The notes under the pieces: model-generated | Database searches by the model: none | Told to the model about the DNA's origin: nothing | Seen by the model: the letters and a program-made list of their open reading frames with translations, nothing else | Shown: piece by piece, positions 1 through 64,000 of the stretch | How positions within the stretch are numbered: the stretch's first letter is position 1 | Layout: each line of letters begins with the position of its first letter | Origin: Litorilinea aerophila | GTDB lineage: Bacteria; Chloroflexota; Anaerolineae; Caldilineales; Caldilineaceae | Assembly (NCBI GenBank): GCA_945897075.1 | Contig: CAMDEX010000005.1 | Location: forward strand, 1-64,000 | Direction: 5' to 3' | DNA: 64,000 nt | Made by a program: the position numbers and the translations under genes

Positions 1-284
1 GCATCATTTAGCCCTGGAAACTCTGCATGAATAGCATACAGATCGATCATTGTGGTAAAGAATGCATCCTGGCTACTATCCTCCTTAAGACGGCGCATGA
101 TATCGTTTTTCATCGGTAAATAGGCGCGACCACCCCCGCGATGAATCCATCCCTTCTTCTTTGCGTGCGCAATTAAAACTGGCTTTTGCATCAACACATT
201 GTATTGAGCAAGATGGGGCTTCAAAACTGTGTCAGCAAAAGTCTGTTCAGTTTGGCCCTCGGCAAAAACGTGGAGACGAACCAT
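1..284 (-). CDS. DUF4276 (TOPRIM-like) protein, cut by the window edge
   Basis: Only the first 94 codons are visible because the gene runs off the left edge. The N-terminus reads MVRLHVFAEGQTEQTF, a beta strand followed by an EGxTE motif, which is how DUF4276 proteins begin. That family is generally viewed as TOPRIM-like, comparable to the nuclease half of OLD enzymes. Its ATG overlaps the TGA of the upstream ATPase (TGATG), so the two are probably translated together as one functional pair. The role in phage defence or DNA repair is inferred from pairing; the metal-binding acidic residues further downstream cannot be checked here. Confidence 0.75.
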   Translation of the reverse strand, partial: MVRLHVFAEGQTEQTFADTVLKPHLAQYNVLMQKPVLIAHAKKKGWIHRGGGRAYLPMKNDIMRRLKEDSSQDAFFTTMIDLYAIHAEFPGLND

Positions 285-1381
285 CAGTGCGGCCCCCCAC
301 CGATCACATTTTTTTCCCAGACTTCTCCCAGCGTGTACTCATCAAGCCAGACTTCTAGTTGGGTTGGTTCCAGCCGCGTAAACGTTGATTCTTTTCCTCT
401 GCGATCGACAGCAATCACGTCTTCGGGATCGAAATTGTCTAAGAATGAACTCGATTGGGTGCTTATCAATATCTGAGTACCCAGCGACGCTTTACCAAAC
501 AATGCTGCGATTACATTCAACGCGTATGGATGTAAACCCAGTTCTGGTTCATCAACGAGAATCAGGTGAGGTAATTCACTGGTTGGCTGTAAAAGTAATG
601 TGGTGAGGCATATCGCGCGCAGCGTACCGTCTGAGAGTTGGTGCGGCCCAAAGACACGATCCGATCCCTTTTCCCGCCAATTTAGGATCACACGCTGCGA
701 TTCGTCAGGACTTAGCTCGAAGTCATCAAAAAATGGCGCAATCAGCCGCACGGTGTTCCTGATGCGGTCATACGCGGAGTGGGTGTTTTCGTTGCGATAT
801 CGCAAAAGCATGGCAGCCAGATTTCCTGCATCTGGCATCAACCAACGATTGTCGCCCACATAGCAAGACTGACGAACTTCAGACGTCGAAGATGTATCGT
901 GAAAATGGTAAACTCGACAGCGATTGAGAAGAAATTTTAAGACTTTTGCAGTCTGATTCCCTCCCTCAGCCATACTATTCATTAACGTTTCCTGGTGTCC
1001 GGAACCAAACGTATCTCTTTTGGGAAATTGGGTGCCCGTTTGTTGGAAACTCCCTGCCTCGTCAGCAAAAATGAGTGTGTCCCCTGCCGCGTGGAACAAA
1101 CGCATCGTATATGTGTTCGTCCCCTGCTCGACATCGAAAACCAGACATGCCTCTATTTGAGGGGTAATTTTGGGGCCGTAATGCAAGAGTGACTGCGCCC
1201 GTCCAGCAGAACCAATAAATTGTTGCAAGCGCCCGGCCATCATTTCATTTAACATCTTAAAAAAGGAGAGCAGGTTGCTCTTACCCGCTCCATTTGCACC
1301 GATGAGAATGTTCAACGGCCCGAGTTCAAGTTCCAACGACTTTATTGACTTAAAACCTTGAATGCTAATTTTTCTCAGCAT
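284..1381 (-). CDS. AAA/OLD-like ATPase paired with DUF4276 protein
   Basis: A 365-residue RecF/SMC-type ATPase. It shows a Walker A loop GANGAGKS near residue 35, an ABC-like signature LSDGTLRA near 255 and a Walker B stretch LILVDEPELGLHP near 280, the pattern of the ATPases that accompany TOPRIM-like nucleases in OLD, Gabija-like and PARIS-like pairs. I place the start at MLRKISIQGF because the family normally begins with the strand just before the P-loop; 31 upstream codons are open but read into repeat-like DNA. The DUF4276 gene follows with overlapping stop and start codons. Probable role: a nucleotide-sensing half of a two-gene defence unit (inference). It is one of three such ATPases in the window. 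Confidence 0.85.
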   Translation of the reverse strand: MLRKISIQGFKSIKSLELELGPLNILIGANGAGKSNLLSFFKMLNEMMAGRLQQFIGSAGRAQSLLHYGPKITPQIEACLVFDVEQGTNTYTMRLFHAAGDTLIFADEAGSFQQTGTQFPKRDTFGSGHQETLMNSMAEGGNQTAKVLKFLLNRCRVYHFHDTSSTSEVRQSCYVGDNRWLMPDAGNLAAMLLRYRNENTHSAYDRIRNTVRLIAPFFDDFELSPDESQRVILNWREKGSDRVFGPHQLSDGTLRAICLTTLLLQPTSELPHLILVDEPELGLHPYALNVIAALFGKASLGTQILISTQSSSFLDNFDPEDVIAVDRRGKESTFTRLEPTQLEVWLDEYTLGEVWEKNVIGGGPH

Positions 1382-1480
1382 ACTTTGGCAACCCCTTACT
1401 CCGTACCGGCAAAAAATCGACGGTAAATGCGTTAGTCGTTGGGCACTACACGTAGTGCGTTGTGCGTAGACCAATTGTCA

Positions 1481-1721
1481 CTAATGAAGATGTGCGTTTT
1501 CATGCCAGCCGTCTGGAATGAGATGAAGAATCTCTTCAATCAATACCGGCAGGTTTGGCTTCGTAAAACTCATAGCAGGGGCAGGAATGCGATTGTGCTT
1601 TATATCTGGCGGCACGTGTTTGTGATGGGGGTGTGTGCGCTGCAGGCTCGGTTCACCAAGATTCCGGCAATGAGTAGACGAAAAGCTCGTAATCCTCAAT
1701 GGTACGTAACGGGTTACTCAC
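1481..1721 (-). pseudogene. decayed TumE-like toxin with internal deletion
   Basis: The start is a GTG that overlaps the TGA of the antitoxin-like gene (GTGA). From there [20 protein letters not shown] reads like the N-terminus of a TumE/DUF6516-type protein, then the frame hits TGA after 22 codons. In another frame, immediately after, comes what looks like the C-terminus, with [16 protein letters not shown] and [10 protein letters not shown], a histidine-rich ending I associate with that family. The central part, roughly 60-70 residues, is missing. The simplest reading is an out-of-frame internal deletion that killed the toxin while the partner stayed intact. The family assignment rests on recalled motifs, not a search. 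Confidence 0.6.
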
Positions 1722-1987
1722 GCTGCCACTCGCATCAATTCCGAAAGGCCGACTCTGCGCGGTTGCAGACGATCCACCTCATTGCGATATTCAGCTTGTC
1801 GGGTTAGCCACGTTCGATAGACACTGGCCCATTCACCAAAATCGAGTACCCAAGAGTCGTCATCCGGCTCCTCTCCGCTTGCGTATGCTGCGTAGAAAGT
1901 TTCCGAGCGCACCCCATACTGCCGCTCGAAGGCTAGAAGTTCCTGCTCTAACGCGTGAATGTCTATGAGAAATTCTCGCAGATTCAT
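1718..1987 (-). CDS. small antitoxin-like protein (TumA-like position)
   Basis: An 89-residue acidic, mostly helical protein starting MNLREFLIDIH, with AGAGGGG as ribosome binding site 6-7 bases upstream. It sits directly before the toxin remnant with a GTGA overlap, the usual order for an antitoxin-first pair. It resembles another small protein of this window (53554-53883): both have a YG(x)4-5FYA motif, then acidic residues, a Trp-containing helix and a final RL. No DNA-binding motif is obvious. The reading as an antitoxin is from context; with its toxin disabled it may be a relic. Confidence 0.6.
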   Translation of the reverse strand: MNLREFLIDIHALEQELLAFERQYGVRSETFYAAYASGEEPDDDSWVLDFGEWASVYRTWLTRQAEYRNEVDRLQPRRVGLSELMRVAA

Positions 1988-2007
1988 GTCAATCCCCTCT
2001 ACATTTC

Positions 2008-3306
2008 TTACGCCCGCACATGGAAATCCCCCAACACCACCCACTTGTACGTCGTCAGCTCTTCCAGACCCATCGGCCCGCGCGCGTGGAGTTTCTGCGT
2101 GCTGACAGCTACCTCTGCGCCCAGGCCAAACTGCCCGCCGTCGTTGAAGCGCGTGCTGGCATTGACAAAGACCGCCGACGAGTTGACCGCATCCACAAAG
2201 CGGTTGGCGTTGGCCCAGTCGTTGGTCAGAATACCGTCGGAGTGATCCTGGCTGTGTTCCTGGATATGCTCCACTGCCTCGTCCAGCGAATCGACAATTT
2301 TCACGCCCAGAATCAGCGCCATCCATTCCGTGTCGAAATCCTCCGGCCCCGCGGCCAGGACGGTTGCGCCCTGGCCTTGCAACAGAGGCAGCGCGTCCGC
2401 TGTGGCGCGCAGTTCCACCCGCTCCTGGGCCATACGCCGGGCCACTTTGGGCAGAAACTCGGCCGCAATCTGCCGGTGAACGAGAATCGTGTCCAGCGAG
2501 TTGCAGACACTGGGCCGCTGCACCCGGCCATTGACGATCACATCCAGCGAGCGTTCCTGATCCGCTGAAATGTCCACAAAGAGATGGCAGATGCCGATGC
2601 CGCCGGTGATGACCGGGATGGTGCTCTGCTCGCGGCAGAGGCGGTGCAGACTGTTGCCGCCACGCGGGATGAGCATATCCACATATTTGTCCATTTTAAG
2701 AAACTGGCTGACCAGCGCCCGGTCCGGGTCGCCGATGTATTGGACGGCCTCCAGAGGCAGGCCGACCTTTTCCAGCGCGGCCTGAATAACGGCGACGAGG
2801 GCCAGATTGCTGCGTAGCGTCTCTTTGCCCCCGCGCAGAATGACAGCGTTGCCCGTCTTCAAGCACAGGGTGGCAATGTCAATCGTCACGTTGGGGCGGG
2901 CTTCGTAGATGACGCCCAGCACGCCCACAGGGATGCGCCGCCGACTCAAGCGGATGCCGTTGGGCAGCATCCGGCTCTCTATCTCTGCACCCACCGGGTC
3001 GGGCAACCCAGCCACATTGCGCGTGTCATCGGCCAACGCCTGCATCCGCTTGGGCGTCAGCAGCAGGCGGTCCAGCAGCGCGTCGCTCAGCCCGTTGGCC
3101 CGTCCATCGGCGATGTCCAGGGCATTCTGGGCAATTACTTCCTCGGCCTGAGACTCCAACGCATCGGCAATCGCCAGCAACGCCGCGTTCTTCTGGCGGC
3201 TGGTCAATAGCCCCAACTTGCGGCTGGCTGCCCGCGCCGCTTTGCCCATTGCAAGTAGATCGACAGTCAGAGTGGTTCCGTTGTTATTACGTACTGCGAG
3301 TGTCAT
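2008..3306 (-). CDS. proA: glutamate-5-semialdehyde dehydrogenase (gamma-glutamyl phosphate reductase)
   Basis: Second enzyme of proline synthesis: NADPH-dependent reduction of gamma-glutamyl phosphate to glutamate 5-semialdehyde in the cytoplasm. At 432 residues it has the family's usual length. Recognisable parts are the [17 protein letters not shown] segment (about 125-141), the LRGGKE loop (about 157) and the catalytic cysteine at about 268 within [10 protein letters not shown]. The start has an AGGAG site. It lies downstream of proB on the same strand with about 100 bases between them, filled by an inverted repeat of CCCCART words, so the two are likely one transcription unit unless that hairpin attenuates it. 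Confidence 0.97.
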
Positions 3307-3330
3307 TGCTGTCTCCTATCTGGGAAATTA

Positions 3331-3397
3331 GGGACTGGGGATTGGAGACTGGGGATCGGAAAGTGTACCCAATCCCCAGTCTCCAATCCCCAGTCCC
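3331..3397. repeat. STRR-like inverted repeat between proB and proA
   Basis: Two perfectly complementary 26-base arms (3331-3356 and 3372-3397) with a 15-base loop. Each arm is made of CCCCAGT/TCCAAT-type heptamers, the same wording as the cyanobacterial STRR family CCCCART. It would form a strong hairpin in the proB-proA transcript. There is no T-run, so simple termination is not assured. Confidence 0.85.
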
Positions 3398-3406
3398 CGA
3401 TCTCCT

Positions 3407-4507
3407 CTATCCCAACAAAATCAGATCATTCCTGTGTACCGCCACCGGGCCGTAATCGTAGCCCAGTCGCTCGGCAATGGCTGAGGACTGGCAGCCGCGG
3501 ATACGTTGCAGATCGTCGCTGTTGTAACGGCTGACGCCGCGCGCCAGAGGCGGGCCGCCATTTTCGCGCACGAAGACCGTATCGCCCCGCTCAAAGCTGC
3601 CCTCGACGGTCACAATGCCCGCGGGCAGCAGGCTGCGTCCACTGTGGCGCAGGGCATTGGCCGCGCCCGCATCCACCAGCAGAGAACCCCCAGGCGCTTG
3701 TCCGGCCAGAATCCAATGCTTGCGCGCCTCTACCGATTCCAGCGCGGGGAAACGGGTGCCCACCTCTTCGCCCGCCACAATGCGGTGCAGGACGTTGGGC
3801 ATACTCCCCGCGGCGATGACGACGGACGTGCCGGCGCGCCGGGCAATGTCCGCGGCCTGGAGTTTTGTGATCATCCCGCCCACGCCCAGCCCGCTCTTCG
3901 ATCCACCGGCCAGCGCGCGCAGGGACTCGTCAATCGTATGCACTTCGCGGATCAGTTCGGCTGCCGGGTGGGTGCGGGGGTCGGCGGTGAAGAGGCCGGG
4001 CTGATCGGTGAGGAGAACCAGCAGCTCCGCGCCGGCCAGCACAGCCACCAGCGCCGAGAGATTGTCGTTGTCGCCGACTTTGATCTCTTCGTTGGCGACC
4101 GCATCGTTTTCGTTGACCACCGGCACAATGCGCTGTTCCAGCAGGGCGGCGAAGGTGTCGCGGGCGTTGAGGAAGCGGTGGCGGTTCTCGGTGTCGGCGC
4201 GGGTGAGCAGAATCTGCCCGACATGGACGCCGTAGATGTCGAAAAAGCTCTCCCACATCCCCATCAGTCTGCTCTGGCCCACCGCGGCAAACATCTGTTT
4301 GTTGGCAAGCGTGGTGGGCAGGTCGGGGAAGTGGAGCGCGGCCCGCCCCGCGGCCTGTGCGCCGGATGTACACAAAATCACCTCGTGGCCGTCGTGGTGG
4401 AGCTGGGCACACTGGCGGGTCAATTCCACCATCTGGGCGCGGTTGAGTTGGCGGGTGCCCCCGGTCAAAACACTGGTTCCGAGTTTGACGACGATGCGCT
4501 GTGACAT
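3407..4507 (-). CDS. proB: glutamate 5-kinase with C-terminal PUA domain
   Basis: First enzyme of proline synthesis; phosphorylates glutamate with ATP and is normally feedback-inhibited by proline. The 366-residue protein starts [15 protein letters not shown], has the amino-acid kinase fold with [10 protein letters not shown] near 220 and ends in a PUA domain (about 280-366) as in the long bacterial form. The ATG at 4507 has no Shine-Dalgarno; instead a TATACT hexamer lies seven bases upstream, which suggests a leaderless mRNA. Fourteen more in-frame codons upstream are open but would overlap that promoter. It is followed by proA on the same strand. Confidence 0.96.
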
Positions 4508-4514
4508 AGATAAT

Positions 4515-4520
4515 AGTATA
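4515..4520 (-). promoter_or_regulatory. candidate -10 box for leaderless proB transcript
   Basis: TATACT on the minus strand with seven bases to the proB ATG. A start of transcription at the usual distance falls on the ATG itself. A weak -35 candidate, TTGGAA, lies 19 bases upstream. No ribosome binding site is present between the hexamer and the start codon. Confidence 0.45.
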
Positions 4521-4547
4521 GCGCAGAGGGGATGCTTTTTTCCAATC

Positions 4548-4577
4548 AAATCGCCCCTGGGAGTCCAGGGGCGATTT
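4548..4577. terminator. hairpin between the SH3-protein gene and proB
   Basis: A perfect 13-base-pair stem, AAATCGCCCCTGG and its complement, with a GAGT loop. It lies just after the stop of the SH3-domain gene (4603) and upstream of the proB promoter, where a terminator of the four-gene operon is expected. No clear T-run follows on the minus strand, so termination is probable but not certain. Confidence 0.55.
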
Positions 4578-4602
4578 GAGCAGACTTCACATTGAAAACT
4601 GT

Positions 4603-5667
4603 TTATGGCTTTGGTTTTGGTGCCTCTGCGGTCAGTGTGGCAGCAACAGATGTAGCGATGATACTTTGCACATCCGGTGTGGGTGTAGGAGCGCGCGCGG
4701 TTAGCGTCGCAGCGATGGCTGTGGCGATTACACTATTCAGGTTTGGTGTTGGGGTGGATGTTGCATTCGCCCTGGGGGTGGGAGTCGCCGTCCGCCTTGC
4801 CGGGGCCGATGGCGTCGAACGAACAATCGGCACATCGGGGGCGTTGTCAATCAAAGACGCCGCAATCCAACGCTCATCGCGTAGTTGATACCATCTGCCA
4901 TCGGCTGTCTTACCCACCGGTTCAATCGAAGTTCCTGCCCGCGCGACCCCGGTGATGGGGTAATTTGTACCTGGGCCGGAACGTAAATTTGAGTTGCGAT
5001 TTGCCGTGGGAGCAAGGTCATTGGATGATTTGGCCTCTTTCTGAAATACGCCAAAAAATGTGCGCCACCCCCATCCCAATTCATAATTTTCAGGCACAGG
5101 AGTGAATTCTTTCACCGAGACGACAAACGCATATCGCGAGCTATCAAATTCAGACGGCAATTCAACCCATTGATCATCGGCGGGTTTGTACATTTTGACT
5201 CCGAAACGCCCGGCCTCGCCAGGAGGCACTTTCACTGCGTCCACTTCAAATCTGAGTTGAAGTGGCTTCTGAAAGAGCATCTGGTGATCGCCAACCCAAA
5301 TGCCCAGGGCAAATTCTGTGCCAGGGACAATTCCGGGCGCTTTTCCCGCACTTGTCAGAAGGTTAACCGTATCCCCAATCACGGTGGCGTCATTATGCTG
5401 CGCAAAACCTGCCGGCATATTTATAGTTACTGGACCATAGACTTTGTTCCCTCCAGTTTGTGGATTAACCCAGGGCGTCGAGAGTGTAGGGGTTGGCAAG
5501 GGGCTTGTCTGACGAAGCAAGGATGGCAGGTTGTCGTTTTCATGGTTTTGATAGGTATTGATGGCCCCAAGCGTCAATATCAAGCAAAGGAATAGCCGCA
5601 ATACCGGTGATATGGAACGAGGTGCAGGTATACTTGTAGTTGAATAGCGCACATTAACCATGTTCAT
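4603..5667 (-). CDS. secreted SH3-domain protein with TPTP/AATLTA repeats
   Basis: A 354-residue exported protein. A hydrophobic segment near residues 20-38 ([15 protein letters not shown]) is a signal peptide or anchor. The middle (about 70-200) is a beta-rich domain I do not recognise. Residues about 225-270 are a bacterial SH3 (SH3_3) domain with [13 protein letters not shown] and GRWYQL. The C-terminus carries two near-identical copies of a TPTP-S-IAT-AATLTA unit, a pattern typical of Chloroflexota exported proteins. Ribosome site GGAAGGAGA. It is the last gene of the CHAT/SIR2/STAND operon, 84 bases after the STAND gene, so it may be an outside partner of the propeller sensor (inference). 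Confidence 0.8.
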
Positions 5668-5751
5668 AATGTCTCTCCTTCCAAAGCATAACTAATCACG
5701 AAAAAGGTGTTTGATTTCCATAACAAGGGTTTACAGAGCAAACCTTGTATG

Positions 5752-8700
5752 TCATCGCGCTGACATGGACCTAAGCTGATAAGATTCAAGAAAGCCGGGC
5801 TGATATCTGAACAGGCCGCCCACTCTGCTTCCAATCCAGAGTTCGCTCCTACGCACATCGAAATCTAGCGCGCCGATCTGCGTAAGCGGAAGGTTGTAAC
5901 GAATCGAAGTCCAAGTACGCCCACCGTTCGTTGTCTTCCAGACTTCGCCGCTTTCCGCAGCAACAAAGAGCGTCTGTGCTCGATCTGGGACAGCAACCAG
6001 ATCGACCAGGAGGCTATTCTCCAATCCTGAGGACATGGCGGTCCAATGCTGTCCGCCGTCCTCGCTGCGCCAGAATCCACCCAATCCGGCAATCAGATAG
6101 ATGCGGTTGGACTGGAAGGGATCGAGCGCAATTTTGGTGATCTGAGTAGTAATGGGAACCTCGTACTCTTGCCAATTCTTCCCCCGGTCGGAACTGACAT
6201 AGAGCCGTGTGCTGTCCGCCGCAACATACAGATGCTCTGCGTTTGCGCGCGTAGCTTGTATATCAATCACATTTTGTGGTGCCGTTATCGATTGGAGTTT
6301 ACAATCGCGTCGTCCGAAGGTCTCCCAGGTCAAACCCCTATCCAAAGAGTGAAATACGCCGCAGCCATTTGTTCCGGCATAGAGAATTTCTCCACTTTCA
6401 ATCTCACCGAGTTCTAGGGCCATCGTGTCGCCTAAGAGTGGTTCGGGAATGAGAGGGAGACCTGTCTCGCGCCAGGTTACGCCATGGTCATCTGTCAAGA
6501 AAACTGACCATTCGTTTTGGAGGTAGACTGCTGCATAGGCAACATTAGGGTCTTTGAGGGCTGTGATCACATCCCGTACAATCGTTGCGGGTAGTCCCTG
6601 GCCACGTCGCCATTGGCTATTATCGTCTTCAAAGTCGTTAGAAAATATAGCTCCGCCATGCGTGATATATACTGGCCCAGGATCGGCTGCGCTAAGCGCG
6701 ATGCCTTCTACCGGGACCTGCGGTGAGCCCATTTCATGAAAACGCCAGGTGCGACCTCCATCTTTTGTTGTGAACATGCCTGCATCACCAGCTACATGCA
6801 GGACCTCTGGATTTGATGGCGAAATCAGTAACCATTGTAATGTTTGTCGAGTAAACGAGTCATCCACTGTGTGGGCCCAAGTTCTACCTCCATCAATGCT
6901 TTTCCACAAGACCATTCCGCCGATGCCCCACGCGTTCACATAGATTCGATCGGGCGCGAAAGGAACGACTACCAACGAGTTGATCGCGAAACCAACTGGT
7001 GTGGCATTGCTTATCAGGTACCAGTTCTCCCCTCCGTCATCTGACCGGAGTATCTTGCCAGTGGAAGTGCCTGCATAGAGAACCTCTGTTCGAGTCGGTT
7101 CCACGGCCATTGCACTGATTCTGCCAGTACCTGGACGGGCAGAAATATTTCTCCAGATAGCATTATCTTGATCATAGGCAACGATTCTCCCATCATCTGT
7201 TCCTACCAGAAGCCGATGAGTCTGGTGCGTACTATAGACCATTGATAGCACAGTCAACCCGACAAATCCCTGCTCATCGCTGATGTTTCGCCATGTATCT
7301 CCTCCATCGACACTCTGAAAAACTCCACGTCCGTCGCCTGATCCAGCGTATAATGTTTGTGGGTTTGTTGGCTCCATTACCAGAACGCTGATATCACGCG
7401 ATGTTAGGCCCGAATTGATCTCTTGCCAGCTCTGCCCCTGATCGTCGCTGCGAATCAGTCCTGTAGACTTCTTGCTCACATAGATACGATCGTTCCCCTC
7501 AGCGTTGACAACCAACATTGTATTCACAATATTTGCCGTCAAATTTCGCGCCAGGATATTCCAGGTGTCGTTTTCTGGCGTAAGTTTGAGCAATGTCGCA
7601 GTGTCGTTGCGATTGGGGCCGGAATTCGTGATTGCGTAAACAGCCTCCAGACCGTTGAGCGGTATCGCCGCCGCGCTGACAGTGACAGCCCCCGCATACA
7701 AAACTGGTTCGACGGGCTGCCATGTACCTCGCAAACCCGCTGCTGTGAGCAGGGCAGCGATTACGAGAAACAGAATTGCCGAAGAACTGACCAAGACTGA
7801 CACAAACAAGGCACGTTTTCGACTGACGGCATCCAATACTTTCTGTTTGCTCGCTTCCAGGAAACTCTGTTCGTCTGAAGTGATATCGTCGTAATTGAGC
7901 TTTGCGTATGCCTGCAATTCGGACAACTGTTTGGCGGACGCGAGCCTCACTGAATCCCTGCTTGCTGCTAGCCAGGCCCGAGCTGCCCGTTCCAAAGGGT
8001 TTTCATAGGTTAACTGCCAGCGCAGATTGGCCGACCGAATGGGATCAACAAAGCGGTCGTGAACCAACTCAATCCACGCTCCGCCTGCCCGCAGTTCCGC
8101 ACGAAGCAAAAAACGATCCTGGAGCATTCGCACTACACGATTGGACATCCCCGCTGCCTGTTCTTCGCCCTGATAGATTGTGCCGCGCGTGCCAGCTTCG
8201 GTGATCAATTTATTATCAAACCAGGTGCGCAACTGTCGTTCAGACACCGCGACTGTCGGCTCCGCCAGAACAGCCTTCAGAGAATCCTCATAAAAGGTGG
8301 CCAGCGCCTGATCCACGTCACCGGCCCCTTGCAAATCCGCCATTTGAATCGGACCGACGGGTTGTTGGGCAATACTCTCCCAGAGTTGATAACAGACAAC
8401 TTGTAGCTGTACAGGCTCCACATATTGACCCAGACCAGTGCTATCACTTCCATGCACCCGAATGCGACGCAGATTGTTTACCAGCGCCTCGGCTACACCG
8501 GCGGCAAAGGAACGGTCCCCCAATTCGGCGGCGGGCCGGCGTACTGCTTCGATGGCAGCAGCCACATCCAGGCGTTCCATATAGAAACGGGTACGCAGAC
8601 CGCCTGATACAAGTCGGGCATAGGGTTCGAGGGCCGCTACAAAATCCTCACGGAGTGTGAGTACTACCCATAAATTGGGATCGTCTTTTATCGCTTCGTC

Positions 8701-9255
8701 GAGTTGGTGGAAGAAATCGTTCCGATCTTGCCAGCGATGGAGATGTGTAGTAACAATCTCCTCAAACTGATCGATGATAAGGACATGGGGAGGCTGGTTC
8801 TGTGGTTGTGGTGCTTCTGTGATTGTCTGCTGCGCCACCTTTTCATCGTAGAAATAGTGTTCGCCGTCGGCTGTATAAAGACCGGTCAGAAATTCCTTAA
8901 TCTCCATCTGAGCAAAACGGCTTGGATCAGTAGTTTGATTGGCTGAATCTTGATTGATACTGAGGAGTAAGTTGAATACATAGATATTCGCTACATCTTC
9001 GATCCCCTTCTGCAACTCCCCGCCAACCCGGCCGACAGGCAAAACCAGATACTGGGCTTCCTCCTGTAATTGGGGAATCAATCTGGTGTTGAGCAACGAA
9101 CTCTTGCCTGCGCCAGATTGGGCATAGAAAAGTACCACCCTCTCGGCTACCACAAGGGAAAAGAGGTCGCGCGCTTCCCGTTCGCGACCAAAGAAACGAT
9201 CAGCTTCGTGACGACCGAAGGTGCGCGGTCCCACATAGGGATTAGAAGTGATCAT
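5752..9255 (-). CDS. membrane-bound STAND (nSTAND1-like) NTPase with outside Asp-box beta-propeller
   Basis: An 1167-residue protein. Residues 5-25 (NPYVGPRTFGRHEADRFFGR) and the P-loop AQSGAGKSS (45-53) open an nSTAND1-type NTPase; Walker B is VLIIDQFEE (158-166), followed by a winged-helix-like part ending ELVHDRFVDPI near 396-406. A single membrane helix lies at about 482-507, preceded by SRKR, so the NTPase should be cytoplasmic. The rest (510-1167) is a beta-propeller with about ten Asp-box motifs such as SDDQGQSW, SVDGGDTW, SDDGGENW and TTNGGRTW, as in sialidase/BNR or sortilin-type propellers, and should face outside. It is the third gene of a four-gene operon, 37 bases after the SIR2 gene. 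It probably senses an extracellular ligand or surface damage and oligomerises to switch on its partners (inference). Confidence 0.85.
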   Translation of the reverse strand: MITSNPYVGPRTFGRHEADRFFGREREARDLFSLVVAERVVLFYAQSGAGKSSLLNTRLIPQLQEEAQYLVLPVGRVGGELQKGIEDVANIYVFNLLLSINQDSANQTTDPSRFAQMEIKEFLTGLYTADGEHYFYDEKVAQQTITEAPQPQNQPPHVLIIDQFEEIVTTHLHRWQDRNDFFHQLDEAIKDDPNLWVVLTLREDFVAALEPYARLVSGGLRTRFYMERLDVAAAIEAVRRPAAELGDRSFAAGVAEALVNNLRRIRVHGSDSTGLGQYVEPVQLQVVCYQLWESIAQQPVGPIQMADLQGAGDVDQALATFYEDSLKAVLAEPTVAVSERQLRTWFDNKLITEAGTRGTIYQGEEQAAGMSNRVVRMLQDRFLLRAELRAGGAWIELVHDRFVDPIRSANLRWQLTYENPLERAARAWLAASRDSVRLASAKQLSELQAYAKLNYDDITSDEQSFLEASKQKVLDAVSRKRALFVSVLVSSSAILFLVIAALLTAAGLRGTWQPVEPVLYAGAVTVSAAAIPLNGLEAVYAITNSGPNRNDTATLLKLTPENDTWNILARNLTANIVNTMLVVNAEGNDRIYVSKKSTGLIRSDDQGQSWQEINSGLTSRDISVLVMEPTNPQTLYAGSGDGRGVFQSVDGGDTWRNISDEQGFVGLTVLSMVYSTHQTHRLLVGTDDGRIVAYDQDNAIWRNISARPGTGRISAMAVEPTRTEVLYAGTSTGKILRSDDGGENWYLISNATPVGFAINSLVVVPFAPDRIYVNAWGIGGMVLWKSIDGGRTWAHTVDDSFTRQTLQWLLISPSNPEVLHVAGDAGMFTTKDGGRTWRFHEMGSPQVPVEGIALSAADPGPVYITHGGAIFSNDFEDDNSQWRRGQGLPATIVRDVITALKDPNVAYAAVYLQNEWSVFLTDDHGVTWRETGLPLIPEPLLGDTMALELGEIESGEILYAGTNGCGVFHSLDRGLTWETFGRRDCKLQSITAPQNVIDIQATRANAEHLYVAADSTRLYVSSDRGKNWQEYEVPITTQITKIALDPFQSNRIYLIAGLGGFWRSEDGGQHWTAMSSGLENSLLVDLVAVPDRAQTLFVAAESGEVWKTTNGGRTWTSIRYNLPLTQIGALDFDVRRSELWIGSRVGGLFRYQPGFLESYQLRSMSAR

Positions 9256-9292
9256 AGGGGTTGACCCCGCTTGTACTTATGGGCTATGGCAG

Positions 9293-10297
9293 TTAGGGGC
9301 CGCCCCAACCTTCGTATAGCTCCACAATAAATTCGCCGGGCGACTTCCAGACGACTTCAAAGTCAACTCGACGCAAATAATTCTGGATATATTCCCGATT
9401 GACAGCGCCCTCGCGCAGTTGAATAGCAATGCTGGCAAGATTGCGAGTACGGAGTGCGATCAACCCGCGGAAGAGTACCCGAAAATCCCATTCGTAAGGG
9501 TCGTAGCCTATCAGTACGAGTGAAGAGTCGTTTAATGCCTGTTTGACCCGTGGGGGAATAGACTTGGCATCTTTAGAAATGTTTGCCAGAAAATCCAGGT
9601 GATCGTCTTCTGTGAGCACAAGAGATTCGGGATATGAGTCAAGACCATACAGGTGATAGACAAGCGGCTCTTCCGGGGAAGGTTTGTAACCTTCTTGGCG
9701 CAGAACTGATGGTATATTGTAAAGACCTTCGTGCCAGAAGCATATTTCTGTCTGTGGTCGTTTATGCATCTGTTCACGCAACGCTACTTCCAGATAATCG
9801 TGATAACTGGTAGTGATATAAATGGGTAGTGGCATGGCCGCCAGGAGCAACAGTGGATTCTCTGATGAGGCATTGATAGACGGATAGTTCAGTCGGCGCG
9901 CGATTTGGGACGGCGTTAACTCCCGTTCCTGGTTTTTGACTTCTCGTCGGATCTGGCTGCTCACACCCTGTTGTTCTGCCACGTGCTGGAGGGCAGCCTT
10001 CAAATACTTTATGTAATATTCCTTTATCCATAAGTCATCCCCCAGACTTTCCCGATGAGGCACAAAGTTGCGATATTGGGCGATCTGGGGTAGAGAATCT
10101 CCATTATCTGAGTGAGGGTAGTTGGTATAAGTGGCCCACCACTTGACGACATTTCCGTGGCTACCAAAGACCAAATCATCGGTGAAAGAGTTTCCGACAA
10201 TGGGCACAACCTTTCCCGACGCGATCCGGTCGATTACATTGGCAAAGGTATCTTTAGGTTGTGGTTCTGGCTTAAGCGGGGTAAAGTCAACTTTCAT
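9293..10297 (-). CDS. SIR2-like (SIR2_2) domain protein, candidate NADase effector
   Basis: A 334-residue soluble protein. SIR2-fold landmarks are present in order: GKVVPIVGNSF (28-38, nucleotide-binding loop), PIYITTSYHDYLE (158-170), the candidate catalytic histidine in VYHLYGLDS (His 215) and VLIGYDPYEWDF near 261-272. This is the divergent SIR2 type found in prokaryotic defence proteins such as ThsA, DSR and short-Argonaute partners, where it depletes NAD rather than deacetylating proteins. A very good GGAGGAG site precedes the ATG. It lies 35 bases after the CHAT gene and 37 before the STAND gene. A cell-suicide effector role is inferred from family and context. Confidence 0.85.
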   Translation of the reverse strand: MKVDFTPLKPEPQPKDTFANVIDRIASGKVVPIVGNSFTDDLVFGSHGNVVKWWATYTNYPHSDNGDSLPQIAQYRNFVPHRESLGDDLWIKEYYIKYLKAALQHVAEQQGVSSQIRREVKNQERELTPSQIARRLNYPSINASSENPLLLLAAMPLPIYITTSYHDYLEVALREQMHKRPQTEICFWHEGLYNIPSVLRQEGYKPSPEEPLVYHLYGLDSYPESLVLTEDDHLDFLANISKDAKSIPPRVKQALNDSSLVLIGYDPYEWDFRVLFRGLIALRTRNLASIAIQLREGAVNREYIQNYLRRVDFEVVWKSPGEFIVELYEGWGGP

Positions 10298-10332
10298 CTC
10301 GACTCCTCCGGCATTTCACAAATTTTCGTTCG

Positions 10333-12048
10333 TCACAGAGCCATCAAGACACGAAAGCCTCGCCATTCCAATTTACTCTCCGGGTCTGAGGGCAGGCGAG
10401 TTGTACAGTGCATCTCCGTAGGCACCTTTTGATCGATCCCAGCGCGTATAACCCGAAAGCGTCCGAGATGGCTATCTGTCTTCTCGTCTTCTCGTCCGTC
10501 GTCGTTTCGATAGGGATAGGGGTAGTCACACCGTTCAGAATCACTACCCCAACGCGTAGATGTCCACTCCTCTACACCGCCATGCGCCACAATAGGACAG
10601 GCCCTTTCCCATTCGGCTTCAGTAGGTAGTCGATAGGAGCGTCCTGTGACTCCGCTCAACCAACGACAGTAGTCAAGGGCGCTATGCCAACTGACACCGA
10701 CAACCGGCTGCTCCAATTTTTCGGCGGGTGGTTGTCGTAGAAACCACCCAGACTTGCGAGGAACCTCGGCCTGAGATTCCTGGGCTATATACGCTGTATA
10801 TTCGCGGTTCGTCACTACATTTGTACCGATACAAAAAGCGCCCAGATAGACCTGGTGGCTGGGACTCTCAGCTACAGCCGCACCTATTTCAACCTCGCAC
10901 CCCATGACAAATGTGCCAGCGGGGATATACAGAGTCTCCGGCTCAAAGGGCAGCCGCCGAAAATCAGGAGCTTTGCTCCCTTTGACCCCGGGCAGCAACA
11001 AATTGTCCCGACTACGCGAAAACAGAACCGGCACCGCCCACTCGTCACTACCAGTCGTGGCCAAAGCCAACCTGGCCTGGGTCAAAGCCGCATCAATGGG
11101 ATAGCCAGCAGCGGTCGCCTCGTAAAAGGATCGGGCGAAGACCAACGCGCCCGCATCAGAAATGTCTCTCTGCATGGCCAGTGCAGCAGGAACCCCCTGC
11201 TGCACCAGAGTTTGGGCTACTCCTGCGTAAACACTGCTGTCGCCAGAGATTGCCCCCTGACAAGCGTTCAGATAAACAAAACGCAAGGATGGGTGATTGT
11301 GTAAAAGTATCGCCAGGTCTTGAGCCGAAACGGGGTGAGATTTTCCCTCCTCGTCGTGAAAGACCAAAAAACCTTCACCCTCAGTCGTGTCAAACAACCC
11401 GTGTCCGACAAAATGCAGAATGTGGACATCACTTGTCAACAATCTCAGGCGTAGCGTCTGTAGTGTCGGGGGGACTAACCGTTCCAAATAAACCTGATTG
11501 CGCATTTGCACCGCTTCCAGCGCTTCAGATAGAGCTACCCATTCCCGCGCCACATCCAAAGGTCTTTCCTCAGAAGGGTTGGCAAGCACGACGAGAATAC
11601 GCAAAGGTAGTTGAACATTTAGCGTGACGGATTCGGGTTGGCCGAGAGCGAGATAGCGGACAATGGGCGTGCGTTCGGAAAGCGCCAGAAAACGGGCATT
11701 GGCAGAGTCATACAAGAGTTCCCAGGGTAGATTAGCTAACTCTGGTGTCCGGTGTAGCCGCAAGTTCAAACGCAAGCCGTTGTCTGCGCTAATGCTCGCC
11801 AGGCTACTGCGAAGGCATTTACCCATCGTTCCATAGAAAAGGCCGTCAAAGAGACGTTGCCCCATTGCTTGCATTTGTGTCTTTGAGAGACCCTCATGCC
11901 GCCAGATTATCATCTCATCCTCATCTACAGACAGAAGGAATTGTTCTTCAGCCTGTCCACCCGGGGCTTGGAGTACCTCGGCCCGGTAGCTACCAATATC
12001 TCTGTGGAAAGAGATGTCGAATGAATGATAGGTGCGAATAGAAGGCAT
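10333..12048 (-). CDS. CHAT (caspase-like) protease fused to FGE/SUMF1-like domain
   Basis: About 571 residues. The N-terminal two thirds is a CHAT domain: LPWELLYD near 108, the catalytic histidine in HFVGHG (about His 216), the catalytic cysteine in LNACQG (about Cys 263) and GVPAALAMQRDISD after it. From about 385 an FGE-sulfatase (SUMF1, formylglycine-generating-enzyme-like) domain follows, with IPAGTFVMGCE, GVSWHSALDYCRWLS, YRLPTEAEWERA and a final WRGFRVL. Such domains often serve as ligand-binding or adaptor modules in conflict proteins. The start is uncertain: ATG at 12048 or 12063, neither with a good ribosome site. It is the first gene of the operon and heads a 406-base divergent control region. 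Confidence 0.88.
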   Translation of the reverse strand: MPSIRTYHSFDISFHRDIGSYRAEVLQAPGGQAEEQFLLSVDEDEMIIWRHEGLSKTQMQAMGQRLFDGLFYGTMGKCLRSSLASISADNGLRLNLRLHRTPELANLPWELLYDSANARFLALSERTPIVRYLALGQPESVTLNVQLPLRILVVLANPSEERPLDVAREWVALSEALEAVQMRNQVYLERLVPPTLQTLRLRLLTSDVHILHFVGHGLFDTTEGEGFLVFHDEEGKSHPVSAQDLAILLHNHPSLRFVYLNACQGAISGDSSVYAGVAQTLVQQGVPAALAMQRDISDAGALVFARSFYEATAAGYPIDAALTQARLALATTGSDEWAVPVLFSRSRDNLLLPGVKGSKAPDFRRLPFEPETLYIPAGTFVMGCEVEIGAAVAESPSHQVYLGAFCIGTNVVTNREYTAYIAQESQAEVPRKSGWFLRQPPAEKLEQPVVGVSWHSALDYCRWLSGVTGRSYRLPTEAEWERACPIVAHGGVEEWTSTRWGSDSERCDYPYPYRNDDGREDEKTDSHLGRFRVIRAGIDQKVPTEMHCTTRLPSDPESKLEWRGFRVLMAL

Positions 12049-12454
12049 AGGTAGCAAACACATTCTTCGTCGGCCTGCCAAGTAGGCGTGGAGTCCTATC
12101 GGTCATACTCACTGCAACATCCAACAGGAAAAAGGATGGAGTACGGTCTGCAAACACGGTACACTGTTCAGCATATAATAGTTGATGGAAAGTTGCAAGC
12201 ATAGTTCACGCGCCCCGAAATCATCGACAGCAAAGAACAATTCGAGTAAACTTATGGGTGACACCTCGTTTGAATGATGCTTGGGAACTTATCATTCGTA
12301 GTCTAGCATGGTTCCAAGGTGTCTTCCCTTATCCCGAACTCAGGTTAATAACAAATGCTGATTGTGGTTTTCTCATGCGTGTCTATCTTACTTAGGTCTT
12401 TCGTTCACTTCTTAACACCCTGTTGTATCCATTCAAAAGAAAAGGGAGAGAAAC
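12049..12454. promoter_or_regulatory. divergent control region with nested dyads
   Basis: This 406-base gap separates the CHAT gene (minus) from the peptide-binding protein gene (plus), so both promoters should lie here. Visible structure: GAATGAT (12272-12278) paired with ATCATTC (12291-12297), enclosed by ACACCT (12261-12266) and AGGTGT (12317-12322), and an interleaved TTGGGAAC/GTTCCAA pair. A TATAAT occurs at 12174-12179 on the plus strand without a good -35. I see no small gene here. Confidence 0.4.
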
Positions 12455-14386
12455 ATGCGTAAACTGACCGTATTGTTGACGATTTTGTTATTCGCGTCCC
12501 TGGTGCTGGAAGGTTGTGGTGAGAGATCGCCCGCATCGGCTACCCAGGAGGCCGCAGCCCCAACCGGTAGCTACAGTGAGTCCCCAATATTGGCTGATCT
12601 GGTGGCCGCGGGCAAGCTGCCACCAGTTAACGAGCGCCTGCCACTAGAACCCTTTGTGGTTGGGCCAGGTGTTCTGATGTCGGAAGCCAACTTACCTAAC
12701 TGGGAGCCGGGCAAATATGGCGGTACACTACGTTCTGCCCACTTCATCCCGAGCTGGAATCCTGATATCTGGGCAATGATCAACGAACCATTGTTATCAG
12801 CGCCCGACCTGCAAACTGATGATATTCGTGGCAATGTCCTAAAGAGTTTTGAGGTGAGTAACGATAATAAAGAATTTGTCTTCCACATGCGTGAAGGACT
12901 GCGATGGTCGGATGGCGTACCCGTGACCAGCGAAGATGTGCGTTTCACCTATGAGGACATCTATCTGAACGAAAAACTCACGCCTTCCTTCCCCCGTCAC
13001 TTTAAGACCGGTTATTCGGCTGCAGGTCAGCCCATGACCCTGGAAATCATTGACGATTTCACCTTCAAAATCACTTTCCCTGAACCATATGGTGGTTTTT
13101 TGCGCAATTTGGTGATCGAAAACTGGAGTGGCTACACCGAGTTGATTCGCCCTGCTCACTACTTAAAGCAATATCATATCGACTACGTGACTTTGGACAG
13201 CCTAAAGGACGAACTGACCGCGATGAACCTGACCAACGAATGGTGGCAGGTCTTTGCAGCTAAGGTTTGCCAAAGCTGGGAAGTGAACCAACCAAAGTGC
13301 ATTGACAGCCCGCGGCTTGGCCCCTGGTTACTGGTCCCCTCCAGTGAGTCGGGTCTTCTCACCTTTGAGCGCAACCCCTACTATCACAAAGTGGATACAC
13401 TCGGTCAGCAGTTGCCCTACATTGACAAGCTGGTTTCGGTGCTGACCGAAGATATTGAGATGCTCAACGTCAATATCTTCGCAGGCAAGGCGGACTTCAT
13501 GCGCGAGTCCACCGGTCTGGTCAATGCGCCTCTGTATAAAGAGAACGAGGCCAAAGGCGGTTTTACCACTATCCTGCTAGATATGCATGTGGATCCCAGC
13601 AATCTCTACATCAACCAGACATTTGATGATCCTATCTGGCGTCAGGTTGTGCAGGATCTTCGTTTCCGACAGGCTGTAAGTCTGGCCATCGACCGGGATG
13701 TCATAATCGAGACCCTTTACTTCGGCTTTGCCAGCCTGCCAGAGCGCAGTGTCGGTAAAAACTTTTATACCCAAAATCTGGATAAGGCAAATGATCTTCT
13801 GGACGAGATAGGGCTGAATAAGCGAGATGCAGAAGGGTATCGCCTGGGGCCGGATGGCAACCGCTTTGTCTTTCTGATAGAGACTTTTGCTGAAGCTGTA
13901 GACTTGGCCCCGGTAGCCGAACTTATCGGCGAATATCTGATGGGTGTTGATATCTTCACTGATGTCAAGCAGATCGATCCTACGCTACGTGACCAGCGCA
14001 TTTCAGCTAACGAAATGCATGCGTGGACTATGTGGAGCCATGACGAAAATGGGGCTGATCAGCACACCAGTGGGACTATAGACGAGGCCGGTCCTCTGTG
14101 GTGGAACTTCATACAGACTGGCGAAGGCGAGGTGCCGCCACAATGGGTTAGGGAAGCTTTCAATCTGGATAAGGCGCGTTGGGGGCTGGTGCCAGGCACT
14201 GCCGAGTATAATGCTTTATTGGAACAGGGTTATGCATGGGAACGGGCCAATTTGCCTCTGATCACGCTGGTGGAAAAATCTAAGTACCCACTGATCATCT
14301 CAGCCCGAATGGGTAATGTGGTGGCCAACACCGGCTATGCTATTGCACTGAACTTTTCAGGTGAACAATTTTTCTACCGAGAATAG
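12455..14386 (+). CDS. ABC transporter peptide-type substrate-binding lipoprotein
   Basis: A 643-residue extracytoplasmic solute-binding protein of the oligopeptide/nickel type (SBP_bac_5, cluster C). The N-terminus MRKLTVLLTILLFASLVLEGC is a lipoprotein signal with the anchoring cysteine at 21, although Glu before Gly-Cys is unusual for a lipobox. Family features include YGGTLRSAHF near 88 and the long WSDGVPVTSEDVRFTYEDI segment near 150. The start has AAGGGAGAG. No permease or ATPase gene adjoins it, so it is an orphan binding protein that must share a transporter encoded elsewhere or act as a sensor. It diverges from the CHAT/SIR2/STAND operon. Confidence 0.9.
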   Translation: MRKLTVLLTILLFASLVLEGCGERSPASATQEAAAPTGSYSESPILADLVAAGKLPPVNERLPLEPFVVGPGVLMSEANLPNWEPGKYGGTLRSAHFIPSWNPDIWAMINEPLLSAPDLQTDDIRGNVLKSFEVSNDNKEFVFHMREGLRWSDGVPVTSEDVRFTYEDIYLNEKLTPSFPRHFKTGYSAAGQPMTLEIIDDFTFKITFPEPYGGFLRNLVIENWSGYTELIRPAHYLKQYHIDYVTLDSLKDELTAMNLTNEWWQVFAAKVCQSWEVNQPKCIDSPRLGPWLLVPSSESGLLTFERNPYYHKVDTLGQQLPYIDKLVSVLTEDIEMLNVNIFAGKADFMRESTGLVNAPLYKENEAKGGFTTILLDMHVDPSNLYINQTFDDPIWRQVVQDLRFRQAVSLAIDRDVIIETLYFGFASLPERSVGKNFYTQNLDKANDLLDEIGLNKRDAEGYRLGPDGNRFVFLIETFAEAVDLAPVAELIGEYLMGVDIFTDVKQIDPTLRDQRISANEMHAWTMWSHDENGADQHTSGTIDEAGPLWWNFIQTGEGEVPPQWVREAFNLDKARWGLVPGTAEYNALLEQGYAWERANLPLITLVEKSKYPLIISARMGNVVANTGYAIALNFSGEQFFYRE

Positions 14387-14486
14387 CACACCAAGTTAAA
14401 TATTTTTACGCTTTGACAGCCAACCGCGTCACGCCTACAATAGAACTGAACGAGATCATCCATCCCCCACCCACCAGGAGAATCCC

Positions 14487-15647
14487 ATGTCCCACTACCG
14501 CACAGCCATCATCGCCTGCGGGATGATCGCCCGGGTTCACGCGCGCGGCTGGCTCGGCGTCCCCGGGCAGCCGACCCGTATCGGCGCGATTGCCGACACC
14601 AACCCGGACGCCCGGCGCGAATTTGGCGACTTTTTTGATGTGGACGACGAACAGCGCTACGCCGACTACCGGCAGATGCTGGACAAGGAGCGCCCAGACT
14701 TTGTGGACGTCTGCTCCTGGCATCAGCAGCACGCCGAGATGGTCATCGCGGCCGCGGCCCGCCGCCCCAAAGCCATCATCTGCCAGAAGCCGATGGCGGT
14801 CGATCTGGGCGAGGCCGATGCGATGCTCACCGCGTGCGAGCGCAACGGCGTCAAACTGATCATCGCCTACCAGCGCCCCCACCACGCCGCGTGGATGAAA
14901 GCCCGCGATCTGATCCGCCAGGGCGTTATTGGCAAAATCACGCAGATTCAACTGGACGACGGCGGCAATCTGCTCAACACCAACTCGCACAACATCCGTC
15001 TGGCCCTCTTTTTGATGGACGAACCCCAGGTGGAGTGGGTACTGGGCGGGGTGGAGCGCACCACCGACCGGGTGGAGCGGGGCTTGCCCGCCGAGGATGC
15101 CTGTCTGGGGCTGGCGGGCTGTGACAACGGCGCGACGATTCTGATCCAGGGCAGTCTGGTGCAGGGGCTGGGCCAGGGCTGCCGGGTGATCGGCACAGAG
15201 GGGATGATGGAGTTCGACACCACCAGCCACCCGGACGACGTAATCCCCAGCGACGCGCCGATGTATGCGCCCGAAGGCCCCTCGGCCCGTTACAACTACG
15301 AGATCGGCGTTGTGCGCTATCTCAACGCCACATCAAACGGCTGGCAGATCGTGGATGCGCCCTGGTATGACTGTTGGAGTCACCAGTGCCAGGAAGCGAT
15401 TGATTGGGTGGAAGGGCGCATCGAAAAACCGATCAGCGGTGCGGAGCGGGCGCGGGCCGTGCAGGAAGTGATGATGGCTCTCTTCGAGTCGGCGCGCAAA
15501 CGCCAGCGCATCTATCTGCCGCTGAGGACAAAAGTCAACCCGCTGAAGTTGATGGTGGAGAACGGCGACCTGCCCATCGAGTGGCCGGGGCGCTACGAAA
15601 GCCGCTCGCGCATCGTGCGCGGCGAGGCGATGTCCTGGCACGGGTAG
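14487..15647 (+). CDS. Gfo/Idh/MocA family NAD(P)-dependent oxidoreductase
   Basis: A 386-residue sugar-type oxidoreductase. The Rossmann fold begins TAIIACGMIARVHARGW (residues 5-21). The CQKPMAVDLGEADAML stretch near 98 matches the KP motif region between the two domains; the motif has Gln in place of the common Glu. The second half is the alpha/beta substrate domain, ending with a WPGRY segment. Substrate is not predictable from this alone. The ATG follows CAGGAGAAT. It is 100 bases downstream of the peptide-binding protein on the same strand and may be cotranscribed, but function does not link them clearly. Confidence 0.9.
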   Translation: MSHYRTAIIACGMIARVHARGWLGVPGQPTRIGAIADTNPDARREFGDFFDVDDEQRYADYRQMLDKERPDFVDVCSWHQQHAEMVIAAAARRPKAIICQKPMAVDLGEADAMLTACERNGVKLIIAYQRPHHAAWMKARDLIRQGVIGKITQIQLDDGGNLLNTNSHNIRLALFLMDEPQVEWVLGGVERTTDRVERGLPAEDACLGLAGCDNGATILIQGSLVQGLGQGCRVIGTEGMMEFDTTSHPDDVIPSDAPMYAPEGPSARYNYEIGVVRYLNATSNGWQIVDAPWYDCWSHQCQEAIDWVEGRIEKPISGAERARAVQEVMMALFESARKRQRIYLPLRTKVNPLKLMVENGDLPIEWPGRYESRSRIVRGEAMSWHG

Positions 15648-15653
15648 GAGGAA

Positions 15654-15713
15654 ACCAATCAACCAATGAACCAATCAACGAATGTTAGTTGATTGGTTCA
15701 TTGGTTGATTGGT
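15654..15713. repeat. inverted repeat of ACCAATC/G words between convergent genes
   Basis: Two perfect 26-base arms (15654-15679 and 15688-15713) with an eight-base loop. Each arm is three ACCAAT(C/G)A units. It lies exactly between the stop of the oxidoreductase (15647) and the stop of the convergent lipoprotein gene (15720), so it may act as a two-way terminator. Confidence 0.85.
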
Positions 15714-15719
15714 CTTCCC

Positions 15720-17024
15720 TTACGGCATCCCCACATCCACCGAAATGCGGTCAATGTAATTGTTTGCCACCCCGACAAATTCGTGGATCAGCCCGCCCCA
15801 CCAGAAGTTTGTACCGACGGGCGGGCGCTCGTCCATCACAATACAGCCGCTCACCCGCCCGGCCTTGCCCGGCAGCAGATACCACTGCTCCACGCCGTCA
15901 ATCACGCGCTTCTCCAGTTCGTCCTGGCTGCCGATGGCGAAACGGTAGGGAAAATCTACGCCGGTGGTGTCGAAGTTGATGCCGAAGCGCCAGACACCCG
16001 CCTGTTGAAACCATTCGGTGTGGCCCTGACCGGCCAGCGTATTGTAATTCTCGCTGAAGCGGTACTCCTGCCCCGGCCAGGGACCCGTCGTGCGGATGGG
16101 CACTGTCCCTTCATTGACCACCACCGCGCTGAAGCAGAGCTTCTCGCCCAGAGGCACGCTGACCACCCGGTTCATCTCCGCGGACCAGTCAATCTCGCCC
16201 TGGGCCACATCGGCGCGGGGCTTGCCCCCTTCTTCAATCGTCAGTTCGCTGACCACCCGCACCCGGTTGCCCGCCCGGTCGCGGGCCTCCCCCACAATCT
16301 GATACGTCCCGTCGGGCGGCGGCTCCGCGTTGAGGTCCACTCCCCCCTCGTAGCGGTATTCGTGATAGCCTTTTTTCTCCGGTTTGACTACATTCGGCCC
16401 CTCGGCGATGTGGTACTTGAAATCGGGGTTGTCCGGGGCGATCAGAAAGACCTGCACCGCGTCCACATCCTTCGTCAGGTAGTAGCTGATGCTTACCCAA
16501 TCGTCGCGCAGACCGTCCTGGTTGGGGCGAAAAATTTGGGGCACGACCGCAAAGTTGTGCAGTTCGGGCACTTGCGTGTCGCCGTTTTGCAGGGTAATCT
16601 GGCCGCCGACAGTCTGGCGGCTGCCGTTCTCCTCCACCGCTTCGATCACCCAGCGGTAGACGCCGTCGGCCAGCACCCGGCTGAGAATCTCTACCCGCCC
16701 CCCAACTGTCTCCACCACCTGCGGTTCGTCCACCACACCGCCCCAGAGAACGTCGTAGTCACCGGGGGAGCGGCGGCGCTCCTGGCGAAAGTAGAAGCGT
16801 TCGCCGGCCGCGTTCTCAAAGTAGATGCTCACATCCGCCGAGCGGCGCAGGCTGTAGTGGATGGCCGTGGCATCGGTATCGCCGTCGGCGTTGGGCGAAA
16901 TGATTTCCGGCGCGACGGTCACGTTGCGCAGGAGCGGGCCATAGCTCAGATCCAGCCGTCCACAGCCGGCCAGAAGCAGAAGAAAAAATGTCAACCGCAA
17001 AGGGCGCAAAAGAAAAGGGCGCAT
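15720..17024 (-). CDS. lipoprotein with FlgD-like Ig modules
   Basis: A 434-residue exported protein starting MRPFLLRPLRLTFFLLLLAGC, a clear lipoprotein signal with lipobox LAGC. Two modules open with EIISPNADGDTD (about 42) and IFRPNQDGLRDD (about 160), the calcium-type loop plus Ig strand seen in FlgD-like Ig domains, each followed by YSLRRSADV- or YYLTKDVDA-type strands. The last part (about 290-434) is beta-rich and unrecognised. Upstream codons are open but correspond to repeat DNA, so the inner ATG is chosen. Probably a surface or sorting-associated lipoprotein; no enzymatic motif is seen. Confidence 0.75.
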   Translation of the reverse strand: MRPFLLRPLRLTFFLLLLAGCGRLDLSYGPLLRNVTVAPEIISPNADGDTDATAIHYSLRRSADVSIYFENAAGERFYFRQERRRSPGDYDVLWGGVVDEPQVVETVGGRVEILSRVLADGVYRWVIEAVEENGSRQTVGGQITLQNGDTQVPELHNFAVVPQIFRPNQDGLRDDWVSISYYLTKDVDAVQVFLIAPDNPDFKYHIAEGPNVVKPEKKGYHEYRYEGGVDLNAEPPPDGTYQIVGEARDRAGNRVRVVSELTIEEGGKPRADVAQGEIDWSAEMNRVVSVPLGEKLCFSAVVVNEGTVPIRTTGPWPGQEYRFSENYNTLAGQGHTEWFQQAGVWRFGINFDTTGVDFPYRFAIGSQDELEKRVIDGVEQWYLLPGKAGRVSGCIVMDERPPVGTNFWWGGLIHEFVGVANNYIDRISVDVGMP

Positions 17025-17094
17025 TTTCACTACCGAATCGTCGCTAAAAGGCAGTTTCTCAACTGCTGCCGAAGTGGGAAACTTAACCAGGAAG

Positions 17095-17153
17095 GCACAA
17101 AGACACAAAGAAGAGAAGATATTTTTTCTTTGTGTCTTTGTGTCTTCGTGGTT
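17095..17153. repeat. CACAAAGA-type inverted repeat
   Basis: Octamer words CACAAAGA on one arm and TCTTTGTG on the other, flanking a T-rich centre. It fills the gap between the stop of the DegT aminotransferase (17154) and the lipoprotein gene. The same words recur at 42991-43063 and 57191-57282. Confidence 0.8.
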
Positions 17154-18425
17154 TCAAGCCAATGCGTCCAGCACTTTGTTCACCCCGTCAATCGTCTCTT
17201 CCATCTCTGAATTGCTCAAGAGCGGGTTGACATTCAGCATCACCGCCCGCCCCAGCAGATCGAGGGAGCGGGGGCACATATCCGGCGCGTAGTCGATATC
17301 GCGCTTTGCCCAGCGCCAAGGGCCGCCGTCTGCGCTCCATGTGCGCTTCTCCAGCACAGGAAACCAGTGGGCGTAGACGTGGAAATCGCGCCGGTCCGGG
17401 CGGTAGACCTGGCCCGCGCTGACATTTTCGGCGTGCAACGCCGCGGTCACCTGTTCAGCCTTCTCCGGCGTCTCTAAGAAGAAAAAGACGTGGATGCCGC
17501 TGTCCCCTGCCGGGTCCGGCACGTCGCGGAAGGTGACGCCGCGCTGGGCGGCTGTCTCGGCGATGCCAGCCAGCAGCATTCGTTGCCGGGACTGAATCGC
17601 GTCCACCAGCCCGTCCAGCCGCTGCAACTGCACCAGCCCCACGGCCGCGGGCAGCTCCGACATGCGGAAGTTGGCCCCCCACAAAATATCTTCTTCGGGC
17701 AAGTCCAGCCGGTTCCAGGCCGAAACGTCGTGGAACATAAAAGCGCGCTGCCAGATGGACTCGTCGTTGGTCGTTACAACGCCGCCCTCGCCGGTGGTGA
17801 TGATTTTGCTGAATTGCAGGCTGAAACAGCCCACATCCCCAATCGAGCCGAGCCGCCGCCCTTTGTAGCTGGCCCCGTTGCCCTGTGCGCAATCCTCGAC
17901 CACACGCAGATTGTGCTGCCGGGCCAGAGCCATCAACTCATCCATGCGGCTAGGGCCGCCCCGCATATGGACGGGCAGAATTGCCTTTGTATAGGGGGTG
18001 ATCTTCGCCGCCACATCCACCGGGTCGAGGGTCAGGGATGCGTCCACCTCGGCGACGATGGGGATGCCGCCCACAGCCAGCACAGCCGTGGCCGTGGCAA
18101 TCCAGGTGTAGGCAGGCACGATCACCTCGTCCCCCGGCCCGATGCCCACGCCCTGCAAGCCGCAGATCAGCGCGGCTGTGCCGGACGTGACGGCCAGCGC
18201 CCGCTTGACGCCGACGGAAGCAGCAAAGGCGTTCTCCAGCGCCTCTGTCTTCGATTCGCCGCCTAGCGGGCCGTAGAAGCGGAAGAGCCGTTTGGAGCGC
18301 AGCACTTCCAACACTGCCGCCTCCTCCTCTTCGGCGATAATCATCCCGCCGGGAAACATCGGCGGGTCGGGCTGTTGGCGGGCGGGCGTGCCGCCGTGGA
18401 TGGCTAATTTCTGCGCGTTTGTCAT
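17154..18425 (-). CDS. DegT/DnrJ/EryC1-type aminotransferase (first copy)
   Basis: A 423-residue PLP enzyme of the sugar aminotransferase family. The PLP lysine is Lys 207 in FSLQFSKIITTGEGG; DCAQGNGASYKGR (about 178-190) and AVTSGTAALICGL (78-90) are the cofactor- and substrate-binding segments. Members transfer amino groups to nucleotide-linked ketosugars, or make AHBA in antibiotic clusters. It is the last gene of a minus-strand surface-sugar group, 12 bases after the 994-residue membrane glycosyltransferase. It shares about the same fold but little local sequence with the second DegT copy at 21407-22645. Confidence 0.93.
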   Translation of the reverse strand: MTNAQKLAIHGGTPARQQPDPPMFPGGMIIAEEEEAAVLEVLRSKRLFRFYGPLGGESKTEALENAFAASVGVKRALAVTSGTAALICGLQGVGIGPGDEVIVPAYTWIATATAVLAVGGIPIVAEVDASLTLDPVDVAAKITPYTKAILPVHMRGGPSRMDELMALARQHNLRVVEDCAQGNGASYKGRRLGSIGDVGCFSLQFSKIITTGEGGVVTTNDESIWQRAFMFHDVSAWNRLDLPEEDILWGANFRMSELPAAVGLVQLQRLDGLVDAIQSRQRMLLAGIAETAAQRGVTFRDVPDPAGDSGIHVFFFLETPEKAEQVTAALHAENVSAGQVYRPDRRDFHVYAHWFPVLEKRTWSADGGPWRWAKRDIDYAPDMCPRSLDLLGRAVMLNVNPLLSNSEMEETIDGVNKVLDALA

Positions 18426-18437
18426 AAAGATTCCCTT

Positions 18438-21406
18438 TCAAGGCTGGGCGGTGGGGTGAATACGGACACGGGCCACTTGGACAAAATCAGCGCCGTTGGG
18501 CAGACGCAGACGGGGCAAGCCGCTGCGGTTGGCGTCGTAGACCGCAACAATCAGCCGGTACTCCCCCGGCTGTTCGGGCGCGGCCAGCTTTATTATCTGG
18601 GAAATCACTTCATTCGGCAACCAGGCGGAGGAGCCGCGCGGCAGCCGTTCGTCCTGTTGCCCCGCCGGGCGACCGTCGCCGTCCAGCCACTGCACGCTCA
18701 TCGTGTAGTCGGTCTGGGCGGGTGTACCCGACTGCCAGACAAATGTCAGGGGCAGAACGTCGCCGGGCGCAATCTGTGCGGGGAGTTCCGTCTCTGTCAG
18801 ACCGACCAGAACGATCTGACCACCAAAATTGGCCGACAGCGCCGGTTCCAGCGCGGGCAAGGCAAAGCTGCGGCTGGCGCTCAGAATCGTCACCGGCAGT
18901 TCCACCGGGCGGGTGGGCTGGCTGTCGGCGCTCAATTCCAGCCAATACTCCCCGGCGGGCAGATCAGCCGGCACAGGGATCTGATGCACAGTGCGCACGG
19001 GCTGGGCCGCGGGCAGAGCGAGAGCGACTGTCACCCGCTCGCCGCCCCACTGGGCAGCGCTGTTGTGGTCGTTCCAATGGATCACCACCTGGCCGATGGA
19101 GCGGGGCGTTTCGGAAAACCAGAGGATCTGCAGAAAAATCGGTTCGCCCGCCTGCGCGCTGCTGTTGACAAGGATCGGCCGTACAAAAAGGCCGTCCACA
19201 AGCGGATGCCAACTGGTCGGCTGCTCGTCTGCGGGGAGAGGGATGGGCTGGGGCAGGGCAATTGCGACAGCCGCCCGCTTGCCCAAACGTTCGCCCTGTG
19301 CGCCGAGCAGATCGAAACCGGCCCAGTCACCGGCGGGGTCATAAACGCCCAGACGCAGTTGGTAGTTCCCCGGCGGCGCGCCCGCGCCGATCCACTCATT
19401 GGCGGGGATGCGCCCGGCCACAATCTGCCCGATCTGCCAGCGAAAGCTGGGGAAATCGTAGGCAGCGAGACGCCGGTCGCCGATGCGTGAGAAGATCAGC
19501 CCTGCGGCGGTGCGCGTCTCACCGGTCAAGTGCAGATCGGGCAAGGGTTGGGCCGGGTGGGTGAGCCGCCAGAAAAGCAGCAAATCGCCCTCTTTCTCAA
19601 TCGAATAGCCCAGCAACTCGACAGTATCGCCGAAATCGGCCTGGGCGGGCTGCTGGATGGGGGGCGCGTTGCTGATGGCGCGGGCGTCCAGGTTGACGAA
19701 ACGGCGCAGCCTCAGCCCCCAGAATTGGGCAGTGACCGGCTCTTCACTCCCGGCACGTTGCAATTGCAGCCCCGCCACATCGCCAGGGTCAATGACCTCC
19801 TCCTGCCAGTTCACCAGCCAGGCGCTCTCTGCGCCAAGCAGGGCCGGGCGCAGAATGGCCGCGCTGCTCTCCAGATCCACCACCGCATTCACGTCCAGAA
19901 TTTCGATTGCGGGCAGACGCACCGCTTCGATATCCGGTGCGTAGTAGCGCCAGATGGGCCAGGCGTGACCGCTGACCAGCACGACCGGGTTGTTGGCGTC
20001 CATATGCCCGCGCAGATAGCCGACGACTTCGCGCCACTGGTCTTTGGTAAAGGCGGTGTCTGTAAACCAGTTGCGGTCTGCGTGGATGAATCCGGCCAGC
20101 AGCAGTAGTACGAGGAGACCCCCTCCCAACCTCCCCCACAGTGGGGGAGGGGCTGATCTGCTGTACTCCTGGGTCTGGTCAGACGCCGATCCAGTCCCCT
20201 CCCCAGGCTGGGGAGGGTTAGGGTGGGGTAAGCCGCGCAAGAATCCCGCCAGCCCCGCGCTCCAAATCAGCAGCAGACCGGGCAACGCCACCATCACATA
20301 GCGGGCGTTGAACTTCGGTGTGAAAGAGGCGAGGGTGAGGACGGCGGCGACGGGGACGAGCAGAAGCAACAGAGGGTATTGGATATTGGATATTGTGTAT
20401 TTCGTATTGCGTAGTACGTAGTGCGTGAACGACTTCCCAATCCCCAATCTCCAATCCCCATTCCCCATTCCCCATTCCCCATTCCCCATTCCGATGACCG
20501 CCAGCAGCGTCACCGCGCCGTACATCCAGAGCAGGCGCGTGGCCTGGCCTTCCAAAACGGTCTCGCCGCTGGTAAAACGGATGGCGACAGCGGTCAGGGC
20601 TTCCCACAACTTCAGGCTGCCCTCCCAATAGCTGGCGTCCACATCCAGCCGGGTGAGGAGATTGCCCAGCCAGGGAAAATAAAGAAGGAAGACGGCGGCG
20701 TTGGCGAGAAGCCAGGGGAAGGTATTGCGTAGTGCGTAGTGCGTAGTGCGTGAAACGTGAGGCATGACACGTGAGGTGCGGGGCAGGTTCAGAAGATAGG
20801 CGACATTGACGGCAAGCAGAAGAAAGGCGGCAAAGTAGTGTGTGTAGAGCGCAGCAGTCGCAGCCACAACATACACACCCCACAAAGACCAGCGATGGGG
20901 GTCTGTCGGGATTGAAGATTCTGCGTCTTCGCCCCCTTCGTGCCTTTTTCCTATTCCCAATACCCAATACGCAATACCCACCCCCAGCGCCACCAGCAGC
21001 GTATACATGCGCGCTTCCTGGCTGTAGTAGAGGAGAAGAGGGTGGCAGGTGGCAAAGAGCGCGGCCAGCAGAGCGGCCAAGCGGCTACCACTCCAACGCA
21101 GGGCCAGGGCCGCGAGCAATGGCACAACCAGCAGGCCAAAAAAGAGCGACGGAAAGCGCAGACTCCACTCCCCCCAGCCGGCCAGCCGCCCCCAGCCCGC
21201 CAGCAGCGCATAGTAGAGCGGTGGCTGGATGTCATCCGCGGTCCATTGGGTCAGGGAGGCCAGGTCGTATTGGGCTACAATCGCGCTCACGCCCTCGTCG
21301 TACCAGAGGCTCTGGCTCTCCAGTTTGTAGACGCGCAGGGCAAAGGCGCACAGAATCAGCGCAAGCAGGACGATACGCCCCGCCGCCCGCCCTGCGCTTA
21401 CTGCAT

Positions 21407-21422
<16 letters not shown>
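18438..21422 (-). CDS. large multi-membrane GT39-like glycosyltransferase interrupted by in-frame repeats
   Basis: A 994-residue polytopic membrane protein. The N-terminal region has the GT-C/ArnT-like signature SLWYDEGVSA (acidic residues after the first helix) and DIQPPLYYALL, then about ten hydrophobic helices. The C-terminal 450 residues are beta-rich and probably outside. It most likely moves a sugar from a polyprenyl carrier to a surface acceptor. Oddly, several hydrophilic loops are encoded by repeat DNA: heptamers at 20435-20492 and 20723-20776, and G/C-rich palindromes at 20130-20217, all without breaking the frame. It overlaps the upstream DegT gene by 16 bases, so translation is coupled. 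Confidence 0.82.
20130..20217. repeat. two G/C-rich palindromes inside the glycosyltransferase gene
   Basis: CCTCCCCCAC-A-GTGGGGGAGG (20130-20150) and CCCTCCCCAG-G-CTGGGGAGGG (20197-20217). They are separated by 46 bases and encode a proline/glycine-rich loop of the 994-residue membrane protein. Both look like mobile palindromic boxes that landed in the gene. Confidence 0.8.
20435..20492. repeat. heptamer tract (CCCCAAT / CCATTCC) inside the glycosyltransferase gene
   Basis: Consecutive seven-base units of the CCCCAAT and CCATTCC type run through coding sequence and produce a Gly-Asn-Gly-Glu-Trp-Gly-Met repeat in the protein. Seven is not a multiple of three, so the reading frame cycles over three units. 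Confidence 0.85.
20723..20776. repeat. GCGTAGT heptamers and ACGTGAA words inside the glycosyltransferase gene
   Basis: Three and a half GCGTAGT units followed by ACGTGAA-type words. The tract lies in the coding sequence between two predicted helices. The same words occur in intergenic repeats elsewhere in the window. Confidence 0.75.
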
Positions 21423-22645
<1,223 letters not shown>

Positions 22646-22701
22646 TCGTTTATTTCCTCAGCAAGCGATATGCCCGGCGGACACCGGTAACGACGAAAAT
22701 C

Positions 22702-22728
22702 GTACGTCGGACTGACAGTCCGACGTAC
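22702..22728. repeat. perfect GTCGGACTG palindrome (family B half-unit)
   Basis: GTACGTCGGACTG-A-CAGTCCGACGTAC, a 27-base palindrome in the gap between the GT2 gene and the DegT gene (22646-22865). It shares the core GTCGGACTG with the longer elements at 46612-46665 and 47565-47621. Direct repeats of about 23 bases (CGGCGGACACCG...) flank it at about 22676 and 22760. I see no gene in this gap. Confidence 0.85.
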
Positions 22729-22865
22729 AGCAGCTATTTTCACATCAGGCAACACGACCGGCGGACACCGATACCGATGAAAAGCGGACGCAGATTTGCG
22801 CAGAAACAACAGATTTGCGCAGATTTTTATCCGCGTCAATCCGCCCTTTCCGCGTGATCCGCGTT

Positions 22866-23606
22866 CTATTTTCTCATCAGGCGCAAACGTATGATTGTTC
22901 CAATATACTTCCGCCCTTTCGCCAGATAATCCCACAGATTGACGCCGGTTTTGCTTACGCCAGCCACCCGCGGGAGGCAGCGATAGGGCACTTCGTGTAC
23001 AGAGAAGCCCTGTTGCAATGCCCTGGCTAACAGATCGATGCAATACTCGCCGTAGTCGCCGCGCAGACGGATGGAAGTCAACACTGGAGCGCGGGCTGCA
23101 ATGAAACCACTTGTCCAATCTGTCACCGGCCCGCCTAAGAGCAGCGAAGCAAAACGATTGATGATCCAGCTCAGACCCCGCGCCAGTGCGCCGTGGGCCA
23201 CATCAACGCCGCCCGGCAGCCAACGCGAGCCGACAGCCAGATCGGCACCATCAGCCAGCAGCGCCAACAGCCGGGGCAGATCTTCCGGCGGCATCGAGAG
23301 GTCGCAATCCATCCACGTCACCGCCTCTGCGCCGTAGCGCTGGATGGCCTCGTCAATGCCGCGCTGAAGCGCGCTGGTCAGACCGCTCTCTCCCAGGCGG
23401 CGGATGAGGATCAGCCGCACAGCGTCGGGCTGATTCACCTCGGCGGCGATGGTTTCCACCACCTGCCAGGTCTTGTCCGGTGAATCGTCGTCCACCACCA
23501 GCACCAGATAGGGCGGATCGACGGCTGCCAGCAGCCGTCGAAGCAACGGCTCGATGTTCTCCCGTTCGTTGTAGGTAGGCAAAACTGTACAGACAAACAC
23601 GGACAA
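22866..23606 (-). CDS. family 2 glycosyltransferase (polyprenyl-phosphate sugar synthase type)
   Basis: A 246-residue GT2 enzyme of the DPM1/dolichol-phosphate-mannose class. It opens VCTVLPTYNERENIEPLL, has LVVDDDSPDKTW (about 35-46), DCDLSMPPEDL near 99 (the DxD-type metal site) and GSRWLPGGV, the usual order. No C-terminal membrane helices are present. It would load a sugar on a lipid carrier for the GT-C-like membrane enzymes nearby. The start is either TTG at 23606 or GTG at 23600; there is no ATG. The methyltransferase gene ends 12 bases upstream. Confidence 0.93.
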   Translation of the reverse strand: MSVFVCTVLPTYNERENIEPLLRRLLAAVDPPYLVLVVDDDSPDKTWQVVETIAAEVNQPDAVRLILIRRLGESGLTSALQRGIDEAIQRYGAEAVTWMDCDLSMPPEDLPRLLALLADGADLAVGSRWLPGGVDVAHGALARGLSWIINRFASLLLGGPVTDWTSGFIAARAPVLTSIRLRGDYGEYCIDLLARALQQGFSVHEVPYRCLPRVAGVSKTGVNLWDYLAKGRKYIGTIIRLRLMRK

Positions 23607-23618
23607 ATCCCACTCGGT

Positions 23619-24413
23619 TCAAATGGTATCGGCTATGCTCTCTTCTTCTGGTCGCTGTGCCAGACAGAAGAGGCTGGAGCCGATGGGCAGATCGTAGCGC
23701 TGCAAAAATGCGGCTTCCATAACCAAAGCAGAGTAGCCGAGGCTGTTCAGAAACCCATCCGACCCGAAAGCGCCGTCTACCCCGGCCAGACCGAACTGCT
23801 GGAGCAGACGATGGGCAGCGATCAAAGGCAAGAGCAGACTGTTTGCATAGGTCAGGCGCAGGGGAACAAGAGCGGCTGCCTCCAATGCACGGCCTATCTC
23901 AGCGCTGGAATAGCGGCGCTGGGTGCCAAAAGCTGCATCATGGGGGCTGGAAAGCCAGGCAAGCGCGCTGACCCGCAGGAGAAGATAGCCCCCCGGTCGT
24001 AGAAGAGACCAGCAAGTAGAGAGCGCCTGCCCAAACTCCACACCGGTCTGATCAAAAACATCCAACGCCACAACCAGTGCGCAGGATTGACCGGCCAGGG
24101 GCATCCGGTCCAGGTTGGCCCGAACCAACAGTTCAGCGTCGCGCTGTTTGGCGTGGAGCAGCGCATCCCAGCGCAGATCCAGGCCGAGTAGCGGACGCCC
24201 GGGCCAGCGGTGATGCAGAGCAGAGAGGAAATTGCCCCCGCCACAGCCGATCTCCAGCACAGCACCCGGCGGCAGGACCACACCGTCCAGCAAACCCAGC
24301 GCAATTGCGCGCATACCCCGGCTCCACCAGTGGCGCTCTTCCACAGTATAGAGCAGAGGCAGGTGGCTGCCTACCCTATCGGCGGCCTCTTGTCCATTCC
24401 CAGCTTGCCACAT
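23619..24413 (-). CDS. SAM-dependent class I methyltransferase
   Basis: A 264-residue protein with a Methyltransf_11-like core: VLEIGCGGGNFL (motif I, about 53-64), LLGLDLRWDALL (end of strand 2), and LLRPGGYLLLRVSALAW (about 140-156). Acceptor unknown. It lies between the GT2 gene and a large GT39-like membrane protein gene (five bases before its stop), so it probably tailors lipid-linked sugar or modifies the glycan. It could also be a lipid or quinone methylase recruited to this operon; I see nothing that decides. Confidence 0.88.
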   Translation of the reverse strand: MWQAGNGQEAADRVGSHLPLLYTVEERHWWSRGMRAIALGLLDGVVLPPGAVLEIGCGGGNFLSALHHRWPGRPLLGLDLRWDALLHAKQRDAELLVRANLDRMPLAGQSCALVVALDVFDQTGVEFGQALSTCWSLLRPGGYLLLRVSALAWLSSPHDAAFGTQRRYSSAEIGRALEAAALVPLRLTYANSLLLPLIAAHRLLQQFGLAGVDGAFGSDGFLNSLGYSALVMEAAFLQRYDLPIGSSLFCLAQRPEEESIADTI

Positions 24414-24418
24414 ACAGT

Positions 24419-26398
24419 CTATCTCCTGATGGAAATTGTACCCAATCGGATAGCCTCCACGGCAGGAAGTTGTTGCCCCTGGCGTTGGTAGAGGCCAACC
24501 AGGAGCGTGTACTCCCCATCAGCCAAGTCCGACGGCAGGGAAAGCTGATACTCGTCTAGAATCAGCCAGCCAGCCTGCCAGCGACGGGTGGGCAAACTAC
24601 CATTGCCGGGGGGGCTGTCCTTGCCCGCAATAGGGGCGGTCGAATTCTGCGCCGAGCTGAGCAGATGGATGTATACTGTCCAATCCTCTGCGGGCGCTCT
24701 GTCCACCGCCCAGTGGATCTGCACATAAAGGGTATCGCCAGGCCGGGGGGCTGCCGGCAGGAGATCGTAGCCCAGAAGCCGAATCCCGTCGCCCACCTTG
24801 CCCGCCAACGCGGTTTTGGGCATCCGGCTGGGCAGCGCGGTCTGCGGGCGGCTATAGACCCGGGCGTAAATCTGCCCTTGTCGGTCATACCATTCCTGCT
24901 CTATGCCAGCCCCGGGGAAAACCTCCGGCAAGAGTAAACGGGTGCGGAAATCTTCGTGTTCGATGACTACATAAGCTTCCGGGCTTCCCACGGCTGAGCG
25001 ACGGGCCGGAAAGATGTGGCGACCATCAAACGAAGCGGGTCTCTCCCGTCCGGTCACAGCCAACCCGAAGGCCAGGGTGGGGTGCTCAGGCTCTCTGGGC
25101 GTCAGATAGAGCTGCCTCGCGGCCGGTTGCCCGGCCATCCAGCGGCCCACGTCCCAGATGCCTTCATCAAAGGCATAGTAGAGATCGGGCAGAGCAGCCC
25201 AGCGCACAAAATAGGTATGGGCCGAAGCCACGCCCCCGGCCACCAGAAGACAAGCCGCCACGCCTGCCCCGGCCAATTGCAGCGGCGCGCCCCCTCCCCG
25301 CCTTTTTGCCCATTCAAACGGCAGGCCCAGACCCAATCCGATAAGAAGAGCCGTCGGTGTACTCATGCCCAGAATGCGGTGAAAATGGGGCGCGTAGTCG
25401 GTTAGCAGACCGGGCAGGGCCAGCCCGGCCAGCCCGATGAGCAGCAGACCGTAGACCGGACGCGCTCCCCGCCAGAGAGCCATTGCCAGCCCGACATAAA
25501 AAGGCAGGGCCAGCCAGAGATTGAGCGCGGCTGCGCCGGGCAGGTTACGCCGGGGATCCAGATCCCCCACTTGCCCAAAGGGGCCGAACATCCGGGCCGT
25601 GGCCCATAGATTGTCCCAAAAACCGGGGTGGGCAGCGCCAAGAGCAATCACCTGCTGAGGGCGGTGGAGCAGAACTTCCGGGTGTTGCCAGAAATAGAGC
25701 AGAAGCGGCATGGCCAGCAGCAGCGCCACACCGCCAGCCCACAAAAGCCCCATCCAGCGCACGCGCAACTGGGCAGGCTCTTGCCAAAGCAACAGGGCTG
25801 TGACAAGCAAAGCAAGCGGGGGAATGAACCAGGCCGACTGATAGGCGTAGAGGGAGGCCACCATCAGCCCGCCGCTGCCCAGAAAGGCAGACAGGCTGCC
25901 TGTGCGCCAGCCCCGCAGGAGCAGCCACATTCCTCCAGCCCAGAGCAGGGGGACAAAGATGGGTTCAATGCCCATCCGGCTGAAATGGATGTGCCAGCGC
26001 ATGACAGCCAGCGCGCCGGCAGCCAGTAGCGGAAAAAGGGTGGGCAGAGAGTCGTCATAGCGGCGCATCTCTGCGGCCAGAGCGTAGACAGCCAGTACGC
26101 CGAGGAGTCCGAAAAAGGCTGCTGTGACGCGCATGGCAGTTGGCCCCGCCTCGCCACCCGCCAGATGGAAAAGGGCAAAGGTCAGGGTATTGGCATAGGC
26201 ATTAAGAGGCAGAACGCCGAAGTTGCCTTCTAGAAATATAGGGCGATAGCTGGGAGTAGAAAGGATCCGCCAGGCTTCCAAGCCCTCGAAGGATTCGTCG
26301 AAGTGGAAGCCTGGCGGAATTGCATCGATCTGCCAGAGACGCAAGAAAGCTGCCACGGCGAGAATTAGCCCCAGGACCAGAAGGTTAGCTTCTTTCAT
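24419..26398 (-). CDS. multi-membrane GT39-like protein
   Basis: A 659-residue membrane protein beginning MKEANLLVLGLILAVAAFLRLW, then IPPGFHFDESFEGLEAWRIL. The acidic FHFDE motif between the first two helices is where GT39/PMT and ArnT enzymes keep their catalytic aspartate. About ten further hydrophobic helices follow up to residue 410, then a soluble beta-rich C-terminus. It shares its architecture with the 994-residue protein at 18438. Likely a polyprenyl-sugar-dependent transferase of the surface glycan pathway. It is the first gene of the glycan operon, downstream of a nested inverted repeat. Confidence 0.82.
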   Translation of the reverse strand: MKEANLLVLGLILAVAAFLRLWQIDAIPPGFHFDESFEGLEAWRILSTPSYRPIFLEGNFGVLPLNAYANTLTFALFHLAGGEAGPTAMRVTAAFFGLLGVLAVYALAAEMRRYDDSLPTLFPLLAAGALAVMRWHIHFSRMGIEPIFVPLLWAGGMWLLLRGWRTGSLSAFLGSGGLMVASLYAYQSAWFIPPLALLVTALLLWQEPAQLRVRWMGLLWAGGVALLLAMPLLLYFWQHPEVLLHRPQQVIALGAAHPGFWDNLWATARMFGPFGQVGDLDPRRNLPGAAALNLWLALPFYVGLAMALWRGARPVYGLLLIGLAGLALPGLLTDYAPHFHRILGMSTPTALLIGLGLGLPFEWAKRRGGGAPLQLAGAGVAACLLVAGGVASAHTYFVRWAALPDLYYAFDEGIWDVGRWMAGQPAARQLYLTPREPEHPTLAFGLAVTGRERPASFDGRHIFPARRSAVGSPEAYVVIEHEDFRTRLLLPEVFPGAGIEQEWYDRQGQIYARVYSRPQTALPSRMPKTALAGKVGDGIRLLGYDLLPAAPRPGDTLYVQIHWAVDRAPAEDWTVYIHLLSSAQNSTAPIAGKDSPPGNGSLPTRRWQAGWLILDEYQLSLPSDLADGEYTLLVGLYQRQGQQLPAVEAIRLGTISIRR

Positions 26399-26411
26399 AG
26401 TTCAATACAAT

Positions 26412-26510
26412 GAGTCCAGTGAAAAAACCGAGTTTTTTACGGAAATCTGTGATTCCCAGGAGTGAGCCGGTCTCAAAAACTCGGTTTTTAGCCTTTTTTC
26501 ACTGGAGTCA
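26412..26510. repeat. nested inverted repeat upstream of the glycan operon
   Basis: The outer arms are GAGTCCAGTGAAAAAA and its complement at the right end. The inner arms are AAAACTCGGTTTTT-like and complementary. Total span is about 100 bases. Confidence 0.75.
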
Positions 26511-26663
26511 CACAATCGCCAGCCAGTCGATCCAGAAAATTCACCAAAGGTTGATGTGTGCTTGACGCAGGACTTGTCATAATCACTTTTTCATCCACCC
26601 ACTCGGCCAGTGTATCCTCAATAGCCAGTCAGAACCCGTGTACTCATACGATCCACCCTTTCG

Positions 26664-26697
26664 GGGGGAGGACAGACCGACCCGTCTGCCCTCCCCC
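26664..26697 (-). terminator. hairpin downstream of leuS
   Basis: GGGGGAGG-A-CAGAC, a six-base loop and the complement GTCTG-C-CCTCCCCC, nine bases past the leuS stop. Stable, but without a T-run on the minus strand. Confidence 0.45.
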
Positions 26698-26706
26698 ACC
26701 ATCCCG

Positions 26707-29232
26707 TCATCCCACCACCAGATTGACCAGCTTATCCGGCACGACAATCACTTTGCGTACCTGCTTGCCTTCCAGCCACTTCTGCACGCCTGCGCAGGCC
26801 AGCGCCCTCTCTTCCAGAGACTTGGCCGCCGTGCCCGGGGCCACAGTCAATTTGTCCCGGTTCTTGCCGTTGACCTGCACGACGACGGTCACCTCGTCTT
26901 CCTTCGCCTTCTCCGCGTCGCCCACCGGCCAGGCTTGCAGATGGATCGATCCCTGGTTGCCGCTGCGCTGCCACAGCTCTTCGCTGATATGCGGGAAGAT
27001 GGGGGCCATCATCAGCAGCAGGTTGCGGGTGGCTTCGTCCCAAATGGGCGAGCCGACCAGTGCCGACTCCTTTGCTTTCATCAGCAGATTGTTCAGCTCC
27101 ATCAGCGCCGCAATCGTCGTATTGAAGCGAAAGCCCGCCATATCCTCGCCCACTTTGACCAGCGTCTGGTGCAGCTTGCGCTCCACCTCGCGCACTTCGT
27201 CAGCCGCGGGCGTGGCGGCCAGATTCTCGGCTTTGGCTTCGTCGCTGACGACAGCCCAGACGCGGTGCAGGAAGCGGCTGACGCCCCCAATTGCGCCGGG
27301 GTCCCAGGGGCCGCCCTGATCCCACGGCCCGATGAACATCAGATAGCCGCGCACTGTGTCCGCGCCATAGCGGGCCACGTATTCGTCCGGGTTCACCACA
27401 TTGCCCCGGCTTTTGGACATCTTCTCGCCGTCCGGCCCCAGAATCATCCCCTGGTTGAACAGGCGATCCATCGGCTCGGCAAAGGGGACGATCCCCATAT
27501 CGCGCATCGCTTTGGTAAAGAAACGTGTGTACAGCAGGTGCATTGTGGCGTGCTCAATGCCGCCGGTGTACTGGTCCACAGGCAGCCAGTAGTCGCCCTT
27601 CGCCTTCTCCCACGGGATATCGTCAGCCGTCAGGGCTTCGCCCTTCTTCCAATAGGGGGTGACGTAGGCGTATTGATACCAACTGGAACACATAAAAGTA
27701 TCCAGCGTGTCGGTCTCCCGCTCGGCGTCGCCGCCGCACTGGGGACACTTGACAAAGCGGAAAGTCTCGTGATATTTCAGCGGGCTTTCGCCGGTGGGTT
27801 TGAACTGGGCGTCGTCGGGCAGGACAACGGGCAGATCCGCGTAGGGCACGGGCACGACGCCACAAGCCTGGCACAGAATCATCGGAATCGGTCCACCCCA
27901 CATGCGCTGGCGACTGATCAGCCAATCCCGCAGCCGGTAGTTGACCGCCTTTTTGCCCTTGCCCGTCTCCTCCAGCCAGGCGGTAACCTTCGCTGCTGCG
28001 CCTTTGACCGGCGTGCCGTCGAAGCTGCCGCTGTTGATCATCTCGCCTTCCTCTTTGGAATCCCAGGCGGCGGTCAGTTCGCCCGTCGCGCCCTCCGGCC
28101 CTGTGATCACCCGGCGAATCTCCAGCCCGAACTTCTGGGCAAAGGCGAAGTCCCGCTCGTCATGGCCGGGCACAGCCATAATCGCACCGGTGCCATAGCC
28201 CATCATCACATAATCGGCAATCCAAATCGGGATGCGTTCGCCGTTGACCGGGTTCACTGCATAACCGCCGGTAAAGACACCCGTCTTCTCTTTGTCCTTC
28301 GCGCCCCGGGTCACTTCGTCCAGCCGGGCGGCGGCGGCCTTGTACTCCTCCACTGCCGCGCGCTGTTCGTCGCTGGTGATACTCTCTACCGACGAATGTT
28401 CCGGGGCCAGCACCATAAACGTCGCACCCCACAGGGTGTCCGGGCGCGTAGTGAAGATAGTAATCAGTGAACGGTTATCAGTTGCAGAAGTCTCACTGAT
28501 GACTGATGACTGATGACTGATGACTGGAAAGTAAACCTCTGCTCCCTCACTGCGGCCAATCCAATTTGTCTGCATCACCTTCACCCGCTCCGGCCAGTCA
28601 ATGATCGCCATATCGGCCAGCAGCTCTTCGGCGTAGTGGGTGATGCGGAACTTCCACTGGTTCAGCTCTTTTTTGATGACGGGTGTGCCGCAGCGCTCGC
28701 AGTGGCGGTCGTCACCCCACACCTGCTCGCGGGCCAGCGTCGTATTACAGTTGGGACACCAATCCACCGGCGCAAACTCCCGGTAGGCCAGCCCCATATC
28801 GTACAGCTTGCGGAAGAACCACTGACTCCATTTGTAATACTCCGGGTCACAGGTGGCGGCTTCGCGGTCCCAGGCCCACATCGCGCCCATCTGACGCATC
28901 TGGACGCGCATCCGCTCCATATTTTTGTAGGTCCACTCTTTGGGATGGACGTTGTTTTTGATGGCGGCGTTCTCGGCGGGCAGGCCAAAGGCGTCGAAGC
29001 CGGGCGGGAAGAAGACGTTATAGCCCCGCATACGCCGGTAGCGTGCGCCGGCGTCGCTGGGCGTCATGGCGTACCAGTGGCCTGTGTGCAGGTCGCCGGA
29101 CGGGTAGGGCAGCATTGTCAGTGCGTACCACTTGGGGCGGCTGGGGTCTTCGACGGTATTGTGCTGGCCGGCGGCTTCCCAGGCGGCCTGCCATTGGGGT
29201 TCGATCTCTTGGGGTGTATATTTGTCTGACAT
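26707..29232 (-). CDS. leuS: leucyl-tRNA synthetase carrying an in-frame heptamer insertion
   Basis: An 841-residue class I synthetase. The HIGH-type motif is YPSGDLHTGHW (about 46-56), the editing (CP1) domain has TIFTTRPDTLWG, and the KMSKS loop is GEKMSKSRGN near 612. Charges tRNA-Leu with leucine in the cytoplasm. Unusually, residues about 235-258, just before the editing domain's threonine-rich strand, are encoded by GATGACT heptamers (28494-28527) and a partly complementary left arm, giving the sequence SHQSSVISETSATDN. The frame stays open, so this essential enzyme tolerates the insert. The ATG at 29232 has a good AGGAG site; codons upstream read into ACGTGAA repeats. Confidence 0.97.
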   Translation of the reverse strand: MSDKYTPQEIEPQWQAAWEAAGQHNTVEDPSRPKWYALTMLPYPSGDLHTGHWYAMTPSDAGARYRRMRGYNVFFPPGFDAFGLPAENAAIKNNVHPKEWTYKNMERMRVQMRQMGAMWAWDREAATCDPEYYKWSQWFFRKLYDMGLAYREFAPVDWCPNCNTTLAREQVWGDDRHCERCGTPVIKKELNQWKFRITHYAEELLADMAIIDWPERVKVMQTNWIGRSEGAEVYFPVISHQSSVISETSATDNRSLITIFTTRPDTLWGATFMVLAPEHSSVESITSDEQRAAVEEYKAAAARLDEVTRGAKDKEKTGVFTGGYAVNPVNGERIPIWIADYVMMGYGTGAIMAVPGHDERDFAFAQKFGLEIRRVITGPEGATGELTAAWDSKEEGEMINSGSFDGTPVKGAAAKVTAWLEETGKGKKAVNYRLRDWLISRQRMWGGPIPMILCQACGVVPVPYADLPVVLPDDAQFKPTGESPLKYHETFRFVKCPQCGGDAERETDTLDTFMCSSWYQYAYVTPYWKKGEALTADDIPWEKAKGDYWLPVDQYTGGIEHATMHLLYTRFFTKAMRDMGIVPFAEPMDRLFNQGMILGPDGEKMSKSRGNVVNPDEYVARYGADTVRGYLMFIGPWDQGGPWDPGAIGGVSRFLHRVWAVVSDEAKAENLAATPAADEVREVERKLHQTLVKVGEDMAGFRFNTTIAALMELNNLLMKAKESALVGSPIWDEATRNLLLMMAPIFPHISEELWQRSGNQGSIHLQAWPVGDAEKAKEDEVTVVVQVNGKNRDKLTVAPGTAAKSLEERALACAGVQKWLEGKQVRKVIVVPDKLVNLVVG
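28494..28527. repeat. GATGACT heptamer tract inside leuS
   Basis: Four and a half consecutive GACTGAT units, with complementary ATCAGT words to the left at 28462-28482. It falls in the leuS coding sequence without disrupting it. Confidence 0.9.
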
Positions 29233-29545
29233 GACGGGAATCTCCTGTGTAGGGAGGATTAATTTGTCATTGTGGGTAAAACGTAAAACGTGAAACGTGA
29301 CAAGCGCAAGTGTGTTGAACGCACTCACGTTTCACGTTTCACGTTTCCGGGATGCCCGCACAGGCGCAAGGGAGTCGTTTCCTCCCCCGGCGCGGGCTAT
29401 CTAAGCGCGAGCAGACCACCGACGGCAGAGCCGACTGTGGCAAAGACGCAATTGAAAGGATGCCAGCGCGCTTGTGTTTTACACATAAAAGCAGTATATC
29501 ACAAAATTCCTGGATGTCTACAAAAAAGAGAAAGAAGTTCCTTCA
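29233..29545. other. 313-base leader region of leuS with ACGTGAA repeat
   Basis: No gene is visible. It holds the inverted repeat at 29281-29347 close to the leuS start and, further upstream, a minus-strand TATACT at 29493-29498 with a weak TTGTAG 19 bases before it, a possible leuS promoter. I looked for T-box landmarks of a tRNA-Leu-responsive leader and did not recognise any. Confidence 0.35.
29281..29347. repeat. ACGTGAA-type inverted repeat upstream of leuS
   Basis: The left arm has ACGTGAAACGTGA words and the right arm has TCACGTTTCACGTTTC, around a 25-base centre. The same words recur at 34937-34988 and 38990-39046. Confidence 0.85.
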
Positions 29546-32329
29546 CTATTCGACAATTTTCACAACCAGCCCAGCCAGAGGCAAAAGCCCGTCGGGCAAC
29601 GGGCCGTCTGGCCCTGCGCTGGGCAGCCGTTCGCCGTTCTCCGGGCGATACAAACCGGTGACAATACGATACTCTCCAGGCGGCAGGTTTGGCTGCGTCA
29701 GGAGGGTGTGGGTATCCGCAATTGTTTGGCCGGGTAGCCAGAGGGAGGTCGGGTAGAGACCGTCCAGCGGCGGGCCATCCCCCTGTCCATAGAGCGCGCC
29801 ATCCGGCCCGATCAGATGGAGGAGCACTGTCAGGTCGTTGTTGCTGGCGGCGTCGCTGCGCCAGTAGAGCGTCACGTGGGGCAGACATGCGGCCAACGCC
29901 GCCGCCGAGCAGACGATCTCCCGCGCTTCTTCCCCGGCAAAAGCGTAGCCTTGCAAATGGATGGAGTCGCCCAAGCGCAACCCATCGCCGCGCACGGTTG
30001 GCTTCGTCTGGGGATCAGCGACGATATGCACAGTTGTAAGAACGTCACCATTTTGCGTCGAGGGCGCAAGCCGTTCACCTGTGCGCGGGTTGTAGAGACC
30101 GACCCGCACCTGATAGACCAGCGGGGGCAGATCGACAGGCAATGGGAAACGGTGTTCATCCCGCACATAGCGGTTCAAATCCCAGCCACTGCTGGGGATA
30201 TCCATCTGGGATTGGGCGTCGCCCGGTGCCTCGTTGTCCGACGTGACACGGGTCTGGAGCGACGACAGCGTATCCAGATGAACAAAAGTGGTGTAATCGG
30301 TGTCGAGGGGCTGTTCGGCCTGCCAATAGAGGCGGATGCGCATCCGTTCACCGGGGCGATAGACAGTTTTGCCCAGATCGAAGCCGAGCAGCCGAACCTT
30401 TGCGCCGAATACAATATCCCTCGTCTGTTGCGCGGCCAGCACCTGGCCGGCCGGGGAGCGCAGCCGCAGCCAGTCTATACCCCCGTCCACAAAGCCCACT
30501 TTGACCGCGAAGAGGAGCAGAAAAAGGAGGGCCATCGCGCGCGCCAGGTGCAACGTCTTCCCACCGCTCTGCCTCCGCACAGCAGCGCGCCTGCCCAACC
30601 AGAGCAATACCAACAGTGCAGCGAGTGAGACGGCCAGAGAGAGCCAGCGGTAGGGGGGCAAATGGTAGGCGATTTCAACCCGGTGCTCACCTGCCGGTAC
30701 ATCCAGCAGGAGCAGACCGCTCTCTGCCTCTGGAAAGACGGGGGCTGGGAGGCCATCGAGCGTGGCTTGCCATCCGGGAAAGTAGAAAAGGTGAAAACGC
30801 AGGGTCTGGGCTGACGGCAAACGCAGCCGGTAGCCAAAAGAGAGCGCGCCAACGCTGATCCACTCCACTTCGGCCTGGGCAGGGAGGTTGGAGCGATCCA
30901 GTCGGTCGGGTGTCTGGCCGGCCAGAATTGTCGACACAAGAGGCGACGTGTGGGGCTGTTCTCTCACCCAAATGGGCAGGTATTCGCCCAAATTTGTGCC
31001 GCCGATAACCAGCCCCGTCAATTCAAAACGCAGGTGATCGGCGACCGTCGGGTTGCCATATTCAACAAAAGGAGACGCCGGGTAAAAGAGCGGCGCGACG
31101 GGGGTGAAGATCAGCAGCAAGCCCGCGCCGAAAAACAGAGCCTGTCTCCACGCGCTGGCCCGCAGCCAGGCCAAGCGGTCGAGGATCGCTTGTACGCCCA
31201 CCCCCGACAGATAGGCAACAGCAAGGATGGGCAACCCAAACAGACGCCAGGGGAATTGAGCCAGAGACAGAAACGAGAAGCTCTGCCAGATCGGCTCGGA
31301 TTCGGGAAGCATCAAAAAAACACTTGCGCCCAATAGGAGCGCGCAGAAAAAGCCGTTGCCCACCACACCCCTGTGCCGCTGTTGCCAGGGCAGACTGAGC
31401 AACCCCAGCCCGGCCAATCCCAGCAATGTCGGTACCAAACTGAAGGGAATCCAGGGATTGGCCGCACGCTGATCCAGCCAGGCAGGCCACGCCCACAAAT
31501 CCGAAAGACCCAAGAAGCGCAGAACAAAGGGGCTTTTTTGTACGTAGTAATCACTTTGTGCCCACGTCCAGGGGCGTTCGATGAAAACAGGCAGCAGAAA
31601 ATAGGCGGCCAGCCCCACGCCCAAGAGCAGACCGCCCAGCGCATAGAGTGTTTGACGCGTAAACAGGCGTCTGCTCTGCCAGAAGATCAAATAACCCGCC
31701 AACAGTCCGATCAACAGAAACCCCTGGAAGAGGTGGGACAACAACCCGGCCGCAGTGACCAATGCCACCCAAACCACTGCCGACCGACTTTGCTCCGACA
31801 AGACCCACTGTAGCGCCCACAAGCCCCAGGGAAAAAGGGCCATCCCCAACAATTGGGGATAATTGCCGCCGTAGAGCAGATGCTCGCGAAAGACAAAAGG
31901 CGTGTAAATTTGGGCGGCAGCCACGAGCAGCGCGGGGCCAAAGTCCAATGTGCGGCGGGCGAAAAAATAAGCGCCGCAGCAGGAGAGATAGAGGATGGCG
32001 ATGGAGAGCAGCTTGACGGCTGTCTCGAAGGAAAACCCCAGCAGATGCCAGCCGTCAATCAGAATATAAGGCAGGGGCGGGGCAAAATTGAAGAGAGGGT
32101 AGCCGTAGCCAAAGGCCAGATTGGGCGCCCAGGTGGGTAAAAAGACGCCGTGCCGCCAGAGATAGTCCCACTCGACCGCGCGCAAAAGATGAATGTGCGC
32201 ATCCGCCAGACCGGGCAGACCGGAATGCAGCAGGGGTGAAATCAACAATAGGGGCAGCATCAACACCGCTGCCACTTGCCAACGAGTCGCTTGTGTTGCC
32301 TCGCGGGAAGGGGGCGAACCAGCTTGCAT
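29546..32329 (-). CDS. very large polytopic membrane protein, YfhO/PTPS-related type
   Basis: A 927-residue protein with about twelve membrane helices in the first 560 residues and a beta-rich outside C-terminus. The segment LPTWAPNLAFGYGYPLFNF after the first helix and the YGGNYPQLLGMALFPWG stretch match the membrane proteins annotated as 6-pyruvoyl-tetrahydropterin-synthase-related, which are GT-C-like and thought to act in surface glycan assembly. The start at 32329 is chosen for its TAGGAG site. It stands alone between leuS and mscL, but its architecture parallels the two GT39-like proteins of the glycan group. Confidence 0.75.
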   Translation of the reverse strand: MQAGSPPSREATQATRWQVAAVLMLPLLLISPLLHSGLPGLADAHIHLLRAVEWDYLWRHGVFLPTWAPNLAFGYGYPLFNFAPPLPYILIDGWHLLGFSFETAVKLLSIAILYLSCCGAYFFARRTLDFGPALLVAAAQIYTPFVFREHLLYGGNYPQLLGMALFPWGLWALQWVLSEQSRSAVVWVALVTAAGLLSHLFQGFLLIGLLAGYLIFWQSRRLFTRQTLYALGGLLLGVGLAAYFLLPVFIERPWTWAQSDYYVQKSPFVLRFLGLSDLWAWPAWLDQRAANPWIPFSLVPTLLGLAGLGLLSLPWQQRHRGVVGNGFFCALLLGASVFLMLPESEPIWQSFSFLSLAQFPWRLFGLPILAVAYLSGVGVQAILDRLAWLRASAWRQALFFGAGLLLIFTPVAPLFYPASPFVEYGNPTVADHLRFELTGLVIGGTNLGEYLPIWVREQPHTSPLVSTILAGQTPDRLDRSNLPAQAEVEWISVGALSFGYRLRLPSAQTLRFHLFYFPGWQATLDGLPAPVFPEAESGLLLLDVPAGEHRVEIAYHLPPYRWLSLAVSLAALLVLLWLGRRAAVRRQSGGKTLHLARAMALLFLLLFAVKVGFVDGGIDWLRLRSPAGQVLAAQQTRDIVFGAKVRLLGFDLGKTVYRPGERMRIRLYWQAEQPLDTDYTTFVHLDTLSSLQTRVTSDNEAPGDAQSQMDIPSSGWDLNRYVRDEHRFPLPVDLPPLVYQVRVGLYNPRTGERLAPSTQNGDVLTTVHIVADPQTKPTVRGDGLRLGDSIHLQGYAFAGEEAREIVCSAAALAACLPHVTLYWRSDAASNNDLTVLLHLIGPDGALYGQGDGPPLDGLYPTSLWLPGQTIADTHTLLTQPNLPPGEYRIVTGLYRPENGERLPSAGPDGPLPDGLLPLAGLVVKIVE

Positions 32330-32742
32330 GCGCTCTCCTATGCAAATGGGACGAGTCAAATAGTGGTCGGACATTCACCCTGTCTGGGGCAGCGCATCTC
32401 TCTGGCAAAATAGTTCAGCAGTGGGTTGATTCTTCTATGAGCAACCGTTGGCCCGCGTCGTCCGGAATCATAAAAAGTGAAAACCGCCAAGGGCTTATCA
32501 AGAAATACGTTCCTGATTTCCCCCTTCCGGGAAGGGGTCACAAACTGATTGTACTTGCCCAATCTGCTTGACCCCTTCCCGGAAGGTTGGGAAGTTATTC
32601 TTTGACGAGTCCTAAGGCAAATTGGTTCGCTGCGCAATGTGCGCCGTAATCTTTCCGGCCTATCCTAAAGAACCGAGACGACGAATCTATTTCTGCGTTT
32701 CACATTTACGTCAGTGACCATTTCTCACAAAGGAGATCAACG
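32330..32742. other. 413-base divergent gap upstream of mscL
   Basis: Separates the membrane protein gene (minus) from mscL (plus). Apart from the inverted repeat at 32523-32586 I see no gene or clear promoter; the mscL ribosome site AAAGGAG is at its right end. Confidence 0.5.
32523..32586. repeat. inverted repeat of CCTTCCGGGAAGG boxes
   Basis: Perfect 18-base arms (32523-32540 and 32569-32586). Each arm itself contains the near-palindrome CCTTCCGGGAAGG, so several alternative hairpins can form. Confidence 0.85.
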
Positions 32743-33174
32743 ATGTTGCAGGAATTCAAGAAGTTTGTCATGCGCGGGAATGTACTGGATTTGGCTGTCG
32801 CGGTGATTTTGGGTGCAGCGTTCGGTGCAATCGTCACTTCTCTGGTGAACGACATTCTCATGCCTCCGATTGGGCTGCTGCTGGGTGGGGTAGATTTCTC
32901 CAACCTCTTCATCAATCTGTCCGGTGGCACCTACGCCAGCCTGGTTGCAGCCGAAGAAGCCGGTGCAGCCGTCATCCGCTACGGTGTCTTTATCAACAAG
33001 ATCATCAATTTCGTGATCGTCGCCTTTTCCATTTTCATGGTTGTCAGGGCGGCCAACTCTATGCAGAAGAAGCAGCCAGCAGCCCCTGCCGCTCCTGCGG
33101 CACCCTCGGCAGAAGAGAAGCTGTTGGGCGAAATTCGTGACCTGCTGAAAAGCAATAGGGCCAATCCCCGCTAG
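32743..33174 (+). CDS. mscL: large-conductance mechanosensitive channel
   Basis: A 143-residue inner-membrane channel that opens under osmotic downshock. The N-terminus [31 protein letters not shown] is the family's hallmark helix plus first membrane span, and [17 protein letters not shown] follows as expected. The second span is at about 88-106, and the C-terminal helix carries a proline/alanine linker then [12 protein letters not shown]. Strong AAAGGAG site seven bases before the ATG. It ends at a two-way terminator and looks like a single-gene unit. Confidence 0.97.
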
Positions 33175-33205
33175 ACTATTTTTGCTCTGAACAAATTTTG
33201 CTCTG

Positions 33206-33270
33206 AACAAAAAAGTGGGTTTCTGCCCAGCCCCTAACCGGTTCTGGGAGCAGAAACCCACTTTTTTGTT
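33206..33270. terminator. bidirectional terminator after mscL
   Basis: A perfect 21-base-pair stem (33206-33226 and 33250-33270) with A-rich left and T-rich right ends, lying between the stops of mscL and the convergent Hyi-like gene. It has the form of a rho-independent terminator in both directions. Confidence 0.88.
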
Positions 33271-33276
33271 CCTGGA

Positions 33277-34035
33277 TCAGAGCAGTTTGCGCGTCTGGGC
33301 CAGGGCCGCCGCCTCCCCCATCGTTGGGCGGAACTCCAGCCCCACATAGCCGTTGTAACCGCTGGCGTCAATCGCCCGGAAGAGAGCCGCGTAGTCGTTC
33401 TCGCCCCCCAGCAGTTCGTGACGCCCCGGCACGCCCGCTGTGTGGATATGGCCGATCTGCTGGATGTGGCGGTGCAGGTTGTCAATCAGCTTACCTTCCG
33501 TGATCTGCTGGTGGTAGAGATCGTAGAGAATCCCCAACCCCGGCGAATCCACCTCCTCCACAATATCGCCAGCCTGGGCCATCGTCGTCAGCCAGTAATA
33601 CTTGTGATCCACAAAGGGGTTGAGCGGTTCTAGGCAGAGGCGGAGGCCAGCGTCCGCAGCCACCCGGCCCATCGCCTTCAACTTGCGTACCACCCGCCTC
33701 CGGGTGATTTCGTAGCTCTCTCCGGCAATTTCGTTGCCAGTGGTGACGATCAGCGTTTTACAGTTCAGGCTATGGGCAACCGCCGCAGCGTCAATAGCGG
33801 CTTGGGTCATCCCCTCCTCGTTGCCCGGTGTGGTCAGGGCAAAGCCGGGGTCTATGGCAAAACCGGCCACAACCAGCCCAGTCTCGGCAGTGGCGGCGCG
33901 CATAGCGTCCAAGCCTTTGGCGCGCCAGCCCCAGAATTCGTAGGCTGAATAGCCCGCCGCAGCCACGCGGCGGATGCGCTCGTCAAAGGGCAGATTGGTC
34001 CAAAACATTTCGATACAAACAGACAATTTGGGCAT
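33277..34035 (-). CDS. sugar phosphate isomerase/epimerase, hydroxypyruvate isomerase-like
   Basis: A 252-residue TIM barrel of the AP_endonuc_2 / Hyi class. It begins MPKLSVCIEMFWTNLPFDERI, has CLEPLNPFVDHKYYWL near 137 and LGILYDLYHQQITEG near 171, and GHIHTAGVPGRHE near 197, the metal-binding His and Glu positions of hydroxypyruvate isomerases and related ketose isomerases. AGGAG precedes the start. It is the last gene of the carbohydrate locus that starts around 41.6 kb. The true substrate is unknown; 3-keto or tetronate-type sugar acids are as likely as hydroxypyruvate. Confidence 0.87.
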   Translation of the reverse strand: MPKLSVCIEMFWTNLPFDERIRRVAAAGYSAYEFWGWRAKGLDAMRAATAETGLVVAGFAIDPGFALTTPGNEEGMTQAAIDAAAVAHSLNCKTLIVTTGNEIAGESYEITRRRVVRKLKAMGRVAADAGLRLCLEPLNPFVDHKYYWLTTMAQAGDIVEEVDSPGLGILYDLYHQQITEGKLIDNLHRHIQQIGHIHTAGVPGRHELLGGENDYAALFRAIDASGYNGYVGLEFRPTMGEAAALAQTRKLL

Positions 34036-34067
34036 AGAAAACTCCTGTTGTGGGGGAGAACACGGAG

Positions 34068-34131
34068 ATAGAACACGGATTTCGGAATTGACGAATTATC
34101 TGATCCGTCAATTCCGAAATCCGTGTTCTAT
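34068..34131. repeat. perfect inverted repeat carrying the BtpA-like gene's stop codon
   Basis: Perfect 26-base arms (34068-34093 and 34106-34131) with a 12-base loop. The TAG of the BtpA-like gene lies inside the right arm, and the left arm is 32 bases before the Hyi-like start. Confidence 0.88.
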
Positions 34132-34907
34132 TTCTTTACCGCTTGCATAAACTTCTTCACTCGCTCCACATTGACCGCGCCGCCCCGCCCGCCGTCCTCG
34201 AACGCGCCGCCGACGAAAGCGCCGTCGGCCACGGCCAGGTAATGGGCGATATTCTCGGCGTTGGTGTAGCCGCCGATGACAACTGCCAATTGGGGCGCGG
34301 CGGCTTTGACCTGCGCCACCCAATCCAGCCCGGTTGTTAGGTCGGGATGGGCGATGCCCACCGCGTCCACCCCGGCAAAGGCCGCGCTCTGGGCCAGCTC
34401 ACCCAGGGGCTGCTCGCTGTGGAAGTGCATCGAACCGATCTCCGCGATCAACTGCACCTTCTGCGCGCCGATCTGCCGCCGGTAGTTGAGAATCCCATAG
34501 GGATCGCCATCAATCCTGCCGCTGGGGGTTTCGGTACTGCCGAGAAGCACAGCACAGCGCACAAACGAACCGCCGCAGATGTGGGCAATGGCAAGCGATG
34601 CCCGCAGATCGTTGCGCAACACCTGCACGCCGATCGCCAGCCGGTCGCCCACCGCGTCCACCACCGCGCGGGTGGTATCGGCAAAGGCTGCTGCCACGAC
34701 CGGGTCTGCCGCGCCGTTGGGGAATACGCGGTCATCCCGGTTCTGGATCAGTCCGCCGTGCGCGCCGCCCTCGGCCAGGGCCAGCGCGTCGGCCACAGCT
34801 TTGGCTTTGACAGCAGCGTAATCACCCTTTGCGCCGTAATAGGGCGTGCCGGGCAGCGGGCCGATGTGGATCATTCCGATAATGGAGGAGGAGAAGGAGA
34901 GAGCCAT
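34128..34907 (-). CDS. BtpA/SgcQ family protein
   Basis: A 259-residue TIM-barrel protein of the BtpA family: MIHIGPLPGTPYYG at the start (the family signature), GGAHGGLIQNRDDRVF near 46, and VGIAHPDLTTG then VIGGYTNAENI toward the end. Members include photosystem I biogenesis protein BtpA and SgcQ, encoded in sugar-utilisation operons; the enzymatic role is not settled. It lies between the ABC permeases and the Hyi-like gene on the same strand, which fits the SgcQ-like, carbohydrate-related branch. Confidence 0.9.
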   Translation of the reverse strand: MALSFSSSIIGMIHIGPLPGTPYYGAKGDYAAVKAKAVADALALAEGGAHGGLIQNRDDRVFPNGAADPVVAAAFADTTRAVVDAVGDRLAIGVQVLRNDLRASLAIAHICGGSFVRCAVLLGSTETPSGRIDGDPYGILNYRRQIGAQKVQLIAEIGSMHFHSEQPLGELAQSAAFAGVDAVGIAHPDLTTGLDWVAQVKAAAPQLAVVIGGYTNAENIAHYLAVADGAFVGGAFEDGGRGGAVNVERVKKFMQAVKK

Positions 34908-34936
34908 GTAATTTCCAGTGCTTAGCGGTGGGCGAG

Positions 34937-34988
34937 TGAAACGTGAAACGTGAGATCACACGACCTACACCTCACGTTTCACGTTTCG
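34937..34988. repeat. ACGTGAA-type inverted repeat
   Basis: GAAACGTGAAACGTGAG and its complement, around an 18-base centre, between the second permease and the BtpA-like gene. Same words as at 29281 and 38990. Confidence 0.85.
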
Positions 34989-35012
34989 CCGACCAACTTT
35001 TACGCAATACGG

Positions 35013-35933
35013 CTATCCCTTCAACCCACTCAACGCCACACCCTCGACAAAATAGCGTTGCAAGGCCAGGAAGAGCAGAATGACGGGCAGGCTGGCAACG
35101 ACGCTGCCAGCGAAAATACGCCCCCAGGCAATCTCGCGCTGGCTGATTTGGGTGGCGACGGCGACCTGAATCACCTGTAGCTCTTTGCGCCCGGTGGCGA
35201 TCAGCGGCCAGAAGAAGAGATTCCAGATGAACTGGAACTCCAGCAGGCTGACGGTGAGCAGGCCGACCCGGGCGTTGGGTACGATGACGTGGCGCAAGAC
35301 GCCCAAAAGGGACGCGCCATCAATGATGGCGGCCTCGTCCAGTTCTTTCGGGATTTCCTGGAAAAACTGTGAAAGCACAAAAATTACAAAGGGGCTGGCG
35401 TACCAGGGCAAAATCAGCGCCCAATAGGTGTCGGCCAGCCCCAACTGGCGCACGACAATATAGAGCGGCACAATTGTGGCTTCCTGGGGCACAAAAAAAG
35501 TGCCCAGCACAAAAACGAGCAGCACATTCTTGTAAGGAAAACTGAGCCGGGCAAAGAAATAGGCGGCCAGTGTGTTAAAAAGCAGTGAACTGCCCACCAC
35601 CGCCGTGGAGACGAAGGCTGTGTTGAAGAGTGCCCGCCCAAATTGAAAACCCAGCGCCCGCCCCTGCTCCGAAATGCCGAAGATGTCGGCGAAATTTTGC
35701 AAAGTGAATTCCAGCGGAATAAAGGTGCGCCAACTGAGCGGAAAAATATATTGGAAGACCTCCCGGCTGGGGCGCAGACTGCCGCCGATCATCCACAGAA
35801 GGGGTGTCAAAAAAACGATAGTAATCAAGCAGTAGGCCAGCAGGATGAAAAACCAGACGGCGATCCGACCCAATTGGCTGCGGCGCTGGGAACGGCTGAT
35901 CTGTTCGATACGGCTGGGGCTGGCTGCGCTCAT
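35013..35933 (-). CDS. carbohydrate ABC transporter permease, MalG type
   Basis: A 306-residue inner-membrane permease with six predicted helices. The EAA loop that docks the ATPase reads ELDEAAIIDGASLLGVL near 199, as in MalG-type proteins, and the first segment has TPLLWMIGGSLRP. It starts two bases past the stop of the MalF-type gene, with GTGGAG as ribosome site. Together with the MalF-type permease and the lipoprotein at 37546 it forms a CUT1 importer; no ATPase gene is present, so it probably shares an MsmK-like ATPase. Confidence 0.95.
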   Translation of the reverse strand: MSAASPSRIEQISRSQRRSQLGRIAVWFFILLAYCLITIVFLTPLLWMIGGSLRPSREVFQYIFPLSWRTFIPLEFTLQNFADIFGISEQGRALGFQFGRALFNTAFVSTAVVGSSLLFNTLAAYFFARLSFPYKNVLLVFVLGTFFVPQEATIVPLYIVVRQLGLADTYWALILPWYASPFVIFVLSQFFQEIPKELDEAAIIDGASLLGVLRHVIVPNARVGLLTVSLLEFQFIWNLFFWPLIATGRKELQVIQVAVATQISQREIAWGRIFAGSVVASLPVILLFLALQRYFVEGVALSGLKG

Positions 35934-35934
35934 C

Positions 35935-36855
35935 TCAATACTCCACATCCGAACGCAAGAAGCGCATCTGCGTCACGCTGATCAGCAGCAGAATGACCAG
36001 CAAAATCATCGAGACCGCGGCTGCATAGCCCATATCCTGAAAACGGAAACCCAACTGGTAGATGTAGAAGACCAGCACTTTTGTCGAATCCAGCGGCCCA
36101 CCCTGCGTCATCGAATAGACGGGGATGAACACCTGAAAGCTGAAGATCGTCTGGGTGACAACGACGAAAAGGAGGGTGCGGCGCAGCAGAGGCAGAGTGA
36201 TGTGGCGGAAGAGATGCCAACGATTGGCCCCGTCCATCAGCGCGGCTTCGTAGAAGATGGCGGGGATACCCTTCAGCCCGGCCACAATCAGAATTGTGCT
36301 GAAGCCCACATCCTTCCAGATGGTGGCGGTGATGACCGACGGCAGCGAGAGATTGGGATTGCTGAGAAAGACCTGTTTGGGCAGCCCCAGTGTGCGCAGC
36401 AGCGCGTTGAGCAGCCCGGAATCGGCGTTGAGGATCAGCGCCCAGACCACCGACACGACGACCATTGACATCACGACCGGCGTAAAGACAATCGTGCGCA
36501 TTGTGCCCATCCCGCGTAGGGCCTGGTTGGTGAAGATGGCCAGGGCCAGGGCCAGGGCCACTTCCAGGGGCAATTTGACAAGCACGTAAGTAAAAGTGAC
36601 TTGCAGGGATTTGAGCAGAATCGGGTCTTCCAGCGCGCGCAGGTAGTGGTCCGCGCCGATCCACTCCCGGTAGCCGCCCAGCAGACTGTACTGCCAGGTG
36701 CTGGCCCGCGCCGCCCACAGGATGGGAATGTAGCGAAAGACCAGAAAGTTCACAATCGCAGGCAGCACAAACAGACCAGCAAAAATATAGTTGCGGGTCT
36801 TGCGTTGCTGGATGATTGTCCACCAACTGGGGGAGCAAGTTTTAAGAGTAGCCAT
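35935..36855 (-). CDS. carbohydrate ABC transporter permease, MalF type
   Basis: A 306-residue permease starting MATLKTCSPSWW. Six helices and the EAA loop FYEAALMDGANRWHLF (about 204-219) place it in the MalF/UgpA group. Codons upstream of 36855 are open but run back into the antitoxin gene. The partner permease follows with one base between. It is cut off from its binding-protein gene by the BrnT/BrnA pair, with only 17 bases between the antitoxin stop and this start. Confidence 0.95.
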   Translation of the reverse strand: MATLKTCSPSWWTIIQQRKTRNYIFAGLFVLPAIVNFLVFRYIPILWAARASTWQYSLLGGYREWIGADHYLRALEDPILLKSLQVTFTYVLVKLPLEVALALALAIFTNQALRGMGTMRTIVFTPVVMSMVVVSVVWALILNADSGLLNALLRTLGLPKQVFLSNPNLSLPSVITATIWKDVGFSTILIVAGLKGIPAIFYEAALMDGANRWHLFRHITLPLLRRTLLFVVVTQTIFSFQVFIPVYSMTQGGPLDSTKVLVFYIYQLGFRFQDMGYAAAVSMILLVILLLISVTQMRFLRSDVEY

Positions 36856-36872
36856 GTGTACGTCTTGGTCGT

Positions 36873-37136
36873 TTAGCCAGTCACGGCTGATTCTCGTAGA
36901 TGTTCCAATAGCAGAACATTCACGAGAGTTTCGATGGAAACGCCCTGTTTCTGAGCCGTGTGAATCAGTTCCTCTGCGATTCGGGGAAGGATTGCCACGC
37001 GTACGGCTCGTTTGTGCGGTGTATCGAAACGTAGCCACTCGTCGTCGTCAGGCATGAAATCTGCTGTGTCCAGCGCGTCCCAAAACGCACTCTCTTCCTC
37101 GTAATTTTCAAAAGCAGGTACTTCAAGTGTTTTCAT
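36873..37136 (-). CDS. brnA: BrnA-type / CopG-like antitoxin
   Basis: An 87-residue protein with an acidic N-terminal part (EESAFWDALDTADFMPDDDEW) and a C-terminal segment, VAILPRIAEELIHTAQKQGVSIETLVNVLLLEHL, that fits a ribbon-helix-helix fold. It overlaps the BrnT gene by four bases (ATGA), toxin first and antitoxin second, as in known BrnTA operons. The antitoxin should bind BrnT and repress the pair's promoter. It might be classed with CopG antitoxins rather than BrnA sensu stricto. Confidence 0.8.
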   Translation of the reverse strand: MKTLEVPAFENYEEESAFWDALDTADFMPDDDEWLRFDTPHKRAVRVAILPRIAEELIHTAQKQGVSIETLVNVLLLEHLRESAVTG

Positions 37137-37405
37137 CTTCGTAACCTCCGAAATGCCCGTTTCTCAGCTTCGGTCATATCCCGCGCAGTTATAGGCTTGT
37201 ACACTGTGCCATAGCGGCTCTCGATCACGACAAACAGGTATCTTCCACTCTCCGATTGTCCATACAGTCGATACCGATTGGCCCCTTGCTGCCGACCCAG
37301 AAGGAATCGATCTGCGCAGACTTCCCAGACTTCATCAGGCTCCACGCCATGCAGCGCAATGTGATCGATGCGATATTCGTCCCATTCCAGACGGCTGATG
37401 TACAT
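37133..37405 (-). CDS. brnT: BrnT-type ribonuclease toxin
   Basis: A 90-residue toxin of the BrnT family, which folds like RelE and cleaves RNA. I choose MYISRLEWDEYRIDHI as the start because GGAGAGAG lies right before it; open codons further up are repeat DNA. Family landmarks: HGVEPDEVWEV near 17, a GRYLFVVIESR strand near 57 and PITARDMTEAEKRAFRR at the end. The antitoxin follows with an ATGA overlap. The pair sits inside a sugar ABC operon, between the binding protein and its permeases. Confidence 0.88.
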   Translation of the reverse strand: MYISRLEWDEYRIDHIALHGVEPDEVWEVCADRFLLGRQQGANRYRLYGQSESGRYLFVVIESRYGTVYKPITARDMTEAEKRAFRRLRR

Positions 37406-37545
37406 CTCTCTCTCCAGGCTTGCAGGCGAAGGGATGAAGGGAAGAAAATAGTGAATAGTGAATAGTGGATTGCGAATGAGTGCCACCTGCCACTTTCCAC
37501 CTGCCACGTCCTCCCTTCCTCCCTTCCTCCTGTCCTCCCCTCTCC

Positions 37546-38925
37546 CTACTCATTCCACCCTTTATATTTCGCCACCAACTGCTCGATCTGCTTGGCCCCG
37601 TCGGTCATCTGCTGGGTCACGTCCGCGCCAGAGGCAACGTTCTGGGCGATCTCGGCAAAGACCTGCTGGTATTCGGTGTAGCCCGGCGTCTGGATGCGCG
37701 GAATGCCGAACTGCTCGAAGCCCTCTTTGATCAGCGATTGGGGATAGCTGTTGTATTCCGGCAGCTCGTTTAGCAGGTCCAGGCGGGCGGGCAACTGGCG
37801 CAGGGCTTCGTAGTAGATGCGGGAACCTTCTTTGCCCGAGGCAAACTTGACAAAGGCCAGCGTCTCGTCGAAATGCTTTGTGTTGGCCGAAATGCCGTAG
37901 TGCCAGGAACCCGTGTGGCAGATCTGGCTCTTGAAGTAGGGGATGCCCGTAACGCCCAGCTTGAAATTGCCGTCGGGATACTGGTTTTTGATGTCGCCGA
38001 TGATATTGTCCGGGTAGACCACAAAGGCAGCTTTCTTCGATTGGAAGATATTGGGGATCGCCTCGACCGGCGTCACCTTCCAGGTCTGGTGCATGTCCTG
38101 GTAGAACTGCATGGCCGCGATGGCTTCCGGCGTGTCAAAGTAGCCCTGGAAGGTAAGACCATCCGGCCCCATCCCTGCGTAGGTGGGCGAACCCACCTCG
38201 CCCGCAGAGCGGCGCAGGATGCCCTGCTCGTAGTCGCCGGCCCAGGTGCCCTGCCCCCAACGCACGCCCCACACATCCGGCGTGCCGTCGCCGTCGCTGT
38301 CAACCGTCGTCTTCTGCCAGGCGTCCAACGCCTCGTCCATCGTCCAGGAATCGGCCAACGCCTGGGGCGGCTGAATGCCGGCTGCGTCGGTCATCTCCTG
38401 GTTGTACCACATCAGCGAACAGGACTGCATGAAAGGCGGGCCGAAGAAGACGCCTTTGTAGCTGCCTTCCTCAATAGATTGGGGTGTAAACGCGGCCTTT
38501 TCCTCGGCAGTGAAGTATTCATCCAGCGGGATCAACACCTGATTCCAGGCGTAGTGCTTCATATCGGGGCCGTCGGCCTGGATCAGGTCAAGTTCCACGC
38601 CCGCGGCCACGGATGTCTCGATCTTCGGGAAGAGGTCCTGGAAATCCACCGCATCGTAGGCGATGGAGACGTGCGACCACTTGCCGCCGTCCAGGGCGCG
38701 GAACTCCTCCTCGATTTGGGCAAAGGCGATGGCCTCTACCGGGTCGGCATACTTGAGAAATTTGAGCACCACCGGCTCCTTGGCCGCCGCGGCGGGCGCT
38801 TCGCCACCGCTTTGGGTCTGTGCCGCCGGCGCGGGCGCGGCGGGTTGGCAGGCGGCCAAGACCAGCCCTAAAATCGTCACCAACACCAGCAGCCACGGCT
38901 GGTTCTTGCGAAATGATCGTTGCAT
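37546..38925 (-). CDS. carbohydrate ABC transporter substrate-binding lipoprotein
   Basis: A 459-residue cluster D (MalE/UgpB-like, SBP_bac_1) binding protein. Its signal ends in LVLAAC, a canonical lipobox, followed by an alanine/proline linker. WNQVLIPLDEYF, GVFFGPPFMQSCSLMWYNQEM and the two-lobed arrangement are typical of sugar binders. AGGAGGAGG precedes the ATG at 38925. It should feed the two permeases encoded 0.7 kb downstream. The sugar is unknown; the neighbouring kinase and glycohydrolase hint at a ribosyl compound. Confidence 0.94.
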   Translation of the reverse strand: MQRSFRKNQPWLLVLVTILGLVLAACQPAAPAPAAQTQSGGEAPAAAAKEPVVLKFLKYADPVEAIAFAQIEEEFRALDGGKWSHVSIAYDAVDFQDLFPKIETSVAAGVELDLIQADGPDMKHYAWNQVLIPLDEYFTAEEKAAFTPQSIEEGSYKGVFFGPPFMQSCSLMWYNQEMTDAAGIQPPQALADSWTMDEALDAWQKTTVDSDGDGTPDVWGVRWGQGTWAGDYEQGILRRSAGEVGSPTYAGMGPDGLTFQGYFDTPEAIAAMQFYQDMHQTWKVTPVEAIPNIFQSKKAAFVVYPDNIIGDIKNQYPDGNFKLGVTGIPYFKSQICHTGSWHYGISANTKHFDETLAFVKFASGKEGSRIYYEALRQLPARLDLLNELPEYNSYPQSLIKEGFEQFGIPRIQTPGYTEYQQVFAEIAQNVASGADVTQQMTDGAKQIEQLVAKYKGWNE

Positions 38926-38989
38926 GGGTTCCTCCTCCTGAAAAGACAAACAAAAATGCGCACAGGTCAGACTAAATTTCCACAGAGGA

Positions 38990-39046
38990 ACGTAAGACGT
39001 GAAACGTGAGAGCAAGTCGAGTCCTCTCACGTTTCACGATTCACGC
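38990..39046. repeat. ACGTGAA-type inverted repeat upstream of the binding-protein gene
   Basis: Arms of ACGTGAAACGTGAGAG and CTCTCACGTTTCACG around a short centre. It fills the gap between the YjbQ gene and the binding-protein gene. Confidence 0.82.
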
Positions 39047-39079
39047 CTCGCCAAATATCCAATACCCAATACCCCATTC

Positions 39080-39487
39080 TTACCCTTCCACCACCTTCAC
39101 ATAGACCTGCCGGTTGCGCGGGCCGTCGTATTCGGCAAAGAGAATACTCTGGCTGTGGCCCAGCATCAGCCGCCCTGCGTGGATCAGGCAGCTCACGCAC
39201 ACACCGGTCAGCGTGGACTTGATGTGGGCCGCGGCGTCGGTGGGGGTGTCGAAAGTGTGGAAGAAGTCCACACGGGTGGGCACCAGCCGGTTCATCTCAA
39301 ACAGTATATCCTGACTTGTCTTGGAATCCAATGCCGAGTTGATGGTCAGCCCGGCGGTGCTGTGCGGGCAGTAGATGTGGCAGACGCCTTCGGCCACGCC
39401 GCTGGCTGCCACCACAGCCCGTATCTGCTCGTCCAAATTGACCAACTCCTGGCTGGCCGTTGTGCGAAAGGAAAGAATTTCAAACAT
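39080..39487 (-). CDS. YjbQ/UPF0047 family protein (secondary thiamine-phosphate synthase type)
   Basis: A 135-residue protein of the YjbQ family. CHIYCPHSTAGLTINSAL (about 42-59), FFHTFDTPTDAAAHIKS near 80 and LMLGHSQSILFAEYDGPRNR near 108 match the family's conserved histidine and DGPR motifs. YjbQ has weak thiamine-phosphate synthase activity in E. coli; its main job is unsettled. AGGAG site present. Its place between a sugar kinase and a sugar-binding protein suggests a role in the same pathway here. Confidence 0.93.
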   Translation of the reverse strand: MFEILSFRTTASQELVNLDEQIRAVVAASGVAEGVCHIYCPHSTAGLTINSALDSKTSQDILFEMNRLVPTRVDFFHTFDTPTDAAAHIKSTLTGVCVSCLIHAGRLMLGHSQSILFAEYDGPRNRQVYVKVVEG

Positions 39488-39504
39488 ACAATTTCTCCTC
39501 GATG

Positions 39505-39548
39505 CCGATCATTCACCATTCACTATTCACCATTCACCATTCACTATT
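39505..39548. repeat. TTCACCA/TTCACTA heptamer tract
   Basis: Five consecutive seven-base units in the gap between the PfkB and YjbQ genes; the complementary words (AATAGTG) occur at about 37450-37467. Confidence 0.8.
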
Positions 39549-40477
39549 TCCCCTCCCCACAGCGCCTCCACCTCTGCCCGCGTGGCCACCTGTCGTCCCG
39601 CGCCCAGTTTGGAGACGGTGGCCGCGCCGATGGCATTGGCAAACCGACCCGTGCGTTCCGGTGTCCAGCCGTGCAGATAGCCGTAAATCACCCCCGCGTC
39701 AAAACTATCCCCCGCGCCGCTGGTATCCTGGACAGTGACAGTATACCCCGGAATCTGTGTGTGCGCATCCAGTGAAAAAACAGCGCAGCCCGCCGCGCCC
39801 TGCTTCACTACCACCCATTCTGGCCCAAAACTGAGCAAACGCCGGGCCGCCTCTAGCGGATCGTCGCTGCCTGTCGCCAAGGCGGCTTCTTCCGCGGTCA
39901 GCACCACCACCCGGCTGGCGGACAGGGCCAGTTCCAGCCGCTCCTGGCCCAGATTGTGAACCTCCGGCCCCGGATCAAAAAAGATCGGTGTACCCGCGGC
40001 CTGGGCGGTGGCGATGGCGTCGAGAACCATTCCCGGCGACAATTCGGCAAAGGCGTAGCCCTCCACAAAGAGCGCCTGGCTGTGACGGATTCTCTCCCGC
40101 CAATTATCGGGAATGGTCAAATCCGGGCTGGCCTGCATCCCGCCGATGAATGTGTGTTCCCCCCCCGCCACCAGTGTCAGGACGACGACAGTGCGCTTCT
40201 GGGGAGAAATCTCCACTGCCGACACATCCACTCCCTCTGCCCGCAACACATCCAACAGAAAATGGCCGTGGAGATCGTCCCCCACGCGGGAGAGCGCGCC
40301 CGTTTTCAGCCCGATGCGGGACGCGGCGATGAGCAGATTGCACGCCCCCCCTGGCTCCAGCACGTGGCCGTGATCGATCTGAAAGCGGCCCGCCTCCACC
40401 GGGAAACGGTCAATCTCCACCACAAAATCAACCACCAGATCGCCGACGGCAAGAACGTCAAAAGAATCAACTGTCAC
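39527..40477 (-). CDS. PfkB family (ribokinase-like) carbohydrate kinase
   Basis: A 316-residue sugar kinase. It starts with GTG behind a GGGGGAT site: VAVGDLVVDFVVEIDRFP-type N-terminus, GGACNLLIAASRIG near 38 (first PfkB signature region), VVLTAEEAALATG near 190 and DTSGAGDSFDAGVIYG near 250, the second PfkB signature with the catalytic aspartate. The family phosphorylates ribose, adenosine, fructose and similar sugars. The adjacent ADP-ribosylglycohydrolase gene makes a nucleoside- or ribose-derived substrate attractive, but this is inference. Confidence 0.93.
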   Translation of the reverse strand: MTVDSFDVLAVGDLVVDFVVEIDRFPVEAGRFQIDHGHVLEPGGACNLLIAASRIGLKTGALSRVGDDLHGHFLLDVLRAEGVDVSAVEISPQKRTVVVLTLVAGGEHTFIGGMQASPDLTIPDNWRERIRHSQALFVEGYAFAELSPGMVLDAIATAQAAGTPIFFDPGPEVHNLGQERLELALSASRVVVLTAEEAALATGSDDPLEAARRLLSFGPEWVVVKQGAAGCAVFSLDAHTQIPGYTVTVQDTSGAGDSFDAGVIYGYLHGWTPERTGRFANAIGAATVSKLGAGRQVATRAEVEALWGGEIVNGEW

Positions 40478-40492
40478 AGATATCCCCCAAAA

Positions 40493-40558
40493 CCTCTGCG
40501 CCTCTGCGTCTCTGCGGGAGAATTAATTTCCTCTCGCAGAGACGCAGAGACGCAGAGA
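40493..40558. repeat. CCTCTGCG octamer inverted repeat
   Basis: Arms of CTCTGCGTCTCTGCG and CGCAGAGACGCAGAG around a T-rich centre, in the gap between the glycohydrolase and PfkB genes. Confidence 0.85.
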
Positions 40559-40567
40559 ATAGTTTGT

Positions 40568-41617
40568 TCAGTTCCTCAGGTCCCGTTGGATTAGTTCCGT
40601 ATAGCGCTGGGCGTAGTCGGCCAAATCCACCTGATTGGCCGCATTGACTGCTTCTACCCAGGCCAGGGGAAAGCTGCCCGCGCCGCGCAGCGCACCGGCC
40701 AGCGCGCCGGCAATCGCCGCGGTGGTGTCCGTGTCGCCGCCCGTATTGGTGGCAAGACGAATGGCTTGCACCGGGTCGCCGTCGGCCAGAACGACGTGGG
40801 CCAACGCGGCCGCTGTCATCTCGTAAGCGGGCAGGCCCGTCCCCACCAGATCGTAGATGTCCCGTTGACGCTCGCCGACTGGCTTGTCCGCCTGCGCCAA
40901 TTCTACCGCAAAACGGATGCGTCGGCTCACCGATGGGGCGATGAACGGATAGCCGTAACGGCTGCCTTTCTCCGCGCCCGTACAAGCGGCGTCGATCAGA
41001 TCGTCCACAGTGGCGTTGCCCGCCGCGGCCCGGCTCACCGCGCAGGCAATCGCGGCCGCACTGGAAATGGCAACGTCCGTGTTGTGGGTGGGCATAGCCG
41101 ACTCGTAGGCCGCCTCCACCGTTGCGTCCAGATCGCCCGGATAGCGCAGACCCACCAGCGCCACCCGCATCACCGAGCCGTTTGTCCAACCGAAACGCCC
41201 GGCCCGGCCCAACTCCTCGCCGCGCTGCCAGGCGTCGATGGCGGCGCGGGTGCTGGGGCCAATCAGACGGCTGGCGGTCAACCCCAACCGGTCGATGGCG
41301 GCGCGGAAGCTGCGGGCGATGCTGGCCGCGTTGGGCTTGCCCCCTTCCAGCAGACTGTCCAGAATCGCCAGGGCGAAAATCGTATCATCCGTATATTCAC
41401 CCGCCTGCAAGCCGCCGTGGATGGGATGTTCGGCGGGCGGCGCTTGCAGATCGTCCACTGGCGGCTGGGGCAGACAGTGCATCTGCCCCGCCGCGCCGAA
41501 GGCATCGCCCAAAGCCTGCCCCAGCAAACAGCCGTAGACCCGGTCGTAGAGTGTGAGTGCTTTTGCCACAGTCGAGGGATTCCCTTCATTTGTAGGTTGG
41601 GTTATCGCCGCCAGCAA
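40568..41617 (-). CDS. ADP-ribosylglycohydrolase family protein
   Basis: About 330-349 residues. Motifs of the DraG/ARH fold appear in order: YGCLLGQALGDAFGA (start of helix 1), EYTDDTIFALAIL near 74-86 (metal-binding TDD) and NTGGDTDTTAAIAGALAGAL near 290 (second metal site). These enzymes cleave N-glycosidic bonds of ADP-ribose. In an uptake operon with PfkB, it may instead hydrolyse an imported N-riboside. The start is unclear: there is no ATG; TTG at 41617 or GTG at 41569 are possible. First gene of the locus, after a complex inverted repeat. Confidence 0.9.
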   Translation of the reverse strand: MLAAITQPTNEGNPSTVAKALTLYDRVYGCLLGQALGDAFGAAGQMHCLPQPPVDDLQAPPAEHPIHGGLQAGEYTDDTIFALAILDSLLEGGKPNAASIARSFRAAIDRLGLTASRLIGPSTRAAIDAWQRGEELGRAGRFGWTNGSVMRVALVGLRYPGDLDATVEAAYESAMPTHNTDVAISSAAAIACAVSRAAAGNATVDDLIDAACTGAEKGSRYGYPFIAPSVSRRIRFAVELAQADKPVGERQRDIYDLVGTGLPAYEMTAAALAHVVLADGDPVQAIRLATNTGGDTDTTAAIAGALAGALRGAGSFPLAWVEAVNAANQVDLADYAQRYTELIQRDLRN

Positions 41618-41752
41618 CGAGTGAACTTCCTGTCAGATCACCGGCAATAACCCAACAGGTCTCGAAGCCAAATGACCCGTTGGGTTCGGGCGGTTGATGC
41701 AATGGGTTATTCAATGTTTGTATACCGCCCGAACCCAACCTACGCGTTTACA
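41591..41752. repeat. composite inverted repeat (GTAGGTTGGGTT type)
   Basis: Outer words GTAGGTTGGGTT and AACCCAACCTAC, and inner pairs GGGTTATCGCCG with CGGCAATAACCC and CCGTTGGGTTCGGGCGGT with ACCGCCCGAACCCAAC. It spans from the glycohydrolase start to the stop of the next gene, and the outer right arm runs into that gene's end. Confidence 0.8.
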
Positions 41753-43080
41753 ACCCGCCCGCGCCGCCAGAGCAGGACGCCCGCGCCGATCAGCAGGGGT
41801 AGCAGAGAAAAGGCATAAACGATGCGCCGGTCAACTGCCCGAATCGTTCGAATCTCCCGGCTGCTGCCCGGCACAGCCTGGCCGTCCGCGGCGATCAACT
41901 GGACGCGATAGGCGTTCTGCCCCTCCTCAACCGGGATGGCATAGCCGTAGAAGCTGGGCGACTTCTGCGTGGCCGGGTCAAACGCTTCGATCTGATAACC
42001 GAGCGACGCGCCGGGCAGTTGGCGCACAAAATAGGGCTGATTGGCTATCCCGGCCCCTGTCTGGTCCTGGCGCAAGAGTTGCAGTATTGCCCCGGCGTAG
42101 GGCGTCGTGTGTACCCAAACGTAACGGTCGGCGCGCAGGCCGCTGGCTTGGGCGTCAATCATCCGTCTGTATGCCAGCTCATTCACCTCAAACTCGGCGA
42201 AAGGCTGGAGGTAGAAGGTGGAGCCGGGCAAGGCGTAGACGGCGTTGCCGGGGTCGTTGCTCTGCTCCGGCACAGTCCATTTGCTGGCGGGCATCACACT
42301 GTAGCCGACTCCGTAGCGGCGGGGCGCAAAGGCGCGTAGCTGCTTGCGGCTGGTCGGCTGCTCGCTGCCGTCGGGCCGTTCCAGCCAGAGCGTGTAATCG
42401 CCCACAGGCAGGTTAAGCACAAATGCCTGCTTCACCTCTGTACTGTAACTGGTAAAGGGCGGCAGAGGCGGCGGTGGGCCAGCGGGAATCGGCAACTTTT
42501 CGCCCTTTGTGGCCGCCTGGGCCGCCGCGGTCAGCGCGGCCTGATACTCCTGCTCCAACTGGAATTGGGCGTGCAGAGCCGCGGCATAGGCTTGGCGGGC
42601 CTGGTCAAAGGCGGCGTACTGGGCTTGCGCCTCTGCGCCGCTGTGCAAGGCAACTGTCTCGGCTGGCGCGTCGCCATCAAATTGGATGACGTATGCGGTG
42701 AGCGCCAGCCGTTGCGTCTGGCCCGCGCTGTCACGCAGCGCCAGCGTCCCCGTCACCAGTTCGTTGCGCGCCAGCCAGTCGGCCAGCAGCCGGTTGGTGA
42801 TCGGCCAGTCGTAGACGAGTGTGCGGCGCGGGGCCAGCACGTGGCTTGCGTCCGCCAGCAGATAGAGCGTTTCGCTGTCGGGCGGATAGAAAGTGCTTTC
42901 GTATTGCACGCCCGCAAAAACCGTCGTGGCCCAGACAAAAGCTGCGCGCCGCTCCGGGGATTGAGCCGCCGCGGGCAGCGCCGATAATAACCACAAAGAC
43001 ACAAAGACACAAAGAAAATAGAAATTTCTTCGCTGTTTCCTTTGTGTCTTTGTGTCTTTGTGGTTCGTTTGACTATTCAC
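41740..43080 (-). CDS. exported, membrane-anchored protein of an ABC-2 exporter operon; signal peptide encoded by a repeat
   Basis: A 446-residue protein I cannot assign to a family. It starts at GTG 43080, which overlaps the TGA of the permease (GTGA). The signal peptide RRNFYFLCVFVSLWLLSALPAAA is encoded by the CACAAAGA/TCTTTGTG inverted repeat at 42991-43063. The body has a coiled helix rich in Ala/Gln (about 150-200), proline-rich linker and beta-rich stretches with YTLWLERPDGSEQ; a single C-terminal helix (about 418-436) with a Arg-Arg tail anchors it. It is the third gene after an ABC ATPase and an ABC-2 permease, so it may be their cargo or outside partner. Confidence 0.75.
   Translation of the reverse strand: MNSQTNHKDTKTQRKQRRNFYFLCVFVSLWLLSALPAAAQSPERRAAFVWATTVFAGVQYESTFYPPDSETLYLLADASHVLAPRRTLVYDWPITNRLLADWLARNELVTGTLALRDSAGQTQRLALTAYVIQFDGDAPAETVALHSGAEAQAQYAAFDQARQAYAAALHAQFQLEQEYQAALTAAAQAATKGEKLPIPAGPPPPLPPFTSYSTEVKQAFVLNLPVGDYTLWLERPDGSEQPTSRKQLRAFAPRRYGVGYSVMPASKWTVPEQSNDPGNAVYALPGSTFYLQPFAEFEVNELAYRRMIDAQASGLRADRYVWVHTTPYAGAILQLLRQDQTGAGIANQPYFVRQLPGASLGYQIEAFDPATQKSPSFYGYAIPVEEGQNAYRVQLIAADGQAVPGSSREIRTIRAVDRRIVYAFSLLPLLIGAGVLLWRRGRVVNA
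42991..43063. repeat. CACAAAGA-type inverted repeat inside a coding sequence
   Basis: Left arm CCACAAAGACACAAAGAC and complementary right arm ending TCTTTGTGG. It lies wholly within the first 30 codons of the exported protein gene, starting 17 bases after its GTG. Confidence 0.9.
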
Positions 43081-43913
43081 GGCCCGCCCCGTTTCAGCGC
43101 CCAAACCGCGCCGGCAAAGTAGAAGGTTGCCTGCCCGACGATTGCCCCGCTATGCAAGAGCAGCAACTTCCCATCCCCCACCAGCAGCGCGTCCATGCCC
43201 CGGCTCATCTGGGCGAAAGGGGAGAGCCAGAGCAGCAACCCGTTGAGAGCTTCCAGCGTCCCGCGCAGAAAGAGCAGCGGGTCTTGCCGGTTGGCCTGGG
43301 ACGCCGCCTGCAGAAGCGCCTGTTCGCCAAACTGGGCGACCAGCAGCAGCAGCACAGCCAGCAGAAAGAGGATGAGTGCAGTGCGCGCGGTGCGTCCCCA
43401 CGCGCCCGCCAGCAGACCAAAGGCGACGACTGCGCCGTTTGTCAGCAGCCCCAATCCCAGCACAACCAGCAAATCCACCTGCACCAGCAGATTTGTCAGC
43501 CAGCCCAGACCAACCGCCCACAGCAGCACAACACCGGCAGCTATGCCAAAAAGCGCTGTCTGGCTGTATAGACGCCCCAACAGATAGCTCACCCCATCCA
43601 CCGGGCCAAAGAAGAGTACCTTCAGCGTCCCCTGTTCCCGTTCGCGCACCAGATGGAGGGTGGCGTGCAGGGAAAGGTAGAGGGAAAGCAGAACGGCGCA
43701 GACAAAGACGGGCAGAAAAAAGGGGCGGGTCAATACTAACAGTCCGTTTTCGTCTAAAAAGGCCAGATTGTTCAGCACCAGCGTCGACGCGGCCAGCAGC
43801 GCCAAAGCCGTAACCGTATAGACGCCGGGGCTGTAGAGGCTGCTGACCAGCGCCCGCCGCCCCACCTGCCGCGCGGCATAGAGCCGATCCGACAATTGCA
43901 GGGCTGACTTCAT
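43077..43913 (-). CDS. ABC-2 type transporter permease
   Basis: A 278-residue membrane protein with six to seven helices, starting MKSALQLSDRLYAARQ. The cytoplasmic loop LVREREQGTLKVLFFGPVD near 76-94 is the conserved EGT(L/M) loop of ABC-2 permeases. It is encoded 91 bases after the ATPase gene and overlaps the exported-protein gene by four bases. Open codons before 43913 come from GCAGATTAC-type repeat DNA and are not used. Probably exports or releases a lipid, polysaccharide or protein factor; substrate unknown. Confidence 0.9.
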   Translation of the reverse strand: MKSALQLSDRLYAARQVGRRALVSSLYSPGVYTVTALALLAASTLVLNNLAFLDENGLLVLTRPFFLPVFVCAVLLSLYLSLHATLHLVREREQGTLKVLFFGPVDGVSYLLGRLYSQTALFGIAAGVVLLWAVGLGWLTNLLVQVDLLVVLGLGLLTNGAVVAFGLLAGAWGRTARTALILFLLAVLLLLVAQFGEQALLQAASQANRQDPLLFLRGTLEALNGLLLWLSPFAQMSRGMDALLVGDGKLLLLHSGAIVGQATFYFAGAVWALKRGGP

Positions 43914-44004
43914 ACGCCAACCCCACCCGCAAGAAGTAGAACGCAGATTACACAGATTGCGCAGATTACGCAGATTGAATCCGTGAAAATCCTCTCCATC
44001 CGTG

Positions 44005-44988
44005 TCAATCCGTGTCCCATTCTTCCTCCACCCAGGGACGCAGGGCAGCGTCGGTAATCGTGACAAACGCATCTTCCAGCGAGCGTTCCTGCGTGCGCAT
44101 CCCAATCACCAGCGCGCCCTGTCCGTTCAGGAAACGGGCCAGGGCTGGCCGCTGATCCTCCCCCGCAGCGGTTGTCAAAAGCCAACGGGTTGGGGAAAGT
44201 TCCTCTACTTTCTGCACAAAAGGCAGACTTTCCACCTGCCGTCGCAAATCGGCAGTTGGTTCGTGCAATTCCACTTCCAACCGTTGTCCTCCACCCAACC
44301 GGGCAGCCAGACCGGCCACCGAATCCTCGGCCAACAGGCGGCCACGGGCGATGATCCCCACCCGGTGCGCGGTCTGTTCGATTTCGCTGAGGATGTGGCT
44401 GGAGAGGAGGATTGTGCGCCCGCGCCGGTTCTCCTCCAGCAGCAATTCGCGCACCTGGCGGATGCCGTTGGGATCCAGCCCGCTCACCGGCTCGTCCAGA
44501 ATCAGCACTTCCGGGTCGTGCAGCAGCGCCCGGCAGAGGTTGAGCTTCTGGCGCATCCCCCGCGAATAGCCACCCACCAACACCTGCCGCCGCTCCCATA
44601 GCTCCACCCGTTCCAACAGGGAACGGATGGCGGGGCCGGGTTTCTGCATCCGGTAGAGCCGGGCGAAGAAGGCGAGATACTCGTAGGCGGTCATCTCGTC
44701 GTATTGCCAGGCGTCCTCCGCCACCACACCCATCCGCCGACGCAGGGCAAAGGATCTGCCATCGAAAGGCTGGCCCAACACCTCTACCCGCCCGGATGTG
44801 GGACGGGTGATGCCCAAAATCATCAGCAGTGTGGTGGTTTTGCCCGCGCCGTTTGGCCCCAAAAAGCCGTAGATTTCGCCAGGCCGCACGCACAGATTCA
44901 GATCATCCACCGCCGCAAAAGAGCCGTAGCGTTTGCAAAGCTGTTCGGTGCGAATCACGGGAGAGGCTCCGGGTTGGGGAAGAATCAT
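44005..44988 (-). CDS. ABC transporter ATP-binding protein (ABC-2 exporter)
   Basis: A 327-residue ATPase. Walker A is GFLGPNGAGKTTTLLMILG (about 41-59), the signature YSRGMRQKLNLCRALL near 139, Walker B VLILDEPVSGLDPNGI near 159 and the H-loop LSSHILSEIEQ near 195. A C-terminal extension of about 110 residues with ferredoxin-like strands is usual for exporters of the ABC-2 type. It heads the three-gene operon with the permease and the exported protein. Confidence 0.95.
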   Translation of the reverse strand: MILPQPGASPVIRTEQLCKRYGSFAAVDDLNLCVRPGEIYGFLGPNGAGKTTTLLMILGITRPTSGRVEVLGQPFDGRSFALRRRMGVVAEDAWQYDEMTAYEYLAFFARLYRMQKPGPAIRSLLERVELWERRQVLVGGYSRGMRQKLNLCRALLHDPEVLILDEPVSGLDPNGIRQVRELLLEENRRGRTILLSSHILSEIEQTAHRVGIIARGRLLAEDSVAGLAARLGGGQRLEVELHEPTADLRRQVESLPFVQKVEELSPTRWLLTTAAGEDQRPALARFLNGQGALVIGMRTQERSLEDAFVTITDAALRPWVEEEWDTD

Positions 44989-45180
44989 CGGAATCGTCGG
45001 TTGCTTTATTATAACGGTGCGGCGCGGGGTGTCAAACGGCGGAGAGACAGGAGGACAGGACTTACGCAGTTACTCCTCGGAACGCCAGCATCCTGCTGGC
45101 TGCCGCCAGGGATGGCGGTGTTCCCGGCTGCATAAATCCTGGGAGAAATGGTTTCGGCTTCTGCTGGCTGCGTGCGCTCT

Positions 45181-45215
45181 CAGAAGTTCGACTTTTATCA
45201 AAAGTCGAACTTCTG
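45181..45215. repeat. palindrome family A, copy 1
   Basis: CAGAAGTTCGACTTTT-ATC-AAAAGTCGAACTTCTG, perfect 16-base arms. It ends 23 bases before the CDF start codon and abuts its promoter. An almost identical copy lies inside the helicase gene (48551-48585). Confidence 0.92.
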
Positions 45216-45226
45216 GAATATAATGT

Positions 45227-45232
45227 TATACT
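45227..45232 (+). promoter_or_regulatory. candidate -10 box for leaderless CDF transcript
   Basis: TATACT six bases before the ATG at 45239, with no ribosome binding site in between. An alternative hexamer TATAAT lies at 45219-45224. No good -35 is visible because that stretch is the palindrome. Confidence 0.4.
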
Positions 45233-45238
45233 CATTCT

Positions 45239-46615
45239 ATGAACCACAACCACCGCGCCATTGAGCGCGTTCTGCTCATCACATTTGCCCTCAACCTCCT
45301 GGCCACCGCGGCCAAACTGGGCGTTGGCATCTGGACAGGCGCGCTCTCGCTGATCGCCGACGGTCTGGACACCCTCTTTGATGGCCTCTCCAATGTGGTG
45401 GGGATTGCGGCTGTGCGCAAGGGCAGCCAACCCCCCGACGCCGATCACCCCTACGGCCACCGCAAATTCGAGACACTGGCCGCGCTCCTCATCGCCACGC
45501 TGCTCTTCATCACCGCCTGGGAGGTGGCAACGGCGGCCATTGACCGCCTGCGCCATCCCCAGATGCCCCTTGTCAATCTGTGGAGTATCCTGGCCCTGGC
45601 CGCGGGCGGGGCCATCCAGGGCTGCACCGGGCTGTGGGAGATGCGGCAGGGGCGCCTTCTGGGCAGCGAAGTGCTGGTGGCCGACGCCCGCCACACCATC
45701 GCCAGCCTCTACGTCAGCTTCGCCGTCCTCTTTGGCCTGGGGCTGGTCTGGCTGGGCTATGGCTGGGCGGATCCGCTGCTGGCCCTGCTCGTGGCCGCTG
45801 TGATTGCCAGCATCGGCGTCGAGACGCTTCTGGAAAACATCCCCGCGCTGGTCGATCAGGCGACGCTGGACCCGGCCAGCATCGCCGCAGTGGTAGCCGA
45901 CGTGGCCGGGGTGGAGAGCTTCCACCGTATCCGCAGCCGGGGCGCGGCCGACGACGTAGCCATTGACCTGCACGTGCGCGTGGATCGCCGTCTTTCGATG
46001 CAGGCCGCCAACGCCATCGCCGACGAAGTGCGCCGCCGTCTGCTCGCCCTGCCCGGCGTGACCGACGTGACCGTTCACGCCGAAGCCCAGGGCGGGCCAG
46101 AGAGCGCGCTGGAATTGCAGCAGGCTGTGGCTCTGGCTGTCGGGGAAGAAGGATTGGCCCTGCACGAACTGTGGGCGCAGCAGGTGGAGGATCACATCAC
46201 CCTGCACATACACCTGGGGGTAGACCCCAACATCTCTCTGGCCGAGGCCCACGATCAGGTAGACCGGCTGGAAAGCACCATTCGCAGCCGCCTGCCCCAG
46301 GTGATTGCCGTTCACAGCCACATCGAGACAGCCAGCGCCGATGTCCTGCCCTCTTCCCGTGTCAGCCGGGGGCTGCAAGAACGGGTGGAAGCAGTCGTCC
46401 TCAGCGCCGCCCAGAACATCCCCGGACTGACCGATCCCCACGATATTCAGGTGCGCCAGGTGGAGGGGCAGCTTTTCATCAGCGCCGAAGCCCTGGTGGA
46501 CGGCACGCTCTCCGTCAGCGCGGCCCACACCCTAAGTACGGAGCTACAAAACGCTGTGCAAGCCGCCGTGCCCAATGTGGGCGAGGTGCTGGTTCATTTG
46601 GAGCCATTGCCGTAA
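45239..46615 (+). CDS. cation diffusion facilitator transporter with three C-terminal domains
   Basis: A 458-residue CDF/ZT metal exporter (Zn, Fe, Mn or similar; driven by proton antiport). Helices fill residues 10-205; metal-site motifs are LSLIADGLDTLFDGLSN (about 36-52, Asp-rich instead of the usual His), DHPYGHRKFETLA near 67 and VADARHTIASLY near 144. Typical family members have one cytoplasmic ferredoxin-like domain; here three related units follow (about 210-285, 290-370, 375-457), each with a GV(x)DVTVHAE/VIAVHSHIE/GEVLVHLE-type closing strand. Probably leaderless. Its stop codon lies in the left end of a palindromic element shared with the convergent helicase gene. Confidence 0.93.
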   Translation: MNHNHRAIERVLLITFALNLLATAAKLGVGIWTGALSLIADGLDTLFDGLSNVVGIAAVRKGSQPPDADHPYGHRKFETLAALLIATLLFITAWEVATAAIDRLRHPQMPLVNLWSILALAAGGAIQGCTGLWEMRQGRLLGSEVLVADARHTIASLYVSFAVLFGLGLVWLGYGWADPLLALLVAAVIASIGVETLLENIPALVDQATLDPASIAAVVADVAGVESFHRIRSRGAADDVAIDLHVRVDRRLSMQAANAIADEVRRRLLALPGVTDVTVHAEAQGGPESALELQQAVALAVGEEGLALHELWAQQVEDHITLHIHLGVDPNISLAEAHDQVDRLESTIRSRLPQVIAVHSHIETASADVLPSSRVSRGLQERVEAVVLSAAQNIPGLTDPHDIQVRQVEGQLFISAEALVDGTLSVSAAHTLSTELQNAVQAAVPNVGEVLVHLEPLP

Positions 46616-46665
46616 GTCGGACTGGTAGTCCGACCAGCGCATGTCGGACTACCAGTCCAACTTAC
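46612..46665. repeat. palindrome family B between convergent genes, holding both stop codons
   Basis: Arms GTAAGTCGGACTGGTAGTCC and a nearly exact complement (one mismatch) ending CAACTTAC; each arm contains its own small palindrome GGACTGGTAGTCC. The TAA of the CDF gene (46613-46615) and the TAA of the helicase (46662-46664) lie at its two ends. Confidence 0.9.
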
Positions 46666-48791
46666 AATAACTCTTCCAGCCTTGCCCGCAACCCGTAGGT
46701 CGGAATGACCACCCGCGCCGCCTGGTAGAGTTGCTTAAATGCAGGCAGATCGATCCGGTCAATGACTGCTTGGCGGGCGATAGCTGGGGGCAGTAGGCTG
46801 TGGAAGCGGCCCAGTTCCAGCAGAGGTTCCACGCGGGGCAGCAGCCGGTGCAGCGCGCGTTGGGGCAGACCCGCATCCCAGGCAGGCAAGGACGACAGTG
46901 GGCCAGGCAAGTAGAGACAAAATTCGTTGACCGCCAACACAGATCCCCCTTCTCCGTCGAAGTAACCGTCCAGCATCTCGGCCAGCAACGCGCCGTAAAG
47001 ATCGCCCCAGAAGTGAAAGAGCCACATCCCCTCGGCCAGGGGCACGGAGAGGAGCAGATCCTCGGCCAGCCCCAGCAGCGCGGCCACCGCCCGCCCCGTC
47101 TCCAGCGGCACAGCAAAGGGCGTCGTGGCGAAACGCAGTTCGTCGTCCACTGGTCGCCCGTCCTTGCGCCGCACACCCACCCGGTAGCGATCCCGCCAGA
47201 CCACCTCTAGGATGTGACCGCCCAGCCGCAACGTCTCCCCTTCCACCTTCGAGCGGGCCACCGTCGCCAGCGTGCGCCCGGAGAAGGCGTCTACCAGCAG
47301 CAGGGGTAGAGGATCGCCGCCGATGTTGGCATAAATCTCGAACTTGTCCACCAGTTCGTCCAACTTCTCCGCGGCCCGCCATTCCCCCAGCCGACCGGCG
47401 CGCAGATAGCCCAGGCGGGCCAGATGGGTGAGGATGGCGCGCAGGCTCTCGTCGTCCACCTCTTCCGGCGCGGCCCGGCGCAGATCAGCCAGACGGATGC
47501 CGCCGGTGGGGCTTTGGGCCAGAATGCTGAAGCTCTGCTGCACCAGCACTGACGGCAAGAAGTTGTAGGTCGGACTGGCAGTCCGACTGATTTCGCCGGT
47601 CGGACTACCAGTCCGACCTACGGTTTCGGCGATCAGCGCCTGAAAGCGTATCTCTTCCAGCGCGGAGCGGGCCAGACAGAGGACACGGGTGACGCCGGTG
47701 CGCCGTCCGCCCCGGCCAATCCGCTGCTGAAACGAGGAGAGCGACGGGGGCGGGCCGATCAACGCCACTTCGTCAATGCTGCCGATGTCAATGCCCAGTT
47801 CCAAAGTGGAGGTGCTGACGCAGATGGCGACCGCGGCCGCAGCAAAGCCCTGCTCCACCTCCAGACGCAGAGCCGTGTCCAGATTCGAGTAGTGGGTGAA
47901 GAGGGCGCTCTCGAAGGGCAGATTACCGCGCAGAAAGGCGGCGGTCTGCTCCACTTCGCTGCGGCTGTTGCAAAAAATGAGCGACTTGCGCACGCCTCCC
48001 TCGCGCGTGGCGCGCAGGGCCAGGGCCATCACCAGATCGTCCAGCCCGTGCAGCGGCCAGATGTCGGCGTCCAACTCGCGCCGGCCAGGGACGCTCACAA
48101 TTTGCGGTGTACCCCCACCCGGAGCAGTAAGATAGCGGGCGGCGATACCCTCCGGGTCGGGGACGGTGGCAGAGAGGGCGATGCGTTGCAGGTACACGGC
48201 TGGCTGCCCCGTCTGCTGCTGGTGATATGTGCGGATGTTTTCGATGCGGCGCAGCAGACAGCGCAACTGATCGCCGCGCGGCCCGCCGTCCAGCAGGTGA
48301 ATCTCGTCCAGGACAATTGCCTGTAACTCTGCCAGCAGGCGGGGCGCACGGGTCAACAGCGAGTCGGTGGATTCGGGGGTAGTGATGAGTACCGACGGCG
48401 GGTTTGTGGTGGAGACCGGGCCGGTGTCGCCGCTTTTCATCGCAAAGGAGATTTCCAACTGTTCCAGCGGCAGACGCAGCCGCTCGTAGAGGTCGCGCAC
48501 CAGGGCACGTGTGGGGCAGAGGTAGAGGATGGCAAGGGAAGTGCGATTTTCAGAAGTTCGACTTTTGACAAAAGTCGAACTTCTGGTATCTCGAAAGCAA
48601 TGACGCTCAATGAGGGGGGCAATGGCGGCTTCGGTCTTGCCGCCAGCCGTGGCGGCGATGACGAGAGTGCTGTGACCGTCCAGAATGGGCGGGATGGCGG
48701 CTTCCTGCACAGGGGTAAAGCTGCCGTGGCGGGCGAAGAAGGGCGTGTACGTGCGCGGCAGGCGGGATTTGAGGGTGTAGGGGGTGGTCAT
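46662..48791 (-). CDS. Lhr/BrxHI-like DEAD/DEAH-box helicase with two in-frame palindrome insertions
   Basis: A 709-residue superfamily 2 helicase. Walker A is AATAGGKTEAA (46-56), motif Ia CPTRALVRDL, Walker B VLDEIHLLDGGPRGDQL near 160, motif III SAT near 206 and motif VI QRIGRGGRRTG near 357; the C-terminal 330 residues are an Lhr-like extension. This type includes BrxHI of type 2 BREX. Two stretches look foreign: residues about 67-83 (palindrome A, 48551-48585) between motifs I and Ia, and about 390-409 (palindrome B, 57 bases = 19 codons). Both keep the frame. It ends the minus-strand defence island. Confidence 0.88.
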   Translation of the reverse strand: MTTPYTLKSRLPRTYTPFFARHGSFTPVQEAAIPPILDGHSTLVIAATAGGKTEAAIAPLIERHCFRDTRSSTFVKSRTSENRTSLAILYLCPTRALVRDLYERLRLPLEQLEISFAMKSGDTGPVSTTNPPSVLITTPESTDSLLTRAPRLLAELQAIVLDEIHLLDGGPRGDQLRCLLRRIENIRTYHQQQTGQPAVYLQRIALSATVPDPEGIAARYLTAPGGGTPQIVSVPGRRELDADIWPLHGLDDLVMALALRATREGGVRKSLIFCNSRSEVEQTAAFLRGNLPFESALFTHYSNLDTALRLEVEQGFAAAAVAICVSTSTLELGIDIGSIDEVALIGPPPSLSSFQQRIGRGGRRTGVTRVLCLARSALEEIRFQALIAETVGRTGSPTGEISRTASPTYNFLPSVLVQQSFSILAQSPTGGIRLADLRRAAPEEVDDESLRAILTHLARLGYLRAGRLGEWRAAEKLDELVDKFEIYANIGGDPLPLLLVDAFSGRTLATVARSKVEGETLRLGGHILEVVWRDRYRVGVRRKDGRPVDDELRFATTPFAVPLETGRAVAALLGLAEDLLLSVPLAEGMWLFHFWGDLYGALLAEMLDGYFDGEGGSVLAVNEFCLYLPGPLSSLPAWDAGLPQRALHRLLPRVEPLLELGRFHSLLPPAIARQAVIDRIDLPAFKQLYQAARVVIPTYGLRARLEELL
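47565..47621. repeat. palindrome family B inserted in the helicase gene
   Basis: GTAGGTCGGACTGGCAGTCCG, a 15-base centre and the complementary right arm ending CCGACCTAC; 57 bases in all, exactly 19 codons. In the protein it reads VGRTGSPTGEISRTASPTYN. Confidence 0.92.
48551..48585. repeat. palindrome family A inserted in the helicase gene
   Basis: CAGAAGTTCGACTTTT-GAC-AAAAGTCGAACTTCTG, differing from the copy at 45181 only in the loop. In the protein it contributes the RSSTFVKSRTSE stretch. Confidence 0.92.
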
Positions 48792-48839
48792 TGGGAGATC
48801 GCAAAGGGTATATGGAATGAAGTCACATCAAATCCCTAC

Positions 48840-48868
48840 TTGCTGTATGCACGATTTGTGCGTACACT
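48840..48868 (+). promoter_or_regulatory. promoter of the BrnA-like gene with embedded operator palindrome
   Basis: TTGCTG, 17-base spacer, TACACT, then about 13 bases to the ATG, which has an AAGGACG site. The spacer is occupied by a near-perfect dyad (48844-48866), TGTATGCAC-N5-GTGCGTACA, one mismatch per arm. A repressor on this site would block RNA polymerase, as expected for an autoregulated antitoxin. Confidence 0.6.
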
Positions 48869-48881
48869 CTGTTAAGGACGA

Positions 48882-49286
48882 ATGGATATACTGCAAGAAG
48901 AGCGACGACCAGAAAGGCAACCAAACGTGAACAACAACGCTACTTTGCATGAATCGCAGACCGATTGGGAACGGTTGGCCGCTATGACCGACGAAGAAAT
49001 CGATTTTTCCGACGCGCCGGAATTGACAGACGAACAATTGGCGAAGATGCAGCCATCCGTCGAACTCTTCCCCGCCCTGGCCCAGACAGGCAAGCAGCGC
49101 ATCACAATCCGATTGGATCAGGAGATTGTGGGTTACTTCAAGCAGAACGCCGACCGTTCGGAGACGAGTTATCAGAGTCTCATCAACGCTGCACTGCGTT
49201 CATTCGTGGCCCAGGCGAAGAAAGAAACAGACCTGCGCTCACTGGTGCGGGAGGTGGTGCGGGAGGAATTGCAACGAGCGCGTTAG
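48882..49286 (+). CDS. orphan BrnA-like antitoxin / ribbon-helix-helix protein
   Basis: A 134-residue protein. The middle, MTDEEIDFSDAPELTDEQLAKM, is the acidic toxin-neutralising segment of BrnA antitoxins; it is followed by a ribbon-helix-helix domain, ITIRLDQEIVGYFKQNADRSETSYQSLINAALRSFV (about 72-108), and a charged C-terminal helix. No BrnT gene is next to it. Its stop overlaps, tail to tail by four bases, that of the PIN-domain gene on the other strand. It diverges from the helicase gene across 90 bases containing its promoter and a palindrome. It may regulate the helicase, the PIN/ATPase pair or itself (inference). Confidence 0.8.
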   Translation: MDILQEERRPERQPNVNNNATLHESQTDWERLAAMTDEEIDFSDAPELTDEQLAKMQPSVELFPALAQTGKQRITIRLDQEIVGYFKQNADRSETSYQSLINAALRSFVAQAKKETDLRSLVREVVREELQRAR

Positions 49287-49777
49287 TCGTTGTGAACAGG
49301 CGTCGGACTCTCTGAATCTGGATTGTCAAGCCAACTTTCCAATGCACTGGTATCCATACGCTCGGCAACCAGCCAATCGAAGTGTTGGCCTTTGTCATCG
49401 GTGACGAGTGTATAGCCGCGGGAGCGGGCCACGGCGCACAGCAAAATGTCAACGCAATTGCGCCGCCAGTATTCGTCGGCGCTGGTTGCGGGTTCAACTG
49501 CTGCTTTCAGGTCAGGCCAGAGAGCGGCCAGTGCTTCGGCGTCAGCAGTTGTAAATGGCAGCAGATCAAACTCGGACTGAGCCACCTGCTGTCGGATAGT
49601 ATCGATGGCGAATGTTTCGCCCCATTTGTCGGCCACTTGCCGGATGCGTTCGGCGTGAATGATTGTTGGCACGTAGACGCGTAGATGACCGGAACGGATG
49701 CGTTCGGTCAGCCGGTTGCGCAGAGAGCGACTCCAGAGGATATTCGTATCTACCAGAAGTTCATTCGTCGCCGCCAT
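49283..49777 (-). CDS. PIN-domain ribonuclease-like protein
   Basis: A 164-residue PIN domain. The first strand ELLVDTNILWS carries the leading aspartate, an internal acidic site occurs near VYVPTIIHAERI, and NCVDILLCAVARSRGYTLVTDDKG (about 123-146) contains the later metal-binding aspartates. The ATG at 49777 has GGAG five bases before it; a GTG two codons upstream is less likely. It overlaps the preceding OLD-like ATPase gene by 17 bases, so the two form a unit. PIN proteins are usually VapC-type RNases; here the partner is an ATPase rather than a small antitoxin, resembling two-gene defence units such as Septu-like pairs (inference). Confidence 0.85.
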   Translation of the reverse strand: MAATNELLVDTNILWSRSLRNRLTERIRSGHLRVYVPTIIHAERIRQVADKWGETFAIDTIRQQVAQSEFDLLPFTTADAEALAALWPDLKAAVEPATSADEYWRRNCVDILLCAVARSRGYTLVTDDKGQHFDWLVAERMDTSALESWLDNPDSESPTPVHND

Positions 49778-50918
49778 TGTCACTCCAAGCCGCTTTCATC
49801 TTATTCAAAACCTCCCCCTCTGGATAGATTTCCCAGCGACCGGCTTCACCTTTTACAAAGAAAAGCATATCCCCCCGCTGCAAGTGCAGATCGTCCAGCA
49901 CGCCCTGGTAGAGTTGAATCTGATTGAGGGAATTGAGCCGCGCCCCGGTCTTTGGCCCCAGGGGTGCGATGGCGAAATGGCGGGCGTGTCTTTGTGGGGT
50001 GGCCCGAACAACCTGTGTGCCATTCTCCGCATCAAAGGTCACATCATAAAAATTCTCGGCGAACTCGAAGTAGGGCGAGTGGGTCGAAATAAAGAGTTGT
50101 CGCAATTTTACTGCTGGCTCTCTCATCAGCTTGCGCAGGGCCGCCATCAGGTACTCCTGGTATCTGGGAGAAAGATTCATTTCAGGTTCTTCCAGGGCAA
50201 TGATGGGATAATCATTGAGAAACACTTGGCCTAAAATTAACAACAACTGCTGCGCGCCAGTGCCAAGATTTTCAACGGGCAGACGACCATCGGAACGAAT
50301 AAAACCGATGTCGATGCGATTGGTTTCTGGATTGATGGCAACATCCAGTTCACCAAAATCAAAGGGGGGTTCGGCCAGAATGCGCTTGATGGCATTCAAC
50401 TGCCGCTTGCGCGTATAATCTGAACTGTTATGCGCAAAAAAGAGAGACCGTTTCAAATTTGCATAGCTGACTTTGCTCAGGGGTGTCTCTTGATTCCAGT
50501 CTTCACCCTGAAGACGGCGAGTCGCATCTATTACATGAAAATCCGGCAGAGAAAGTATCTCCTGACGGAACAGCGACCCACTCCTGTCGATCTCTATTTC
50601 CAGACTCTTCGGAGCGTACTCGTCTATTACGACGCCAATCCGCACAGAACCTTCGTACCCCAACCGCCGAAAAGCGGGACCAAATTCAGAGAGAAGTCCT
50701 TCGGGATGGAATCTTGGACGCTCCCCGGATGGACTTGGCAATGGAAAGGCGATGGAAGATTCGGTCGTAATTGCCCATTGCCAGAGACGCAATGCCTCAA
50801 AGATGTTCGACTTCCCCACATCGTTCAACCCAAAAAAAATGTTGATATCTGACAATCCTTCTACGGTCAGATCGGCGATACTTTTGAAGCCCTGGATGTG
50901 GAATTTTTGGATACGCAT
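49761..50918 (-). CDS. AAA/OLD-like ATPase paired with PIN protein
   Basis: A 385-residue RecF-like ATPase. It starts MRIQKFHIQGFKSIADL, with Walker A FGLNDVGKSN (about 29-38), signature-like LGTGAQQLLLILG near 227 and Walker B IIALEEPEMNLSPRYQE near 249. The Walker A reads GLNDVGKS, with Asn-Asp where the other two ATPases of the window have Ala-Asn. It overlaps the PIN gene by 17 bases. Family knowledge links these ATPases to nuclease partners; this one is unusual in having a PIN domain rather than a TOPRIM partner. Confidence 0.85.
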   Translation of the reverse strand: MRIQKFHIQGFKSIADLTVEGLSDINIFFGLNDVGKSNIFEALRLWQWAITTESSIAFPLPSPSGERPRFHPEGLLSEFGPAFRRLGYEGSVRIGVVIDEYAPKSLEIEIDRSGSLFRQEILSLPDFHVIDATRRLQGEDWNQETPLSKVSYANLKRSLFFAHNSSDYTRKRQLNAIKRILAEPPFDFGELDVAINPETNRIDIGFIRSDGRLPVENLGTGAQQLLLILGQVFLNDYPIIALEEPEMNLSPRYQEYLMAALRKLMREPAVKLRQLFISTHSPYFEFAENFYDVTFDAENGTQVVRATPQRHARHFAIAPLGPKTGARLNSLNQIQLYQGVLDDLHLQRGDMLFFVKGEAGRWEIYPEGEVLNKMKAAWSDNGGDE

Positions 50919-51017
50919 ACGATTTCCTATCCCTGGATGACGGTCACATCTTTGAGACTCTTATCATTCTGCACGCGAAAACATTCAATCTTCATTTTTG
51001 CCAGCATCCATGCGCCT

Positions 51018-51443
51018 TCAATCAATAGTTGGACGCCAGCCCAGTCGAATCCAGTTACGGCGGGCATCGACAATGACGGTATTGTTCATACGGAGGGCGA
51101 TAACCGTAGCGCGACCAATCGACGTCAACCCCAGAATATGCAGGCTGGCCTCATTCCAGGTGAAATGATCGCTCCAACGGTCACGACGTGGAGAAAAGAG
51201 GGGTGTTATCTCGCCGCTCAATGGATCGACGGCTTGGATTTGTGAACCCTTAAAAAGATTGCAGAGATAGCAGGCAAAGCACAAATTTTCAAAAATCGTA
51301 GCGCCGCCTTTGCTGCGCGGTTGCAGATGATCGACTACCATTGGGTTGCCGCTGTTGGCTTGGGGAGTACCGCAATAGGCGCAACGGTGATCGTCTATAG
51401 TTACCAGGCGCTGACGCAACGCCTTCGACAGATAAATCGCCAT
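51018..51443 (-). CDS. HNH endonuclease
   Basis: A 141-residue protein with a complete HNH/Zn site: CAYC (21-24), VVDHLQPRSKGG (36-47, the DH catalytic pair), ENLCFACYLCNLFKG (52-66). Such small HNH enzymes nick or cut DNA and are common in defence islands and intron or phage contexts. It starts four bases after the stop of the 138-residue gene and is probably cotranslated with it. The C-terminal half (about 75-141) is a conserved extension I do not recognise. Confidence 0.9.
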   Translation of the reverse strand: MAIYLSKALRQRLVTIDDHRCAYCGTPQANSGNPMVVDHLQPRSKGGATIFENLCFACYLCNLFKGSQIQAVDPLSGEITPLFSPRRDRWSDHFTWNEASLHILGLTSIGRATVIALRMNNTVIVDARRNWIRLGWRPTID

Positions 51444-51447
51444 GCCG

Positions 51448-51864
51448 TCATAGTCTTTCGAAGGGGGGCAGCGCGTGACCGCGCCATTGAAGCAGCGCGG
51501 CGGCGTGGGCCTTACGCAACATAAATCGGTCAGCTTCGAATATCTGGGATTCCAGATCCAACCGATCCCCCGACGTCAGCGCATCGTCGGCATTCTTCTC
51601 TAACAACTCTTGCAGCGCAGCCATATCGGCTGTAGTACGCTGGCTGCGCGCGATGCGCCAGAGCGCGTCGTCATCAAGCCGGTCAAGCGCAGCCAAATCA
51701 GCTTGAAAAGCTGCCGGCGACTGCGACCAATCAGGCGGGCTGCCGGCGCGTACAGCGCGTAGAAGCATATCGGTCAGTGATTGCTGGGTGGCTCGGGCCG
51801 TCTGTTCCAGGCGCATATACAGTTCTTCGGGCAGAGGCAACACAACATCTATCGCTGGCATCAT
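51448..51864 (-). CDS. 138-residue protein paired with HNH nuclease, unrecognised
   Basis: The N-terminus MPAIDVVLPLPEELYMRLEQTARATQQSLTDML looks like a ribbon-helix-helix strand and two helices; the rest is helical, with two repeats of an acidic LDRLDDDALWRIAR / LTSGDRLDLESQIFEADRF type. GAGGAAG precedes the start codon (ATG at 51864, or the next ATG). Its stop is four bases before the HNH start, so the pair likely works together; an antitoxin-like or regulatory role for the HNH nuclease is possible but unproven. Confidence 0.6.
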   Translation of the reverse strand: MMPAIDVVLPLPEELYMRLEQTARATQQSLTDMLLRAVRAGSPPDWSQSPAAFQADLAALDRLDDDALWRIARSQRTTADMAALQELLEKNADDALTSGDRLDLESQIFEADRFMLRKAHAAALLQWRGHALPPFERL

Positions 51865-51947
51865 TCACTTCCTCAAGCGGCAAACCGCGTCTGTGCGTAT
51901 CGTGCGAACAGATTCAATAGGACAACAGCCCTGCCAATCATTTTACT

Positions 51948-53333
51948 TTAGCGCATCTGCCCGCGCAACTCGTCCAACAGCGCGGCCACCTCGTACTCCG
52001 GGTGCAGGTAGAGCAGATCGTACAACTCCACGGCCAGACGCACCACAGCGCGGATGTTGAGGCGGTCGTTGCGCATGCCCTGGGCCAGGTGTTCGGCCGC
52101 GCCGCGGCGCACCTGGCGCTGGCGTTCGCCCACCGCATAGCCATAGGCGCGGGCGTGATAGCCCATCACCTGCTCCAAAAATTGGCCGATCTCCTGGGGC
52201 GTGTGGTGCGGCTCCAAGGCCAGCACACGCGTCTCGTCCAGCCAATCTTCCAGGGGCAGGCGGTTGTCACTGCGGGTGACGGTGAAAAGAAAAAAGAGCG
52301 ACTGGCGGTCGCCGTAGGTCAGGGGGTAGTCCCGGCGGTGGTGCTGGGGCAGGTCAGCCGTGGAGAGACGGGAGCGTTCCTCGCCCAGCGCGGCGTGGAT
52401 CAGCGCGCTGAAAAAGAGGCTGGCTTTGGGCTGCTGGTAGGGTTTGAGCAGAGAATAGCTCTCGGCTTCGTCAATCAGTATGCACAGCCCGCTGAAACCG
52501 GCCAGACGGGCCAGCAGACTGACGCCGCTGAGCAGATAGGCGATCTGGCGGGCGTTGTTGCCCTGGCGGTAGATGGAAGGAAACTTGACTCGTTTAGGCA
52601 TAGCCCGGTTCATTGACTTCACCCGCGGCCCGCCCATCAGCCAATTCTCCCAGGCCGTCTGCTGGCGGGTGCTGGAAATGTTGCTCAGCGCGTCCAGGGC
52701 GAAGGTTAAGGGGTCGTTCTCGGTGGGGGCCAATGCGCGCACTTCGTCGCGCAACCGGGGCACACCGGCCACTGCTGCCAACAGCGGCCCCAGCCCGCGC
52801 TCGTCGCTCTCCGGGTAGCGCAGACTGCGCATCAATGCGCCGTAGATGTCGAAGCCCCGGTGGGGCGGTAACTCTTGCAGGTCCAGGCTGACGGCGGCCA
52901 CGAGAAACTTGCGTTGCAGGGCTTCCTGGGCGGTCAATTCCACAATGTGGCTCTTGCCGTAGCCATACTCGCCGATGATGGCGCGCGCATCGCCGCCGCT
53001 CTGGTGGGCCTGGACAAGGGCGCTGCTCAGGCTGGCCCGTTCGTTTTCCAAGCCAATTGTCAACTCGCGGGCGTGCTGGGCCGGGGCCACGCCCACACGC
53101 AGCGCCTCGATCAGGGTGCGCGCGTCCAGTTGGCTGGGCGTCATCGGCGTGGGGGCAAAAGCGGTCGTCGGGGCGGGCGCGGGGATGTTGGGCATCTGTC
53201 CGTTGAATTCCTGGCGGGGACGGCGGAAACGCAGACCGCTCTCAAAGCGCACCATCCACTCCTCGCCGTTGCGGTAGAGGGCGACGATCTGGCCGGGGCC
53301 GTAGGTTGGGTGTTCGACGCGGGTACCGATCAT
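51948..53333 (-). CDS. BrxD-like (DUF2791) ATPase with N-terminal SH3/CarD-like domain
   Basis: A 461-residue P-loop ATPase. Residues 1-45 (TRVEHPTYGPGQIVALY...WMVRFESG) resemble a CarD/Tudor-like small barrel. After a proline-rich linker comes a DUF2791 ATPase: GVAPAQHARELTIGL near 81, Walker A GEYGYGKSH (121-129), VAAVSLDLQELPPHRG just after, and Walker B LCILIDEAESYS near 278. DUF2791 is the BrxD family of type 2 and type 6 BREX. The start at 53333 is fixed by an ATGA overlap with the 86-residue gene. It is the more divergent of two BrxD-like ATPases in this island. Confidence 0.85.
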   Translation of the reverse strand: MIGTRVEHPTYGPGQIVALYRNGEEWMVRFESGLRFRRPRQEFNGQMPNIPAPAPTTAFAPTPMTPSQLDARTLIEALRVGVAPAQHARELTIGLENERASLSSALVQAHQSGGDARAIIGEYGYGKSHIVELTAQEALQRKFLVAAVSLDLQELPPHRGFDIYGALMRSLRYPESDERGLGPLLAAVAGVPRLRDEVRALAPTENDPLTFALDALSNISSTRQQTAWENWLMGGPRVKSMNRAMPKRVKFPSIYRQGNNARQIAYLLSGVSLLARLAGFSGLCILIDEAESYSLLKPYQQPKASLFFSALIHAALGEERSRLSTADLPQHHRRDYPLTYGDRQSLFFLFTVTRSDNRLPLEDWLDETRVLALEPHHTPQEIGQFLEQVMGYHARAYGYAVGERQRQVRRGAAEHLAQGMRNDRLNIRAVVRLAVELYDLLYLHPEYEVAALLDELRGQMR

Positions 53334-53590
53334 TGGTCTGTCAGGTGTGGAAAGTTTGTTTGTAACCAATCAAAGAAGCGTAAGACGTTCATCTCGCCTG
53401 TCAATCGTAATTCGTGACGACTGTCATGGGAATGTGAAATTTCCTCATGCAAATGTTGTCGCCAATCGTCGGCATACTGCATTTTGATCGCTTGTACATC
53501 ACTGCTATTGTCGAAGCCTGCAATCAGTTGAAGAATTCTTTCGGAGTTTCGAATCAATTCATCGAAATGTCTTCGAGCCGGCCAAGCCAC
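53330..53590 (-). CDS. small unrecognised protein coupled to the BrxD-like gene
   Basis: Up to 86 residues from GTG 53590, or 75 from a TTG at 53557 that overlaps the upstream stop (TTGA). It contains IRNSERILQLIAGF, an Asp/His-rich stretch HEEISHSHDSRHELRL and an aromatic C-terminus FFDWLQTNFP. The upstream small gene overlaps it and the BrxD-like gene follows with ATGA. The pair looks like a toxin-antitoxin module caught between the nucleotidyltransferase and the ATPase, but I do not recognise the family. Confidence 0.5.
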   Translation of the reverse strand: MAWPARRHFDELIRNSERILQLIAGFDNSSDVQAIKMQYADDWRQHLHEEISHSHDSRHELRLTGEMNVLRFFDWLQTNFPHLTDQ

Positions 53591-53883
53591 GCGGACTGCT
53601 CATCCACCAGAAATTCCCAGGTGTTGAAATCCCGCTCCCATAGCGGATGTGTGGAGCGCAGGGATTCAACGAATTCCTCATCGGTTGTGACGCGGGCATA
53701 GAACTGCTCGTAGGGCAATCCATAGACGACCTGAATCTGTGAAATCTCCCGGTGCAATTGGGCAATTCGCGCACCGATACGTTCCGTAGCGTAACGTCGT
53801 ACAGCTTCGGCCAGCCCATCCTCCGCATTGCCGAGAGATTCTAATACATTTATGTACCTTGCATCCAGCGTAATTGCCGTCAC
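53554..53883 (-). CDS. small antitoxin-like protein related to the one at 1718-1987
   Basis: A 109-residue helical, acidic protein. GTG at 53883 is chosen because GGAG lies five bases before it; ATG 24 bases upstream has nothing. AITLDARYINVLESLG opens it, and YGLPYEQFYARVTTDEEF plus the WEFLVDEQSAWLGRLE end resemble the antitoxin-like protein near 1.8 kb. It overlaps the next small gene. Role as antitoxin or folding partner is contextual. Confidence 0.55.
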   Translation of the reverse strand: MTAITLDARYINVLESLGNAEDGLAEAVRRYATERIGARIAQLHREISQIQVVYGLPYEQFYARVTTDEEFVESLRSTHPLWERDFNTWEFLVDEQSAWLGRLEDISMN

Positions 53884-53907
53884 AATTTCTCCTTCCCCAT
53901 TCCACAC

Positions 53908-54507
53908 TCAAAAATCTTCGCCCGCTTCGTCCACCACTTCTTTGAAGGCGCGTTCCAGCAAATCAGACACCGCCAACTCGGCAGCCCATTGGCGCAGATA
54001 GGCTTCGTCCAGCCGTGTGCCTTGCGTATTCATCACTCCCAAAACATCGCGCCACTGGCGCTCTGAGACTTCGCCACCCATGCGAAACCACTCCAACTTT
54101 GCCAGAATAATGTCCTCGGCGCTTGTCACCCAGGCCGTGCGCTCCGGCTCGCCCAAGAGGATTTTCCGACCGCGACGTTTCATTTGCATGCGGTCGAAGG
54201 CTCGATGCTTTGGCAAGAAGATATCTACTTTGAACATCGTCCCTAAATGGATCAGATTGAACGAACTCCGGCGCTGAATAGCGTCCAGGATGGACAACGG
54301 ATCGACGTAAAACTGTGCTTTCAGGGCGTTGGCGAATCGGCTGATCTGGTCTGGCTGAATATCGGCCACGATATCTGCATCCAATGTGTTGCGTATCACC
54401 CCGTGTGTGATACTCGCCAGAGAGCCACCAATCACATAAGGGATTCCGATCTCTTCCAGTGTAGTTGTCACCAAAAGCGTAATCTCAGACGCATTGAGTT
54501 CAGCCAT
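53908..54507 (-). CDS. nucleotidyltransferase-like protein (MNT/AbiEii-related)
   Basis: A 199-residue protein with a minimal nucleotidyltransferase core: GIPYVIGGSLASITHGVIRNTLDADIVADI (about 16-45) has the GGS loop and the DxD-type pair, and FKVDIFLPKH (about 91-100) the third acidic strand. Such proteins include AbiEii toxins and MntA-type antitoxins that AMPylate partners. The 95-residue gene upstream overlaps it by eight bases; its product is the likely partner, although it lacks a HEPN motif. Related pairs occur in many Chloroflexota and cyanobacteria as far as I recall. Confidence 0.8.
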   Translation of the reverse strand: MAELNASEITLLVTTTLEEIGIPYVIGGSLASITHGVIRNTLDADIVADIQPDQISRFANALKAQFYVDPLSILDAIQRRSSFNLIHLGTMFKVDIFLPKHRAFDRMQMKRRGRKILLGEPERTAWVTSAEDIILAKLEWFRMGGEVSERQWRDVLGVMNTQGTRLDEAYLRQWAAELAVSDLLERAFKEVVDEAGEDF

Positions 54508-54787
54508 TGCCCGCCTCTTCTTTTTGTTTAATCGGACCGTAAGCGCGCTCTGCCAGCACAGACCCCAGCAACATATCGGCCAGATAGCGCTGCAATTCTT
54601 GGGCTGTCGCGTCCGGTCGTCGTTCTCGTAGACCGCTTAGGGCTAATGTGCGCGCCATTCGATTGAGTTGAGAAGCGATCTCCAATTTTTTCCACGTCGG
54701 CGCGGAGCGGTAGAAAGCGAACTGAATCGCTTCCACCTCCGGCGTCGTGTCCATATGCATTTCCCGCCAGGTGGGCAACCGTTTCAT
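54500..54787 (-). CDS. 95-residue partner of the nucleotidyltransferase
   Basis: Starts MKRLPTWREMHMDTTPEVEA behind an AGGGGGAT ribosome site. The core, IQFAFYRSAPTWKKLEIASQLNRMARTLALSGLRERRPDA, is helical with conserved W and R positions; the C-terminus has LLGSVLAERAYGP. It overlaps the nucleotidyltransferase start. I recall similar short proteins next to such genes but no assigned function. Possibly the antitoxin or adaptor of the pair. Confidence 0.65.
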   Translation of the reverse strand: MKRLPTWREMHMDTTPEVEAIQFAFYRSAPTWKKLEIASQLNRMARTLALSGLRERRPDATAQELQRYLADMLLGSVLAERAYGPIKQKEEAGNG

Positions 54788-54798
54788 TCTATCCCCCT

Positions 54799-54848
54799 GT
54801 AACGCAAGCTGTTAGCTTGCGCCGGCGCAAGCTAACAGCTTGCGTTAC
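54799..54848. repeat. perfect 50-base palindrome behind the second BrxD-like gene
   Basis: Two complementary 25-base halves, the left one starting GTAACGCAAGCTGTTAGC, with no loop. It begins one base after the stop of the BrxD-like gene (54850) and ends 12 bases before the 95-residue gene's start, so it overlaps that gene's upstream region and may separate the two transcription units. Confidence 0.92.
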
Positions 54849-54849
54849 G

Positions 54850-56130
54850 TTAATAGGGCGGCGTCTCGCCCCCGCTCAACTCGTCCACCTGGCCGCGCAC
54901 GATGGCGATGGCCTCGTCTTCGGTGAGCAGGTGCTGGCTGCCCGCGTGCTGCCGGGCCAGTTCTGTGATGAACGCCTTCACGAAAAGCCGCCGGTGGCTC
55001 ACGTCCAGAAAGACATCGCGCGCCACATTGGCCAGAATTGCTGCGTTGGCCTGCTGGATGGGCTGGTCAAGCGCAGTGTCAAAAGCCATCTCATAGATGG
55101 GGATCAGCTTTTCGCCAATCGCCAGGAGCAGATCGTTTTCGTCCAAATCCAGATGATCCAGCGCGATCTGCGGGCTGAAGTGGTTGGCTCGGCTGAAACG
55201 GCCCGGCGCACGCACCCGCTGTTGCAGGGCCGGGTAGCGGGGCACAATGTCGTTGATAAACTGGGGCGGCACCGCGTAGACAAACATCGCACCGGGCAGG
55301 TCGTCCCGGGTGCGGTCAATGACCTCGCGCAGATTGTCCGTCGCCAGCTTCTCCGCCTTGCCGCCGATGCTGGACATGCGGTCCACTTCGTCAAAGAGCA
55401 GAATCAGCCCGCTGTAGGAGAGAGCCCGGATCGTCTGGACCAGCGAGCGCAGCATCCGAAAGGCGTTGGTGCGGCTGATCTTGCCCGTCACGCCCACCTC
55501 GCGCAGAATTTTGGTGTCGTCCGGCGTCGTGTTGGAGCCGAGCAGCCAGCGGGACAGGGAATCCAGCCGTTCGTCAAAGTCCCGGATCAGCGCATCAAAA
55601 TAGGCCAGGATGGCGGCCCGGAAGGTCAGGCTGTCGATGGCCGTGGATTCCAGCGTATCCACCAGCCCCCGGTAGTTGGGGTGGGTCAGCGCATCCAGCG
55701 TCGGCGGGCCGCCCAGCACCCGTTCCAGCGTCCCTTCCAGAAAACGGGGCAGACCCGTCTCGTCGGAGATTTCCTCGTTCTCCTCGTGCCAGATCAGATT
55801 GCGCGCCACTGCCGCGTAGACCAGCCGCTGGTCGTTGTAGGGCGTCTCTACCGGGCTGAGATCGACTTTTGCCACGGCAAACCCTCTGCTCCAGGCCCGG
55901 TCGCGCAGACAGTAGAGAAAGTGGGATTTGCCGCTGCCGTAATCCCCCACCACCATTTTGTACGTTCCGCCGCCGTCCTGCAGATAGGAGGAGAGATAAT
56001 ACTCGTCCAGCGCGTCGAGCAGGGAGGTGTTGCCCGCGTTGAAATGTTGCACACCCCGGGCCGGGGGCGTACCTGTGCTGCCCAACACTTCCACAATGTG
56101 GCGGGCGAGGGGGCGGGAGAGGGTAGTCAT
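54850..56130 (-). CDS. BrxD-like (DUF2791) ATPase, second copy
   Basis: A 426-residue P-loop ATPase starting MTTLSRPLARHIVEVLGS with AGGAG before it. TPPARGVQHFNAG (21-33) and KMVVGDYGSGKSHFLYCL (58-75, Walker A GDYGSGKS) then AVAKVDLSPVETPYNDQ follow the BrxD pattern closely; Walker B is GLILLFDEVDRM near 240. In type 2 BREX, BrxD acts with BrxHI helicase and PglXYZW. Here it follows the 294-residue gene (after a STRR-like repeat) and precedes the nucleotidyltransferase pair. It is clearly distinct in sequence from the BrxD-like protein at 51948, so the two probably form a hetero-complex or act in sequence. Confidence 0.88.
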   Translation of the reverse strand: MTTLSRPLARHIVEVLGSTGTPPARGVQHFNAGNTSLLDALDEYYLSSYLQDGGGTYKMVVGDYGSGKSHFLYCLRDRAWSRGFAVAKVDLSPVETPYNDQRLVYAAVARNLIWHEENEEISDETGLPRFLEGTLERVLGGPPTLDALTHPNYRGLVDTLESTAIDSLTFRAAILAYFDALIRDFDERLDSLSRWLLGSNTTPDDTKILREVGVTGKISRTNAFRMLRSLVQTIRALSYSGLILLFDEVDRMSSIGGKAEKLATDNLREVIDRTRDDLPGAMFVYAVPPQFINDIVPRYPALQQRVRAPGRFSRANHFSPQIALDHLDLDENDLLLAIGEKLIPIYEMAFDTALDQPIQQANAAILANVARDVFLDVSHRRLFVKAFITELARQHAGSQHLLTEDEAIAIVRGQVDELSGGETPPY

Positions 56131-56147
56131 TGGGTAAGACTCCTGTT

Positions 56148-56212
56148 GGGGGCTGGGGACTGGGGATCGGGGACTGGAGATTCCCAATCCCCAATCCCCA
56201 GTCCCCAATCCC
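56148..56212. repeat. CCCCAAT/GGGGACT inverted repeat in the BrxD-like operon
   Basis: Heptamer words of the CCCCART type on both arms, between the 294-residue gene (stop at 56214) and the BrxD-like gene. Same words as in the proB-proA gap. Confidence 0.85.
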
Positions 56213-56213
56213 G

Positions 56214-57098
56214 CTATTCTTCAAACGTAATATCGCCGTAAAAATCCCCGCTCAGCGCAGAGGAGGGCACCCAGACGCTGCGCGCTGCGCTTTCGGCCTG
56301 GCTTTTGGTGGCGACGCCCAGACGCAGCCGATAGGACTTGCCGTCCACCGCGACGGTCGCGCCGGCTTCGTTGGCCAGCACCAGATCGCGCACGAAGAAG
56401 GGACGTTCGTAATCCTTGAATGTGCCGCGCGAAGGGGCGTTCCAGAAGCGGGCGACCTGGCGGTTGAGTACCAATTTGGCGTAAGTCTCCACCAGATTGA
56501 TGCGATTGCCTTGCGGGCGACGACCGGATTTCTCGGTCTTTTCGGTCATCAGATCGTTCCAGGCTTTGTAAAGATCGGCCAGAAAAGCGGGCGTCTCGTC
56601 CTTGCGTTCGAGAATCGTTTTGCGCTGCTGGTCATAGGCTTTGATAATGCCGCCCAGAGAAAGGGGCAGGGGGTTTGTCAACGCCTCTTTGCCATAGAAC
56701 CACTGGGCTTTGCGATTGGCGATATCAATTTGCAGCACCAGCCGGTCCACCACCAGGACGGGCGGGCGACCTTCGACTTCTTGTCCACGCGCCTCGAAGC
56801 TCTCCTTCAGGTCACGCGCAAACTGGAAGGCCAGGCTGTCGAGAGCTGCTTGGGTGGCCGCGCCAAAGGCGACGGTGGCGCTGTCCAGGGCCGCGTCTTG
56901 CAGGCCCGCGGCTTTCACCAGTCCCACAGCTTCCTGCAATTTTGCCAGCGACTTTTGCATCGGCAGCGCGTCCAGTTTTTCCTGGCCCGCCAGCCGGGCC
57001 GCCGCGATCAGCGCGCTGCTGGCTGCTTTCAACGCTTTGAATTTGGGGTCGGTCTCGGCTTGGCCAGCCTGCAATGCCAGAATGAGTTCTTCGTTCAC
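56214..57098 (-). CDS. 294-residue protein of unknown family, next to BrxD-like ATPase
   Basis: Starts at GTG 57098 with AAAGG upstream. The N-terminal half (to about 120) is alanine-rich and helical, with LIAAARLAGQEKLDALPMQKSLAKL. A beta-rich middle follows: RPPVLVVDRLVLQIDIANRKAQWFYG (about 112-137), then a helical stretch and ARFWNAPSRGTFKDYERPFFVRDLV near 217, and a final strand set with DGKSYRLRLGVATKSQAE. I see no nuclease, ATPase or methylase motif. Its position directly upstream of the BrxD-like gene makes it the most likely uncharacterised core component of the putative system. Confidence 0.6.
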   Translation of the reverse strand: MNEELILALQAGQAETDPKFKALKAASSALIAAARLAGQEKLDALPMQKSLAKLQEAVGLVKAAGLQDAALDSATVAFGAATQAALDSLAFQFARDLKESFEARGQEVEGRPPVLVVDRLVLQIDIANRKAQWFYGKEALTNPLPLSLGGIIKAYDQQRKTILERKDETPAFLADLYKAWNDLMTEKTEKSGRRPQGNRINLVETYAKLVLNRQVARFWNAPSRGTFKDYERPFFVRDLVLANEAGATVAVDGKSYRLRLGVATKSQAESAARSVWVPSSALSGDFYGDITFEE

Positions 57099-57190
57099 GC
57101 CTGCAACCTTTCAAGAAAATGGAAATTCATAAAATTTTTCGGATAGTACTATTGTAAGCAGAGAAGGAGAAAAAGCCAAACAGGACTGAA

Positions 57191-57282
57191 CCACCAAGAC
57201 ACAAAGGCACAAAGAAAAGCAAGAAAAACCATTTCTTCTGCTTTCTTTTTCTTTCTTCTTTGTGTCTTTGTGCCTTCGTGGT
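57191..57282. repeat. CACAAAGA-type inverted repeat with T/C-rich centre
   Basis: Arms of CCAAGACACAAAGGCACAAAG and its near complement, between the 294-residue gene and the broken esterase gene. Same words as at 17095 and 42991. Confidence 0.85.
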
Positions 57283-57289
57283 TGAAGAC

Positions 57290-58215
57290 TTATCCCACAT
57301 CCAGAAAGCAGCCCAACACAAAATCGCTGATGTCGGTGAGGATGGGTGCGGCGAGGTCGGAGAGGCCGTCGAAGAGAAAGTCCGTGTGGCCTTTGTCGGG
57401 ATAGACAATCAATTCGTTGGGGATGCCAGCACTGTCTAGCAAAGCGTGGAAACTCTCGCTGATAGAGAGGGGAACGGTCGTGTCCAGGCTGCCGTGGATC
57501 AGCCGGGTCTGGGGCATACCGGCAAAGACGTAACTGCTGGGCGAAGCTTTTGGAAATTCTGCTCGCCCCCCATCACTGCCGTCATCACTGGGGCTGTGCC
57601 GCCTGTACTGCGCTCGAAAACCATCTGCGCCGGGATGTCGTAGACGCCGGACAGTCCGATGAAGCCGCACAACTCCTGGTTGGTGTGGCCCTCAAAATTG
57701 AGCCAGACCTCATCGGTTGCGATTAGCCCGGCCAGGTGGCCGCCCGCCGAGTGACCGGCGATGACTACCCGGCCCGGATCGCCGCCATACTGAGCAATGT
57801 TTTCCAATGTCCAAGCCGTGGCCGCGGCCATCTCCTGGGTCATTTGCTCGTAGCCCGCGTCCGGGTGGAGGGTGTAGTCCGGGATGACAACGACGATGCC
57901 CCGCTCAATCAGCTTCTGGCCCACCGGGGCAAAAAGTTTGCGGTCGTACTTGTCCCAGCCGCCGCCGTGGATAAAGATGAGAACCGGGTGGTCTTTGCCT
58001 TCTGCTGGGCTGTAGACATCCAGCCCCATCCCAAAGCGGGGGCTGTAGGCCACATCCCGGGCCAGATGGGGATAGTCGGCGTAGAACTGCTTGCCCGCCC
58101 GGTCCACCTGAAAAAGATTCCAATAGAAGACGATCTCGCCCCGGTTTACAAAAGCCCACACGCCTGCCAATACAAGCAAAAGCGCGCCAATCGACGAAAA
58201 AACTCTAGGATTCAT
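57290..58215 (-). pseudogene. alpha/beta hydrolase (esterase, BD-FAE type) split by a one-base frameshift
   Basis: Together the two frames give a normal enzyme of about 308 residues with a signal anchor (VFSSIGALLLVLAGVWAFV). The first frame contains FIHGGGWD (oxyanion loop) and GHSAGG (nucleophile serine); the second contains LIHGSLDTTVP (aspartate) and DKGHTDFLF (histidine). The frames join at a run of four A on the minus strand (57548-57551): adding one A restores NFQKASPSS. So it is either a recent homopolymer deletion or a sequencing error. The start is ATG 58215. Probably a carbohydrate or lipid esterase with no clear tie to the surrounding island. Confidence 0.75.
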
Positions 58216-58287
58216 TCTCAATTCTCACTCGAATCAAAAAAACAAAGGACACGGATAGGCACGGATCGAAAGGATTTACACGGATTT

Positions 58288-60696
58288 TCATCCCTTCATC
58301 CCCAACTCCGCCAAATCAGCGCGCAAGAAGTAGCGTCGCCAGGCCCGCATCTCCGCCAGCAATTCGGTCAGTTCCGCCTGCTTCTCCTGCAACACCGCGT
58401 CTCCCGTCGTCAGCCCGTCGCCGGGCGCGATACGGGCCACGTCGCCGCTCTCCCACTCCATCACCCAGAGGATGCGCTTGGCTTCCAGCCAGAAGAGGGC
58501 GTGGCGCACAATCGCTTCGGTGACGCCGATGCGCGCGGCCAACCGGGCGATGGGCAGGCGGCCGTCCTGGGCGAGCGCGTGTTTGCCCATCGCCGCCACG
58601 CTTTTCACCACCCCGTCCAGCGAATCGTCGCCGGTCTCCCGCCCCACCAGCCAGAGTTCGGATGGGGCCAGCGTCTCTACCAGCCAGTGTAACACCTCCG
58701 CCGAGGGTGGCGCGCTCCACAGCACCAGCGGTCGTCCTTTGGGATAGCGGCGGGCCTGCAAGCGGGAATGGAAAGTCATATCGCCCAAACGCGTTCCTTC
58801 AGAGAGCCAAAAGGCGTTCTCGGGTTGAGGAAGATCGGCCCGCTCCACTGTTTGCGCCCGCAAGTCGTGGATGGGCAGACGGGCAGGCAGAGAAGGAGCG
58901 ACAACCGTCAGAGCGTCGGCTTCTGTTGCCCGGATGTCTTTGTACATCAGTTGCAGCGTGCGCTCGCCTTTATACTCGTTGATATTGAGCGTATAGGCGA
59001 AATCCAGCCGACCTTCGGGAAGCTGCGCATCCGCGCCGTTGAACCAGACGAGGGGCTGTTTGTTCTCCTTGTCGTCTTGAAGCACCAGCCGCCGGTGCGT
59101 CCCGTCCCGCCCCATTCGCCGGTCATCGGCCAGCGTCAACCCGCGGGTCAAAAAGATCGGTTGGGGGTTGCCGTTGCCAAAGGGAGCCAGCCGCTGCACC
59201 TGCTCGACCAGATGCAGGCTGAGATCGACCAGACGCAGCTCGGCGTCAATGACCAGCCCCTCCGGCCCCGCGTCGATGCGGTGGCTGTCGATCTGCCTGC
59301 TCAATTCGCGGCGGAAGTGATCAATTTTGTCGGCATCCAGCGAGAGACCGGCCGCGCCAGGATGACCGCCGAAAGTGAGCAACAGATCGGCGCAGGCCGC
59401 GATGGACGCGCCGATGTCCACGCCGGGGATGCTACGCGCACTGCCCCGCGCCGTCTCGCCCGGCGGGTTAAGCAGCAATACAACCGGTTTGCCGTACTCC
59501 TCAACGATGCGCGAAGCGACGATACCCACAATCCCCGCGTGCCAGTTGGGGTGGGCCAGGACGATGGCGTTGAAGTCGAGGAGATGGGGCTGCTTTTCCA
59601 GAATGTCGAAGGCCATCCCGCTGATCTGGCTGGTGAGCAGACGGCGCTGGTTGTTGAGCCTCTCCATTTGGCTGGCCAGTTGCCCGGCGCGGATGGCGTC
59701 TTTCGTCGTCAACAGTTCCACGGCCACCGTCGCATCGTCCAGGCGTCCCAGCGCGTTCATGCGCGGGCCGAGTTGAAAGCCGATGGACTCGGCGTCCAGC
59801 GTCTCCGGGTTGAGCCGGGCTGTGTGGATCAGCGCCTTCAGGCCGATGCGCTCGGTGCGGCGCAGCCGTTCCAGCCCCAGTTGGAGCAGATAGCGGGCGT
59901 CGTGTACCTGTTCAGCCACATCGGCCACAATGCCCAGCGCCACCAGATCGAGGAATTGGGCCGCTTCCCCGCTACGCCCGGCCAGCTCGTAGAGCCGCTG
60001 CACCAGTTTGTAGGCCACGCCCACACCGGGCAGCGTGCGCAGGGGATCGCCGGGCGCAAGAAATTTAGGGTTGACCAGTCCATCGGCTCGGCGCACACTC
60101 TCCCGCCCCACTTCCGCCGCGGACAAAGCGCAGGCAGGTTCTGTCCCCAGCGGATAATCGGCAAATTCGGCGGTCAAGTCGTGGTGGTCGGTGACGACGA
60201 CGGCCACGCCCGCGTCCTTGGCCAGCCCGATGCCCGGCCCGTCAGAGATGCCCGTATCGCAGGTCAAAATCAGGTCGGGTTTGCGGATCGGGTCGCTGAG
60301 AAACTCCTGCAATTTGGCCGGGCGGATGCCGTGGCTTTCAGTGAAGCGGTTGGGGACGTGGAAATCGATCCGTTCCGGTCCGGCCAGTTCGCGCAGCGCG
60401 GCCACCAGCAGGGAAGTGCTGGTCTGGCCGTCCACGTCAAAGTCGCCCCAGACGAGGATGCGCTGCTGTTGTTGGATGGCGTTGTGGAGGATGTGCGCGG
60501 CCCGATCCAAACCGACGAGTGCGCTGGGCGGCGCTGGTGTGTAGGCTTCGGTGTCCAGAAAAGGCAGCGCGGCGCTGAGGGTGTCTATGCCGCGCTGGGC
60601 CAGGAGTTGGGCGACGAGGGGGTGTCCGCCCACCGCGGCTTGCAGCGCGGGGGAAGGGGGGATGGGTGGGGTGAGCAGCCAAGCGCGCGGTGGCAT
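58288..60696 (-). CDS. recJ: single-strand-specific DNA exonuclease RecJ, long form
   Basis: An 802-residue DHH/DHHA1 exonuclease. Motif I is WGDFDVDGQTS (near 82, with Phe-Asp-Val-Asp in place of the common DYDADG), motif III VVTDHHDLTAEF near 168, the DHHA1 signature TFGGHPGAAGLSLD near 458 and the RecJ OB-domain LAPFGNGNPQP near 520. A C-terminal extension of about 220 residues, longer than E. coli RecJ (577), includes a winged-helix-like part. It degrades single-stranded DNA 5' to 3' in repair. Its start is two bases past the DUF4276 stop, so in this genome it is translationally linked to a defence-like pair. Confidence 0.92.
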   Translation of the reverse strand: MPPRAWLLTPPIPPSPALQAAVGGHPLVAQLLAQRGIDTLSAALPFLDTEAYTPAPPSALVGLDRAAHILHNAIQQQQRILVWGDFDVDGQTSTSLLVAALRELAGPERIDFHVPNRFTESHGIRPAKLQEFLSDPIRKPDLILTCDTGISDGPGIGLAKDAGVAVVVTDHHDLTAEFADYPLGTEPACALSAAEVGRESVRRADGLVNPKFLAPGDPLRTLPGVGVAYKLVQRLYELAGRSGEAAQFLDLVALGIVADVAEQVHDARYLLQLGLERLRRTERIGLKALIHTARLNPETLDAESIGFQLGPRMNALGRLDDATVAVELLTTKDAIRAGQLASQMERLNNQRRLLTSQISGMAFDILEKQPHLLDFNAIVLAHPNWHAGIVGIVASRIVEEYGKPVVLLLNPPGETARGSARSIPGVDIGASIAACADLLLTFGGHPGAAGLSLDADKIDHFRRELSRQIDSHRIDAGPEGLVIDAELRLVDLSLHLVEQVQRLAPFGNGNPQPIFLTRGLTLADDRRMGRDGTHRRLVLQDDKENKQPLVWFNGADAQLPEGRLDFAYTLNINEYKGERTLQLMYKDIRATEADALTVVAPSLPARLPIHDLRAQTVERADLPQPENAFWLSEGTRLGDMTFHSRLQARRYPKGRPLVLWSAPPSAEVLHWLVETLAPSELWLVGRETGDDSLDGVVKSVAAMGKHALAQDGRLPIARLAARIGVTEAIVRHALFWLEAKRILWVMEWESGDVARIAPGDGLTTGDAVLQEKQAELTELLAEMRAWRRYFLRADLAELGMKG

Positions 60697-60698
60697 TG

Positions 60699-61343
60699 CT
60701 ATCTCACCTGATTCCACTGGTGAGATTCTATCGCTGCCCTAATTTCCTCTTCTAAGGCATTGAAGGCGTTCAGACGCCGGAGAGCCGAAAAGTCATGGAT
60801 ATTCTCACTCACCCGTCGCGCGTAGGCATGCACAGGAAAGCGACGTTTGCGCCGTCTGTTGAGATCGCAGACCTGTGTCAACAGATCGTAGAGAATATCT
60901 TTGGGGTTCGCCAGCTCCTCCAGTTGACTGATAGGGGGCATGGCGAGCTTGCCGCTGTAACGTCTGTTGCCTGCTGCCCAACGAAGCGCGTCCTCATCAA
61001 TTAGCAGCCAGGCTTCTTGCATACGAACCGGTACTACACAAACTACAGGCGGTGATGCCGCTAGATCACTGAGCGCACGCCTGATCTCATCAACACGCAT
61101 CTCCCGGCTCTGTGATTCCGCATCGCGATGGACAAAGAGCAGATTGCAAGGATAGACCTCCAGACTGATACGGATTTTGTCAGACAGACTGGGGCGTTTG
61201 GGTAGCTGTATCGAACCTAAATCAGCCCAGGCAGAGCGAATGGACAGCGTGACTCCGTTCTCAACCAGCAGCCAATCGAGTATGGGTAGCAGACTTGCAT
61301 CCGAACTGCCATCGGATACGAGTGTGTAACGGAGATCGTTCAT
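60699..61343 (-). CDS. DUF4276-like (TOPRIM) protein, second copy in the window
   Basis: A 214-residue protein. RYTLVSDGSSDASLLP near the start is the strand plus DG(S)SD variant of the EGxTE motif; PCNLLFVHRDAESQSREMR near 70 carries a His-Arg-Asp-Ala-Glu cluster; and VVPVRMQEAWLLIDEDAL near 102 is the family's most distinctive segment. ATG at 61343, or a GTG just before, follows the AAA gene's stop by three to six bases. With the ATPase it repeats the arrangement seen at the left edge. A nuclease role is likely but inferred. Confidence 0.83.
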   Translation of the reverse strand: MNDLRYTLVSDGSSDASLLPILDWLLVENGVTLSIRSAWADLGSIQLPKRPSLSDKIRISLEVYPCNLLFVHRDAESQSREMRVDEIRRALSDLAASPPVVCVVPVRMQEAWLLIDEDALRWAAGNRRYSGKLAMPPISQLEELANPKDILYDLLTQVCDLNRRRKRRFPVHAYARRVSENIHDFSALRRLNAFNALEEEIRAAIESHQWNQVR

Positions 61344-61349
61344 CACATC

Positions 61350-62810
61350 CTACCCATCCACGTTTTCAATCTGGAGACTCGTCTGTAGGCCATTGTGGGG
61401 AACCGGATTCAGATAGGCCAGGAGTCGGCCTTTCATCACAGGTAAATCCTCTGGGGATGTATCTGCGCGCCAAGAATTCTGCAACCATTCAAAGATAGTT
61501 CTCTTGTAGCGCTGCCTATTTCTGATAGCTTGCACTGTACTCGCGATGAGCAGACTATCCGGTGGAACGAGATTGACAACAGTTGGCGAATGGGTGTTGA
61601 TGATTATCTGACGGAGAGGATTGTCCTCGGCCACGGGCATGTCTACGTCAACAGCTATGTCCTGAAGTAGCTGAAGAATCGCCGGAATTCGGGACGGATG
61701 AATGCCGTTCTCCGGTTCTTCCAAACAAATGACATCGTGAGAAGTCCGATCCGATTCCAAGACTGCCAAGGCAAGAAAGCGCAAAGTTCCATCCGAAAGC
61801 TCGCGGGCAGGATAGATCGTTCCATTCCTATCCTTCACTTGAAGTGTCAGCAATTGACGCTTCTCATCCCGGTCAATACGGACTTCGTACACATCATCAA
61901 TCAATTCCGATAGCCTGAACGCCACTTGTTCATAGATCCAGCTATCTTCCCCCAGCGAGCCATTGACCGAGCCATTGAAGGATCGATCAGACGCACGAGC
62001 CAGATAATAGAGTGTGGCAGGAAGATGAGAGCCATCGGAGTCTATTCCTGGCGGTGTCCGAATATCATCGGGGCTGCGCAACGCAGCGGGTTCTAATTGG
62101 AGCAACCGCCAGGACTGCATCTCGCGCCGGGCAAGAAGCGCAGTTGGGCTTTCGGCAGCATTGACAGTTGAAAGAACCGTGCGCGGCAAATTCTCCGCTA
62201 GAAATGACTTCGGGCGTCCTCCACCTCCACCTTCTTGACTCAATTTGACTATCCGATTGCCTTCCTTCTCATCGGTCGGAATGAAAGTCGAAATAAAAGA
62301 TGAAGTTTTCCGACCTTTAACTACTGAGCGTCGCCATTCCTTTGCGCTGTGGGGAAATCTTAAATGCTTGGCTGCATCACTGATATTGATCTGTTCCAAT
62401 TCTTCCCTTAGCAGTTCAAAAGGGCTAAAGGCAATTAAGTCGTCATCAGAGCGAAAGGCCAATTCGAGAGTATATTTTACAAATGTACTGCTGGCTGTGG
62501 CTAACTGACCCAAGTCATCTACGCCTTCTGGAGGGATAATCATTTCCGCCGAAAAAAGCATTGACCCGTCATACTCGTTGCCAACCCGGTGAAAGAGACT
62601 CTGGACCGATGACATCTTTTTATCGTCGCCACGAATGGAGGCCGCCGCGTTCACAAAAGTATCGCTTGCCAACCGGCTCAAAAATTGAATCGCGTCGAAA
62701 AGATTCGATTTGCCTGTCCCGTTCGCGCCGGCAATGCAAGTAAAAGGGCCAAAGCGAACGTCCACATCCACCAGATTCTTGAAACCGGATACTTTCAAAC
62801 GCGTAAGCAT
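61350..62810 (-). CDS. AAA/OLD-like ATPase paired with DUF4276 protein, second copy
   Basis: A 486-residue RecF-type ATPase starting MLTRLKVSGFKNLVDVDVRF. Walker A is GANGTGKSNLF (29-39), the signature LSDGTLRFLAL near 341 and Walker B VICLEEPENGIHPSRIP near 357; SPTVVNLVPPDSLL follows as the H-loop region. It is 120 residues longer than the ATPase at 284-1381, mainly by a middle insertion (about 150-260). It lies 21 bases after the PD-(D/E)XK gene and 3-6 bases before its DUF4276 partner. Confidence 0.88.
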   Translation of the reverse strand: MLTRLKVSGFKNLVDVDVRFGPFTCIAGANGTGKSNLFDAIQFLSRLASDTFVNAAASIRGDDKKMSSVQSLFHRVGNEYDGSMLFSAEMIIPPEGVDDLGQLATASSTFVKYTLELAFRSDDDLIAFSPFELLREELEQINISDAAKHLRFPHSAKEWRRSVVKGRKTSSFISTFIPTDEKEGNRIVKLSQEGGGGGRPKSFLAENLPRTVLSTVNAAESPTALLARREMQSWRLLQLEPAALRSPDDIRTPPGIDSDGSHLPATLYYLARASDRSFNGSVNGSLGEDSWIYEQVAFRLSELIDDVYEVRIDRDEKRQLLTLQVKDRNGTIYPARELSDGTLRFLALAVLESDRTSHDVICLEEPENGIHPSRIPAILQLLQDIAVDVDMPVAEDNPLRQIIINTHSPTVVNLVPPDSLLIASTVQAIRNRQRYKRTIFEWLQNSWRADTSPEDLPVMKGRLLAYLNPVPHNGLQTSLQIENVDG

Positions 62811-62831
62811 TACACTTCTCCCTTCCCTACT

Positions 62832-63710
62832 CTAAAAAGCCAAAGCCTCCACATCGTCCAGCGTAAACTCCAACCCGCTCGCCAAATCTACGACGAAGAA
62901 ATCGGCGTCGTCCACCTGGGCCAGATCGCCCGCCTCCACGCCCCGGTCGCAGCGGGAACGGTAGACGCAATAGGCGCACAGATGCTGGCGGTTCTGCTCC
63001 GTGTCGGGCGCTTTGGGGAAGTCGGGCTGACCTGTGCCGGCGAGAATCTCCCCCAACAGCCCCTGCAAGCGGGTGCGGTTGGCCGCGTGCAAATCCGCGC
63101 TGTAACGGAAAATCACCGGCGCGTCGGGCGCGGCGGTGAACCAGTAACGCATCTCCACCTGCGCCGGCGAGAGGGCACCCCAGGGCAGGGAGTCGCTGGC
63201 TTCCACCAACACAAAAGGATAGACGACGGTCTGTAACTGCTGCTGCAAACGTTCGCGGCGGGTGGGGCGGCTGGTCGTCTTCCAATCAATAATCACCGCG
63301 CGTGCCTGCTCCCCCGCCCGCTCGGCCGCGATGAGATCGTAGCGGGCGGCCAGCCGGTAGCGGCCATTCTCGTTGCCAAAGGGGATGCTCAACACCCGTT
63401 CACTCTCCACAAATTGGGTGGGCAGGTCATCGGGCCGGTGGCGGCGATAGGCGGCGAACCACTCGTCCAGGGGATAGTCCAGCGTGGCGGCCAGAAGCTC
63501 CGGGTCAAAACCGGTCTCGGCGCGCAGTATGGCCTGGTGAAAGCGGCTGCCCAGACGCATCTGCTCCTCGTAGGCGTCGAAGGGTTTTGTCTCCTGGCTG
63601 GGCCAGGGCAACTGTTCCACGTAGGCCAGCCAGAAGCGGCGCGGACAGTTGGCGTAGGCTTGCAGGCTGGATTGGCTGAAGGCAAAGGTGGGCGGGAGTG
63701 ACAAAGACAT
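62832..63710 (-). CDS. PD-(D/E)XK nuclease of the RecB/Cas4/AddB type with Fe-S cysteines
   Basis: A 292-residue nuclease. YANCPRRFWLAYVE (about 19-32) has the first cysteine; GSRFHQAILR the histidine of the RecB motif; RLAARYDLI (about 118-126) and AVIIDWKTTSRPTR (about 138-151) form the catalytic D-(D-x-K) core with Gln-Thr-rich helix QLQTVVYPFVLVE following; HLCAYCVYRSRC near 246-257 provides the other cysteines of a 4Fe-4S cluster. The arrangement matches Cas4 and the AddB/RecB C-terminal domains. It sits between a HepT-like gene (eight bases upstream) and the AAA gene (21 bases downstream). Confidence 0.9.
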   Translation of the reverse strand: MSLSLPPTFAFSQSSLQAYANCPRRFWLAYVEQLPWPSQETKPFDAYEEQMRLGSRFHQAILRAETGFDPELLAATLDYPLDEWFAAYRRHRPDDLPTQFVESERVLSIPFGNENGRYRLAARYDLIAAERAGEQARAVIIDWKTTSRPTRRERLQQQLQTVVYPFVLVEASDSLPWGALSPAQVEMRYWFTAAPDAPVIFRYSADLHAANRTRLQGLLGEILAGTGQPDFPKAPDTEQNRQHLCAYCVYRSRCDRGVEAGDLAQVDDADFFVVDLASGLEFTLDDVEALAF

Positions 63711-63718
63711 CCGTTTGG

Positions 63719-64000
63719 TTAACCCTCCTCGCTGCCAGACTCAATTTGTTGAAGATGATCCGCTACCGCTTTAGCAAAATCATCGAAATCTTCGAGATTT
63801 TCACGAAGAATTTCGTAAACACGAAAATCATCAACCCGTGCATACTGATGGACGATAAAATTCCGAAACCCGGCCAAAGCGAGCATAACAGCTAATAATT
63901 CCTTTGAGATGATTTCTTCTTCGGCCAGAACAAAAAAAACATCCCGATTATTTTCTGGATAACGAAAACCTTCAATCGCCGCAACTCTACGCCCAATGTC
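63719..64000 (-). CDS. HepT-like (HEPN, DUF86) toxin, cut by the window edge
   Basis: Only the last 93 codons are in view. GFRNFIVHQYARVDDFRVYEIL has the Rx4-6H HEPN ribonuclease motif (RNFIVH) followed by the tyrosine three residues on, which in HepT is the site AMPylated by its MNT antitoxin. The C-terminus ends ESGSEEG. The partner MNT gene would be expected just outside the window on the right. The stop lies eight bases before the PD-(D/E)XK start, so the toxin and nuclease may be cotranscribed. Confidence 0.82.
   Translation of the reverse strand, partial: DIGRRVAAIEGFRYPENNRDVFFVLAEEEIISKELLAVMLALAGFRNFIVHQYARVDDFRVYEILRENLEDFDDFAKAVADHLQQIESGSEEG

Follow-up and report, generated by a model that had tools for sequence, protein, structure and literature searches.

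The window, by which we mean the whole 64,000-nt stretch of DNA analysed here, carries on its minus strand (ORF coordinates) a protein of no known family (X), two BrxD-like ATPases (A and B) and an Lhr/BrxHI-like helicase (H). These are the four genes singled out in the original prediction, and all are confirmed. They lie as follows, with the genes inserted between them.

X: 56214..57098, minus strand; first cassette gene, 294 aa, GTG start; no known family
ATPase A: 54850..56130, minus strand; 426 aa, BrxD/SngB-like AAA+ ATPase (PF10923, E = 1.6e-43)
A-B insert: 53554..54787, minus strand; two small proteins plus one of 199 aa that weakly matches a nucleotidyltransferase (DUF6036, below cut-off)
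ATPase B: 51948..53333, minus strand; 461 aa, N-terminal Tudor domain and ORC/Cdc6-like AAA+ part (PF10923, E = 1.5e-27)
B-H insert: 48882..51864, both strands; a BrnA/CopG-type antitoxin-like protein and a PIN protein (on opposite strands), an AAA_15/AAA_21 ATPase, an HNH endonuclease and a small RHH-like gene
Helicase H: 46662..48791, minus strand; 709 aa, Lhr/BrxHI/SngC-like SF2 helicase (PADLOC: BrxHI 1.3e-70, SngC 2.9e-63)

Both ATPases are members of the Pfam family PF10923 (BrxC_BrxD), scoring 149.6 bits (A) and 97 bits (B) against a curated cut-off of 22.2. Their Walker A motifs are intact (GDYGSGKS in A, GEYGYGKS in B), the Walker B motif of ATPase A is LLFDEVDR, and H retains intact helicase motifs (ATAGGKTE, DEIH, SAT and QRIGRGGRR). 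All four genes are under strong purifying selection (dN/dS of 0.07-0.23 against relatives across X, A, B and H, and of 0.07-0.18 against congeners). Further matches to PF10923 in the genome are weak and fall in frames of about 1,000-1,200 aa (C27, C49, C33 and C166).

A profile of A, built from three loci, was used to scan 84,980 genomes and retrieved 79 loci. The cassette group comprises 61 of these (L017-L077), nearly all from Chloroflexota, with one from Acidobacteriota (L076) and one from a bin labelled Trueperaceae (L053). X lies directly upstream of A in all 60 loci with enough sequence, confirming that the 294-residue protein belongs with the ATPases. On contigs that extend far enough, B follows A in 45 of 46 loci and H is encoded in 30 of 31; L070 keeps X, A and B but lacks H. 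Cassette genes overlap by 4 bp or are separated by a few bases in many loci, with overlaps or gaps of 2-6 bp in L037 and L066, for instance; they are therefore very likely transcribed as a unit. A search with a profile of X gave relatives in 10 of 247 genomes of Acidobacteriota and 17 of 400 of Chloroflexota. Within the 12-15 kb inspected around these relatives, the order X-A-B-H is kept in L131-L137, L140, L141 and L143, and L142 has X-A-B; two Acidobacteriota loci (L138, L139) encode an X-like protein with no adjoining ATPase. Among distant Chloroflexota, HR28 (L081; the same locus as G126, same phylum) also has X-A-B-H, with a B that has no Tudor domain. X-A-B-H is one fixed-order cassette common to two phyla. 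The original prediction had hinged on DUF2791-type ATPases occurring with this helicase elsewhere, and they do so in other genomes.

In the window's class, 37 of the 396 genomes carry A and about 90% lack it; it is found in five of the six genomes of the window's own genus and in two of the 12 listed in genus g184. These uneven counts indicate an accessory pattern. The cassette occupies a syntenic location in genomes of the genus, with recJ as its neighbour in the window and in L020. Pairwise divergences of the four proteins correlate at 0.84-0.90 over 32 loci, a value to which common descent of the hosts contributes and for which it could alone suffice. X-A-B-H is vertically kept yet patchily distributed. 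Neither X nor A has a relative in the IMG/VR viral contigs scanned, and there is thus no evidence of phage carriage.

X has no match in Pfam, NCBIfam or PADLOC, and comparison of 49 aligned X relatives with Pfam gave nothing above chance level. An AlphaFold model of X (pLDDT 97, pTM 0.86) has three long N-terminal helices followed by an alpha/beta C-terminal part. The model has no match at E ≤ 1e-3 among the solved and viral structures of the PDB and BFVD. X is novel at the sequence level and, as modelled, with respect to PDB folds.

Residues ~1-43 of B match the C-terminal Tudor domain of PcrA/UvrD (PDB 7egt, E = 4.3e-5; 4c2t, 0.0012), and the Pfam family PcrA_UvrD_tudor is found, weakly, in 5 of 39 members. 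The CarD-like N-terminus at first attributed to B was dropped in favour of a PcrA/UvrD-type Tudor domain on the basis of the 7egt match. The Tudor domain of PcrA binds RNA polymerase and other partners, including UvrB, via a helicase interaction motif (PMC8318588). The ATPase part of B was modelled with a mean pLDDT of 89.8, and its best Foldseek match is Drosophila ORC (7jk6, 1e-4); ORC subunits lead the matches, with significant E-values and low TM-scores. These matches agree with the classification of BrxD as ORC/Cdc6 (PMC12839542).

In a maximum-likelihood tree, A forms one clade (support 100/99), B another (99/97) and H a third (100/100), the last apart from BrxHI and SngC. B and the second HR28 ATPase are set apart, with support 99/95, from A, SngB and BREX BrxD. 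SngB falls with BREX BrxD, outside clade A, and SngC with BrxHI, not with H. The separation of the named groups is kept in 200 of 200 bootstrap trees; some branches are very long, so that the deep joins are uncertain. The two DUF2791 ATPases are distinct, as had been proposed: A and B are separate paralogues in separate clades, and B is therefore not a recent duplicate of A. The NCBIfam BrxD model scores the ATPases at 127 and 74 bits against a cut-off of 350. Judged by this cut-off and by the clades, A, B and H are homologues of BrxD and BrxHI, not orthologues.

The contig that contains the window is 68,995 bp long, leaving 5 kb past the window. The prediction had allowed for PglX or PglZ genes just outside the window; searches for homologues of PglX, BrxC/PglY, PglZ and SngA found none in the contig, these 5 kb included, and none in any X-A-B-H locus found elsewhere. 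Nor did the PglZ of L078/L079, used as a query, match anything in any X-A-B-H locus. The profiles for PglZ (PF08665) and TerB (PF05099) have no match anywhere in the 6.38-Mb assembly; as the assembly is ~95% complete with 8.8% contamination, this absence is strong, not absolute. As regards the PglW kinase-nuclease, no gene resembling it was recognised, and the cassette contains no gene of ~1,400 aa. The claim that the locus has no BREX methylase or PglZ is thus upheld, both by the PF08665 scan of the assembly and by the homologue searches of the loci.

BREX type 2/Pgl comprises PglW, PglX, PglY/BrxC, PglZ, BrxD and BrxHI. X-A-B-H has a BrxD-BrxHI-like dyad in common with it, but has no PglX, BrxC/PglY or PglZ, contains X and the additional ATPase B, and forms its own clades. 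X-A-B-H is not a member of BREX type 2. Nor is it a "reduced" BREX, as first suggested, given the well-supported clades of A, B and H and the fixed four-gene order across two phyla. In BREX type 2 itself, BrxD and BrxHI form a tight dyad for which a helicase-loading role has been proposed (PMC12839542).

Several other Chloroflexota families contain a sister cassette (L144-L150) with the order X'-A'-B'-Y-SNF2 helicase, in which A' has no P-loop, B' has one and Y is a protein of 190 aa. In L146 and L150 the SNF2 protein has a C-terminal Mrr_cat nuclease domain, and no adjoining methylase was found in the sister cassettes inspected. With SNF2 in place of H, the helicase can be exchanged around a constant part made up of X and the paired ATPases. 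The BREX-Related (BR) systems of Rakesh and Krishnan 2026 (PMC12839542) also combine an SNF2 helicase with a restriction-type nuclease at its C-terminus, but their basis is DUF499 and a methylase, whereas the sister cassette is built on X' and paired BrxD-type ATPases. ARMADA, TALON and other YprA-helicase systems (PMC12458937) are defence operons with an SF2 helicase, and TALON, too, is largely from Chloroflexota; their partners differ (methylase, TPR-CSD, TBP, NERD), and PMC12458937 names neither BrxD, Shango nor Lhr. Identity with TALON/ARMADA or the BR systems was rejected, as the gene set is not that of PMC12458937 or PMC12839542. We found no description of the X-A-B-H cassette in the literature searched, which took in few preprints and no subscription papers.

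Inserts of 0.3-3.5 kb separate cassette members in the window and in many other loci. The A-B and B-H inserts of the window are outside the conserved set; its PIN, AAA and HNH inserts are only partly shared with the congeners L020 and L023, and inserts differ among close relatives. Recognisable inserts mostly belong to defence or toxin-antitoxin families according to Pfam and PADLOC (AAA_21, DUF4276, type II MTases, AHJR REase, Uma2, HNH, HEPN/NT, HigB, YoeB, PIN and BrnA). They look like the defence genes embedded within defence systems for which PMC12629846 cites Payne et al. 2024. Transport, hydrolase, RecJ and sugar metabolism proteins predominate among the 89 flanking proteins, which also include four AAA_21 proteins; both family scans were batched through a pseudo-alignment of unrelated proteins. 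With flanks made up mostly of ordinary metabolic genes, the cassette is not located in large defence islands. The occurrence of AAA_21 in flanks as well as inserts weighs against the apparent enrichment of defence genes in the inserts.

On balance, we favour the view that X-A-B-H is a distinct four-gene system, most likely directed against invading DNA without self-methylation, in which the paired ATPases and X would load the helicase. Considered separately, a defence role is rather probable from the gene associations: the closest relatives, Shango and BREX type 2, are anti-phage systems, the occurrence is patchy, the inserts are of defence and toxin-antitoxin type, and the sister cassette includes an Mrr nuclease. 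Counting against it are the metabolic flanks, the genus-level synteny, a core without a nuclease, the lack of H in L070 and the lone X-like proteins of L138 and L139. The original prediction of a methylation-independent DNA-processing or defence module remains the best fit and is right in outline, the module's role being read from gene associations. The cassette is probably an antiviral system that has yet to be described.

Among known systems that have no methylase, the closest is Shango, which goes unmentioned in the original prediction; it is anti-phage and protects P. aeruginosa (PMC10250203). X-A-B-H could be a divergent form of it, with A as SngB, H as SngC and X replacing the TerB protein SngA. 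A matches SngB (1.1e-23) and H matches SngC (2.9e-63) in PADLOC, and both systems consist of a variable first protein, a BrxD-type ATPase and a BrxHI-type helicase, in that order and without a methylase. However, TerB was found neither in the genome nor in the X-A-B-H loci, profile comparison shows X to be unrelated to SngA (probability 0.1%), and Shango has one ATPase where X-A-B-H always has a second, with a Tudor domain on one of the two. The tree also places SngB with BREX BrxD and SngC with BrxHI, apart from the clades of A and H. A divergent Shango is thus unlikely. Strict membership is refuted; X-A-B-H is not Shango, although it contains homologues of SngB-type ATPase and SngC-type helicase in order. 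It is related to but distinct from both BREX and Shango, and of the same rank as Shango.

A further reading is a housekeeping module of Chloroflexota for DNA repair, replication or transcription conflicts, akin to the Lhr or PcrA/UvrD pathways. An Lhr-type helicase, a UvrD-type Tudor domain and ORC/Cdc6-like ATPases would all suit such a module, as would strong purifying selection, genus-level synteny with the recJ neighbour in the window and L020, and presence in five of six genomes of the genus. It is harder to reconcile with absence from about 90% of class genomes and patchiness inside genera, with restriction and toxin-antitoxin genes splitting the cassette in many loci, with nearest families that are defence proteins, and with a restriction-type nuclease in the sister cassette; we regard it as improbable, though slightly less so than a divergent Shango. 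The logic of a loader plus a helicase, together with the patchy distribution, would also be expected of a replication-initiation or transfer module of an integrated mobile element, in which initiator ATPases load the helicase. The lack of relatives in IMG/VR viral contigs, flanking proteins with no prominent integrase or transfer family, and the same chromosomal location in congeners make this very improbable.

Returning to a defence system that loads its helicase, we envisage that A and B, as ORC/Cdc6-like AAA+ proteins of the BrxC/D family, would form a mixed ring or loader on DNA. X, which is always made just before A, might be an adaptor or sensor that directs or gates this loader, and the Tudor domain of B may dock on a protein partner, in the way that the PcrA/UvrD Tudor binds RNA polymerase or UvrB. 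The loader would then place H, as suggested for BrxD and BrxHI (PMC12839542). Unwinding or translocation by H might block phage or plasmid DNA, or expose it to host or embedded nucleases; DNA ends, replication forks and R-loops are possible cues by which host DNA could be spared without methylation. We hold this loading mechanism only tentatively. Equally speculative is a broader proposal, in which X would be a new fold founding a family of methylation-independent immune systems, and X with its asymmetric pair of ORC/Cdc6-like ATPases would be a programmable loader for interchangeable helicases or helicase-nucleases.

We know of no function for the BrxD-BrxHI pair of BREX type 2. Shango and X-A-B-H suggest that a pair of this type works in systems without a methylase or PglZ, and the latter offers a small, four-gene setting in which to ask how DNA passes from an ORC/Cdc6-like ATPase to a defence helicase and how host DNA is spared without a methyl mark. 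Its carriers are almost all uncultured members of the Chloroflexota and Acidobacteriota, about whose immune systems little is known. The sister cassette, with H exchanged for SNF2 or an SNF2-Mrr fusion, amounts to a natural swap experiment. The ATPase pair is asymmetric in both branches: one ATPase bears a Tudor domain in one branch, and one has lost its P-loop in the other.

The four-gene cassette, which encodes the unclassified protein X, the BrxD-like ATPases A and B and the Lhr/BrxHI-like helicase H, is interrupted in the window and at other loci by the following inserts:

Window 48882-51864: genes for a BrnA/CopG-type antitoxin-like protein, a PIN protein, an AAA ATPase, an HNH endonuclease and a small RHH-like protein
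L031:12766-14627, L034:13286-15330, L052:13765-15349 and L042:12813-16170: type II DNA methyltransferase with neighbour genes, between B and H

The PIN and antitoxin-like genes of the window insert lie on opposite strands. Its HNH/RHH-like pair is shared with L020 and its AAA gene region with L023, both cassette loci of close relatives. The four methyltransferase inserts are probably entire restriction-modification units. The X-A intergenic gap (window 56131-56213) contains a GC-rich inverted repeat, GGGGATTGGGGA... TCCCCAGTCCCC.

L070:8892-12662 has X-A-B without H, the genes after B being ordinary. In two Acidobacteriota genomes (L138:997-2013, L139:3125-4141), a 338-residue X-like protein is adjoined by neither ATPase nor helicase. 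The assembly that contains the window has another X (L016:303-1220), 91% identical, at the edge of contig C132 and adjoined by the first part of an A gene; this X is either a second copy or bin contamination (8.8%).

A five-gene sister cassette, X'-A'-B'-Y-SNF2 helicase (L144-L150, e.g. L150:996-6957), has apparently not been described before. Its A' lacks a P-loop, Y has 190 residues, and in L146 and L150 an Mrr nuclease domain is fused to the helicase.

Window 60699-62810, 3.6 kb upstream of X and adjoining recJ, encodes a candidate second defence pair: a 486-residue AAA_21 ATPase (PADLOC HEC-01A match, 5.1e-94) and a 215-residue partner.

Follow-up and report, generated by a model that had tools for sequence, protein, structure and literature searches.

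Two palindromic segments are carried in frame by the gene for an Lhr-like helicase, and we consider it probable (at about five chances in six) that both are copies of mobile miniature palindromes placed in, or partly replacing, two loops of this functional enzyme. The window, i.e. the whole 64,000-nucleotide stretch of DNA that was analysed, belongs to a metagenome-assembled genome (MAG; 397 contigs, 95% complete, 8.8% contamination), hereafter G000, and its helicase was compared with those of the congeners G001, G002, G005 and G006 (83-86% identity). The features concerned are the following.

46662-48791, minus strand: gene for an Lhr-like SF2 DEXH helicase of 709 amino acids, host of both elements (open reading frame; Pfam DEAD and Helicase_C)
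48551-48585, minus strand: site A, an in-frame family-A palindrome encoding RSSTFVKSRTS(E) (genome copies, codon alignment)
48537-48551, minus strand: candidate degenerate third arm of the family-A repeat, GAAAATCGCACTTCC, which is GAAAGTCAAACTTCT in G005 (codon alignment)
47565-47621, minus strand: site B, an in-frame 57-base family-B REPIN made of two inverted GTAG-REPs and encoding VGRTGSPTGEISRTASPTY
47599-47621, minus strand: first REP of site B, a GTAG tag plus GTCGGACT-GGT-AGTCCGAC
47565-47587, plus strand: second REP of site B in the opposite orientation, a GTAG tag plus GTCGGACT-GGC-AGTCCGAC
46612-46665, no strand: intergenic family-B REPIN between convergent genes
45181-45215, no strand: intergenic family-A palindrome, within a stretch missing from G001, G005 and G006
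22706-22724, no strand: further family-B core copy within the window

The coordinates, reading frame and peptides of the two in-frame palindromes, as given in the original prediction, were all confirmed. The loop with site A runs from helicase motif I (GKTEAA) to motif Ia (CPTRALV), and the arms of its palindrome (48551-48567 and 48569-48585) are 100% complementary; site B, with arms (47565-47587 and 47599-47621) that are 96% complementary, adds (V)GRTGSPTGEISRTASPTY(N) to the protein. The helicase motifs are intact, including GKTEAA, DEIH, SAT and QRIGRGGR, and dN/dS between congeners is 0.11-0.20; as judged from its sequence, the gene is under purifying selection and functional. Among NCBIfam models the Lhr-type helicases are nearest, with scores far under their cut-offs, and the closest solved fold to the AlphaFold2 model is that of Mycobacterium smegmatis Lhr (5v9x). 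The model has an overall pLDDT of 74.5, and the segments below 50 include residues 69-82 and 394-407, which coincide with the A and B inserts and where the low values may partly stem from a shallow alignment. Both insert-bearing loops are probably variable and solvent-exposed, the exposure being read from the low confidence of the loops in the model.

Both segments belong to repeat families, as had been predicted. Family A is a near-perfect palindrome of 33-39 nt with 23 copies in its own genome at up to 3 mismatches (reversed control, 0), and the family-B core GTCGGACTNNNAGTCCGAC occurs 166 times at up to 2 mismatches (reversed control, 6), numbers that in both families greatly exceed chance. 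The intergenic copies postulated 2-3 kb away do exist, but at other distances: the nearest family-A copy (45181-45215) is 3.3 kb away and the nearest family-B copy (46612-46665) 0.9 kb. The former is the last of several palindromes in a stretch of about 170 bases (about 45050-45215), and the latter provides both convergent stop codons, the TAA of the efflux gene falling in its left GTAA tag and that of the helicase gene in its right tag. Further inverted repeats in the window, at 3323-3405, 15644-15723, 17085-17153, 29279-29346, 34065-34134, 40494-40557, 42989-43065 and 56149-56212, are built of the short units CACAAAGA, GGGGACTGGGGATTGG, AACGTGAAACGTGA and CTCTGCGTCTCTGCG and apparently represent more palindrome families.

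The basic unit of family B is a GTAG tag (or GTAC or GTAA) followed by an 8-bp stem and a 3-nt loop, stem and loop being set by the search pattern. Among 258 core ends the tags are GTAG in 101, GTAC in 40 and GTAA in 27, and at least one GTAG or GTAC tag is present on 110 of 129 unique cores; the commonest arrangement is head-to-head with the tags outside, found in 50 of 120 neighbouring pairs when overlapping loci are kept in. By these sequence features family B is a GTAG-tagged REP organised in head-to-head pairs (REPINs). It varies between 0 and 353 copies among congeners (353 cores in G002) and is at control level in nearly all other genera.

All seven congeners carry family A, at 3-91 copies, as do two other genera with 29 and 8 copies, and it was found in none of the remaining sampled genomes of the family; many Caldilineaceae MAGs also contain exact copies, as do a few that bear the label of another phylum, for which binning errors are possible. 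No conserved flanking tetranucleotide was detected around 97 copies, so family A has neither a GTAG nor a CGTC tag. Since the 35 bases of the palindrome are not divisible by three, the inserted unit cannot have been exactly 35 bases long; GAAAATCGCACTTCC at 48537-48551 is probably part of the same repeat-derived stretch, an assignment made from the sequence. In a congener-like MAG (ACE_CHL8; loci L138-L141, L146, L155 and similar) family A is embedded in a larger repeat with the ends GTCAACAAAGTT and AACTTTGTTTCC, which resembles a composite MITE.

Codon alignment of the congeneric helicases placed A at the same position in G000, G001 and G005, and B at the same position in G000, G001, G002 and G006; B is absent from G005, G002 has a different palindrome in loop A (CTCCCTCCCCCAAAGTGGGGGAGGG, "family C"), and the G006 helicase is cut by a contig end at site A. 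A third loop, after RYL (site C), has family-C palindromes in G001, G002 and G006 and none in G000 and G005, while at the same site the helicase of G018, from a different genus, bears yet another palindrome. Neither A nor B was detected in the helicases of the genera represented by G020, G015, G013, G018 and G010. The insertions are therefore genus-specific and were gained and lost within the genus. The same residues recur in congeners and not in other genera, the alignment bearing out lineage-specific, repeat-derived segments, and because of this distribution the insertions predate part of the genus; the refuting condition named in the original prediction thus gave a divided outcome. The sharing of residues at the same sites by congeners is also what ancestral protein sequence, or a chance resemblance, would give, but the other genera lack them, for each segment there is a congener without it, and the DNA comes from high-copy families with near-zero controls; this explanation was rejected by the codon alignment of congeners and other genera and is extremely improbable.

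The two sites differ in how the protein changed. At site A the loop measures 24-30 amino acids with the element and 14-19 without it, and family A has, on this alignment, lengthened its loop. At site B the loop measures 25-28 amino acids with the element and 21-29 in element-free homologues, so that the element there mostly replaced loop residues. Simple insertion at site B is weakened by this similarity in length, and a clean insertion was not demonstrated there.

Several places in and next to the gene hold different palindromes in different species. In the gap that separates the efflux gene from the convergent helicase gene, G000 and G006 have the family-B REPIN, G002 has a GTAG-tagged GTGCGGTT palindrome, and G001 and G005 have a ATTGGTTGATT-type palindrome; the pattern of differing palindromes at one spot is thus repeated at helicase loops A and C and in this gap. 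It is conceivable, though doubtful, that some loops and gaps are re-usable docking sites where palindromes of unrelated families insert, disappear and give way to one another, because an HUH-type transposase spares the target and can return to it; if so, REPINs would be an ongoing source of loop turnover in working enzymes.

The arms of the elements change together between species. At site A, TTCGA/TCGAA in G000 corresponds to TCCGA/TCGGA in G001 and G005; at site B the arms co-vary as GTCGAACT..AGTTCGAC in G001 and G002; and likewise a GTAACGCAAGCTGTTAGCTTGCG.. palindrome at 54799-54848, conserved in position in G001, G002 and G005, shows paired changes in G005. Such co-change could have arisen because one family member replaced another, by gene conversion, by template switching, or because the hairpin itself is under selection. 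The last would suit elements whose hairpins are kept for a role in nucleic acid (mRNA structure or transcription pausing), the peptide being incidental. This is very unlikely: whole elements are missing from congeners with an intact gene, and arm co-change would also follow from family-member replacement, gene conversion and template switching within the palindrome.

The distribution of copies over genes and gaps was examined in 697 kb of G000 and 927 kb of G002, with coding fractions of 84% and 80%; genes other than the helicase were called with a home-made simple codon-usage caller. The G000 sample contains 109 hairpins, 86 of them intergenic, 11 across gene ends and 12 in genes (shuffled sequence, 0). 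Family-B clusters lie in genes in 4 of 44 cases in G000 and 3 of 32 in G002, about 10% against 80-84% coding DNA; for family A the counts are 5 of about 12 in G000 (two near N-termini) and 10 of 76 in loci from other genomes. All these shares are far under the coding fraction, and the in-gene copies look like tolerated survivors.

Nine independent in-gene family-B sites were identified, in genes for the helicase, a DNA methylase (two sites), a methyltransferase, a prolyl oligopeptidase, a siroheme-type NAD-binding protein, MurE, an SNF2-type protein and one unknown protein. All nine read GTA GGT CGG ACT NNN AGT CCG ACC TAC. In 106 readings of single intergenic units this frame is always open (the other frames in 46 and 60), in line with the prediction of a sequence open in at least one frame, and the probability of nine in one frame, weighted by openness, is 0.005. 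Core spacing is divisible by three in 7 of 7 in-gene multi-core elements versus 11 of 26 intergenic pairs (Fisher P = 0.007). We attribute both results to the survival of frame-keeping, hydrophilic insertions; a target preference combined with codon usage could contribute to the frame bias. Counting in-gene copies and their frames, as originally proposed, upheld a single frame for family B, but the elements mostly avoid genes. Target duplications, which were also to be looked for, were not seen: inspection by eye of the flanks of the nine sites revealed no direct repeat. A pyrimidine directly precedes the tag at all nine sites, at the third base of a codon. In the essential murE (G000 contig C177, L017 362-1987) the in-frame element follows directly on the ATP-binding helix, and, outside G006, the congeneric orthologues are shorter along the matched part by about 8-12 codons.

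The frame that is open in every single intergenic unit and used at every in-gene site, together with several hosts that handle DNA (helicase, SNF2 protein, DNA methylases), could suggest the protein-coding specialisation argued for the Rickettsia palindromic elements (RPE), in which elements are adapted to genes or the peptides help the helicase. About 90% of family-B copies lie outside genes despite the 80-84% coding DNA, however, in-gene family-A sites are spread over three frames (6, 5 and 2), and presence among congeners is patchy, making such a specialisation quite unlikely.

A link to a REP-associated tyrosine transposase (RAYT) was found for family B in a congener. On contig C393 of G002 (L269) family-B REPINs stand on both sides of a Y1/RAYT gene, whose product scores 77.1 bits against NCBIfam REP_Tyr_transpos (cut-off 80). 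Next to it, a DNA methylase gene (L353 6185-8905) has two in-frame REPINs, and its G003 homologue has family-B copies at matching places. Among the seven Y1_Tnp matches of the 397-contig MAG itself, none is closely related to the family-B RAYT, the nearest being 36% identical. Beside RAYT genes of the genus stand other palindromes, such as GTAACGCAAGCTGTTAGCTTGCG, whose family flanks RAYT genes in G002, G005 and G006; in G000 a RAYT gene on contig C382 (L094) is flanked by AAACCGAGTTTCTT..AAGAAACTCGGTTT palindromes that look similar to the one at site C of the G018 helicase. Family A was considered as a RAYT-flanking repeat and rejected: it occurs in the loci of two RAYTs (L257 and L266), never as a flanking pair, and no RAYT among the loci inspected could be assigned to it.

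The lack of an assignable RAYT for A and of a close family-B RAYT in the genome itself, and the different palindromes at one site in different species, are consistent with copies that spread without a transposase, through recombination or template switching from one palindrome to another. We consider this unlikely, as the swapped families have no common sequence for homologous exchange, a family-B RAYT cluster exists in G002, and copy number varies from 0 to 353 among congeners. We propose instead that mobile palindrome copies entered the helicase loops once the genus had diverged from the rest of its family, and that family B was most likely moved in trans by a RAYT (a Y1 HUH transposase whose substrate is folded single-stranded DNA). 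Insertion would probably be blind to genes and most in-gene hits would be lost; survivors would be those that keep the frame, with an element length that is a multiple of three and an open frame, and that sit in loops tolerating a Gly/Ser/Thr/Pro/Arg-rich linker, a matter of tolerance rather than benefit. Family A, a dispersed perfect palindrome, would have shared the same fate.

The genus offers natural before-and-after pairs (three helicase loops that can be compared across five congeners, with at least three palindrome families among them), through which both the mere tolerance of in-gene REPs and the re-use of the same sites become testable. Even essential enzymes such as MurE bear REP-derived residues, and annotators of these genomes should be aware that stretches of the forms GRTxSPT and RSxTFxKSRTS come from repeats.

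Most closely related among known systems are the intragenic GTAG REPs treated in Di Nocera 2013 (PMC3733652), a study that defines GTAG REPs and describes REPs inside open reading frames, including those of repair genes and helicases, and different REPs at about one site of Xanthomonas recB; GTAG-23 of T. roseum was already known, and the REPIN concept (PMC3116915) and the TnpA-REP and 23-nt S. maltophilia REP (PMC8266576) have likewise been described. Family B resembles GTAG REPs in its GTAG tag, a short-looped stem within their 6-13 bp range, head-to-head pairs, mostly intergenic location, RAYT-flanking position and occasional presence in genes, and the 23-nt S. maltophilia REP in its 8-bp perfect stem and 3-nt loop. 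It differs from known GTAG REPs as a new stem family in Caldilineaceae-type Chloroflexota with tags that are often GTAC or GTAA; here, moreover, the genome itself is without a close cognate RAYT, and several unrelated palindrome families occupy three loops of one gene across congeners. No study specific to REP or REPIN elements in Chloroflexi was found among the papers searched. The likeness to Rickettsia elements that had been drawn at the outset applies to the dispersed, in-frame character of the repeats and not to their class, since B, as a GTAG REP/REPIN whose cognate RAYT occurs in a congener, falls in the REP-RAYT class. As in the palindromic elements of Rickettsia and Wolbachia, palindromic repeats lie in frame in functional genes with same-site orthologues, and some orthologues of R. 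japonica genes with RPE-4/6/7 have no element or other RPE groups nearby (PMC3767692). RPEs are 105-146 bp long (PMC2229807), and RPE-1 to RPE-3 are often in open reading frames; the elements here, set apart by description, measure 33-57 bases, with about 10% of family B in genes and a RAYT-type GTAG tag. They also recall the intragenic MITEs NEMIS, ERIC and RU-2 (PMC2229807) as small non-autonomous repeats fused in frame to open reading frames, although those MITEs exceed them in length and have terminal inverted repeats and target duplications. REP elements inside genes were thus already known, and the helicase presents a clear case with an unusually clear comparative record rather than a new kind of element.
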